45,555 nt of DNA from a virus. Below the pieces are notes generated by a model that was not told where the DNA came from, ran no database searches, and saw only the letters and a program-made list of their open reading frames with translations. The translations under genes were made by a program, and so were the position numbers. Of this stretch, positions 1 to 45,555 are shown one piece after another. Where the stretch lies: IMG/VR virus record IMGVR_UViG_3300035157_000888, positions 1 to 45,555 of that record, one strand, 5' to 3'. The number at the start of each line of letters is the position of its first letter. Position 1 is the stretch's first letter.

Positions 1-3000
1 ATCTACAGTTCCATTAAACTCAGATGTACTTGTAACTACCAGTGTGCCACCAAGAGTTGTATTGTTATCAACGTTAAGAGTTGAATTTAACTCAGTGTGA
101 CCATCAGCAGTTAGAGTTCCTTCAATATTAGTATTACCATTTGAAGCAGTAACTTTAAACTTATCTGTTGTGTTATTTCTAACTGCAAAGTCATTATCAA
201 TATCAGTTACACCCTCAATATTAACAGTACCTTGAATTACTGTATTACCATTGTCTGTGTCAACTGTAAACTTATCAGTGCCAGATCCATTCTGAATTGC
301 AAACTCTTCGTTAGCAGCATTGATGTATAGAGAGTCATTAATAGTTGTTTGACCTGCAACAACTAAAGTACCTGCAGTATCAACGTTACCAGAAGGTCCA
401 TCAACACTAAACTTAACTGTATCTCCAGAGTTTTTCTTACCTACAAATAAACCTTCTCCACTACCAGTAGCACCAACATGCAATGTAGTGTTAATACCAG
501 CACCACCATAAACCCTTAAGTTAGATGTGTTATGGTTTGAATAACTTGGAGTGTATGCAGAAACAGAACCTGCACGCATCTTATATCTGACAGATAGATA
601 GTTTCTTAAACCATAATTCTCAGTTGCGTCTTCTTGCTGGTTAAAGTCACCATTCAGATAGATATCACCGTTAAACAATACATCCTTATCAAAGTAACCA
701 CCACCATCTACTCTTAATGCACCATAATCACTATTCTGAATTGAGTGAGGAGCACCAGATAGAATATCTGGATTGTCTGTAGACTCAAAATGAACTAGAG
801 ATGCTACGTTTAAGTTTGCATTTAAATCAGTATCTCCTGTGACTGTTACAACACCACCGAATTCTGCATTACCAGATGTTGTATGAATTTCACTCTTAAC
901 AGTGCCTGATCCATTTTTAAATTGCAATGACTTAGCAGCACCATGCAATTCCATAGTATCATCAAAACGAGATGTACCATGAATGCGAAGGTTAGTATCT
1001 ACATCTACACTACCACCAATATTAACATCATCTCCAATACCAGCACCACCAGCAACTACCAAATCTCCAGTAGTATTAGATGTTGAATTAGTATTAGTTG
1101 TAAGACTTAAATTACCAGCGATGATCCCTGCATCTGTTCCAGAGAATACTTCGGAGGTATTTGTGGCATCGTAGAGGAATGTAAACGCTCCTGTATGCCC
1201 TCCAAGATCTGCGGCTGAATCGTCGTAACCAAAGAATCCAACCTTTGCCGAAGCATCGTAATATCTGAATTCAACTCCTCTGTCCTTGTTGTCATCTGAA
1301 CCTGGAGCAGTATCACCACCAAGAGTGATAATAGGATCATCAACCGTAGTAACGGTTGAATTAACTGTTGTAGTTGTGCCATCGACTTGTAAATCCCCCA
1401 TTATCTGAACTTTACCAGTGACTGCTCGATCATCACCTGGATCAAGAATCATTGTAGCAGCAGAGGAAGCAATATAATCTCCTTGGAAATATGTATCTTC
1501 TACTTGTACCTTACCGTTAGTTGCTTCAGAAGCAGTAATAGTAACCTTATCTTCTGCAGTTATAACAATATTACTAGCACCACTACCAGAGTTGGTTGCA
1601 AGTATACTTAAAGATCTAGCAGATGCTGAGTTTTGTGTAGTCTGGAATGTTAGATTTCCATCTCCACTCTTATCTAAAGTTTGTGCAACAGCACCATCCA
1701 GAGTAATATCTGGATCTGAAATGTAAGTTCTTACATTAATATCAACTTCACCAGCACCAGCATCACCAGTATTATTAGCACCGAAGAGAAGATTGCCTGA
1801 AGTATCGTTGACTTTAACATAGTTTAAATAATTGAAACCTCTATAACCAGTAGTAGCAGTTAATTCTTGGTCGAGATCGAAGTCTTCCTTCGTATTACCG
1901 TCAGCAAACGAAACTCTACTGTTCTGTAATTGATTATTGTCAATACCAGCAGCAGAAAGACTAACGTGACCCCCTGCAGATACATCAAAATCCTCTTGAG
2001 CAAAGGAAGCGAGACCCTTCTGCTTCGTGGTAACCGCACCAAGATGTCTCCACGATCCAGTATCGCTAGTATCTGTATGAGTAGGTGCTCCAGCTCCAGC
2101 CGCAATAGCTGCAATGGCCTGATAAAGATTCGACGCATTAGTGATCCTATCACCTCTGGAATAGGTCGATCCATTATTGTATGCTGCTGCATCTGTTCCT
2201 TCTACTGCTGTTGCAATAGGTACATTGGTTGCACTAGTTAGTCTACCATATCCGTCAACTGTAAACTTTGTAGCATTAACAGTTTCTGTTCCAAACGGTT
2301 CGCTGTTACTACCAACACCATTTACTGAAGTTAAAGATTCTGTATTGTAATCACCTGGCACTACAGCAGTCAGGATCATATCAATGATTGGATTTCCTAA
2401 TATACCACCACCATCAGCAACAGAAATTCTAGAAGCAGTACCTGTTAAAACTCTAGTAGTAATACTACCATTAGATACCCTACTAACAAGACCAGTAGTT
2501 GCTAATGAAGCAAACGATGCAAGATCTGCGTCATATGCCTGTGCAGAAGATCCCTCTACAGTTCCATTAAGATTATAATCTGCAAGAGTTGATGGAGTAG
2601 AAGCATTAATAATTCTACCTTTAGCATCTACAGTAACTTTTGTATAACTTCCTGTTGAAGTAGATGTGCCATCATAATGAGGTAATGATGAAAGTAATTC
2701 TAGTGTAGCATTAAGTGTTAAGTTTGCCGATCCATCAAAAACACCAGAGCAAGTAACATCATCTGTTAATTGAATTTGTCTAGTTGAAGCAAGTCGTGAT
2801 GAGGTTGATGCATTACCAATAACTGTAGCGGTAACCGTACCTGCTTGGAAGTTACCATCAGCATCCCTTTGTACAAGAGTGTTAGCGGTATTAGATGTAG
2901 ATTCGATGGGTCTCTCATATCTCAAAGAGTTCCATGCAGTTACACCATCACCGATTTTAAAGCGACCAGTATCTAATTCAACTCCTAATTCACCTTGTGC

Positions 3001-3066
3001 CAATGTAGGGTTTGAGTTTGCCCATTCCTGAGCACCACCTCGTCTTAATTGAATTCTATTTGCCAT
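1..3066 (-). CDS. Fibre-like virion protein with Mtd_N-type N-terminus (3' end beyond window)
   Basis: I translated this frame codon by codon; it is open from ATG at 3064-3066 to base 1 with no stop, giving at least 1022 residues, so the C-terminus lies outside the window. The N-terminus (MANRIQLRRGGAQEWANSNP, then LAQGELGVELDTGRFKIGDG and TAWNSLRY) matches the pattern of the major tropism determinant N-terminal domain (Mtd_N), which attaches fibres to phage tails. After it come Gly/Ser/Thr/Asn-rich repeats. The last few hundred visible residues alternate short strands of the type GTLxVxGxTxxNxxLxV, typical of trimeric beta-fibres. Role inferred: receptor-binding or accessory tail fibre. It follows a terminator and has its own late promoter. 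No strong Shine-Dalgarno sequence precedes the ATG. Receptor specificity would lie in the missing C-terminus. Confidence 0.9.
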   Translation of the reverse strand, partial: MANRIQLRRGGAQEWANSNPTLAQGELGVELDTGRFKIGDGVTAWNSLRYERPIESTSNTANTLVQRDADGNFQAGTVTATVIGNASTSSRLASTRQIQLTDDVTCSGVFDGSANLTLNATLELLSSLPHYDGTSTSTGSYTKVTVDAKGRIINASTPSTLADYNLNGTVEGSSAQAYDADLASFASLATTGLVSRVSNGSITTRVLTGTASRISVADGGGILGNPIIDMILTAVVPGDYNTESLTSVNGVGSNSEPFGTETVNATKFTVDGYGRLTSATNVPIATAVEGTDAAAYNNGSTYSRGDRITNASNLYQAIAAIAAGAGAPTHTDTSDTGSWRHLGAVTTKQKGLASFAQEDFDVSAGGHVSLSAAGIDNNQLQNSRVSFADGNTKEDFDLDQELTATTGYRGFNYLNYVKVNDTSGNLLFGANNTGDAGAGEVDINVRTYISDPDITLDGAVAQTLDKSGDGNLTFQTTQNSASARSLSILATNSGSGASNIVITAEDKVTITASEATNGKVQVEDTYFQGDYIASSAATMILDPGDDRAVTGKVQIMGDLQVDGTTTTVNSTVTTVDDPIITLGGDTAPGSDDNKDRGVEFRYYDASAKVGFFGYDDSAADLGGHTGAFTFLYDATNTSEVFSGTDAGIIAGNLSLTTNTNSTSNTTGDLVVAGGAGIGDDVNIGGSVDVDTNLRIHGTSRFDDTMELHGAAKSLQFKNGSGTVKSEIHTTSGNAEFGGVVTVTGDTDLNANLNVASLVHFESTDNPDILSGAPHSIQNSDYGALRVDGGGYFDKDVLFNGDIYLNGDFNQQEDATENYGLRNYLSVRYKMRAGSVSAYTPSYSNHNTSNLRVYGGAGINTTLHVGATGSGEGLFVGKKNSGDTVKFSVDGPSGNVDTAGTLVVAGQTTINDSLYINAANEEFAIQNGSGTDKFTVDTDNGNTVIQGTVNIEGVTDIDNDFAVRNNTTDKFKVTASNGNTNIEGTLTADGHTELNSTLNVDNNTTLGGTLVVTSTSEFNGTVD

Positions 3067-3107
3067 TTTATTTTAGGACGACCTATGTACAGTTAATGCT
3101 TCTGAGT

Positions 3108-3115
3108 TATTTATG
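3108..3115 (-). promoter_or_regulatory. T4-like late promoter (CATAAATA) for the fibre gene
   Basis: The minus strand reads GCATAAATAAC, close to the T4 late consensus TATAAATA used by gp55-type sigma factors. It lies about 42 bases upstream of the fibre ATG and directly downstream of a terminator, where a new transcription unit would start. The same NATAAATAA core recurs in three other gaps of this window. Confidence 0.75.
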
Positions 3116-3120
3116 CTAAT

Positions 3121-3145
3121 AAAAAAGGGGTTTTTAAACCCCTTT
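3121..3145 (-). terminator. Rho-independent terminator after the two small coiled-coil genes
   Basis: On the minus strand an inverted repeat AAAGGGGTTT / AAACCCCTTT with a very short loop runs into a T tract. It starts four bases after the stop of the 76-residue gene and lies just before the fibre promoter. The near-symmetrical A and T flanks mean it could also act on the plus strand, but no plus-strand gene is seen. Confidence 0.85.
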
Positions 3146-3148
3146 CAA

Positions 3149-3379
3149 TTATTCATCTATATTGTCGGGATCGATAGTACCATCAGGTCGAGGTTCTGCC
3201 TCAGACTGAAGGTAATATTCCAACGTTTCTATAGCACCTTGTAATTTGAGTGCTTGAGATTCATTCTCTTTTATCTTTTGACCAAGCTGTTGATTCTCAG
3301 TAATCAACTTTTGAAAACGCTCTTTAAATTCTTTGAGCATTTGTTCTTGGGAAATCTTTTCAACTGGTGTCTCTGTCAT
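3149..3379 (-). CDS. Small coiled-coil protein (76 aa), possible fibre chaperone
   Basis: The 76-residue product is almost entirely charged and helical. Residues of about 12-60 show heptad-like spacing of Leu/Ile/Phe (MLKEFKERFQKLITENQQL), and the tail is acidic (ending DPDNIDE). There are no membrane segments or cysteines. Its ATG overlaps the stop of the preceding 77-residue gene by four bases, implying translational coupling, and a terminator follows directly. I do not recognise a characterised family. Small helical proteins next to fibre genes are often assembly chaperones, and T4 gp57A is of similar size (79 aa) and helical, but that is analogy rather than demonstrated homology. A minor structural protein is the alternative. 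Confidence 0.8.
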   Translation of the reverse strand: MTETPVEKISQEQMLKEFKERFQKLITENQQLGQKIKENESQALKLQGAIETLEYYLQSEAEPRPDGTIDPDNIDE

Positions 3380-3609
3380 GATACGGTTTTGTTAGCTAAC
3401 GTTTTCAAGAGTGACTTTATCTCACTTATCTCTGATTTTAACTCAGAAACATCATTTTGTAAAGCCTTCTTTTCAGAAATCTCTTTCTGACGTTTATTAT
3501 AAGTTGCCATATATTTATCATAGTCTGATGTATTGGCATTTACGATAGCATTGGAGTCTGGATCTCTATACCAGCCATCCTTTCCTTCTACAGGTATTAA
3601 TCCATTCAT
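3376..3609 (-). CDS. Small conserved-looking virion-cluster protein (77 aa) with C-terminal coiled coil
   Basis: The 77-residue product has two parts. Residues 1-35 form a compact segment (MNGLIPVEGKDGWYRDPDSN, followed by an AIVNANTSDYDKYM stretch). Residues of about 40-74 are a helical coiled coil with regular Leu/Ile spacing (SELKSEISEIKSLLKTLANK). From memory, the GLIPVEGKDGWYRDPDSNAI pattern resembles short proteins in T4-like marine phage tail clusters, but I know no assigned function. The start overlaps the stop of the DUF4815 gene by one base (TAATG) and the stop overlaps the next ATG by four bases, so translation is probably coupled along all three. Likely a small baseplate or fibre-linked component or assembly factor. 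Confidence 0.8.
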   Translation of the reverse strand: MNGLIPVEGKDGWYRDPDSNAIVNANTSDYDKYMATYNKRQKEISEKKALQNDVSELKSEISEIKSLLKTLANKTVS

Positions 3610-6600
3610 TATGTTGCAAGTGCAATAGCACGTAAATCAGCAATTAATGGAACTCTTGCTTGGTTTGTTGATCTCATAACAATCTTAAGTTGGAATGCAT
3701 TGAAATTCAATCCACTAACTTCATAATAGAAATCCTTCCATAAGATTTCTTCTGATGGTGCAGAATCATATTGTAAAGGTGCTGGCATTAAAGTCCAACC
3801 CACTGAATCTAAACCATCATTACTACCATTACTGAATACACGATAGTAAAGTCTTACCTCAGCCTCTGGTGGTCGTGACATTTGGAAATCAACTCTTAAA
3901 GATCTTGACTCTTTAATAAGTCTTGCCAAACGAGTAATGTATACAGCATCATTCTGATCTCCATATGGTAATACAGAAACATCTTGTGATGTATCAATGT
4001 CTGCTTGTTGTCCATATGCATTAGGACCACCAGGCCACTTATTGATTCTATTAGATGTTGTAATCAAAGAACATCTATCCAAATCAACAACTGGAGATAA
4101 ATGAGTCTTCTCAGTTACCATATCAACCTTAAGTGTAAGTGATTTTGCACCACTCAATTTAGCTGATTCATTAACATCTGAGCAAACCATTCTTGGATTA
4201 GCCCACTGATTCATATCATTCAATGTTATAAACTCATATGCTCCATCATTCACAAATGATGCTTGATCCTGAGTCGTAGATCCATTACCGATAGAAGTTG
4301 CACTGGTAGTGTTAATCCTTGCAGCAATAGTAGTCTCAGGTAAATCCATAACAGATACTTGAGGTGTTAGAGTTTCAAATTGTACGTTTTGTGAAGCATA
4401 CACATTTCCACCACCAGCACGTATACCACCACTAGCAATACTAGTAGTATGTAACATGTAAGTATCTAACCAAGGACAAGAGATTGAAGTATGAGTTTTA
4501 TTCAATTCTGTCAATGGTATACCATCAAGGTTATAACATTCCACTATATCGTCAACAGCATGTGCTACTGCTGTAGTTTCTGCTGCTCCTCTACCTGAAG
4601 TTGCAACAGTGATAGTTTTACCATCATTAGAAATTGCACTATACTTAATAATTTCATCACCAATTTTAAGGTATCCTGGATTGGAATCACTAATTGCAAC
4701 ACCGTTAATAATCTTATGGAAATTGCCACCTGTTGCTTCAACTGCAATACTAGTAGCAGAATCAGTTAAAGATCCAGTTAATACTGTATCACCTATCTCA
4801 GAGATAAGTCCTTCAACTTTAACATTATTTGTTCTATTGTGCATACAGTGGTTTCTATGGTATACCAAGACCTCTTTCTCACTAGCAGCAAATGTAGGTG
4901 CTGCAGTAAGATATGCACCAATACTATCACCAGTATAGTTAATTGATGCTGCTACAGCAGTAGCACCACCTGGTTCTGTAATGGTTTCTGTTGCTGTAAA
5001 TGCCTTAGTCACATAATTCAATACCAATGAATTACCAGCAGCATCCCAAGAAACAACCTCACCTACTGCACCAGAAGTACCACCAGTAACTACGTCACCA
5101 GCTTCAAATGTTCCTGAAACACCAGATGTGCTAATTGTAGCATTAGTTTGAGATGATGTAATCATGTAAGTTGTAGCACTACCAACTAACCAGTTTCCAC
5201 TAACTTCATTAACAGTTAATGTATCTGGATCAGGTGTAGTGTTATGGTCCAATACTGTTGCCAATGCACCAGTAGTAACCTGCTTTAATCTAGCACCTAA
5301 AGAGAATGTATAGTTGCTACCTGTAGGTAGAGTTAAGGAAGTCTTTGGTTTCAAAGTTTGAATTGGGTTGTTAATCAACCTATGAATTCCACCATTTCCT
5401 TTTCCTTGAGCAGTATTAGTTAATACTGCAGTACCTGTATTTTGAGTAAACTCTGCTCTATAGATACTAAACTTCAAATCTTCATACTGGTCAGCAGTCC
5501 AAGTAGATGCGTTTTGTGACTTGAATAAGACACCAGCATATGGCTGCTCAGATATAGTCCTTGTTCCTGTAACGTCTACATCACCCATTCTAGATATCCA
5601 AACCTTATATTCATTAGAGTCAGATAGTAATACAAAACAATATTCTGTAGATGACTTAATATAAACTGGTGCTCTAAAAGTAAACTTAGTTGGCACAGCA
5701 GCACTTTCAGAAATCTCTACTTGTTCTGGATTAATAGTTACATCAGAGAAAGGTAGGATACTCTTACTTGGATATCCATTTACCATAGTCCTTATCTGCA
5801 TAGAGATAGGAATATTTGTATCCTTTGTTTGGAAATATATTTCAACACTTGTTAAGAATGTGCCACCTTCTTTCTCAATAATAAATGATTGAGCAAGAGG
5901 GTCATACCAACCAATCTGACGCTCTTCAGTTCTAGTTGTCTCAACAACTCTTTCTTCACTAACAGTGTCTTGGACAATCTCTGCATTTTTAATTGCAAGA
6001 ATATTTTCCTGTACTGTTTGAGTAGTACCTGAAGCAGTATAATTGGTTTGTGCAGATGAATCTACAGCACCACTCATAGTTGAGTTAGTGTCTGAAGTGG
6101 TAAATCTGAAACTTCTTGTACCTGTTGCCCAACGAGGATTAGCATCATTCTTAGGAGAAGGTATAAACAAAGTACCTTGAATATTACCAACGTTATCTGT
6201 CAATAGACGACGTTCTCTAACAACACATCTAGCACCAGAAGTTTGACCAACTAATACTTCACCGACTTGCATATTACCAAAATAATCTGGTGATACAGTT
6301 TCTGAAATTGCAGTTATATCATGATTTAAATATTCTGTTTGTGATGCATATGTTTCAGGTAATGTTTCTGTTCCTTTTCCATATGGGTTAGTTGTATATC
6401 CATCATTAGGAGCAACTACCTTAAGTTGACATTTTGAATTTTGACCTACTACAGTTTCACCAACAACAAATGGTGTTTCATTTGTTCTTGCATCTGTTGT
6501 TGAGTTTTTAATTATCTCAATTACTTTTGGAGTAATATAAGGTGTTACTGCAACTCCATCGAAGAATCCATAGAATCTAGTACGTGGTTTCAATCTGAAT

Positions 6601-9600
6601 ACATTAAATCCAACGTTTCTAGAACGAATCCAAGGAATTGTACTTGTTGAAAGAATTGTATCTCCAAGTGATTTTCTTTCAATCTTGGGCACAACTTTAG
6701 ATCTAATACCTTGACGAGCCTGATTATTAACAACACGGAATGTGCGACGCTCATGTAGATAAAATAGACCCTGAGTCCTTTGACCATGACCAGCACGACC
6801 TAACTGACGACCAATACCATAAGTACCAGATGTAGATTGTTGTTGAGATGAAGAAGTTAATGTTTCACCAGTCCAGTTAGTCTGCCAAGATCCCCACTGA
6901 ATAGGAGCAAAACCATTTTGATCAACCTGCATATCTCTTGATACTGCAGAGAAGTCTCCTTCAATGTTTTCAACTCTAGCTGGCAGTCTTTCAATATCAA
7001 CCCAATCATCAGATGCAGGTTGAAGATCAATACGTCCAATAAATGTAAAAACGTTAAATGGGTTTACATTTTCTGTTCTTGAAGCATATGGTTGTTGCAC
7101 TAATGCTTCTTCTATATAAGGAAGCATTAAAACATTACCTTCTGTCCTTACTACATTAGTAGAATCAGAAGCACTATATTGCAATCCTACGTTTGTAGTA
7201 TAATGTTGTGGTCTCAACTGACCTTCTCTAAAGTCTAGAGAACACTTATAATCTACATTTAAAACATCACCGATTGTATGATCAGTAAAGTCATCAACAA
7301 CATATCCATTCTTTAATCTATCGAATCCATTTTCATCATAAGTTTTAGTATTATCTGCCTGAGATTCAAGCATTGACAATGATGTATAATACTCAACGTT
7401 AGTTAAACGTGTTTCTATATCACCAATATCTTTCATCGTATAACGACGAATTACTTCAGGTTTAATGATAATATCTCTTTCAGGATCAAATACATATGGT
7501 TTGTATTCAATGTTTGCAAGCAACATTGAATTTTGTACTGGTTGTGGTGGAATTAAGAACTTACCAGATACACCTTTAGCAACTCTTAAATCTCCATCAT
7601 GAGATAGATATAACTTATCAACTCTTGGTAGATACCAACTATAGTCTGCTCTGAATGAAGAGTTGACTTGCATAATATCAAATACTGTGGAAGCACCACT
7701 ACCACCAGCAGTAGTAAAGACTCTTGAGTTGTAGTCAAATGTAGTACAATTGACATAGTATGGAGCACTTATAGTACCAGTACCATTTCTTAACTCTTTA
7801 ACAGCAGGTCGGAAATCAATCTGATCTCTGATATACTTAATAGATCCATCTAATTTGTAATTAGGAATCTCTTTGAATGTAATACCACTATAAGATTCAG
7901 CAGAGAAATAATCACCAGATGCTTCATGAATGAAGTAATCGAATATAACTAATAGTCTTCTATTAGGTGGTACTGTTCCTCCTGGTCTAGTTAATCTAGA
8001 AACATCATAGAAGTTAGTACGCATTCCAGCTTCTAACTCAAACTCATCTGTAATTACTTTACTTCCAAGGAAAATTGAATCTTCATCATCATCTATAATT
8101 CCAGTAATAGGATCATTAGCAGCATCATATCCCTCAACAATTTCTCCATTGAGGAAAGGAATCTCATTAATTGCAACATAATAAAGTTTTTGAGTAGTGT
8201 TCTGGAATGAAATTACTCTTCCTCTAGCACCAGATGTTTTACCTACAACTAATTTTCCTGTACCAAAGAATACTGATTCAGTTAATGTTAAGTATGGAGG
8301 TGATGCATCATTCTCATCATATGACTCATAAATTGCATGTATCTTATAAACATCATTAATACCTAAAGAGATATCTCCATCCTGAACTCTAGTACCATAT
8401 AGACTACTATAAACAAGTCCTGTTTGTTGTACATCTACATTATCATTAGTTTTATATACCTTTAACGCTTGCATCTTAGAAGCAGTTTTTAACTTCTTAG
8501 TAACAGTATTCTTAGATATCAATGCAGTTAAAGTAACAGTAGCAACTTGTCCTAGACCAGCTATAGAGAATGATTGATTCTGAGCACCAAATGATATTAC
8601 TAAGTTACCAGCATCTGCCTGCGAATCAACATCAATGTTCATTCCGTTTGTCCATGTTGTATCACCACCATCAGCAATAACAGTCAGCACATAATGCTCA
8701 GATGCCATTGCAGCAAACGCTTCAGTCTCTGGAAGAGTAAATGTAATAGATCCAGTAGTTACAGTTTTAGATGCAAAGTTTCTGTATACAAAGAATGATT
8801 CATCACTTATATCCTTCATCACATCTTGAGGAAGGTCAAATGAAAGCTCACCATTTTGATAATCTTTTTGGAATACGAAAGGACGCATCCTAACTAATTC
8901 ACCATAATCTCCATCTGCAACAGTACCAACTTTTAATGTACCATCAATCTTAGCTGTCTCCTCATCATAATTAAAAATAACATCTGCTGCAGCAACAGAA
9001 GTTTTCTTATTCTGTGCTGTTACACCAATAGCAGTTGGATCAACTCGTAAAATTCTATGTGTATTATTTCCTTCAGAGTTTGAAATAACTGGAGTAACTA
9101 CATCACCAGGACGTAGATCTTTATCAAATCTAGTTCTGAAACCAGTAATTTCATCATCTGTAGTATCATCAACATTTATAGTAGATGCTTCAATAGCCTT
9201 AGCATCATTTAGAATAAGGTTAGCACCAAATCTAACATTGTTAGTGCCAGCAATTTTTCCAAATACAGATCTAGCATCAGTAATATTATACGTCCACGCT
9301 GCTTCTAAAGTACCATATACTCTACCATCAACTTCTAATATCTCTCCATTAGTAAATCCACCAGTTACTTGTTCTAGGTATATGTAATGTGTACCAGCAC
9401 CAATACTAGCAACATAACCGTAAGATCCAGATGTCTTACCTACAACTCTCATTCCAACAGTAAATGTTCCTGGATTAGTAATGTTTAATGCAGTCCACAT
9501 TTGTGGATCAAAGAACCACATATCATAGACACCATCAATAGGACCAGATCCCCCAAATGGATTAGTACTAGCAGTTGACGTAACTGCTTTCTGCAATTGA

Positions 9601-10946
9601 ATTAATCTAGCTCTACCAATTAAAGTAGCACCTGATTTAATAGATGCAGTTGCATTAGCTGCCCAGTCATCATAAAATTCAACTATCTGATATGCATCAG
9701 TAACACCATCACCACTAATTTCAGGCCATCCAGTAACATCATAAATTTTCATAAAGTTACCAAGATTGAAATTAATGATACCATTTTGAATAGAATCAAA
9801 ATCTCTTGGTTTCTCTACATCAACATATTGTGGTGTTATAAACTCTGTTCTATATCCTCTAACGTAAGCCTTTCCTGGGGAGACTTCGAGAGCAACCATT
9901 GCTTCATCAGCGACATTTCCATCCTGACTAGTTGTTCCAGCATCATATACACCGTTGTTGAATCCGTCATTTAAATGCTCCCTTGCTTTAGTATTAAAAG
10001 TATCAATAACATAATCTCCAGACTCTTCAAAAGTACGACGAGCCATAGATTTTTCTAATTCACTATATGCTGTCCTTTCAACAAAATTTTCTACAACACT
10101 ATTATTAATTCTTAACAATTCAATGAAGTCTTTATCTGCTTCATCTGTAATAAGTCTCTTAACAAAATTAGTAGATACTTTAAATCTATGAGCACCAGGT
10201 GCAGAATAGTTTGAAGTACCAGCAGCATTATCATTTAGTGACTCATCATCTTCAGGAGTAACAATAGATTCTAATACTTCAAGACCAACCCTGAATGATG
10301 GATTATTACTATATTGTTCAAGAATTAAATAGTTAGAAGGAACATTAACAAAGTGTCCTCTAACAAAGTAGACACCTTCACTAATATATGCTGAAGAACC
10401 TGTAGCAGTTGCATTTACTGGTAACAACTGAGCAAATGGTGTGCCAACCTCAATAAGAGTAGATCCAAATGTTATTTCTTTATCTGATATTAACTGCTCA
10501 TTTAATTGGAAAGTCTTTAATCCAGACTCTGAAGTTGTATCTCCAGAATCAATATACTTAACATATAATGTAATATAACCTTTCTCTGAAGTTTCTGCTG
10601 AAATACTATATAATACCTTTGCTTTAATACCTGTTGTCAGTCCTTCAATTATAGCACCATCTAATTGTGTTCTATATGTTTCAACATCACTACCAAGGAA
10701 TGACTCTTGAAGTAAAATAGCACTAACGTTTAAGTCATAACCAACCTGTCCAGGTATGACCATTGCACCATCTTTAAAGAAGTGCGTACCAACATTCTCG
10801 ACCTGATTCTGTAAGATCGATTGCATTGTTGATAATTCACGAGCCTGTATAGGGAAACCAGGTCGAAACAGCACTCGATAAAAATTCTTATCCTTATCGA
10901 AATCGTCGTAGTAAGGGGTAACGTTTAAATTGGTATTTTGTGCCAT
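3609..10946 (-). CDS. DUF4815-type virion structural protein (2445 aa)
   Basis: The N-terminus (TPYYDDFDKDKNFYRVLFRP, then QARELSTMQSILQNQ) is the DUF4815 signature of T4-like cyanophage tail proteins. The gene follows gp8, where T4 encodes gp9/gp10, so a role joining baseplate and fibres is inferred. Other visible parts: 'TSGA' modules near residues 500-540, 900, 1570 and 1930-1970 (GKTSGARGRVISF type); a conserved central region near 1680 (DPLAQSFIIEKEGGTFLTSV); a 'DEIIKY...RG...AVAHA' module near 2090-2130; and a C-terminal domain from about 2245 (EFITLNDMNQWANPRMV to LIADLRAIALAT) of a type I associate with cyanophage structural proteins. The start lies four bases after the gp8 stop. There is no signal peptide or membrane segment. 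Identity as a large virion protein is secure; its exact baseplate position is inferred. Confidence 0.9.
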   Translation of the reverse strand: MAQNTNLNVTPYYDDFDKDKNFYRVLFRPGFPIQARELSTMQSILQNQVENVGTHFFKDGAMVIPGQVGYDLNVSAILLQESFLGSDVETYRTQLDGAIIEGLTTGIKAKVLYSISAETSEKGYITLYVKYIDSGDTTSESGLKTFQLNEQLISDKEITFGSTLIEVGTPFAQLLPVNATATGSSAYISEGVYFVRGHFVNVPSNYLILEQYSNNPSFRVGLEVLESIVTPEDDESLNDNAAGTSNYSAPGAHRFKVSTNFVKRLITDEADKDFIELLRINNSVVENFVERTAYSELEKSMARRTFEESGDYVIDTFNTKAREHLNDGFNNGVYDAGTTSQDGNVADEAMVALEVSPGKAYVRGYRTEFITPQYVDVEKPRDFDSIQNGIINFNLGNFMKIYDVTGWPEISGDGVTDAYQIVEFYDDWAANATASIKSGATLIGRARLIQLQKAVTSTASTNPFGGSGPIDGVYDMWFFDPQMWTALNITNPGTFTVGMRVVGKTSGSYGYVASIGAGTHYIYLEQVTGGFTNGEILEVDGRVYGTLEAAWTYNITDARSVFGKIAGTNNVRFGANLILNDAKAIEASTINVDDTTDDEITGFRTRFDKDLRPGDVVTPVISNSEGNNTHRILRVDPTAIGVTAQNKKTSVAAADVIFNYDEETAKIDGTLKVGTVADGDYGELVRMRPFVFQKDYQNGELSFDLPQDVMKDISDESFFVYRNFASKTVTTGSITFTLPETEAFAAMASEHYVLTVIADGGDTTWTNGMNIDVDSQADAGNLVISFGAQNQSFSIAGLGQVATVTLTALISKNTVTKKLKTASKMQALKVYKTNDNVDVQQTGLVYSSLYGTRVQDGDISLGINDVYKIHAIYESYDENDASPPYLTLTESVFFGTGKLVVGKTSGARGRVISFQNTTQKLYYVAINEIPFLNGEIVEGYDAANDPITGIIDDDEDSIFLGSKVITDEFELEAGMRTNFYDVSRLTRPGGTVPPNRRLLVIFDYFIHEASGDYFSAESYSGITFKEIPNYKLDGSIKYIRDQIDFRPAVKELRNGTGTISAPYYVNCTTFDYNSRVFTTAGGSGASTVFDIMQVNSSFRADYSWYLPRVDKLYLSHDGDLRVAKGVSGKFLIPPQPVQNSMLLANIEYKPYVFDPERDIIIKPEVIRRYTMKDIGDIETRLTNVEYYTSLSMLESQADNTKTYDENGFDRLKNGYVVDDFTDHTIGDVLNVDYKCSLDFREGQLRPQHYTTNVGLQYSASDSTNVVRTEGNVLMLPYIEEALVQQPYASRTENVNPFNVFTFIGRIDLQPASDDWVDIERLPARVENIEGDFSAVSRDMQVDQNGFAPIQWGSWQTNWTGETLTSSSQQQSTSGTYGIGRQLGRAGHGQRTQGLFYLHERRTFRVVNNQARQGIRSKVVPKIERKSLGDTILSTSTIPWIRSRNVGFNVFRLKPRTRFYGFFDGVAVTPYITPKVIEIIKNSTTDARTNETPFVVGETVVGQNSKCQLKVVAPNDGYTTNPYGKGTETLPETYASQTEYLNHDITAISETVSPDYFGNMQVGEVLVGQTSGARCVVRERRLLTDNVGNIQGTLFIPSPKNDANPRWATGTRSFRFTTSDTNSTMSGAVDSSAQTNYTASGTTQTVQENILAIKNAEIVQDTVSEERVVETTRTEERQIGWYDPLAQSFIIEKEGGTFLTSVEIYFQTKDTNIPISMQIRTMVNGYPSKSILPFSDVTINPEQVEISESAAVPTKFTFRAPVYIKSSTEYCFVLLSDSNEYKVWISRMGDVDVTGTRTISEQPYAGVLFKSQNASTWTADQYEDLKFSIYRAEFTQNTGTAVLTNTAQGKGNGGIHRLINNPIQTLKPKTSLTLPTGSNYTFSLGARLKQVTTGALATVLDHNTTPDPDTLTVNEVSGNWLVGSATTYMITSSQTNATISTSGVSGTFEAGDVVTGGTSGAVGEVVSWDAAGNSLVLNYVTKAFTATETITEPGGATAVAASINYTGDSIGAYLTAAPTFAASEKEVLVYHRNHCMHNRTNNVKVEGLISEIGDTVLTGSLTDSATSIAVEATGGNFHKIINGVAISDSNPGYLKIGDEIIKYSAISNDGKTITVATSGRGAAETTAVAHAVDDIVECYNLDGIPLTELNKTHTSISCPWLDTYMLHTTSIASGGIRAGGGNVYASQNVQFETLTPQVSVMDLPETTIAARINTTSATSIGNGSTTQDQASFVNDGAYEFITLNDMNQWANPRMVCSDVNESAKLSGAKSLTLKVDMVTEKTHLSPVVDLDRCSLITTSNRINKWPGGPNAYGQQADIDTSQDVSVLPYGDQNDAVYITRLARLIKESRSLRVDFQMSRPPEAEVRLYYRVFSNGSNDGLDSVGWTLMPAPLQYDSAPSEEILWKDFYYEVSGLNFNAFQLKIVMRSTNQARVPLIADLRAIALAT

Positions 10947-10950
10947 TCGT

Positions 10951-12483
10951 TTAGAACTCGATTACGATTTTAATGTCTTCTACTTGGTCGTTTGCACGAC
11001 TAATTGAGCGTCTGTTATCTATGTAGACCACTTGTCCAGTGCTATATCTGATTTCAGACTTCGCATAACCATTATTAAATTTCATTCCAAGATCATACTC
11101 AGTATTATTGATTGTCCTAGAAGAAGTATTAGGTACAGTTGGGAAGTTAACATCTGGTTGCCCTGCAGCACCTGATGTAGCACCATTAATGGGGTTAGAC
11201 CCATCAAATTCATTCAACGTACCAGTAACTTCTGGAAAAATACCATCAACGTTATTTTGATAATACTTGAGAAGTTTTGTTGTTGCATTCCATGAAATAA
11301 CTCTTCCACGTGCAGTAACATTAACACCACCAACAATTCTAGATTGTGTGATAATTTCATCAGGGATGTAATTACCTTGGAAAGTAGGTGGGAAAATAAC
11401 CGCTTTAGTTCCTGAAACTGTTAGATCAGAAATCAATTCAGATGTACCAAACTTAAGAGGGTTTGTAATTAAACCAATTCTTCGGTAATCGTTATCAATT
11501 GGGAAGTCACCTGCACCCTCATCATATGAGAGTTTAGCATTAATCATAGCTCTATATCCACCCATCTCAATGACTGGATCGTAACCATGACCACCTGGAG
11601 GTGGAATTATGACATCAACTTCAGCGTTTGTTCCTGTGCCGATTCCTGTAATAGTATCAACACTGATTTTACCAAATGTATATCCAGTACCTCCAGAGGT
11701 TACTGTTGCAGAGATGACTTTACCACCATCTATAACAATAGAAACTCTAGCACCTGTGCCATCACCGTTAATAGACACATTGTCATATGTACCATTATTG
11801 TAACCAGCACCAGCAGCATTGATTACAACGGTATCAATTTCTCCACTAACAGCATTTGTTCTTACAGCATCATTAATGAAAACAGGCATGTAATCATTAG
11901 AGAAAAACTTCAAAACAGAAGCCACGGGAATGGTATAAAGATACTTCCAACGATAACCATCACCAGTAGTAATAATAGAAGTCGAAGTACCAGTCGGCTC
12001 AACCGTTGACGGTTTACCATTTGGATCCGAGGGAGAAGTGCCATTGTAGATACATTTATATACTTGATACTGTGAGTTCACAACATAAAAGTCGGAATCA
12101 TACAGTTTAGTAGCACCAGAAGATGCAGTCTTACTAGGTGAGTAATCGTGACGATACATGTCATAGGTAAAACCTAGACCACCTGTAGTCTGCTCTGGAG
12201 AAACCCAGTCAATTCGTCTTACAACCTGCACAACGTCAGAAGCCAAGACCCTTTTCAAAGAAATCATATCATCATATGCTGATGAAAATTCTTGGAAAGA
12301 ATCTACTGCTTGGGGTGGGTTGTTTTCATCATCCCACGATTGTGGTCTGCCGATAAAAATGTATAGACGATCTCTAGAAGCTCCAGCATCACTATCACTC
12401 TGGGTCGCAACTGGACCTTCGAGTGCTTTAATAAATTTCTGTGCAGAAAAAATTCTAAATTGATCAGTTAGTAATGCTGCCAT
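10951..12483 (-). CDS. 8: Baseplate wedge subunit gp8
   Basis: Homologue of T4 gp8, a baseplate wedge component. The C-terminus (GQVVYIDNRRSISRANDQVE ahead of DIKIVIEF) lines up with the gp8 ending (..MIYMENRPPIIMAMDQTEEINILFTF), and the internal YRRIGLITNPLKF matches gp8 YRQISIITNPL. The N-terminus (FRIFSAQKFIKAL, IFIGRPQSWDDENNPP) matches the gp8 FRTEKMLNF / ITFGRSEPW region. At 510 residues it is much longer than T4 gp8 (334). The extra length is a Gly-rich GSGYT-type repeat at about residues 210-300 and a 'TSGA'-like segment (ARGRVISWNATTKLLKYYQN) between ITNPL and the C-terminal motif. A late promoter precedes it, and AGGA sits just before the ATG. The next gene starts four bases after its stop. 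Confidence 0.92.
   Translation of the reverse strand: MAALLTDQFRIFSAQKFIKALEGPVATQSDSDAGASRDRLYIFIGRPQSWDDENNPPQAVDSFQEFSSAYDDMISLKRVLASDVVQVVRRIDWVSPEQTTGGLGFTYDMYRHDYSPSKTASSGATKLYDSDFYVVNSQYQVYKCIYNGTSPSDPNGKPSTVEPTGTSTSIITTGDGYRWKYLYTIPVASVLKFFSNDYMPVFINDAVRTNAVSGEIDTVVINAAGAGYNNGTYDNVSINGDGTGARVSIVIDGGKVISATVTSGGTGYTFGKISVDTITGIGTGTNAEVDVIIPPPGGHGYDPVIEMGGYRAMINAKLSYDEGAGDFPIDNDYRRIGLITNPLKFGTSELISDLTVSGTKAVIFPPTFQGNYIPDEIITQSRIVGGVNVTARGRVISWNATTKLLKYYQNNVDGIFPEVTGTLNEFDGSNPINGATSGAAGQPDVNFPTVPNTSSRTINNTEYDLGMKFNNGYAKSEIRYSTGQVVYIDNRRSISRANDQVEDIKIVIEF
11590..11850 (-). repeat. GSGYT-type Gly-rich repeats inserted in gp8
   Basis: Residues of about 212-299 of gp8 contain consecutive units (VVINAAGAGYNNGTYDNVSI, then ISATVTSGGTGYTFGKISV) of the same kind of short beta repeat found in the 1382-residue and 7860-residue proteins. 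T4 gp8 has no counterpart at this place. The unit is roughly 30-40 residues with core (I/V)xxxGxGYTxxPxVxIxGxGxGAxAxAxV. Confidence 0.75.
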
Positions 12484-12519
12484 TTCCTACGATATATAAA
12501 GATTTGGTATCCTCTTGTT

Positions 12520-12527
12520 TATTTATC
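12520..12527 (-). promoter_or_regulatory. T4-like late promoter (GATAAATA) for gp8
   Basis: The minus strand reads CTGATAAATAAAC in the 50-base gap between the stop of the 1382-residue gene and the gp8 start, about 37 bases upstream of the gp8 ATG. It matches the T4 late core apart from its first base. Confidence 0.7.
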
Positions 12528-12533
12528 AGACTT

Positions 12534-15500
12534 TTAGGATCTAATTTGTGTCTGATACTCAATAGACTTGATTTTATAAGATGCTCCACCATTACCAACG
12601 ATGTTTTCACCGCTAGTAATTGCTTGCAATATTGCTCCAGCTCCAGTGGTATCTCCACCACCATTGGTTACAGTTATGGTTGGATGTAAGTTATAAGTGC
12701 CATCTACATATGGAACAATTCCATATCCACCATTAGTAATAGTTACAGAGGCAATTTGGTCTCCAGCAGTAGTCATATTAACTGTTCCTGTTGCTTGGAT
12801 ATCACCAATATCCTCAACTGCAATAGTAGGAACTTGAGTGTAATCAGCTCCAGGATCCAGTACAATAAAGTCAGTTACAGTTCCTTTCTCTGAGAATGAA
12901 TACAACTTACCATTAACACCCTTGTTAACATCACCAGTATCAAATGGGACAATATCCTTTACAGTTAATACACTTCTAGCATTATCCCAAGAAACTACTG
13001 TTGCTTGAATTTGGGAGTATTGTCCAGTAACAACTTCATTAACACTAAAGTTTAATCCATTACCGTAAAGAGGATCAACGGTAATTTCAACTATAGCAGC
13101 ATGAGGTCGGCCTTCATTAAGAGCACCTGCTTCAATAACAGTTGCAAACTTAAGTGGAGTAGATCCATCCTTAAGACTTTCTCCCACCTGGAATAAAGTA
13201 GTATTTTGTCCACCTTGTGTTTCTTCAACACCATAAAGAGAACTATGAATACCACCATCAAGACTTATTTGATTGACATACGCAGTTCCAGTATTTACAA
13301 GATCTGGTATACCATCTCCTAGACCCTCTAATTCATCATCATCTTCAAATTTTCTGTCTTGTAAAACTGTAATTGGAACAGTTAAAGCTGTAATATTATC
13401 ACCAGTAGATGTTAATATCACATGTGGTTGGAATGAAGAACTTGCACTTCCAGGAGTACCAGCATCAAATTGCACAATTGTATCTTCTGTAGAAGGTATA
13501 CCAGCATCAATAAATGCCAATTCATCAACTTCAAAAGTTACCAATAATTCTCTATTAAATGGATTCCAATCATAAACCTTAGCAATTTTATTATTAGAGT
13601 TTTCAATACTTCTTATAACTCTATCACCAACACTATATGTGTATGTTGATACTTGATTTTCATCATTTTGTCCAGTATCTAAAACAACCCTTTGGTCATA
13701 TCTAAAGTTTACTCCTCTAGTTAAACCTGTAAATTTTTGTGGTCCTTTTGATGCATAACTAATAGTTTCCTGATCAATTATAATCGATCCTGATCCAGGG
13801 AAAGCACCAGTAGACCTTACATATATTGTATCATCAGAAGCAGTAACTTCTTTCAATAATCCAGTTAAGAAGAATGATTCTGATGCTTGAGACTGTCTTG
13901 CTCTTGCTTTTCTCTTTAAATCAACAAGTTTCTGGAAAATTACATTAGGTTCAGTTGTATACCCTCCACCAGGATCAATAATGTCAACACCAATAACAGA
14001 ACCTTGAGAGATTCTTGCAACAGCTTTTGCTCCTAATCCTCCTCCACCTGTAATTAAAATATAAGGAGCTTCAGCATAAAATTCTCCTGGATCAACTACA
14101 CTTATATTAGTTAGTTTTCCTGTAACATCTATAGATGCAGCTCCAGTTGCCCCTTGACCACCGCCACCTTCAAAAATAAGAGATGGTGGAGTTAAGAAAT
14201 TTCTTCCATCAGTTAATAATGTTAAACCAGTAACAGTTTGGACAGTTGGTGTAACTGTTGCTCCAGTACCTTCTCCACCAAGTATTGTTGCTTGAGTAGG
14301 ACCGAAGTATCCATCTCCAGTTTTAACCATTTTAATAAAATCAATTGCACCATCATTAACATTAACTTTACCTTCAGCACCAAAAGGAAATTCTGATGCA
14401 ACAGTAGGTAATGTATCTCCTTCAAATATTGGAGCTCCATAAAGTTTTGGACCTACAACATATGGATATACAGGATTGCCACTACCATCTTCAGTCATGA
14501 AATAGCAATATGTGCCATTAGGATATTCTGGAGTTGAAGCAAAAATACCGTTTTGTTCATCAAGTAATCCAAGACCTTCTTCATATATGTAATCTTGTGT
14601 GAAATCACCCATTACATATCCATTATTAACTAAACGATATCCAACCTCTGTGCCACTATATGAGAATGCATATATGACTGTTGGTGCATCTACTTTCGAT
14701 TCATATTGAATAGATCTTGTAGTAGCAGTAGTAAATCCACTAATATATGATTGATACTGTACTTCTAATCCATTAATAAAATATTTTACTCCACTAGAAA
14801 AAACATAACTGGTGTCACCAATATCTGTAGATTGTCCTGTAGAATGCCAACCATCTTCAGTAGTACTAAACAATCCTATGTAACCATCATTTGATGCATC
14901 ATCTAAATTGAATGTATATGTCTTCCCTCTATCAAGATTTAAAACTTCTAATAATTGTCCACCAATTAAAAACTTTCCATTAGAAACAGTTATTGTATGT
15001 GAAACACTGCCAGTTGTTGTTTGTGCAGGTCTATTACCATCAACTTCAACACCAGTCTTCAATCTAAATGAAGATGTCATTCTTCCTATAGTAGTGTTAT
15101 TAGTATATCCATAAGGTCCATATATTGGATATCCATCAAATGACATTCCTAAAATTTTAGAATGTCCATTAGCATGTCTACTGTAATCTGGTGTTCCACC
15201 ATCATCATAAAAATCAGTTATGTAATAATCGTTTGGAAGAGGATCATTATCAATCTCTGAATCAAATGTTATATACCCTTCATTACCAGTATAACCAGAC
15301 ATGTGAGTATGATAAGCACAATAATAATAAATTCTTGATGTTTCATCAGCGTTCATTATGAACAATGCCTGATATTCATTCTCATAATCTGCAGCAGGTG
15401 CTCCTGATGCTCCAGTGCTATTGTAATATACAGCACCAGCATTATGAGTACCATCAGCAGTTGTACTAAATCTCATAGGATGAGACATTGGTGCTTGATT

Positions 15501-16682
15501 AGAAGCATCACTTTGATCCCAAATAATCAAATAATTTCTTTGAACTTTAATATCTTCTGGTGCAAAATAATATTCTCCAGGAGTAAAGTTACCAAATTCA
15601 GCAGCATCTGGACCAAACTCAATATAAAAAATACCAGTTGGAAAAGCTAATGGATCTCCAGAAATTGTAAAATAGAATCCATTAGATCCGATAATTCTAT
15701 CATTACGATTAAATGTTCCACCAACCAATCTTAAATATACTCTTGTGCAAACTCCACTACCATCTCTAACAACTTTTGCAACTTCTGCAACTCCATCACC
15801 ATTAATAACACTTACTGTTCTTCCAACTTCTATTGGTGTACCACCATTATTTTCTTCTGTGCTGACTACATTCAGCATTATATTATCAATTTCTGTTTTT
15901 ACTTTCCAAGTAAATGGTCTTATAAATCCATTTTCAAATGCACCATTATCCTGTGCAAGTTGATTAATTAATTTACTAGACTGATAATAATATTGTTGAG
16001 TATCTATAACACCATCAAATTCATCAGATGATTTGAGATAACCATGTTTTACTGTATCAATATCAAAATTGGTTGGTGCTCCACCCAATGCTCCCCATTC
16101 TGGTGTATGTAATAGAACACCATTAGCCATTACACCTACTGCTTTATTTCTTTGAAATTCTCTTAATTCAGGATTTGGAACTTCTTTACCACCTCTATAG
16201 ATGAATTGTTGATTGAAAGTATCATCTGTTAAAGTAGATCCACCACCAGGAACTCTTAGGTTTTCAGTTGTAATATTGGAAGGTTTTGGATCACCATCTG
16301 TTTGTATTGTTAACCTATCTGTATCTGTAGCAAAGGTACCAGTAGTACTAGAATTTGGATTAGATTGCCATATTCTATTAACATCAAAAGAAGTTACAAC
16401 ATTAGGTGTATCTTGTAAAGGAGTTATAGAAACACGCAATGGATCATAACCCAATCCAGGTTCTAAAACCCGTACATGAATAATTTTACCAGAGTCATCA
16501 TCAATAATTGGATATAATAACGCTTCTTCTGTAGGAGTACCACAACCAGTAATTGTAAGTCTAGGTGGATCTGCACTTTCGTATTCCTTACCCCCTTCAA
16601 TTACTTTGACTGCTTTTATGCCAAAGACTTTATTGAATAAAGGCTCAATTACTGCTCCAGATCCAGGTACTGTTCTTGCCAT
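12534..16682 (-). CDS. Large virion protein with cupredoxin-like and YHYH-like domains (1382 aa)
   Basis: The N-terminus (MARTVPGSGAVIEPLFNKVF, then SADPPRLTITGCGTPTEEAL) resembles, from memory, structural proteins of T4-like cyanophages. Residues of about 385-470 resemble a cupredoxin: His400 in SHPMRFS and a C-x2-H-x2-M motif at about 455-461 (YYYCAYHTHMSG). Residues of about 510-750 form a YHYH-like domain (MSFDGYPIYGPYGY, then GTYCYFMTEDGSGNPVYPYV). Residues of about 780-920 are Gly-rich GSGYT repeats. Further on are a RG-type module (QETISYASKGPQKFTGLTRG) and a 'TSGA'-like module (QIQATVVSWDNARSVLTVKD). The start is four bases downstream of the 408-residue gene, so the two are probably co-transcribed from the promoter at 17933-17940. 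No signal peptide is seen. A baseplate-associated structural role is inferred from context; function is unknown. Confidence 0.88.
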   Translation of the reverse strand: MARTVPGSGAVIEPLFNKVFGIKAVKVIEGGKEYESADPPRLTITGCGTPTEEALLYPIIDDDSGKIIHVRVLEPGLGYDPLRVSITPLQDTPNVVTSFDVNRIWQSNPNSSTTGTFATDTDRLTIQTDGDPKPSNITTENLRVPGGGSTLTDDTFNQQFIYRGGKEVPNPELREFQRNKAVGVMANGVLLHTPEWGALGGAPTNFDIDTVKHGYLKSSDEFDGVIDTQQYYYQSSKLINQLAQDNGAFENGFIRPFTWKVKTEIDNIMLNVVSTEENNGGTPIEVGRTVSVINGDGVAEVAKVVRDGSGVCTRVYLRLVGGTFNRNDRIIGSNGFYFTISGDPLAFPTGIFYIEFGPDAAEFGNFTPGEYYFAPEDIKVQRNYLIIWDQSDASNQAPMSHPMRFSTTADGTHNAGAVYYNSTGASGAPAADYENEYQALFIMNADETSRIYYYCAYHTHMSGYTGNEGYITFDSEIDNDPLPNDYYITDFYDDGGTPDYSRHANGHSKILGMSFDGYPIYGPYGYTNNTTIGRMTSSFRLKTGVEVDGNRPAQTTTGSVSHTITVSNGKFLIGGQLLEVLNLDRGKTYTFNLDDASNDGYIGLFSTTEDGWHSTGQSTDIGDTSYVFSSGVKYFINGLEVQYQSYISGFTTATTRSIQYESKVDAPTVIYAFSYSGTEVGYRLVNNGYVMGDFTQDYIYEEGLGLLDEQNGIFASTPEYPNGTYCYFMTEDGSGNPVYPYVVGPKLYGAPIFEGDTLPTVASEFPFGAEGKVNVNDGAIDFIKMVKTGDGYFGPTQATILGGEGTGATVTPTVQTVTGLTLLTDGRNFLTPPSLIFEGGGGQGATGAASIDVTGKLTNISVVDPGEFYAEAPYILITGGGGLGAKAVARISQGSVIGVDIIDPGGGYTTEPNVIFQKLVDLKRKARARQSQASESFFLTGLLKEVTASDDTIYVRSTGAFPGSGSIIIDQETISYASKGPQKFTGLTRGVNFRYDQRVVLDTGQNDENQVSTYTYSVGDRVIRSIENSNNKIAKVYDWNPFNRELLVTFEVDELAFIDAGIPSTEDTIVQFDAGTPGSASSSFQPHVILTSTGDNITALTVPITVLQDRKFEDDDELEGLGDGIPDLVNTGTAYVNQISLDGGIHSSLYGVEETQGGQNTTLFQVGESLKDGSTPLKFATVIEAGALNEGRPHAAIVEITVDPLYGNGLNFSVNEVVTGQYSQIQATVVSWDNARSVLTVKDIVPFDTGDVNKGVNGKLYSFSEKGTVTDFIVLDPGADYTQVPTIAVEDIGDIQATGTVNMTTAGDQIASVTITNGGYGIVPYVDGTYNLHPTITVTNGGGDTTGAGAILQAITSGENIVGNGGASYKIKSIEYQTQIRS
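13920..14345 (-). repeat. GSGYT-type Gly-rich repeats in the 1382-residue protein
   Basis: About four units at residues 780-920 of the product, including GLTLLTDGRNFLTPPSLIFE, LTNISVVDPGEFYAEAPYIL and VIGVDIIDPGGGYTTEPNVI, each followed by a GGGGxGAxAxA stretch. They are the same unit type as in gp8 and the 7860-residue protein. Confidence 0.8.
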
Positions 16683-16686
16683 TTAA

Positions 16687-17913
16687 TTATGAGACAATGT
16701 TAATAACACCATTCATCAACGCATGAATTGTGCATTGGTAATATAAAACGTTTGGTGCGTCCATAGGGACGGTAAAGTATAATATATTGCTTCCACTACC
16801 AGTTTGACCATCTGTATATGGTGCTCCCTGTAAACCTTGTGAGGTCTGTATTCTAAATGGATGGTTACCACCATTTACACTATTATCAAACGCATAAGTA
16901 AATCCTCTATAAAGATAGAGATCAGGATCATTAGTTGCACTAGCAAATCCAGGTCCAGCAAAAGTAAAGTGAGAAGATCCATCAGATCCTAAATCCCACC
17001 AAATAATTGGACTTGAAGTTCTTACCCAACTAAGACCATCATAAAATAATGAATTACCCTGAGCAAGACCAGCAGTATTAGTATCTGTTAAACCTGCAAA
17101 GGTTGTAATAGGACTACCATTAAAGTCAATTGTTAATGTATCTCCAACAACACTAGTAACAATATCATTACCTCCAGTAACAGTTAATGTATCTGAAGAA
17201 CTATCGGCAGTTGTAGATCCTGTGTCACCAGCAACTGTAGCAAATAAGTTAACATTTGATAAACCAGCATCATCTGGAGCAGGTATCCACTTACTATCTG
17301 TAGCATTCCATTTAAGAACTTGGTTTGCTGTAGGAGCAGTAGTAGTTGTATCTACATCTGCTAAACCATCAATACTAGTATATTCTGTTAAAAGTTTTGC
17401 TCTCGTATTACCAACACCACCTGTTGTAATATTAATGTTTACATATGGATTATCATCACCATTAACAGTGAAAAAGTATCCTGGAAAATCTGCAGGAACA
17501 GGAGATGCAGCTAATGAAGTATATTCACCTTTATGTCTTAAAAGAGCAGGTATATCAATTGCACCATTTACTCCAAGAAATGTAGATGTAATTCCACCAA
17601 CTGTTAATTGAAGATTGCCAGTACCATTTGGTGCAATTACAATATTGCCATTACCAGATGAAATAATTGAATTGTTATTTACATCTAGGGATGATGTAAG
17701 AGCACTATAATCAGATGCAACAAATCCTGATCCATCATAACGTAATACTTGCCCTGTACCAGCATTAGTCACACTAACCTGAGTAGCAACACCATTTCCT
17801 ATGGCACTATACAATTCTGTAAAGTTGTCATTTATTTTGTCACCGCCAACACGGAGGGTATCTCCAGTATTATCCCCTGCGGATGAACCTATTCCTATTA
17901 CTTGCTTGGCCAT
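16687..17913 (-). CDS. Fibre-like virion protein with C-terminal cupredoxin-like domain (408 aa)
   Basis: The N-terminus (GSSAGDNTGDTLRVGGDKIN, then DNFTELYSAIGNG) is a common head segment of phage tail fibre and collar-like proteins. The middle (about 40-300) is Thr/Ser/Asn-rich with short strand repeats. The last 90 residues resemble a single-domain cupredoxin: strand and loop PDLYLYRGFTYAFDNSVN, His351 in NHPFRI, then Cys394, His397 and Met400 in YYQCTIHALMNG. This His...C-x2-H-x2-M arrangement is like a type 1 copper site, although plastocyanin has C-x2-H-x4-M. Copper binding is not shown. There is no signal peptide, as expected for a virion protein. It has its own late promoter just upstream and is followed four bases later by the 1382-residue gene, which carries a similar motif. 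Possible role: accessory baseplate fibre. Confidence 0.88.
   Translation of the reverse strand: MAKQVIGIGSSAGDNTGDTLRVGGDKINDNFTELYSAIGNGVATQVSVTNAGTGQVLRYDGSGFVASDYSALTSSLDVNNNSIISSGNGNIVIAPNGTGNLQLTVGGITSTFLGVNGAIDIPALLRHKGEYTSLAASPVPADFPGYFFTVNGDDNPYVNINITTGGVGNTRAKLLTEYTSIDGLADVDTTTTAPTANQVLKWNATDSKWIPAPDDAGLSNVNLFATVAGDTGSTTADSSSDTLTVTGGNDIVTSVVGDTLTIDFNGSPITTFAGLTDTNTAGLAQGNSLFYDGLSWVRTSSPIIWWDLGSDGSSHFTFAGPGFASATNDPDLYLYRGFTYAFDNSVNGGNHPFRIQTSQGLQGAPYTDGQTGSGSNILYFTVPMDAPNVLYYQCTIHALMNGVINIVS
16700..16965 (-). other. Cupredoxin-like domain of the 408-residue protein
   Basis: Codes for about residues 320-405. Candidate ligands are His351, Cys394, His397 and Met400. The distance from the first His to the Cys (43 residues) is close to plastocyanin (47). 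The strand pattern RGFTYAFDN ... HPFRI ... ILYFTVPMDAP ... LYYQC fits a Greek-key cupredoxin. Only sequence resemblance supports this. Confidence 0.6.
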
Positions 17914-17932
17914 AAGGCAATATGTTTTTAGT

Positions 17933-17940
17933 TATTTATG
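17933..17940 (-). promoter_or_regulatory. T4-like late promoter (CATAAATA) for the 408- and 1382-residue genes
   Basis: The minus strand reads TCATAAATAAC between the stop of the 7860-residue gene and the ATG of the 408-residue gene, about 20 bases upstream of that ATG, so any leader would be very short. It has the same core as the site at 3108-3115. Confidence 0.72.
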
Positions 17941-17943
17941 AGG

Positions 17944-20900
17944 TTAAACGATTTCTGGATCTATGACTTCTTCACCATACTGACTTAGATCTGGTGCAGT
18001 CCAATCATCAGGTACTGATGTTTCAACAGCAATCTCTGGATTTTGATATCCAGTACCACCATTGTTAACAACGATACCACCAACACCAACCAGTGCTTTA
18101 ATGTTTGCGTCAAATCCACTAATGGAGTCAACCCTAACAACAGGTCTAGATGTGTAACCAGAACCAGGTGAGGTGACACTAACATCACGAATAGATCCTT
18201 TAGTTATAGCAGTTGAAGCACGTGCATCCTTTCCAAATACAGCACCAAGATAATCGAATGTTACCAAGGAGTTTGAAGATTCAATAACAGCAACTTCACG
18301 ATCACTGATTTCTCCACCAATTCTGATAAAGTCAGTTGGTTCAATTGGTGGTACAACTTCTGCAGCGTCAACGTCTGCTTCAGATCCAACGAAGGAGAAT
18401 GCTACGAAAGTTGATCCCACACGAGGAATTTCTGTAAAGATAATTCTAGATCCAACCAATTCAAAACCAACGCCAGGTTCTTGCACAACACCGTTAAGCG
18501 AAACGATAATATTATTTTCTGGACGTATTGTAGAAGATTGGACACCTTCTGTTAGCGTTAGTGAGTAGAATACATCATTACGCTTGAGGTTGAATGACTG
18601 ACGTAAAGAGTCAAACTCGAAGGAGATATCATCCAACTGTCTTAACTTACCAACGTAGAATCCTGTGAATGATGATCCTAATGATGGTGGCTCAGTGAAT
18701 TGGATCTTATCAGAGAATGCTGTATAAGCATTTGTTGCACCTGGAGGTTGTAGAATACCGTTAATAAAGATGAGCATATGCCCTTCTGTATCTGGGAAGT
18801 ATTGATCACCATTGTTTATAGTTAGATCGAATATAGTTTGTGCTCCATCAAATCCTCTGAAGGATCTATTCACACGTGCCTTTAAAGTCTGCTTAACTAT
18901 AATTGCAGACTTATATCCATCAACAGATCTTAATGAATCTGTATCTGCCCATGTACCAAGGACATCACTTAGATAAAGTCTCTTATTAAGTCCAACATCT
19001 TCAATTGATTGAACTACCGCAGCTGCAGCACCAGAATATGCAATTCTGGTACTTACTTGTCCTTGCCCAACACGAATATCTGCAGAATTGTATGTTTCTA
19101 CAACATTACCAATTACAAAATCACCAGCTACAGGTACGACGTATATATCCGTACCATCAATCTTATTAATAATTCCATAGTTATTAATATCTCTAACACC
19201 ACCAGTCATCTTCCAAAGATAATCACCAACTTGCCATCCATCTTCACCACCTAAAACTGAAACCCCTAGTTTGAGATATCCATCAGCAACAACTCTGTCA
19301 CCAACATCAATATCCAAACCAGCATATTTCTTAACTTCAACGTATAATCTAGAATTTTCTGCATAAACTACAGAAGTTTTTTCAAATGCACCATTTAAAG
19401 TTTCAGTGTCAACTACAAGTTTTCCTCCAGTATTAGTTAATACCGCAGCATCATTCTTTAAGAATATTTCTGTTGCAGCAGTACTTTCAGAACTATATCC
19501 TCTAAATACAGAGTTTGCCTCAAAATCACCTTGGACATCAATAATCTGAATACGATTTTCTATATTACCAATTTGGAATGTAGTATTATTTTGATCACCA
19601 ACAACTGTATCAAGTAAAGCAAATGTACCACCAGTAACTTTAATATCAAGATACTGGTAGTTTTCATCTTCATGGTATCCGTAAACAATACCACGGCAAG
19701 TAGGATCACCCTGTTTCTTAATAGTCTCATTCATCTGGAAAGGACCATCAGTAATAGTAGTATAAACTCTAAATCTCTTGTAATCTTGTACAACTAAACC
19801 TTCATTAGTAGTAACAGTTTTAACTTCTGCACTACTATTACTAATTCCACCATATAAGAAATCAGCACCTTCAATACCACCACCCAAAGGTATTGGAATT
19901 GTTCTAGATCCAAATTTCTTAGTAGGAAGTTTAATTCCACTATTTACATCAACTGTCAAATAATGATCGCTATCAAGTAATTGTGAGCGAATCATCTTAA
20001 GATTTTCTCTAACAATTCTTTGTATGGAATCTACATTATAATCAGATCCTATTGTAGAATCAAAGTATCTAGTAATATTAGAAACTGTTGCTGGTGAAGG
20101 CAGTGTACCAGCAATTGCTAATTCTGTATAATCTTCAAGTAATTCTAACGCATACTTTTTAATATTGTATTCTATATTAGAGTAGAATACTTCACCAGAA
20201 ACTGCTGTGTATGCATCTAATCCACCTCTATTGAATTTAGATCCCCAAAGTAATATACTATCGTCTATACCAGCACTACCTGTGAATACGACTTGACCAC
20301 CTGTAGTCATTACAAATATACCTTTGTTTATGAAAGTAAATCCATAACCAAAAGTGCCAGTTATATAACATCTATACCATCCATTTCCATATGGAATAGC
20401 ACCGAAATCATCTAATGTTAAAACATTAGGTCCAGTATTATTCAAGAATGATCCTTCAATTTCTCCTGTTGATAGGTTAACCTGAATTAGAGAGTAACTA
20501 CCATATGGAACAAGTCTTAAATATAATCTAATTTTGTTTGCTCCATTAGCTTTAGCAAAGACTGAAACTGTATACTGCTGTGAAGAATCATCATCAACAG
20601 GACCATCATCCCATGTTAATGTTTCAGTATCAAATTTAGTCGCAGCAGAGTCAAAAGTTTCATATTCAGTTAAAGGTAAGAACCTAGAAAGATAATGATA
20701 GTTATTATCCGTAGTAGGATCTAACATTACTGCAGTTTCCGACCCATCAGGTGCAGTACCAGCAACATTATATAAAGTAGCATAGCTATTATACCAAGAG
20801 TTAAGAACTGCAGTCTCAGGATTTGGTACCAAATTAATAGATGATTCTTCACCTTCAACTAAAGATTGAATTGTTCTTGCTGTTTGGAAAGTCTGAGCAT

Positions 20901-23900
20901 TACCAACATTTGTATACCAATCAAATGGATTGCCAACACCGTTTGAAGGTATTACTGCAGTAATTGCACCTTGGAATAATGTCTGACCAGCAGCAAAAGC
21001 AATTCCTGAAGTAGGTCCAACATAAAGAGCGTTACCAATATCTTCCAATACAACTGCTTGACCACCAGCACTAGAAATAATTGACTGACCAGCAGTAAAT
21101 CTTCTACTATCCAATATAACAGTAATATTAGTAACTGCAGCTGGAGTTGCTGGATTACCACCACTAAATGTAGCACTTGGAGGACTTGATGGTGAATAAC
21201 CAGTACCTCTATTAGTAATATTAACACTTTCAACAGTTACAGAAGCATTAAACTGTAAAGTTGGGTCTGTAGTAGCTGCTGTTTGTGCGTCAGCATCTTG
21301 ATAATTTACGGTAATAGTATTACCAACTTGATCAAATCCAGGTTGTTGCTCATCAATAAGTCCCATTCTCCAGATACCATAATGATCAAAATTGGAATCA
21401 GTAGAATGACCAACTTGATATATTCTAAAGTAAACTCCATTGATCTGCATTCCTTCAGTAAGAGGAATATCTACAGAACCACCATTTACAAACTGTGACC
21501 AGTTTTGATTTTGTCCGTTAATACCATTAGTTCCATTAGTACCACCATAAACAATTCTATTAACATAATTCCAACTTACACCGTTACTTGACCAATATAA
21601 AGCAAGATCATCACCATCTTCATTAGCATCACCACCATTTACCGCATTTCCAGCAACAAGATAGAATCTAATTTTATCTACATTAGTGCAATCATATTGC
21701 TCCAAAATACTAACGTATCTGTTACCAACAGATCCTGTGCCAGCACCAAATCTTACATGATCTTGACCAACATTAAATCCACCAGTACCACCAGATCCAG
21801 TACCATTAGGAACTAAAGCACAACCAATACCAAGAGCAAATTGTGAAGCATTAGCAACTTTAAAGTCTTTAATCTTACCATCATAAATTGCTGCAGTAAC
21901 TTGTCCAGTACCAAAGTTAATTGGCATTGTACCACCATGAGTGCCAATGAAAGGTGCTCCAGAGAAACTAAACGTTGGGACATATGAATAACCACTACCT
22001 GCACCAGTAACACCAATGCTTGTTAATAATGCATTTGTACTCAATACTGCCTCTGCAGTTGCTTGTATTCCACCAGCTTGATTAGGAGCATCAATAGTAA
22101 TAGTTGGTGTTGATTGATATTCAGCACCACCTGTAAAGTTAATTTCATTAATCACACCTTCTCTCAATAGAGATATCTTTGTTGCCTGAGTAGTATTAGC
22201 AGACGAAACATCAGTAGTAATAATATCATGCTCAAGATCACTAACAAGAGTATCAATGAAACTATCATATGACCATGAAGCACTACCAAATTGCTGATTA
22301 ACTACAGATCCAATTTCTTCTGTATAATAATTTTCATTAAACAACATGTTCTTAGCAGAGCTTAATCCCCTAGTACCAGATGGATTAAATTCTTTAATAA
22401 GAATATCAATTAATTGCTCAAAATCAGTAACAACATTAGCAATAGCAACTGGTGATTCAAGATCTCTATAAGCATTTAATGTATTATATTGTGCAGCATA
22501 TTGCTGTCCAGAAACATTACTACCAAAACTATAAAGAAGATTTTGTATTGCTTTAGTACCAACAAACTTAAGATGCTTTAACTGATCTATAAATTGACCT
22601 AGAATATCTTGAATTCCAACAACAGTTAGATTAGCAGCTATAAATTCACCACAAGAATCAATAGAACTATTATTTCCACCTGTCTGTAAATCAGATATCA
22701 GAGAAAGTAAAATATTTTCAAAATCTTTTCTAACTTCAACTTCTGTATTATCACCACTATAATCCCATGAATTATATGTTACACCACCTAAAGAATATGT
22801 GTAATCGTTTTTAGTTAATCCAATAATTTCTTGAGTAATATAATCTCTATTAAAATAGAGTCTATCAGCAGCAATTTGATAATCATTATCTTTAGGTGAA
22901 ATAATATCATTAAGACTACTAATTAAAGTATCAATTGCATCCTTAACATTAGCACAATCACCAGGAACTGTTACACAATTAGCAGTTGCTGAAACAAATG
23001 TGTGTGGAGAATCAATAGAAGTTGGTTTGCCATCAGTTACATTTACTGTAATAGTATCTGTTGTAGATGATAATATCTTAAGATTTCTCTGATATGCATA
23101 ATCTGCACCAGTTGCACGAGGATATGTCTTAGTCTGACCACCAGATGCAGGACCAACATTTACTGTAATCGTTGTTCCTGTAACTCCAGTAATAGCAATT
23201 GCAGTATTGTATGAAGGATCTGTTGTTCTTGGATAAGTGTGTACTGTTTGATGATTATCAGCATCACAAGTAAATGCCAATACATCAGGAGCAATAGTTA
23301 CCGTATTACTGGTTGTTAGTGCATGGTTTCCAATAGTCATTTCCATGTCACCAGTAGTAGGATTATAATCAACATCACTGATTACAAATCCTGAAGACTG
23401 ACCAACATTAACTGTAATTCCTGTTGCTGTAACTGCACTAACTGCAATTGCTGTATTAAATACAGGGTCAGTTGCTCTTGGATAAGTCTTAGTAGCAGTA
23501 TTGCCATCCATTCCACATGTGAATGATAACTTATCTTGACCAATAGTTACAGTAGTTGCTGCTCTCTTAATAGCACCTGCTGCTCCACTTACAAATGTAT
23601 GTGTATCTGTATTTGTGGAAGGCGTGACATCTAATACTTGAATATCGAAGGTGTCAGTAGTAACGTTAGAAATTGCAATCCACTTATTACTAATAGGATC
23701 ATTAGCACGAGGATAAGCAGTTCCTGGAGAGCTAACACCAACATTAACTGTAATTGTTGTAGCACCTACAGCAGTAATAGCAGTTGGCACATTGTATATT
23801 GGATCAGTTGTTCTTGGATATGAATGAGTTGATCCATAGTTGTCCAAATCACACTGGAAGTCTAAAGAACCAGCAGTAATTGTTACTGTATTAGAAGTTG

Positions 23901-26900
23901 TTAAACTATGAGCACCAATGGTTAATACCATTACACCTGTAGTTGCATTGTAATCAGCATCAGTAACGTTAAATACGCTAGTGTTATCAGCAGTTACAGC
24001 ACCAACTGCAGTGCCACCAGTATAATTATGATTGCCAGCACCATATGTGCAACTAAAGGTTACAGCACCATCATCAAGATAAACCAAATCACCATTAGCG
24101 AAGTTATGACCACTAACCTTCAAGGTCATAACACCTGTAGTTGGATTATATGCACTACCAGATTCTGCAGTATGTGTAGTAGGAGCTGGTAAACTATGAG
24201 ATCCAATAGTCATGTCTAACTGACCACTAAGAGGATCGTAAACTGCATCAGTAACATCAAACTGAGATCCACCAGTTACAGTAATAGCATTGGATGAAGT
24301 ACCACCATTATAAGTGTGAACGGTGTCTGCTCCAGTCACCATAAGTGCATTAGCAATACCAACATTAACTGTAATTGAAGCCGCTGTAACTGCAGTGATA
24401 ACAAGGGTTTTGCCAGATGCAGGATCAGTTGCTCTTGGATATGTATGCTCAGTTGCATTACCATCTTTATCACAAGTAAATGTTAGACCATCATTAGCAA
24501 TCTGAATTGTATTAGCAGTGGTAAGACTGTGATTACCGATAAAGATTTCCATCTTACCTGTGGTTGGATCATAATTTGTTCCACCAGCAGCAGTAAATGG
24601 TCCACCAGCATTTGCTGTAATTGCACCTTCAGCACCAGTTACAAATGTATGAGTTCCAGTATTAGCATACTTAACTATTCCACCAACATAAGTATGATTT
24701 CCACTACCGTATGTGCAACTGAATGATAATGAATCGGTTGCTAATTGGATCATCCTTCCAGCAGGAAGTTGATGTGTTCCAATATTCATGGTTAAATCAC
24801 CAGATGCAACATCATAAGTTGCAGCAGAAACATTAAACTGTGCTCCTGGAGTATCATTAGTGATATTCCAATCAGAAATAATCACATCATCTGTATTTGT
24901 ATCATCTAAATCACCTGTAATTGCTTGTTTTGTATAATGTGCTAAACGCTCATGAGCATAAGCAGATTGCCATGCTTGCAATCTGATATGTAATAATACA
25001 TCATTATTACCAAGATAGAATCTACCACTTCTTATAGTATTTCTATTTCCACCATCTTCGAGATCTTCTGCGATTCCATCTAAAATTTGACCTAAATCAG
25101 TCTTACATCTTAAGGTACCTCCTCCTGCACCATCATCATTACGAGGCATATCAATTATTAGATCTGGATAACGATCTAACAAATCAAACGATGCTTTATC
25201 CACAATTGCACCTCTATTAAGACGAATTAGATTTGCAGCATCTTTAAACCTATCCTTAGTCTTAAGATCAATTCTATTTGTGTAAATTGTATCAATATCA
25301 CTAACATGTAAAGAAAGATCTATTGGTACTTCAATAAAGGCATCAACAGTAGCACCAAGATATTCATATGCTGGAGTTATCTTACTAACATATGCCAACC
25401 AATCTCCATTTGCAATTTGTGTTGCACTAATACCTTCAGAAAGTGTATCTTGTGCAATTGACATCAAACTATCAATTGTTGATTTAACATCAAGACAATC
25501 TGCAGTAGTGTAATTTAATACTGTTACAGCATTCTTAGCAGCAGATACAAATGTATGTGCATATCTCTCATCAATAGGTGATTGTCCAACATTAACTGTA
25601 ATTGTTTTTGTTCCTACTGCTGTAACAGCAAGTACTGCATTTGCTGCAGGATCTGTAGCACGAGGATAAGCAGTTTCTAATGTATTATCATCCTTATTAC
25701 ATGTAAATACAAATGATTCTGCTTTAAGTGAAACTGTATCAGAAGTAGTTAATGTATGAGTGCCAATATTAATTGTAAGATTACCAGTCGCAGCATCATA
25801 CGCAGCAGCCTTAGGTGTAATCTTACTAAGTGTGGTATATGTAGATAATTGTCTTTCTAATCCACGAGGCTCAAAAGAAACAAATGTATGAGCATCAGTG
25901 TTAGTTGAAGGTACACTACCATTAAGAGTATCTAATACTTGAATATCAAACGTATTGGTTTGGATATTAGAAATTTCTATAAACTTACCACTAATAGGAT
26001 CAGTTGATCTAGGATATGTCTTCTCAGCATCAGGGCCTGAAGCACCACCAAATGCACAACTCATCTTCAATGCATTATCATGCATCATGACTTTAGTGCC
26101 AGCAGTAAATCCATGATCATTAAGTGTAAGAGTTACAATACCTGTTGATGGATCATATGTAGCACCAGTTGGTGTATGGAATGTTGTAGATAATGAATTT
26201 GTTAGAGATGCATCAGTAGTTTGAGTCAACCCATGTGTTCCTGAAACATTAACCAATTGGTTAGTAACAACCTCTTGAGCTAACCTACTAATATGACCAT
26301 AAGTTGTTAATAAGAAACTTTCTTCACCAGTAAATCTTGTTGTTGTAACTGGGTCTTGAGCAGTAGGAGGACCAGATCTATCAACATTAGCAGCAGCAAA
26401 GTCCCACATATGGTTATTACTACCATTACGAAGGTCAGATGCAAGAGCATCAATACAATTTGAAACTTCTGTATCATATGCATTATCTCCAGCAACAGAA
26501 GCATAAGACCACATATATGCTCTACCAGCATAAATTGCACTACCAACTACATCACGAGAACTTGCAAGTACTCGACCTTCACCAGCAACTAGAGCAGTGT
26601 TACCTAAGTTACTATTAGTATTAGTTGACACATCATATAGTTTTTCTATAGGTCCTGTGGCATCCTGATTAAACATATAAATGCAACCACCTTCAGGTGC
26701 ATTATCATCTGCACCGTATGCAGAAACAAATACCTTAGTACCAAGTCCAGCAACTTTTGCACCATAGTAATCATAACTACCAACCGAAACAGGAATAAGT
26801 TTAGATATTGCAACACCAGCAATAGTATAAACATACATTGCACCAGCTGATGTTCCTCTATCATCATCGCCAGGAGCACCAACGTAGAATACGTTATTAT

Positions 26901-29900
26901 CACCAACAGCAACACTCCAACCAAATAAATCAGCTAATTGACCATCAGAAGGGAAGACCTTAGTTTCTCCACTTCCATCATAATTGTAAATGTATACTGC
27001 TCCAGATGATTCTGCTTGTGGATCTTGCTGTGGAGCACCAACTATAATTTTATCGTTGGTTGTATCCATAGCAATTGACCATCCAAAGTAATCATTTTCA
27101 GCACCATCACTTGGTTCTATTTTAAGTTCACCTGTGCCATCAAGGTTATATACAAAAATTGCACCAGCTAGATCATTTGCACTATCAGATCCATAAGCAC
27201 CAACCACAATCTTATCATCACCAACTGCAACTGCATAACCAAAGTTTCTACCTGCAGCACCTCCAGTTGGAGTTATCTTAACTTCATTTGTTCCATCAAG
27301 ATCATAAACATAAACAGCACCAGATGAAAGACCGTTAGGATCTGCTTGTGGTGCTCCAACTACAATCTTATTACTACCTACAGCAACCGCATCACCAAAT
27401 CTATCAAATGCCGAAGCATCACTAGCAACAACTTTAGTTTCAAAGGTTCCATCAATATCATGTATATAAATGGATCCTATATCTAATGCTTGATTACTAT
27501 CATCACCTCTATTACCAATTACAATCTTACCATTACCAACACCAATACCCCAACTAAAGTAATCATATGAAGTATAATCAGGAGCATTTATTAATTTATA
27601 TGTTGTATTATCCAATGCTTCTGGAAGACTTGGTTGAACTAACGCTTCAATCTCCTCTGATAGGAATTCCTTATTAGCTAATAGTAAATCAGCAGCATCC
27701 AAATAACGATGTGTATTACCAACAAATCCTTTTGGAAGAGCAACACCAACATTAACAGTAAGTGTTGTTGAAGTTACAGAAGTAATTGCAATCTTCTTAC
27801 CAAATACAGGATCAGATGGTCTAGGATATGAATGCTCTGTAGCATGATTATCTTGCTCACAAGTGAAAGTAAGACTTATAGCAGCAATTTGAATAGTATT
27901 AGAAGTTGTGTAACTATGTGATCCAATTTCCAATTCTAAATCACCTGTTCTTGAATTATACCAAGCATCAGTTACATTCTTTAACACATTACCTTGGTTA
28001 ATCAATACAGCATTAGTTGCTGTGCCACCAACATATATGTGCTCTGAAATCTTACGAGAAGTTGCTAATATAGCATCATTATTGAAATCATGACCATTAG
28101 TCCAATCTTGCTCACCAGACCAATCATCAGTCCACTTCTCACCATCAGTACCATCAAAATGGAGAAGTAGTTTAGTATCTAAATCTCCCTGATGGAATCC
28201 TAATGGAGCAGTAAAGTTTGTAGTATAACGAGCAACAGATGAAATTCTTACTTCATCAATACTACCAATGAAACCATCACCAGGAACAATAGTAGCACCT
28301 ATTCTGATTGGTTTTGTAGTACCATAATTATTTGTATCAGCATAATCACTACCATCTTGAGATCCATTAATAAACATCTTAGTTACACCACTAGATCTCG
28401 ATATAGCAAAGTGGAACCAAGTATCTGAAGCTATAGATGCTGTTCCTGTAATTACAACAGATCCATTAACAAAATACTTAACATTACCGCCATCAAGATA
28501 GAGGTAAGGAGAAACTTCAGTGCCAGTAGTCCTAAAGTCAATTATAGCTTTTGCACCAGTTAAATTGTCAGGTCTAAACCATCCATCAATTGTAAAGTCG
28601 CCTGTGCCAAATCCAAACTCAGTAGAAGAATCGATATTAATATAATCTAAATCGGTAGATGCAACACCTACATCAACCGTAATTGTAGTCGCTGAAACCG
28701 CAGTGATAGCAAGGGTTTGACCAGCAACAGGATCAGTAGCACGAGGATATGTTTTTGCAGAAGTATGATTATCACCATCACATGTGAATGATAATCCACC
28801 AGTAGCAATTTGAATAGTGTTACTTGTAGTAAGACTATGACTGCCAATCTCAAGAACTAAATCACCAGTTACAGGATTGTAAGTAGTACCACTAGCAGCA
28901 GTAAATGGTCCACCAGCATCTGCTGTAATAGCATCATCAACACCACTTACCCATATATGAGTGGTAAATGCTTTACCAAGTAATAGTGAAGAATTACCAT
29001 ACTTCTTCTGAGATGTATCTAACTGAGCATCATCATGGAAAACAACGTGATGGAAGTCCTCACCAGATGGTTTTGATCTACCCATCTTACCAAGGTAAAC
29101 AGTGCTTCTAGCACGGTTAAATCCTAATACTTCTGCCTTACTATTCTCAGATCTAATGATTTGACCTTTAGAGAAGAATCCATCACCTTGCTCATCTCTT
29201 AGAGATAGTTTTCTTACATATGCAGTATCATTGTTTAGGAATTCTCCATCATTATTTGAGTAATCTAACTTGTAGTTTCTTATTGTCTCACCTTCACTAA
29301 ATCCACCAGCAATACCAACGTTAACTGTGATTGTAGTTGCTGTAACTGAACCAATTGCAATTAAGGTATTATAGCAAGGATCAGTTAATCTAGGATATGC
29401 ATGAGTAGTAGCATTATCATCTAAATCGCAAGTAAACGATAATTTACCTTCTCCAATTTTAACTGTATTTGAGGTTGTGTAACTATGGTTTCCAATAGTC
29501 AATTCAAGTTCACCAGTTGCACCATTATATGTTGCATCAGTTACATTCTTTGTAGAATCATCATTAAAGGTAAGAGCAGCAACTGATGTACCACCAACAT
29601 AAGTATGAGCACCTGCAGCACCAGCTGGACTAATATATTTGATTATATAATTGTTAATAATCTCATTAGCAGGGAATTTATCGTTAAATGGATTAGCAGC
29701 CTCAAAATTATCATATTCTACAATATTAATCTGTGATTGAGATAAGTTATCTAAAATTACATTAGGATATGTCTGAGAAGTAATTCTGTTGAATAAAAGA
29801 CCAAAGAAAGTTGATCCTTCAGAAATAGTAACTGTATCAACAAATTCACTAGTTACAGGGTCTTGATAAGGTGTTGTTGATGTAATTCTTGCAACAACCT

Positions 29901-32900
29901 TAGATCCAGCAGCAATTATAATATCATTTAATTGAATATCAAATAATCCAGGTGTTGACTGATAAGTACCAAGTGTTTTACTTAATAGTAAACTATTAGT
30001 AACTTCAACTTCAGTACCATAAATTGGTGTACCTGCTAAATGTGCTGTAGCAGTAGTACCAGACTGACCTCTAAGCACTTCTAATGTAGTTGATTGTGCT
30101 CCATTAGTAATAGTCTGAATTGTTACAATCTCAGATGCTATTTGGTATTGACTACCAACCGTAAAAGTGCCATCAGGAAGAGCTGCTTCAACACCATCTG
30201 TTCTAATTTGAATAACATCAAATTGTACTGTGCTTATTCCAATTGAGAATCTAACATCTGCTATTGGAGTTTCTTGACCAGTTGCTAAGTTAATTCTTTC
30301 AACTTTTGCAGTATCACCATCAATATTTCTAATTGTCTCTCCAAATCTAAACAATCCAGTATTTACTTCATCAACAATAGTGATAAGTAAAGCACTAAAT
30401 GCAGTAGCACTACCTTCAATTATTTCATTGAGTTGGAATGTTCCTTGAGTTACAAATATAGTAACTGTATTACCTGCTGTTCCAACAACAGTAGCTTCAG
30501 CACTAGAAATAACACCCTTAAGAGTATCTCCAACATTAGGGAAAATACCAGATGCATTAGTTACAGTGAATACCTTAGTAGAAATCTGTTGAACTGTTAC
30601 ATCAACATACTTAACAGCAGCAACTGAATTTGGTGGCTCATTGAATACAATAGAGTCATTTAATACTTTAAAAGATTCTTCAGGAGTTTGGACAACACCG
30701 TTAAGAATAATCATCAACTGGTTTGAGTTGGCAATTACATTCTCACCTTCAATTGTTAGTGGGAATTGAGTTCTTTCACCATCAAATAAACCAGATATAT
30801 TATCAACTCTTTGTACAACAGAGGTCAAAATATTCTCAGAAGAAGTCAATCTCTTCTGCCTGAATAATACCTCAGTATTATTGAATTCTTGGTATATTGG
30901 CTCACCTAAAGCAAAACTTTGAATATTTGGTACAACTGCATCTCTAGCCAATTCAACTGACTTAGTTAATTCAAAATCAGTTTCCTTATTAGTAATCTCT
31001 GCCTTATCCTGAATTTCTAATTGTCCAAATACTTTAAATGATGCAGGATGGACATTCTTAATTACAGTATTCTTCCATTCTTCGATTGAAACAGAAGAAT
31101 TAACTGCATATGAGAAATCTTGATAATAGTAAGAGTCTTGAATCTTTTGAATGATTTCAGAAGGTTTACCAACATCATCAACAAATTGTCCTGTGGTTTT
31201 GGTAATAGGACCAATTTCCAAGACACCTTTAGCAATCTTAATATCACTAATAACACCAGAAGACTTAGAAATTGTTCCTGTTACCTTCTGACCATTATTA
31301 AAGAGACCATCATAATTAACAATCTTAACAATTCTAGATCCAATTTGCCAACCACTATTAGTTGATACATATCCAGTTGCAGTTGCATTTTCTAAAGTAT
31401 CACCCTGATATAGCAATTCTCCTTCTAAGAAAGTAGAAGTAATAACATTTGCTTCAGCAGCACCACCAAATGAAGATGTTAATACTTGTTGACGACCAAC
31501 ACCTGGGTTAATAAATTGCATTGCATCACCCAATTCAGCATTAGATTCTGTAAGAGCAATTTTCATTTGATCAGTGTCTAATGAATTTGCAGCACCTGTA
31601 ATTGCATAATATGTTGTAGATCCATTTAAAGTACCAATAGCACCTGCAGCAACTGGGAAATCTGCCCCATCTCCTGTATCAACTACATTAAGTTGAATTT
31701 CTGCACCATTAGTAATACCATGTGGATAAGCAAATTGTAGTAATCCCAAGTCAAGGTTAACAACATAGTTAAATGAAGACTTAAGACTAATTACAGGTTC
31801 TGTAGAATATCCAGCACCAGGATCTTTAACTATAATACTATCCAATCTACCATTCTTAACTGTAGATTCTGCAATAGCACCACTACCACCACCTCCAGTG
31901 ATAGTAACAACAGGTGCTTGAGTATATCCAGATCCTGGGTTAGTAATAGTAATACTTTCTAGAATACTAGTATTAATTAACTGAGCATTCAATGGGAATG
32001 TAATTTCAGGTCTAAGTGTATAGTCATGAGTATAATCATAACCAAAATTGTTATTGTTTAATTTCTTAATCTTACCAACATTAGTACCTTTAGTAAAGAT
32101 AGAAGCACCTGTGCCATATGGAGGAATAACGACTTCTAAATCTGCTCCAGATCCACTCAATCCAGATCCAAGAATACCAGGAATTGATTGTATATCAATA
32201 TTTGCTGTAGTATATCCTTTACCTGGAGAAGTAACATTTACCTCTACAATTTGTCCAGGAGTTGTTTCTCCTTCATCATCTGTGGTATTCTCAACTTTAA
32301 TGGAAACATAACCACCTTCACCATCTCCAGCAATTGGTACTGAAATGTAATCGCCTGGTTCATATTCAGTTCCTGGCTCATTAATTTGCACCCTTTCAAT
32401 CTTTCTACTTGATATAATACTAGTTACTGCAGGAAGTTTGGTATAGAATCCACCTGGATTGACAATCCTAACATCACCAATACTACCAACTGCTTTTATA
32501 GAACTTGTTTGATATGTTGTATTAACAGTTTCTGCAGAACCTTCTGGCTCACTACCTAACTTAAATCTACAAGTATTATCACCAGTAGTAATAGTACCTC
32601 CAGATGTAGAAGTTAATACAAATGTACCGATATATGGAGAAGGAACAATATCTAAGAAACTATTTGGATCAACTGGAGATTCTTCTCCTGTCCTAGATGG
32701 ATCAAAATAGTAAGAAATATTAGTAACAATACCTTCATCAACTTTCAATTTTACAGAAGGTGTTGGTAATCCTTGACCAGTAACTCCTGGGGTACCAATT
32801 CTTTCTATAGAGTTGAAAGAATATTCAAGTTTGTTGAGACTATCTTTAGAGAATGAGATGTTTCCACCCAACATAGTAGAGTGACTAACATCAAAAATGT

Positions 32901-35900
32901 ATTGATGTCCATAATATTGCTTCAATATTGGAGATTTAGCAAATATCTCAACATTACCAGGAATTGTAGCAGGACCAGCTACTGCTACAGCACCTAACTT
33001 ATAAGTAAACTCTTTAATACCAATTACTGAATGAACTGTAAATGATCCATTGTATTCATCATAAACAGTAGCACCAACTTGAGTAGTTGGGTTTCCATCA
33101 ACATATATGACATCTCCAGTATTTAAATAATGAGAATTATTTGTAATAACATAAACTTCATCACTATTTGAAACCGCAGTTACTTGTAATATCTTTGTAA
33201 GATCTGCTATTAAATCAATTTTAACAACAGCAGTTAATCCAGTTATTTGGACAGTAGAGTACTCTGCATTCCAACTAAGACTACTAGATGGAATTTCAAT
33301 GACAGATCCAGGAATATATGGAGAAGTACCAGAAGTTTCTAAAATTCTAGCTTTATAAACTTCAGTGCCCCAAGGTTTAAATTTACCAAAGAGATTTAAG
33401 TTATTAGTGCCACCAATATCACTAGGAGCATCATAATTTGCTAAATTAACGTCAAATGTTCCTGGAGTAGTATCAGTAACAGCAAGGAATTGATATTGCT
33501 TAATTTCATTAATATCATTAACATTTGGTCCTATTACACCATAAGTATCTTGTTCATCAAACCTAATAGTAGTTAATTCACCAATATTAAGATCATTAGA
33601 CCAATCATTATTATTAACTGCAACATAAATGTGCTTATTCAGTTTATCAACACCAGTAATATAACCACTATTAACAAATGAAGCACCATTATTTAAATTG
33701 AGCTTAGCACCAATAGTTACTTGGAATTCCTGATTAATTGTTAATTTTTGAATATTATCAATCTTAATTGTGTCTACTTGATTAAAGTAATACCTATTTT
33801 TTACTTTTGCAGTAACTTGTACTTTTTGAGATCCTGGAGCAGGAATAGTAGCATTTCTAGATGACCAAACATCAGTAGAGTAAGTAATACTTCCAAGTGC
33901 ATCAGTATGATTAGAATCTGCTTCATTATAATCCAAATTCTGAAGTCCACTATCACCTAACGCATATGTAACGTTACTTACAGTAGCGTTAGTGCCAAGA
34001 ACAGGAACAATAGCAGTTCTTGTAAACTTAACTTGAGAATTGGTTTGTATTCCTTGATCTCCAAGTCTTGCAGCATCTGCATTCTTATCTACTTTTAAAC
34101 CAAATCCTTTATAATCAATGTAGTCATACTTAGTAATATTATTAGTAAACCAAGCAGTATCTACCCAAGTATGAGCAAAGGCAAGTATAGTTGCTGGAGG
34201 TAAACTTGCAAAATCTGATGGAGCTGTAGGAACTAATGGTCTATTTCTTATTCTAATGTTATCAATAAAGAATTGTCCTTGATACGCACTATTATAATCA
34301 GTTGCAGTTGCACCAAATCCTTCTTGGTTACCAAAGTATAGATTCTTATTACCCCATGCAGTATTTGTTATACTTGCATTAATAACCAATACAGTATTAA
34401 CATATACCTTAACTGAATTACCTTCTTTACTTAATGCTATATGCTGCCAAGAGTTGTCAGCATACATGTTAGTCTGAGATGATGATACTCCACTACCATT
34501 TTGCAACTGAGTTGCATTATTTGCAGTAACTAACTGCAATTCACCACTAGCAATATTATATCCTAACCACAATCCACCTGTTCCTTCCTGTGCTGTACCA
34601 ATACCACATATAGTTTGATCTGCTTGAGATAATGTTTGTGAAGCAGTAGCATCCTTATAGATCATGAAATCTAAAGTCCAATTATCTGCTAATACATCTC
34701 CCAAATCAGATGCATCAATTCTTATAGCAGAATTGACCCATGAAGAATTTAATCCAGATGGATTGTAACCATATATCTTAGCAACATTATCTTCATATGT
34801 TACAGAACTAGTTAATCCAACTGTATTTAAAGTATAACGACCACAAAGATCTACAGTTTCACTAGCAGCAAAATCAAATACACATTCATTTCTATTCCAC
34901 TTAGTTTGTCCAAATACATAAACATCACCAGAATTATCTACCTCAAGAGCACCAGCAGTAAGACCTTCAATGTTATTATCAGTTGTATTAGTAATATCAA
35001 ATGTATTTTGAGTATGATTTACAATTTCACCTTTATAATTAATTTTTATAGTACCTACTTTATTTTCACCACTAGTGATGTTTTCCTCAGTATATGCAAT
35101 ATTTAAATTACCAAAAATATCAATTGCAGACCTATTAACTACACTAACTTCTCTGGAAGGCATAAGATACCTATAACTCCAGATTAAATCAGAATCGATA
35201 GCAAATTTACCAACCCAAATACTATCTCTAGTAATATCATCACTCTTTAACCTTAAGGTTGAAGTTATATACAATTCATTATATTCATCAACTACAAGAC
35301 TTGCATCTATTAATGAGTATACTGCTTGCTCAATTTCTTTAACCCAATCAATAGTAATTAATGTAGTAGAGACACTTGCTTTACCTAAACCAAGTGTAAT
35401 GTCATTTCCAGCAGCAACATCTGCTAGTTCCATTACATAATAGAGATTATCTCCATTTACTATCATATCAACAATCTTTTCAGATTTATCAGCAGATGAT
35501 AGTTTTCTCTTATTAACAAATGTACCTGCAGTATCAACTACAGCAATAAAGGCATCATATGGATTAGATGAGTTGGTATTAGTATAACCACCAAGAACAA
35601 AGCGACTATCTGATAATTTTACTAAAGAAGTTACATTATCAGCCCTTGTAGATCCTGAAATACCAGAATATGTCTTTTGCCAAGTTAATATAGCACTTAA
35701 ACCATCTTCTGCTTGTGTATACTTAGTTAAAACAATATCTGGATTATAAGCTTCTAATAAAGATCCATTTGGTCTATTATGACCAACTACCCAAACATTT
35801 AAACCATCTACAAGAAGTCTTTCAAATTCTAAAGTAGTAGTACCAGCAGCAGGTAAACTAGATTCTAAAGTTCTTTCCCACTCTTTTACACCTAACGCAG

Positions 35901-38900
35901 ATATTTTTGCAATAAACCCTACAGTATCTCCTTGAGCATCTAAAGTTGATCCACAAAGGAAAGTTTCCTTACTATCACTAACATGTATATCATTAATTTT
36001 AACATAGTCGTTATTATTGATTAATGTTGCATAGTAATCTGCTTTTTTGAAAACCTGTGGATGTGATGAAATAATTCTAGGATTATTAACATAACCAGAT
36101 CCAGAATTAACAATATTGAATGTATCAATACTACCAACAGTAGTTAAAACTGCTTCTATTTCAGCATCTTCTCCATCACCATCAATAACAATTTCAGGTG
36201 GAATGTCTACATTATAACCACTACCTGTTTGTGTAACTGTAATCTCTTCTATACCCTTATATTGTCTCGCTTTATAAGTTTTGTTGGTATTATCCATTAT
36301 AGGAGTATAGTCAACAAAGATTTCATCACCAGTAATAATATTATGAGGAAGAACTGTAGTTAAAATACCATAACTTATACCCTCAACACTTTCAAAAGTA
36401 TATGACTGTACTTGTTCTCCAGTAATTTTAGAAATTCTAGCAGATATGCCACTACCATCAGTATCTGTATTATCAAATACTAAAATATCATTAACCTGAT
36501 AGTTTTTACCTGGGTTTTCAATAATAAATCCACTAACAGATGCATCTTCAAATTTTTCAATAGTTTCAACTTCAATATCAACTTTTGAGTCAAATCTTAC
36601 TTTAGGGAAGTAATCATACAATTGTAGAGGTGACTCCTCATACATTTGCTCTGGATCATCTATTTCTGCTTGTTCAATAACACCACTTCTATCTTCATCT
36701 TCAGGATCAAATAGAAGTATAAAACCATCTTCAGTTGTTATTGCATTAGAGGTTTCATTTGGTGTACGCTCTACATCAATATCAACATTTTCATATGGAT
36801 CTCTATAACGAATAACTCCAGATGGAATATTCTGCTGAATAGCATCAGTAGATAAATTCCAACTATCTACAAGAGAATTATACCTATCACCAATAACATA
36901 AGGGAAAATTGGATTACCAGCAGCAGTTGCATCAATAGTTACAAAATAGCAATATCTACCATCTGGAAAATCTGGAGTCTTACAGAATCTACCATTATAT
37001 TGATCTAAATCACCACTACCAAAGTTATATTCATAATCTTCTACAAAATTACCTGCAATCTCAGAAGTTAATAAAGGACCATCAATTCTGACTGGAGTTG
37101 GATTGGATATCTCATCAAAGACTAAATTAGTCTTTAAAGCATAAGAAGATCTCATTCTAACAATATTAGAACCTAAATCGGTAGGATCTTCATATGAATA
37201 AGGTCCATATATGGGATTACCATCATATGCCCAACCAATAATAGGAGAATGCTCTAATTGACTTTCTTTTTCTGTAATACTACCATCAGTAGCACTAATT
37301 AAGTTATCACCAAGAATATACCTCAATCTTTGTGGGTTAGATATATGTGCATATTCACCACCATACTGGGTATTAAGACCCTCAAAAATAGCACCTTTTG
37401 CACTATCAGTATTAGTAGTTGCCTGAAGGTTATAAACCCATTTGAAAACATTAGGTGCAAATTTACCACCACTTCCAACAGAATCAAGAACAATAGTTGT
37501 TAAACCTTGTGTATAACCTATACCTCTATTAAGTATTTGAATACTTGTTACTTTACCAACGTTTTCTCCATCCAAATCAATAGTTGCTTTTGCAACTGCA
37601 CCAAATCCATCTCCCAAAATAGTAACTTCTGGAGCAGTAGTATATCCAACACCACCAGAAATAATAGCAATTGAAATAATTCTACCATTACTTACAATCG
37701 GTTGTGCTACAGCACCTTCACCAGAACTAAGTGTAACTGTTGGTGCAGAAGTGTAACTACTTCCACCATTAGTAATATTAATACTCTTAACTGGACCTCT
37801 TACGGATGCATTACCTGTTGCTCCAGTACCTCCACCACCAACAATAGTAATAGATGGTTTAGAAGTATATCCAGTACCTCCATTATTAACAAGAATTCTT
37901 GAAACTGATCCTCTAGTAACAATTGCAGTAGCAGAAGCACCAGATCCACCTCCACCAACAATAGAAACAAGTGGAGAAGTAGTATAATCAGATCCACCAG
38001 TTAAAACTTCAATTTCAGTTAATGATCCATCAACTACAACTGCAGCTGCTGCATCAGATCCACCACCACCAGCAATAGTAATTGTAGGAGGTCTTTCAGC
38101 ATCATAATTTGAACCTGGATCTGTAATATCAATAGATGTTACTGCACCAAATGTTTTCTTAACAGTTGATTTATATGATTGTACAGAAACACCATTAATC
38201 CAAGTACCAATAGATCCAGATTGAGTTAGTGTCTTTGTGGATATAGTTTGAGTTGTTAAAGGGAATCTATTAAGTTTTCTCTGGTTACCTGGAAGAAGTG
38301 CTGATCCAACAAAAGGACCAATGTTGTAGTTAGGTATACCAGTAGAAGCAACATACACATACTCATTATTAAAGAATGTATTTTGTACGTTAGTAGTATA
38401 AAGTGAGATTATGCTCTCAATAGCAACATCAGTAGACTTACCTTTATTCAAGTCAACTGATATCAAAATATTACCTTGTGGTTCTACAACTGCTGTATTT
38501 GGAAGAACATATTGGAATACATTAGCAGAATCCCTTGAAGATACTAAAAATGTGCCGTTATATATGGTTGGGTTTGCACCGTAGATAGTAACCTGATCAC
38601 CTACCAATAAACCATGATCATTACTACATGTTACTGTTGCAGATTGGTTATTAACACCACCATAGGTTATACCAGTAACTTCAATTAATTTTTTAACGTT
38701 ATATAACCATCCTGTAAGTTGAGGAGCTTGTGTAGTACCACCTAGTTTAGAAACAGTAAGTTTATCTCCAGGAAGGTAATATGATCCAGTATCTGATAAA
38801 GTGGTTTGTTGAGCATCAACAATACCAACAATATTCATTACAACTTCTTGTGGAGTATCTTTATTAAGATAAATCTTGAAATTGGACTTAACTTCAGAAG

Positions 38901-41526
38901 CAGCGTCCCAAGGTTTTGCAATTGTGCCAGATGATGCCCTAGTACACTCAATAAACTGGTTTAAAGACTTTTCTTTGTATCTTATTATCTCATCATTAGC
39001 AATTACAATCTCACCGTTTCTTTCTGGCCATCCAATAGTAGAGTCAACAGTAATAACGTCAGTTGTCTCTGTTAATCCTTCACCCAACTTTGTTTTGTAA
39101 GGAACAATGAAAGTTCCTTCAATAGTTTCTTCAGATAAAACCAATTCATAAATTTCAAGGTCTGAAGTCTTAATTGCAATGTAATTTTCTACAAGAGCAC
39201 TAGCATCTTTAACATTTTCGTCTGCAATGTCCTCAAATTGCTGAACTAACGCATCTTTAATGTTTACTGGGTCACCAGTCTCTAAAGTTGCCCTTAAAAT
39301 CGTATTAATAGACCAAGTTGCACTAGAAGGTTTAATAATCTGATCTTTAGGGTAAGAAATCGAAACATCTTCACCATAAAGCAATTTAAAGAGATATGCA
39401 ACACTAAAAGAAGTACCTTTTGTAGAATAGAAGGTTTTTATGTTCTTAATAGCATTTCTAACGTCAATACTTGCATAATCTAGTTTTGGAACATCTGGTA
39501 AGTATTGTTCTGTATATTTGTCAAGCAATCTCTTAACAAACACTGCATCTAAGCAAGTAACAGCGTCATTTGTAGAATGAGTAGAAGCTACAGTCTCACC
39601 AGAGAATACAACATCACCACTGTTGGTATATGAAGTAATTCCACTAGCAGCTCTAGCACATCCTTCAAATCTACACTTCTCATATCCAGATCCACCATTT
39701 ATTATTTCAAATCCAGTAACTTCACCTGTTCCTATTTCTACTGACGCTGTTGCTGAAGGTGGAGACTGAATAATAATTTTTGGAGGACTAGATTGACTAT
39801 ATCCATATCCAAATTCAGTTATATTGATATCTGTAATCTGTCCATTGAAAATTGCAGCAACAGCTGTTGCTCCTGATCCTCCAATAGAAGCACCAACATC
39901 ATTAAGTCGATCATCAACAATATAAACTGATGGAACATCATCATAACCACTTCCACCACTCAATATCTCAATATCAACTAATCTACCATCTGCATCAACC
40001 TTAGTTTCTAAGATTTGTGCTCCAACTGGGTCAATAACTGCAATTCTAGGGGTGCTTGTATACCCCTGACCAGCATTAAGAGTAGTAATAGACTCTACTT
40101 CACCCCTATCGTTTAATACTGCCTGAAAAGTTGCTATAATAGGGTCTTCACCTGTTGGTTCATCAACATAAACTACAGGGGCAGTAGTATATCCACTTCC
40201 ACCACTTGTAACAGGCACTTCACCACTAAATGACCCACCAACCATAGTTGGAGTTCCTAGTGTTGCTCCACCTGGTTGTGCAAAGGTAACCCTTGGTATA
40301 AATGTATATCCGCTACCAGAATCTTCTACTACTATTTCAGATACTGAACCTTCTACTACTTTAGCACTAAGTTTTGCTGGTGTACCACCTGCTTTTGTTG
40401 GACTTTGTATATTTACCGTAGGTGGGTTACTTTCACTATAACCTTTACCGCCACCAAGTAACTGTGTGTTCTTAATACCGTTAATTAATGACCTAACTGC
40501 GGCATTAGAACCTTCTTTAGACTTAATACTGACTTTAGGTGCATATTCAAATCTATAATCAGATCCAGTCTTACTAATTTCAATACCTGTTACCGCACCT
40601 GCCTCATTAACACGAGAAAAACCAACCGCACCTGATCCAAAAGACGGAATTGGTGCTTCAATAGAAAATAATGCCAGTTTTCTTCCAACTAGAGGTATGA
40701 AATTGAAAGAAATTGTAGTTTCATCAAAAGTGAAATCAGTTTTTGGTGTTAATAGATTGCCATCATAAATTGCAATAATATATTCATCAACTACTGCTCT
40801 ATAAGGAACTCCTCCTCTAGTAACATTAAAACTAGTTCTATTATCACCAAAATTATTAGAAATATCGTCTAACGCTAAGATAGAGTCTTCAGAAAAACCT
40901 TTTAAGTATGTAATATTTGTAGACTCAAATCCATCAGAGACTGTTTTAGCTCTAGGTGGAGTAGTGAAGTTAATATTGTTATTATCAAGAGTATAATCAA
41001 CTCCACCTATCAAAACCTTGTTATAAAGTTTAACAATAAGGTGTTGTGGAGATGGTGGACTTACAGGACTATTTTGTGATAATAATGGAAATGAGTTTTT
41101 GACACCATCAAAATCATTAATAGGATTAGAAAGACCAATCCACTTTACTTTTACCTGATCATAAGAAATACCTGGACTTAAAGCAACACTAGGAGAAGGA
41201 ACTGCCTTCTCATAAAAAATTACCTCATCATTAATTAATATACTACCGTTTTTATCAAGAAAAGAGTCTACGTTTTCAACTGTTATTGTAGTAGCATCTG
41301 CTGCAGCATCCTGTACAAGTTTTGTCGCTCCATCAAGAATATCAATGTTTAACTTATCAATATTCAGATATTGTAAGAAATCATTTAAGATATTCTGACC
41401 ATATCCCGTTTTTTCTTGGGATTTATAGTAATATTCAAGTAATTTATTAAGAAGAGGGTGATTATCTTCAACAAACTGCGGTAACTGCTTGCTTACTACC
41501 TGAGAAACCTTATTTGTGGTCGTCAT
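17944..41526 (-). CDS. Giant modular virion protein (7860 aa) in the gp7 position
   Basis: A single uninterrupted 23.6-kb frame. The start is the ATG eight bases after the gp6 stop, with AGAAG weakly resembling a ribosome binding site. The head (QLPQFVEDNHPLLNKLLEYY) and residues of about 660-760 (KTFYSTKGTSFSVAYLFKLL) are of a type I associate with T4-like baseplate structural proteins. Approximate order of parts: GSGYT repeats 310-625 and 1130-1325; YHYH-like 1423-1548; beta-propeller 1840-2220; LamG-like 2220-2440; GSGYT repeats 3016-3250; YPR modules 3970-4600 wrapped around a second LamG-like domain; second propeller 4650-5010; more YPR modules 5100-6185; helical repeats; jelly-roll-like regions 6520-6760 and 6886-7106; NG(I/V)(L/V)Q-P strand repeats near the C-terminus. 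It lies between gp6 and gp8, where T4 has gp7 (1032 aa); homology to gp7 is not shown. It probably acts as a baseplate wedge or surface adhesin. It has no promoter of its own in the gap upstream. Confidence 0.9.
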   Translation of the reverse strand: MTTTNKVSQVVSKQLPQFVEDNHPLLNKLLEYYYKSQEKTGYGQNILNDFLQYLNIDKLNIDILDGATKLVQDAAADATTITVENVDSFLDKNGSILINDEVIFYEKAVPSPSVALSPGISYDQVKVKWIGLSNPINDFDGVKNSFPLLSQNSPVSPPSPQHLIVKLYNKVLIGGVDYTLDNNNINFTTPPRAKTVSDGFESTNITYLKGFSEDSILALDDISNNFGDNRTSFNVTRGGVPYRAVVDEYIIAIYDGNLLTPKTDFTFDETTISFNFIPLVGRKLALFSIEAPIPSFGSGAVGFSRVNEAGAVTGIEISKTGSDYRFEYAPKVSIKSKEGSNAAVRSLINGIKNTQLLGGGKGYSESNPPTVNIQSPTKAGGTPAKLSAKVVEGSVSEIVVEDSGSGYTFIPRVTFAQPGGATLGTPTMVGGSFSGEVPVTSGGSGYTTAPVVYVDEPTGEDPIIATFQAVLNDRGEVESITTLNAGQGYTSTPRIAVIDPVGAQILETKVDADGRLVDIEILSGGSGYDDVPSVYIVDDRLNDVGASIGGSGATAVAAIFNGQITDINITEFGYGYSQSSPPKIIIQSPPSATASVEIGTGEVTGFEIINGGSGYEKCRFEGCARAASGITSYTNSGDVVFSGETVASTHSTNDAVTCLDAVFVKRLLDKYTEQYLPDVPKLDYASIDVRNAIKNIKTFYSTKGTSFSVAYLFKLLYGEDVSISYPKDQIIKPSSATWSINTILRATLETGDPVNIKDALVQQFEDIADENVKDASALVENYIAIKTSDLEIYELVLSEETIEGTFIVPYKTKLGEGLTETTDVITVDSTIGWPERNGEIVIANDEIIRYKEKSLNQFIECTRASSGTIAKPWDAASEVKSNFKIYLNKDTPQEVVMNIVGIVDAQQTTLSDTGSYYLPGDKLTVSKLGGTTQAPQLTGWLYNVKKLIEVTGITYGGVNNQSATVTCSNDHGLLVGDQVTIYGANPTIYNGTFLVSSRDSANVFQYVLPNTAVVEPQGNILISVDLNKGKSTDVAIESIISLYTTNVQNTFFNNEYVYVASTGIPNYNIGPFVGSALLPGNQRKLNRFPLTTQTISTKTLTQSGSIGTWINGVSVQSYKSTVKKTFGAVTSIDITDPGSNYDAERPPTITIAGGGGSDAAAAVVVDGSLTEIEVLTGGSDYTTSPLVSIVGGGGSGASATAIVTRGSVSRILVNNGGTGYTSKPSITIVGGGGTGATGNASVRGPVKSINITNGGSSYTSAPTVTLSSGEGAVAQPIVSNGRIISIAIISGGVGYTTAPEVTILGDGFGAVAKATIDLDGENVGKVTSIQILNRGIGYTQGLTTIVLDSVGSGGKFAPNVFKWVYNLQATTNTDSAKGAIFEGLNTQYGGEYAHISNPQRLRYILGDNLISATDGSITEKESQLEHSPIIGWAYDGNPIYGPYSYEDPTDLGSNIVRMRSSYALKTNLVFDEISNPTPVRIDGPLLTSEIAGNFVEDYEYNFGSGDLDQYNGRFCKTPDFPDGRYCYFVTIDATAAGNPIFPYVIGDRYNSLVDSWNLSTDAIQQNIPSGVIRYRDPYENVDIDVERTPNETSNAITTEDGFILLFDPEDEDRSGVIEQAEIDDPEQMYEESPLQLYDYFPKVRFDSKVDIEVETIEKFEDASVSGFIIENPGKNYQVNDILVFDNTDTDGSGISARISKITGEQVQSYTFESVEGISYGILTTVLPHNIITGDEIFVDYTPIMDNTNKTYKARQYKGIEEITVTQTGSGYNVDIPPEIVIDGDGEDAEIEAVLTTVGSIDTFNIVNSGSGYVNNPRIISSHPQVFKKADYYATLINNNDYVKINDIHVSDSKETFLCGSTLDAQGDTVGFIAKISALGVKEWERTLESSLPAAGTTTLEFERLLVDGLNVWVVGHNRPNGSLLEAYNPDIVLTKYTQAEDGLSAILTWQKTYSGISGSTRADNVTSLVKLSDSRFVLGGYTNTNSSNPYDAFIAVVDTAGTFVNKRKLSSADKSEKIVDMIVNGDNLYYVMELADVAAGNDITLGLGKASVSTTLITIDWVKEIEQAVYSLIDASLVVDEYNELYITSTLRLKSDDITRDSIWVGKFAIDSDLIWSYRYLMPSREVSVVNRSAIDIFGNLNIAYTEENITSGENKVGTIKINYKGEIVNHTQNTFDITNTTDNNIEGLTAGALEVDNSGDVYVFGQTKWNRNECVFDFAASETVDLCGRYTLNTVGLTSSVTYEDNVAKIYGYNPSGLNSSWVNSAIRIDASDLGDVLADNWTLDFMIYKDATASQTLSQADQTICGIGTAQEGTGGLWLGYNIASGELQLVTANNATQLQNGSGVSSSQTNMYADNSWQHIALSKEGNSVKVYVNTVLVINASITNTAWGNKNLYFGNQEGFGATATDYNSAYQGQFFIDNIRIRNRPLVPTAPSDFASLPPATILAFAHTWVDTAWFTNNITKYDYIDYKGFGLKVDKNADAARLGDQGIQTNSQVKFTRTAIVPVLGTNATVSNVTYALGDSGLQNLDYNEADSNHTDALGSITYSTDVWSSRNATIPAPGSQKVQVTAKVKNRYYFNQVDTIKIDNIQKLTINQEFQVTIGAKLNLNNGASFVNSGYITGVDKLNKHIYVAVNNNDWSNDLNIGELTTIRFDEQDTYGVIGPNVNDINEIKQYQFLAVTDTTPGTFDVNLANYDAPSDIGGTNNLNLFGKFKPWGTEVYKARILETSGTSPYIPGSVIEIPSSSLSWNAEYSTVQITGLTAVVKIDLIADLTKILQVTAVSNSDEVYVITNNSHYLNTGDVIYVDGNPTTQVGATVYDEYNGSFTVHSVIGIKEFTYKLGAVAVAGPATIPGNVEIFAKSPILKQYYGHQYIFDVSHSTMLGGNISFSKDSLNKLEYSFNSIERIGTPGVTGQGLPTPSVKLKVDEGIVTNISYYFDPSRTGEESPVDPNSFLDIVPSPYIGTFVLTSTSGGTITTGDNTCRFKLGSEPEGSAETVNTTYQTSSIKAVGSIGDVRIVNPGGFYTKLPAVTSIISSRKIERVQINEPGTEYEPGDYISVPIAGDGEGGYVSIKVENTTDDEGETTPGQIVEVNVTSPGKGYTTANIDIQSIPGILGSGLSGSGADLEVVIPPYGTGASIFTKGTNVGKIKKLNNNNFGYDYTHDYTLRPEITFPLNAQLINTSILESITITNPGSGYTQAPVVTITGGGGSGAIAESTVKNGRLDSIIVKDPGAGYSTEPVISLKSSFNYVVNLDLGLLQFAYPHGITNGAEIQLNVVDTGDGADFPVAAGAIGTLNGSTTYYAITGAANSLDTDQMKIALTESNAELGDAMQFINPGVGRQQVLTSSFGGAAEANVITSTFLEGELLYQGDTLENATATGYVSTNSGWQIGSRIVKIVNYDGLFNNGQKVTGTISKSSGVISDIKIAKGVLEIGPITKTTGQFVDDVGKPSEIIQKIQDSYYYQDFSYAVNSSVSIEEWKNTVIKNVHPASFKVFGQLEIQDKAEITNKETDFELTKSVELARDAVVPNIQSFALGEPIYQEFNNTEVLFRQKRLTSSENILTSVVQRVDNISGLFDGERTQFPLTIEGENVIANSNQLMIILNGVVQTPEESFKVLNDSIVFNEPPNSVAAVKYVDVTVQQISTKVFTVTNASGIFPNVGDTLKGVISSAEATVVGTAGNTVTIFVTQGTFQLNEIIEGSATAFSALLITIVDEVNTGLFRFGETIRNIDGDTAKVERINLATGQETPIADVRFSIGISTVQFDVIQIRTDGVEAALPDGTFTVGSQYQIASEIVTIQTITNGAQSTTLEVLRGQSGTTATAHLAGTPIYGTEVEVTNSLLLSKTLGTYQSTPGLFDIQLNDIIIAAGSKVVARITSTTPYQDPVTSEFVDTVTISEGSTFFGLLFNRITSQTYPNVILDNLSQSQINIVEYDNFEAANPFNDKFPANEIINNYIIKYISPAGAAGAHTYVGGTSVAALTFNDDSTKNVTDATYNGATGELELTIGNHSYTTSNTVKIGEGKLSFTCDLDDNATTHAYPRLTDPCYNTLIAIGSVTATTITVNVGIAGGFSEGETIRNYKLDYSNNDGEFLNNDTAYVRKLSLRDEQGDGFFSKGQIIRSENSKAEVLGFNRARSTVYLGKMGRSKPSGEDFHHVVFHDDAQLDTSQKKYGNSSLLLGKAFTTHIWVSGVDDAITADAGGPFTAASGTTYNPVTGDLVLEIGSHSLTTSNTIQIATGGLSFTCDGDNHTSAKTYPRATDPVAGQTLAITAVSATTITVDVGVASTDLDYINIDSSTEFGFGTGDFTIDGWFRPDNLTGAKAIIDFRTTGTEVSPYLYLDGGNVKYFVNGSVVITGTASIASDTWFHFAISRSSGVTKMFINGSQDGSDYADTNNYGTTKPIRIGATIVPGDGFIGSIDEVRISSVARYTTNFTAPLGFHQGDLDTKLLLHFDGTDGEKWTDDWSGEQDWTNGHDFNNDAILATSRKISEHIYVGGTATNAVLINQGNVLKNVTDAWYNSRTGDLELEIGSHSYTTSNTIQIAAISLTFTCEQDNHATEHSYPRPSDPVFGKKIAITSVTSTTLTVNVGVALPKGFVGNTHRYLDAADLLLANKEFLSEEIEALVQPSLPEALDNTTYKLINAPDYTSYDYFSWGIGVGNGKIVIGNRGDDSNQALDIGSIYIHDIDGTFETKVVASDASAFDRFGDAVAVGSNKIVVGAPQADPNGLSSGAVYVYDLDGTNEVKITPTGGAAGRNFGYAVAVGDDKIVVGAYGSDSANDLAGAIFVYNLDGTGELKIEPSDGAENDYFGWSIAMDTTNDKIIVGAPQQDPQAESSGAVYIYNYDGSGETKVFPSDGQLADLFGWSVAVGDNNVFYVGAPGDDDRGTSAGAMYVYTIAGVAISKLIPVSVGSYDYYGAKVAGLGTKVFVSAYGADDNAPEGGCIYMFNQDATGPIEKLYDVSTNTNSNLGNTALVAGEGRVLASSRDVVGSAIYAGRAYMWSYASVAGDNAYDTEVSNCIDALASDLRNGSNNHMWDFAAANVDRSGPPTAQDPVTTTRFTGEESFLLTTYGHISRLAQEVVTNQLVNVSGTHGLTQTTDASLTNSLSTTFHTPTGATYDPSTGIVTLTLNDHGFTAGTKVMMHDNALKMSCAFGGASGPDAEKTYPRSTDPISGKFIEISNIQTNTFDIQVLDTLNGSVPSTNTDAHTFVSFEPRGLERQLSTYTTLSKITPKAAAYDAATGNLTINIGTHTLTTSDTVSLKAESFVFTCNKDDNTLETAYPRATDPAANAVLAVTAVGTKTITVNVGQSPIDERYAHTFVSAAKNAVTVLNYTTADCLDVKSTIDSLMSIAQDTLSEGISATQIANGDWLAYVSKITPAYEYLGATVDAFIEVPIDLSLHVSDIDTIYTNRIDLKTKDRFKDAANLIRLNRGAIVDKASFDLLDRYPDLIIDMPRNDDGAGGGTLRCKTDLGQILDGIAEDLEDGGNRNTIRSGRFYLGNNDVLLHIRLQAWQSAYAHERLAHYTKQAITGDLDDTNTDDVIISDWNITNDTPGAQFNVSAATYDVASGDLTMNIGTHQLPAGRMIQLATDSLSFSCTYGSGNHTYVGGIVKYANTGTHTFVTGAEGAITANAGGPFTAAGGTNYDPTTGKMEIFIGNHSLTTANTIQIANDGLTFTCDKDGNATEHTYPRATDPASGKTLVITAVTAASITVNVGIANALMVTGADTVHTYNGGTSSNAITVTGGSQFDVTDAVYDPLSGQLDMTIGSHSLPAPTTHTAESGSAYNPTTGVMTLKVSGHNFANGDLVYLDDGAVTFSCTYGAGNHNYTGGTAVGAVTADNTSVFNVTDADYNATTGVMVLTIGAHSLTTSNTVTITAGSLDFQCDLDNYGSTHSYPRTTDPIYNVPTAITAVGATTITVNVGVSSPGTAYPRANDPISNKWIAISNVTTDTFDIQVLDVTPSTNTDTHTFVSGAAGAIKRAATTVTIGQDKLSFTCGMDGNTATKTYPRATDPVFNTAIAVSAVTATGITVNVGQSSGFVISDVDYNPTTGDMEMTIGNHALTTSNTVTIAPDVLAFTCDADNHQTVHTYPRTTDPSYNTAIAITGVTGTTITVNVGPASGGQTKTYPRATGADYAYQRNLKILSSTTDTITVNVTDGKPTSIDSPHTFVSATANCVTVPGDCANVKDAIDTLISSLNDIISPKDNDYQIAADRLYFNRDYITQEIIGLTKNDYTYSLGGVTYNSWDYSGDNTEVEVRKDFENILLSLISDLQTGGNNSSIDSCGEFIAANLTVVGIQDILGQFIDQLKHLKFVGTKAIQNLLYSFGSNVSGQQYAAQYNTLNAYRDLESPVAIANVVTDFEQLIDILIKEFNPSGTRGLSSAKNMLFNENYYTEEIGSVVNQQFGSASWSYDSFIDTLVSDLEHDIITTDVSSANTTQATKISLLREGVINEINFTGGAEYQSTPTITIDAPNQAGGIQATAEAVLSTNALLTSIGVTGAGSGYSYVPTFSFSGAPFIGTHGGTMPINFGTGQVTAAIYDGKIKDFKVANASQFALGIGCALVPNGTGSGGTGGFNVGQDHVRFGAGTGSVGNRYVSILEQYDCTNVDKIRFYLVAGNAVNGGDANEDGDDLALYWSSNGVSWNYVNRIVYGGTNGTNGINGQNQNWSQFVNGGSVDIPLTEGMQINGVYFRIYQVGHSTDSNFDHYGIWRMGLIDEQQPGFDQVGNTITVNYQDADAQTAATTDPTLQFNASVTVESVNITNRGTGYSPSSPPSATFSGGNPATPAAVTNITVILDSRRFTAGQSIISSAGGQAVVLEDIGNALYVGPTSGIAFAAGQTLFQGAITAVIPSNGVGNPFDWYTNVGNAQTFQTARTIQSLVEGEESSINLVPNPETAVLNSWYNSYATLYNVAGTAPDGSETAVMLDPTTDNNYHYLSRFLPLTEYETFDSAATKFDTETLTWDDGPVDDDSSQQYTVSVFAKANGANKIRLYLRLVPYGSYSLIQVNLSTGEIEGSFLNNTGPNVLTLDDFGAIPYGNGWYRCYITGTFGYGFTFINKGIFVMTTGGQVVFTGSAGIDDSILLWGSKFNRGGLDAYTAVSGEVFYSNIEYNIKKYALELLEDYTELAIAGTLPSPATVSNITRYFDSTIGSDYNVDSIQRIVRENLKMIRSQLLDSDHYLTVDVNSGIKLPTKKFGSRTIPIPLGGGIEGADFLYGGISNSSAEVKTVTTNEGLVVQDYKRFRVYTTITDGPFQMNETIKKQGDPTCRGIVYGYHEDENYQYLDIKVTGGTFALLDTVVGDQNNTTFQIGNIENRIQIIDVQGDFEANSVFRGYSSESTAATEIFLKNDAAVLTNTGGKLVVDTETLNGAFEKTSVVYAENSRLYVEVKKYAGLDIDVGDRVVADGYLKLGVSVLGGEDGWQVGDYLWKMTGGVRDINNYGIINKIDGTDIYVVPVAGDFVIGNVVETYNSADIRVGQGQVSTRIAYSGAAAAVVQSIEDVGLNKRLYLSDVLGTWADTDSLRSVDGYKSAIIVKQTLKARVNRSFRGFDGAQTIFDLTINNGDQYFPDTEGHMLIFINGILQPPGATNAYTAFSDKIQFTEPPSLGSSFTGFYVGKLRQLDDISFEFDSLRQSFNLKRNDVFYSLTLTEGVQSSTIRPENNIIVSLNGVVQEPGVGFELVGSRIIFTEIPRVGSTFVAFSFVGSEADVDAAEVVPPIEPTDFIRIGGEISDREVAVIESSNSLVTFDYLGAVFGKDARASTAITKGSIRDVSVTSPGSGYTSRPVVRVDSISGFDANIKALVGVGGIVVNNGGTGYQNPEIAVETSVPDDWTAPDLSQYGEEVIDPEIV
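18360..18870 (-). repeat. NG(I/V)(L/V)Q-P strand repeats near the C-terminus of the giant protein
   Basis: Two units, HMLIFINGILQPPGATNAYT / DKIQFTEPPSLGSSFTGFYV and NIIVSLNGVVQEPGVGFELV / SRIIFTEIPRVGSTFVAFSF. A third, isolated unit (QLMIILNGVVQTPEESFKVL) lies near 30640-30740. The pattern resembles short beta hairpin units I associate with phage tail proteins. Confidence 0.7.
20210..20870 (-). other. Carbohydrate-binding-module-like region of the giant protein
   Basis: About residues 6886-7106. It begins INLVPNPETAVLNSWYNSYA and contains YTVSVFAKANGANKIRLYLR, YGNGWYRCYITGTFGYGF and SILLWGSKFNRGGLDAYTA. Many phage fibre proteins carry this type of jelly-roll domain ('ysfSvyvKa...NGWyR...v.lWGaQlE.G...YI'). 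Confidence 0.65.
21130..22160 (-). other. Gly-rich repeat split by a jelly-roll-like domain
   Basis: About residues 6457-6800. A GSGYT unit (SIGVTGAGSGYSYVPTFSFS) is followed by about 200 residues with galactose-binding-like strands (YDCTNVDKIRFYLVAG, LALYWSSNGVSWNYVNRIV, INGVYFRIYQVGH). The next GSGYT unit then begins (VESVNITNRGTGYSPSSPPS). The lectin-like fold is a guess from strand pattern. Confidence 0.5.
22190..22970 (-). repeat. Helical 'AA..L..N' repeats after the YPR array
   Basis: About residues 6187-6446. Units: CANVKDAIDTLISSLNDII, AADRLYFNRDYITQEIIGL, ENILLSLISDLQTGGNNSS and SAKNMLFNENYYTEEIGSV followed by DTLVSDLEHDI. The predicted character is alpha-helical, in contrast to the beta-rich remainder. 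Confidence 0.7.
22975..26230 (-). repeat. YPR-module copies 4-11 (giant protein residues 5100-6185)
   Basis: About eight copies, complete and partial, of the unit defined for 27730-29620. They include variants where the FTC strand runs straight into the next HTYVGG (SFSCTYGSGNHTYVGG, TFSCTYGAGNHNYTGG), a variant with 'FDIQVLDxxxS(V)PSTNTDxHTFVS', and one that lacks its N-terminal half (near 23390-23560). Helical repeats interrupt the array at about 24900-25540. Confidence 0.85.
24900..25540 (-). repeat. Helical 'AA..L..N' repeat within the YPR array
   Basis: About residues 5330-5543. Contains CLDVKSTIDSLMSIAQDTL, then AANLIRLNRGAIVDKA and TDLGQILDGIAEDLEDGGN. The same pattern (AAxxLxxNxxxIxxE... 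Dxxx(I/L)xxxxxDLxxGGN) occurs near 22190-22960 and, split by propeller 2, at about 26400-27720. Function unknown. Confidence 0.7.
26500..27570 (-). other. Predicted seven-bladed FG-GAP beta-propeller 2 (giant protein residues 4650-5010)
   Basis: Seven consecutive repeats of about 50 residues with the FG-GAP pattern: FG(D/Y/W)(A/S)(V/I)AVGxxKIVVGAP...SGAVYVYDLDG. Clear blades include FGDAVAVGSNKIVVGAPQ, FGYAVAVGDDKIVVGAYG and FGWSVAVGDNNVFYVGAPG; the first, sixth and seventh are more divergent. Integrin-alpha-type propellers have seven such blades. Acidic DxDG turns at blade ends might bind Ca2+ (inferred). Confidence 0.78.
27730..29620 (-). repeat. YPR-module copies 1-3, interleaved with LamG-like domain 2
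   Basis: Three copies of a roughly 100-residue unit at about 29290-29620, 28640-28965 and 27740-28050. Each has HTYVGG-like start, 'D(A/T)xYNxxTGDLxLxIGxHSxTTSNT(V/I)xI', 'LxFTCDxDNxxT', '(T/S)YPRxTDP' and 'AITxVxxTT(I/L)TVNVG'. Copy 2 lies between the LamG start (LDTSQKKYGNSSLLL) and its core, as if inserted. Confidence 0.85.
28110..28660 (-). other. LamG / concanavalin-like domain 2 (giant protein)
   Basis: About residues 4290-4473. The core reads FGFGTGDFTIDGWFRPDNLT, then TWFHFAISRSSGVTKMFING, FIGSIDEVRISSVARY and LLLHFDGTDG, a clear LamG/pentraxin-like pattern. The expected first strand (AQLDTSQKKYGNSSLLLGK, near 28975-29035) is separated from it by a complete YPR module. Confidence 0.78.
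31780..32480 (-). repeat. GSGYT repeat block C of the giant protein
   Basis: About residues 3016-3250. Units include DVRIVNPGGFYTKLPAVTSI, ERVQINEPGTEYEPGDYISV, EVNVTSPGKGYTTANIDIQS, SITITNPGSGYTQAPVVTIT and SIIVKDPGAGYSTEPVISLK. A poly-Gly/acidic linker (VENTTDDEGETTPGQ) interrupts the block. Confidence 0.82.
34200..34870 (-). other. LamG / concanavalin-like domain 1 (giant protein)
   Basis: About residues 2220-2440. The strands LADNWTLDFMIYKDATAS, SWQHIALSKEGNSVKVYVNT and FFIDNIRIRNRPL follow the LamG pattern (a 'tldfWiy' strand, 'W.HiA..r.g..vklYvNG', 'idniRI'). Such lectin-like folds often bind glycans; no binding residues can be assigned here. Confidence 0.65.
34870..36010 (-). other. 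Predicted seven-bladed beta-propeller 1 (giant protein residues 1840-2220)
   Basis: Seven consecutive segments of about 50 residues fit a blade pattern: hydrophobic strand, 'DxxxxxxxGxT', a 'D.(F/I)(I/V)x(K/V)' strand, then an aromatic or basic strand. Examples are FVLGGYTNTNSSNPYDAFIA and VWVVGHNRPNGSL. The style is closest to SBBP-type beta-propeller repeats. A LamG-like region follows immediately. The assignment was made by eye. Confidence 0.6.
36885..37260 (-). other. YHYH-like domain of the giant protein
   Basis: About residues 1423-1548. It contains IIGWAYDGNPIYGPYSYED, then YNGRFCKTPDFPDGRYCYFV and AAGNPIFPYVIGDRY. The DGxPIYGP core is the YHYH-domain hallmark, but the YHYH tetrad itself reads YCYF. 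The 1382-residue protein has a parallel copy (residues 510-750). Confidence 0.7.
37550..38140 (-). repeat. GSGYT repeat block B of the giant protein
   Basis: About residues 1130-1326. Six units in tandem, such as EIEVLTGGSDYTTSPLVSIV, RILVNNGGTGYTSKPSITIV, SINITNGGSSYTSAPTVTLS and SIAIISGGVGYTTAPEVTIL, each followed by GGGGxGAxAxA-like linkers. This is the most regular copy of the block. Confidence 0.88.
39660..40620 (-). repeat. GSGYT repeat block A of the giant protein
   Basis: About residues 303-623 of the giant protein. Several units share the core I-(x)2-5-GSGYT(x)2-P-x-V-x-I, for example EIVVEDSGSGYTFIPRVTFA, EVPVTSGGSGYTTAPVVYVD and VDIEILSGGSGYDDVPSVYI. The block ends in an unusual Cys pair (GYEKCRFEGCARAA). 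Confidence 0.85.
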
Positions 41527-41533
41527 TTAACTT

Positions 41534-43582
41534 CTAAAAACAGGAGATGTTTGCCAAGTTGCCAGCATTGTTAATATCAGGAATATCAATAACAGTAGGG
41601 GTAATTTCAAAGTTTTCTGGCGTAAGACTATTTAGTGGGATAGTCGAAGGTAGATCAGTACCTAATGGAGAAACAGATATAGTTGGGACTATAACCTCAA
41701 TTACGGTACCTGGATCTGGGGTGTATATGATGGATGGGTTGGATGGTATTGCTTGGACTGCAATCTGGAATACTTGACCAGTAACAACAACTGTAGTCTC
41801 GTCAATATCACCATTAGTATCAATTACAGGAACATTTCCACCAGCACCAACAATATTAACTGGTCCAAAGCATATTTGACCAGTATTATAGTCAACTGTT
41901 CCTCCTTTTGGATTTGTAATGATTTTTCTAGTACCACTGATATAGAAAACCACTAAATTACCAAATCCATCATCCTCAAAGTATTGATCTATAGCTGGCC
42001 TATCAGCAAGTCTAAATTTAGATGATTTGATGATAGGTTCTTTTTTACAACCGCTACTGTCAGTAGTTGTTGTAACAGTTGCTGTAATACCTTCAGTAAT
42101 TTGGATATTTGGAGCACTATCTAGTAGAGGTGATCCAGTTGAGACACAATATGTATTGGAGGTATTACCAGTAGCAGTAATATACTGAACAATTGAAATC
42201 TGAGTGGAAGTATCAGTTACGTTTGGATCAGACTGAGTAACTGCTTTTTGGAACTTATTTAAACTGAAATTATTATTAAAGTTGTTAATTTCTTCTTGTT
42301 GTGCCCATTCAGTTATAGAATCTTGTATATTTGTTGAAATTGTAGATACATCTCTAGATGCAGTAGATGGATCATAGGTAGCAAAGACTCTAGGATAAAC
42401 GTATAAGGTCTTAGTATCGACAATAACAGGTTCAATAGATGCCATAGCATATGTTTTAAGCTGTGACACTAATTGGAGCTTTGTAGCATCGTTTAGGGAT
42501 GATCCAGTCCTAGTTTTTATAGCAATATAAACTTTTCCATAAACAGGAGGAGTCAATTCATCTCCACCGTATGCAGCAACAGTTTTAGCATTTGAATATA
42601 TCCTTTTTACGATAGTTTCATAATCTTGAATAGTTACTGCTCTATTTTGTGCTGCATAGTACCTAGGAGCATTAAATTTAATAGATTCAACAGTTTCTGC
42701 CTTCTCTCCTAATTGTGCCTTATCGCCTACTGTGAGCGTTGCTGCACTAGAACCATAGTTTACGCCATTACTGTCAAGAAACTTGCCTACAAAGGCAAAT
42801 ATACTAGTATCGTTGCCCTTAGCACCACTAGTAACAATATATTCAAAATCAATAACCTCACCATCTACCAGTTTCCTTCCAATAACTCCATCACCAAAGA
42901 AAACTTCAAATCTCTTATCTTCAGTTTCAGATAAGAAATATATTCTATCAGTACTCTTAACCTCAGTTATGTTCTCAACCAAATTATAACTATCAGAAGT
43001 AGTGCTACTTGCGTTTGGACGCACTCTTATTGAAAGTGTTGTAGTATCAACATTTTCAGAAGGAATTATATATCTCTGCTTTGCAAAGTTATCTACAGTG
43101 TAAGAATAGTTTATAATACTACCTTCTTGTATCTTTACATTATGGAATCTTGCCTTTCCTGTAGTTTGATCAACTTCTACAGTAATTGGATCTAAGACAT
43201 TCCATACTAAATTACCACCTGTAGCAGAAAGACCCTTTAAAAGAGTAATATTATTAGGATATGTCCCTGCAGTCTGTGTAGTTTGCACATCTAGATGCAC
43301 ACAAGCTTTTGATGCAACAACAGACCTTGGACAATAATCTAATAATTTCGCAATATTAACAACATTATCTCTAACCGTAGAAGAAGCGATAAATGCCTCA
43401 TTCATAGACATATTTGCCATAAATGAAGAATAATATGTGTTATATGCTAACACATCAATCATATATGACAATCCTGATCCCTCAAAATCATAATCTATGA
43501 ACTCATCTCTAGTTCTTAGATACGTTTTGATAGAAGACTTAATATCTTCAAACCCAAGTGTTGTTAAATTATTTGGTAACAT
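41534..43582 (-). CDS. 6: Baseplate wedge subunit gp6
   Basis: Homologue of T4 gp6, which forms the baseplate wedge ring and changes shape on contraction. It has 682 residues, close to T4 gp6 (660). Supporting parts: the N-terminus (TTLGFEDIKSSIKTYLRTRD, then SGLSYMIDVLAYNTYYSSFM and NEAFIASSTVRDNV) typical of T4-like gp6, and a Baseplate_J-like core at about 290-360 (APRYYAAQNRAVTIQDYETI, then GGDELTPPVYGKVYIAIKTR). The start overlaps the gp25 stop by one base (TAATG), which suggests translational coupling. Its TAG stop is followed eight bases later by the giant gene. A Cys-containing segment (SSGCKKEPIIKSSKFRL) lies in the C-terminal half. Confidence 0.93.
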   Translation of the reverse strand: MLPNNLTTLGFEDIKSSIKTYLRTRDEFIDYDFEGSGLSYMIDVLAYNTYYSSFMANMSMNEAFIASSTVRDNVVNIAKLLDYCPRSVVASKACVHLDVQTTQTAGTYPNNITLLKGLSATGGNLVWNVLDPITVEVDQTTGKARFHNVKIQEGSIINYSYTVDNFAKQRYIIPSENVDTTTLSIRVRPNASSTTSDSYNLVENITEVKSTDRIYFLSETEDKRFEVFFGDGVIGRKLVDGEVIDFEYIVTSGAKGNDTSIFAFVGKFLDSNGVNYGSSAATLTVGDKAQLGEKAETVESIKFNAPRYYAAQNRAVTIQDYETIVKRIYSNAKTVAAYGGDELTPPVYGKVYIAIKTRTGSSLNDATKLQLVSQLKTYAMASIEPVIVDTKTLYVYPRVFATYDPSTASRDVSTISTNIQDSITEWAQQEEINNFNNNFSLNKFQKAVTQSDPNVTDTSTQISIVQYITATGNTSNTYCVSTGSPLLDSAPNIQITEGITATVTTTTDSSGCKKEPIIKSSKFRLADRPAIDQYFEDDGFGNLVVFYISGTRKIITNPKGGTVDYNTGQICFGPVNIVGAGGNVPVIDTNGDIDETTVVVTGQVFQIAVQAIPSNPSIIYTPDPGTVIEVIVPTISVSPLGTDLPSTIPLNSLTPENFEITPTVIDIPDINNAGNLANISCF

Positions 43583-44001
43583 TAGGATGGTCTCGCTAAT
43601 ACAAACTGAATGGTCTCCGTTATTGGTAAACCAATAATATTATATTCCAAACTCACAGTAACGGAATTATTATCATAATCAGGTATACATCTGAGACCCG
43701 TTACAGTAACTCGTTTTTCGTAGTTACTTATTGTGTTTCTGATCTCAACTTGCAATGAATCAATCATAAACGGATCTAAAGGCTCAAAAAGCATCTTATA
43801 TACACTAGATCCAAATTTAGGATTAAATAATTTTTCGCCAGGAGCAGTTAAAACTATATTTCGTATAGATTGCTTTATAGATTCTTCATTAGTCACTGGT
43901 GATATGTCATTAGTAAAGGGGTTTTTAAGAATACTCATAGAGATATCCTTAAAAGCTCTAGACCTCTTTATATCAGTGCTAGTTATTGACTTTAACGCCA
44001 T
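43582..44001 (-). CDS. 25: Baseplate wedge / sheath initiator gp25
   Basis: Homologue of T4 gp25, a 130-150-residue protein of the GPW/gp25 family. It joins the baseplate wedge to the first sheath ring and starts sheath assembly. The 139-residue product shows the family pattern: SIRNIVLTAPGEKLFNPKFG, then SSVYKMLFEPLDPFMIDSLQ (the conserved FEP motif) and EIRNTISNYEKRV, ending in a beta strand pair. It is the first gene after a late promoter and a terminator, so it opens a new transcription unit. Only a weak A-rich ribosome binding site is visible. The gp6 start overlaps its stop, matching the 25-6 adjacency seen in T4-like cyanophages. Confidence 0.94.
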   Translation of the reverse strand: MALKSITSTDIKRSRAFKDISMSILKNPFTNDISPVTNEESIKQSIRNIVLTAPGEKLFNPKFGSSVYKMLFEPLDPFMIDSLQVEIRNTISNYEKRVTVTGLRCIPDYDNNSVTVSLEYNIIGLPITETIQFVLARPS

Positions 44002-44030
44002 TTATAGAAAAAAGATCTATTATTCTTAGT

Positions 44031-44038
44031 TATTTATC
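44031..44038 (-). promoter_or_regulatory. T4-like late promoter (GATAAATA) for gp25-gp6-giant gene
   Basis: The minus strand reads CCGATAAATAAC in the 78-base gap upstream of gp25, about 30 bases before its ATG and just after a terminator. It is the only promoter-like site seen upstream of gp25, gp6 and the 23.6-kb gene. Confidence 0.75.
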
Positions 44039-44050
44039 GGGGTTTTCAAT

Positions 44051-44077
44051 AAAAAAAGGACTCCGAAGAGTCCTTTT
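44051..44077 (-). terminator. Rho-independent terminator with TTCG loop
   Basis: On the minus strand a perfect 10-base stem (AAAAGGACTC / GAGTCCTTTT) closes a TTCG tetraloop and runs into seven T. The C(UUCG)G loop is an especially stable terminator loop. It begins three bases after the stop of the 48-residue gene and separates the spike-tip genes from gp25. Confidence 0.92.
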
Positions 44078-44079
44078 GT

Positions 44080-44226
44080 CTATTTGCCTTGTCCACGAGG
44101 TCGTTTTGGTGCTTTATTACGAGATGAAGCAGAATATTTTGTATGTTTTCCTTTTCCTTGTCTCGTCTTTTTGGGTATAGCTTCTACATAGCTACCACCA
44201 CTATTCCAAGCGACTTTCATTGCCAT
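44080..44226 (-). CDS. Small basic protein (48 aa) between PAAR and gp25
   Basis: The product (MAMKVAWNSGGSYVEAIPKK, then TRQGKGKHTKYSASSRNKAP, then KRPRGQGK) is strongly basic, with about 15 Lys/Arg and no acidic residue except one Glu. The start at 44226 is supported by GGAG nine bases upstream; a second in-frame ATG two codons later is possible. It begins three bases after the PAAR stop and ends just before a terminator, so it belongs to the spike-tip unit. From memory, similar short basic proteins (KKTRQG..., ending RGQG-K/R) occur in T4-like cyanophage baseplate regions, but I know no function. It might bind nucleic acid or fill a site in the virion (inferred). Confidence 0.82.
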   Translation of the reverse strand: MAMKVAWNSGGSYVEAIPKKTRQGKGKHTKYSASSRNKAPKRPRGQGK

Positions 44227-44229
44227 AAT

Positions 44230-44733
44230 TTAAACTCCGATAAAAACATTAGGTGATCCCGTTGCAATCTTTGATAAACAAGGAGGTCCGAGTGGATCAC
44301 CCACTCTACCTGCTCGTTTCTTATTAAAGAACACGGTTTTGGTTGTTGCAAAGCACTTTCTAATATGAGCTCCACCACCAGCAATATCTTCCGTACACAA
44401 AGTTTGTGTAGGGCAATCAAGAGGAGGGGGTGGGTGTTTGCAACCTGCTCTTATTACCTTATTTGTGCAAGATGGTGGATGATTAGTTAAAAGATCTTGA
44501 TCGACAATAGGAAAATTGCCGTTAATAACAACGTTACCCACAATTTGCATCACATTGAGAGGTGTTTGAGCAAATGGAGGCCATATATTAGTGGCATCCA
44601 TCGCTGCAATATTCTTTTTAGGTGCAGATTTACATGTTCCACCGCAACTAACTACCGCATGAACATTAGCTGGAATGCAACGCCCATGTCCACTACAACT
44701 TCCTATGTAAACTGCTGCTGATAATCCTGCCAT
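44230..44733 (-). CDS. PAAR-domain baseplate spike tip protein (gp5.4-like)
   Basis: The 167-residue product shows PAAR features: repeated Gly/Pro turns, a scattered Cys/His set (GSCSGHGRC, SCGGTCKS, CKHPPPPLDCP, TEDIAGGGAHIRKC), and the closing FFNKKRAGRVGDPLGPPCLS with the terminal SPNVFIGV common to PAAR proteins. PAAR proteins cap the central spike of contractile tails and usually hold a metal ion that sharpens the tip; T4 gp5.4 is the analogue. It starts one base after the upstream stop and is followed three bases later by the 48-residue gene. The N-terminal half is Cys-rich for such a protein. The metal ligands cannot be assigned by eye. Confidence 0.88.
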   Translation of the reverse strand: MAGLSAAVYIGSCSGHGRCIPANVHAVVSCGGTCKSAPKKNIAAMDATNIWPPFAQTPLNVMQIVGNVVINGNFPIVDQDLLTNHPPSCTNKVIRAGCKHPPPPLDCPTQTLCTEDIAGGGAHIRKCFATTKTVFFNKKRAGRVGDPLGPPCLSKIATGSPNVFIGV

Positions 44734-44734
44734 A

Positions 44735-45555
44735 TTAAAAGGGGTTTCCGTATGCAGCTACTGTAGCTGCGTAAGTATTAGTTGATTTTGTCATATGATG
44801 TCGTATATGCTGTTGACCTGATGCAGACCAACCTCTACATCCTGGACCTTGCACTTGACCTGACACAACATAACTGTATGTACTAGTTATACCAGTACTT
44901 CCATCATAAGTTGAAAAATCACTTGGTGGAGTAGGAGCTGTGCAAGTAAAGTGCCCACATCCAGTTTCAACAGGGTCATGTCCTAGAGTAACAGTAAAGT
45001 AAATGTCTTTTCTAGGATCTGACCTATATTGTTTCATATAATATTTAGTTCCTGGTGAAGCATGAGGCATATCAAGAAATCTACGCTGCACAGTCCTTAC
45101 ACTATTCTCATCATAGGTAATACTATCAGGTACACCAGTTACTTGAGTAATATTAGTTAATTGTTCTTGTATTTGATCATTATGTGCTTTATATGCATTC
45201 TTTAAATCCGTATCTAACTGATCTAATAGAGTTCTATCAATTGGAATTTGATTTTTATTCTCCATCAACTCCTCTTTTGGCATAGGTCTATCTAAAGGCA
45301 CTACATTTTCACGCACTTTCGCAATTACAGACGGACTGTATAGTCTTTGAGGAAGATCTATAACTCGTTTTACAAAAGGATCTACCTGCACTTCCGTATT
45401 TGGATCAGGAATTGTCATATCTCTTACAGTTTTTGACGCTTCCCTAGTATTAATAGTAGCATTCCAATTTGGATTAGTTTGTGCAGGATTGATAATATAA
45501 TCAATCAATTTCTTTTGATATGCAGTTTCTTCCTTATCAGTTGCTGCATAATCCC
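44735..45555 (-). CDS. Protein of the spike region, 5' end outside the window
   Basis: The frame is open from the right edge to the TAA at 44735-44737, about 273 visible residues. The TTG at 45506-45508 is not a convincing start because the frame continues upstream (..DYAATDKEETAYQKKL), so the N-terminus is missing. The visible part is hydrophilic: a possible helix around DQLDTDLKNAYKAHNDQIQE, then GTKYYMKQYRSDPRKDIYF and a Cys/His-rich end (DPVETGCGHFTCTAP, GPGCRGWSASGQQHIRHHM). I do not recognise the family. Its position next to PAAR matches where T4-like phages encode gp5 and hub genes, but no lysozyme motif or gp5 beta-helix repeat is visible. Probably a virion protein of the central spike or hub region. 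Confidence 0.8.
   Translation of the reverse strand, partial: DYAATDKEETAYQKKLIDYIINPAQTNPNWNATINTREASKTVRDMTIPDPNTEVQVDPFVKRVIDLPQRLYSPSVIAKVRENVVPLDRPMPKEELMENKNQIPIDRTLLDQLDTDLKNAYKAHNDQIQEQLTNITQVTGVPDSITYDENSVRTVQRRFLDMPHASPGTKYYMKQYRSDPRKDIYFTVTLGHDPVETGCGHFTCTAPTPPSDFSTYDGSTGITSTYSYVVSGQVQGPGCRGWSASGQQHIRHHMTKSTNTYAATVAAYGNPF

Follow-up and report, generated by a model that had tools for sequence, protein, structure and literature searches.

Does the 408-amino-acid protein encoded in this stretch of viral DNA end in a cupredoxin domain with a copper site, and what might such a site do on a virus particle?

The locus and the identity of the protein

The whole stretch of DNA that was analysed (hereafter the window) is a 45.6-kb virus record which carries a T4-like baseplate cluster on its minus strand. 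The cluster encodes a wedge subunit (PHROG 719), a PAAR protein, gp25, gp6, a giant ORF of 7860 amino acids, the 408-amino-acid protein, a gp10-like protein of 1382 amino acids, gp8 and a 2445-amino-acid protein of unknown function. The closest database relatives of the region are the Prochlorococcus and Synechococcus myoviruses P-SSM7, syn9 and MS29 (approximately 70% DNA identity), and because these are its nearest relatives the virus was assigned as a cyanophage of the Kyanoviridae type. The features with which the analysis is chiefly concerned are:

16687-17913, minus strand: 408-amino-acid baseplate wedge/tail-fibre connector protein (cyanophage 'gp9'; PHROG 677, E 1.8e-183; Pfam T4_gp9_10_N)
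16690-17007, minus strand: predicted C-terminal cupredoxin domain of that protein, residues 303-408 (AlphaFold2 and Foldseek)

The reading frame from 16687 to 17913 is open and encodes 408 amino acids, of which residues 3-59 match Pfam T4_gp9_10_N (E 6.7e-7; 30 bits against a cut-off of 25). Against the PDB, the N-terminus matched T4 gp10 (E 7.9e-6) and, weakly, gp9 (E 0.031). Together with the neighbouring gp6, gp25, gp8 and PAAR genes, this domain identifies the product as a baseplate wedge protein of the T4 gp9/gp10 type. The first-pass annotation, which had been made without database searches, had called the protein fibre-like; this is corrected here, as it belongs to the baseplate-wedge/tail-fibre-connector family (PHROG 677) and is not a free fibre. 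The likeness to T4 gp9/gp10 is confined to the N-terminal 60 or so residues and leaves the cupredoxin domain outside the match, while in T4-like Aeromonas phages only the N-terminal 41 residues were matched.

Two neighbours were also observed. The 7860-amino-acid protein is encoded by a single open frame (17944-41526, minus strand) which lies between gp6 and the connector gene and occupies half of the window; many GxGYT-type repeats and a YHYH-like stretch were seen in it by eye. The PAAR-like protein (44230-44733, minus strand; PHROG 281) adjoins the gp25/gp6 genes.

Predicted fold of the C-terminal domain

The C-terminal domain was modelled with AlphaFold2 from an alignment of 66 relatives taken from the window and from IMG/VR contigs (alignment A4). 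The model is all beta (mean pLDDT 95.9, pTM 0.88), with a strand that starts directly after a His-Pro pair (His351-Pro352). When it was compared with the PDB using Foldseek, 16 matches were obtained at E <=0.001, 15 of which were to CuNIR, rusticyanin, AcoP or pseudoazurin, one of the last carrying an engineered amicyanin loop; the remaining match was to a laccase, which also has the cupredoxin fold, so that all 16 are copper proteins. Amicyanin was next in the list (E 1.6e-3, TM approximately 0.53). TM-scores to solved cupredoxins reached only 0.5-0.57, which is moderate, as expected for a distant relative. Among viral models the best matches were other cyanophage connectors and tail fibres, with TM-scores of up to 0.92.

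The cupredoxin fold is shown as a prediction, and we consider it very likely that the domain has this fold with an intact site; this rests on the model, from which no ligand distances were obtained. The range given to the motif in the first-pass annotation (16700-16965) held in part, as the domain begins slightly upstream, at approximately residue 303 (approximately position 17007).

The same fold was seen in two 'Beta-sandwich proteins' of pithovirus-/marseillevirus-like giant viruses (BFVD A0A481Z6J5 and A0A481YWX9; E 4e-7 and 1.6e-6, respectively).

Predicted copper-site residues and relation to known cupredoxins

The first-pass annotation had proposed a cupredoxin-like copper-site motif at the C-terminus of the protein, formed by His351 followed by C394-x2-H397-x2-M400, with 43 residues between His351 and Cys394. 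The motif is confirmed, on stronger evidence than had been assumed, and its four residues, their positions and the 43-residue distance all held. The residues are encoded as follows:

16861-16863, minus strand: His351, predicted first copper ligand (invariant in 66 relatives; falls on the N-terminal His of amicyanin/plastocyanin)
16732-16734, minus strand: Cys394, predicted copper thiolate ligand (invariant in 66 aligned relatives)
16723-16725, minus strand: His397, predicted second His ligand (invariant in 66 aligned relatives)
16714-16716, minus strand: Met400, predicted axial ligand (invariant in 66 relatives; 68 of 68 in the first alignment)

The domain has the ligand order His...Cys-x2-His-x(2-4)-Met, with the first His just ahead of a strand. 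Cys394 is the sole cysteine of the protein, which contains only four histidines; a disulphide role for it was rejected, as there is no other cysteine with which it could pair. A shuffled proteome of the window would be expected to contain H-x(34-60)-C-x2-H-x2-M 0.0015 times. Within the actual proteome C-x2-H-x2-M is seen twice, in the 408-amino-acid protein and in the neighbouring 1382-amino-acid protein, each time with an upstream His in range.

The relation of the domain to known cupredoxins at the level of sequence is seen by profile only. Single-sequence searches of Pfam and the PDB with the domain returned nothing significant, and no Pfam or NCBIfam model covers it above its cut-off. Pfam matches to DUF1942, At5g54830 and ribosomal L31 were weak and below cut-off and were set aside. 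The cut-off of the amicyanin equivalog TIGR02657 was not reached; the window domain has no NCBIfam match, and in one relative the score was 15, where 110 is required. When 16 divergent relatives were combined into a profile, its PDB matches were nitrite reductase (1.7e-6), amicyanin (2.4e-5), plastocyanin (8.8e-5) and rusticyanin (5.6e-4). The profile placed His351 on the N-terminal His of amicyanin, and aligned the Cys, His and Met with the C-H-M of the amicyanin and nitrite reductase loops. In a second profile the first His and the C-H-M of the domain aligned one to one with the plastocyanin ligands. Weak E-values in the A4 profile search are not specific, given that penicillin acylase was also returned (E 0.004); that match was judged spurious, as it spans profile positions 8-89 only and leaves out the Cys-His-Met loop.

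Amicyanin of the Paracoccus type (PDB 1aac, 1sf3; profile E 2e-5 to 3e-3) has the same ligand order and the same C-x2-H-x2-M loop, with a His-Cys spacing of 39 compared to 43 in the domain. It is a free periplasmic electron carrier of approximately 105 amino acids, whereas the domain described here is the C-terminal part of a virion protein. The four ligands of plastocyanin (PDB 1pla, 2plt) align one to one with those of the domain, while its Cys-Met spacing is 8 compared to 6, and its His-to-Cys distance (47, as cited in the first-pass annotation) compares with 43. The first-pass annotation had suspected that the site might be inactive, as the Cys-to-Met spacing is unlike that of plastocyanin; this doubt is removed, as C-x2-H-x2-M is the amicyanin spacing. 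The domain is distinct from the host-derived petE plastocyanin gene carried by some cyanophages (PMC2984593). The best fold matches, three-domain copper nitrite reductase and rusticyanin, are an enzyme and an acidophile electron carrier, respectively, and neither occurs in a virion context.

The identity and order of the putative ligands are shown. That they form a complete, type-1-like mononuclear copper site with an amicyanin-type loop is a prediction from the model which we hold, jointly with the cupredoxin fold, to be very likely; that the metal is copper is inferred. It could be objected that the motif is an accident on an unrelated beta-sandwich which is no cupredoxin, as beta-sandwiches are common in phage fibres and single-sequence searches were not significant. 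Against this, the fold search, the profile search and conservation all agree on a cupredoxin, and the objection is all but excluded.

Probable further copies in the neighbouring baseplate protein

The neighbouring gene was found to contain two further regions related to the domain:

12534-16682, minus strand: 1382-amino-acid baseplate wedge subunit (gp10-like; PHROG 708, E 0) with a YHYH domain (Pfam, E 2.7e-20, two stretches)
15264-15569, minus strand: second cupredoxin-like domain, residues 372-473 (approximate) of that protein, with His401, Cys455, His458 and Met461
14628-15020, minus strand: third, ligand-free copy, residues 555-685 (approximate), with partial weak matches to the domain profile

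Across 67 relatives the H, C and H of the second domain never vary, and the M is invariant in 66. It matches the profile of the 408-amino-acid protein's domain only weakly (domain E 8.5e-5 to 3e-4), and its model (pLDDT 88.8) gave no Foldseek match below E 0.1. A second copper site is thus probable and has not been shown, as there is no significant fold match. The third copy lies in the interval that separates the two YHYH matches, and in the window it lacks a Cys/His/Met ligand set; S-RIM14 and ACG-2014d hold H, C, H and M at this position. An additional ligand-bearing copy was noted in two further loci (L075 and L027).

Conservation and loss of the ligand set

Invariant residues occupy 8 of the 109 columns of the 66-sequence alignment (H351, P352, Y391, Y392, C394, H397, M400 and G402), and all four ligands are among them (chance P =1.3e-5). 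Over all loci, 224 of 228 complete distinct copies keep the full His, Cys, His and Met set. This census is partly biased, as the peptide patterns used to retrieve some of the loci contain part of the motif; records from the tblastn phage searches, and extra copies in flanking sequence, are free of this bias. There were four exceptions. Phage S-B43 lacks the His, the Cys and the second His, all three lost together, and keeps the Met; one copy in locus L109 has lost the whole set and reads G-D-D-C; another copy in L109 retains His and Met without the Cys-x2-His; and one bacterial copy lacks the first His only. The S-B43 copy lies in a tail fibre (L083, 1950-2279) and is a natural ligand-free variant of the domain.

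Conservation of the ligands as a set is shown, and joint gain or loss of the ligands is the behaviour predicted for a metal site. A predicted fold other than a cupredoxin, or ligands not conserved in homologues, would have refuted the first-pass reading; a cupredoxin was found and the ligands are conserved, so it stands. Its interpretation as a type 1 copper site is supported by the predicted fold and by conservation, in the absence of ligand distances and with copper occupancy inferred.

An alternative is that the site holds zinc, or is empty, and that folding is the reason for conserving the residues. Soft metals other than copper can occupy C/H/H/M sites, and the protein folds in a copper-poor cytoplasm; in addition, the third copy in the 1382-amino-acid protein keeps related sequence without the ligand set. 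However, ligands required only for folding should often be lost singly, yet all four are retained in 224 of 228 copies, and in the S-B43 copy three have gone at once. We regard this alternative as unlikely.

Distribution in phages and bacteria

At E <=1, a tblastn search with the domain returned 354 phage records, of which almost all are from cyanophages, and a freshwater-type copy used as query returned 348 at E <=0.01. When whole cyanophage genomes were searched by profile, each of 14 contained between one and four copies; these 14 records had been picked because each already had a match. Copies are located in connectors, in proximal tail fibres, in an S-TIM5 gene close to the portal and in the P-HM1 gp7 protein, and also in the podovirus P-GSP1 and in a tail fibre of the Pelagibacter phage Baldr. 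Bacterial copies were found in Flavobacterium, PS1-clade and acidobacterial proteins.

Two bacterial arrangements were observed in passing: a Flavobacterium protein (L190, 3780-5312) has three CHRD domains ahead of the domain, and both of the subtypes known from the phage occur, as one copy each, in an OCS116-cluster protein (L179, 3772-5055).

The domain is placed at the end of, or within, different virion and bacterial proteins, which fits a portable surface module. Since it is spread over fibres, connectors, podoviruses and bacterial proteins, it appears to be a general module of exposed proteins that is tied neither to photosynthesis nor to contraction. The idea of a host-plastocyanin mimic tied to photosynthesis was disfavoured, as the domain is also present in a Pelagibacter phage and in non-photosynthetic bacteria.

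These locations also bear on a redox alternative, in which a Cu(II)/Cu(I) switch on meeting a reducing host surface would act as a trigger or electron carrier. In its favour, electron-transfer cupredoxins use this ligand set, and most of the fold is less strictly conserved than the ligands. Against it, the gene neighbourhood revealed neither a partner protein nor a redox cofactor, and the presence of the module in fibres, a podovirus and a pelagiphage means that its occurrence does not depend on a photosynthetic host or a contractile tail. This alternative is considered unlikely. The redox or receptor-binding role raised as a possibility in the first-pass annotation remains conjecture, as there are no functional data.

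Proposed role of the domain

The best explanation overall, and a likely one, is a cupredoxin with a copper site on the baseplate connector. In this explanation the N-terminal gp9/gp10-type domain would anchor the 408-amino-acid protein to the baseplate wedge, with the cupredoxin at the far end. Since the cytoplasm in which the protein is synthesised holds copper at low levels, copper would be taken up during or after lysis. The metal would then fasten the C-terminal loop, which runs from C394 to M400 and stops eight residues short of the end, to the beta-sandwich, and the fastened loop would form a stiff, outward-facing knob that makes protein contacts with either tail fibres or the host surface. 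That the site is loaded, that the domain is exposed and that it serves as a knob are all inferred. It is likely that the domain binds copper when copper is available, for which there are no binding data, and virus particles probably carry copper, which is likewise inferred and not measured in virions. For the structural or adhesive knob as proposed our confidence is lower, and we would lean slightly against it.

Free copper in the open ocean is very low, which counts against copper loading. The literature searched contained no report of copper having been measured in such virions. The virion proteome of S-CREM2 lists baseplate wedge proteins (PMC10665884), and particles of S-TIM4 have been analysed by mass spectrometry (PMC6224464), although the gp9 of S-TIM4 is not named in the main text of that paper.

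A further alternative is that the domain is bait, a metal-bearing tip that docks on a host copper- or metal-uptake receptor, by analogy with the 'Ferrojan horse' proposed for iron. Iron-binding HxH sites in the tail fibres of marine phages have been discussed (PMC11705849), and the baseplate protein here bears an independent and more complete predicted metal site. However, a type-1 site buries its metal and is poor for handing it over, and this alternative appears very unlikely. The HxH tail-fibre tips likewise place a metal-binding site in the phage host-contact apparatus, while their metal site, fold and protein differ from those of the cupredoxin domain.

A bolder extension of the copper-site explanation would make T4-like cyanophage baseplates copper-loaded machines, with two ligand-complete sites on neighbouring wedge proteins. 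It would give tens of type-1-like coppers per particle (if T4 copy numbers hold), acting in host recognition or contraction triggering; we consider it unlikely.

Novelty and significance

Full-text literature searches for phage cupredoxins or for blue copper in virions returned nothing relevant. The fold and the type of site are known; what appears to be new is their placement in phage virion proteins, the extent of that placement and the absence of a curated model. It is possible that InterPro superfamily assignments already tag some of these proteins as cupredoxin-like.

The hosts of cyanomyoviruses are the most abundant photosynthetic cells of the ocean, and the domain is present in several hundred cyanomyovirus records, on a baseplate protein common to most T4-like viruses of marine cyanobacteria. 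If copper is held, the phage baseplate has an unsuspected metal cofactor and the debate on iron in phage tails gains a second metal; if the bolder reading were true, these viruses would be a copper-binding component of seawater. Even if the domain is purely structural, a name for it would give an annotation to an unidentified region that recurs across hundreds of structural proteins of phages and in bacterial proteins.
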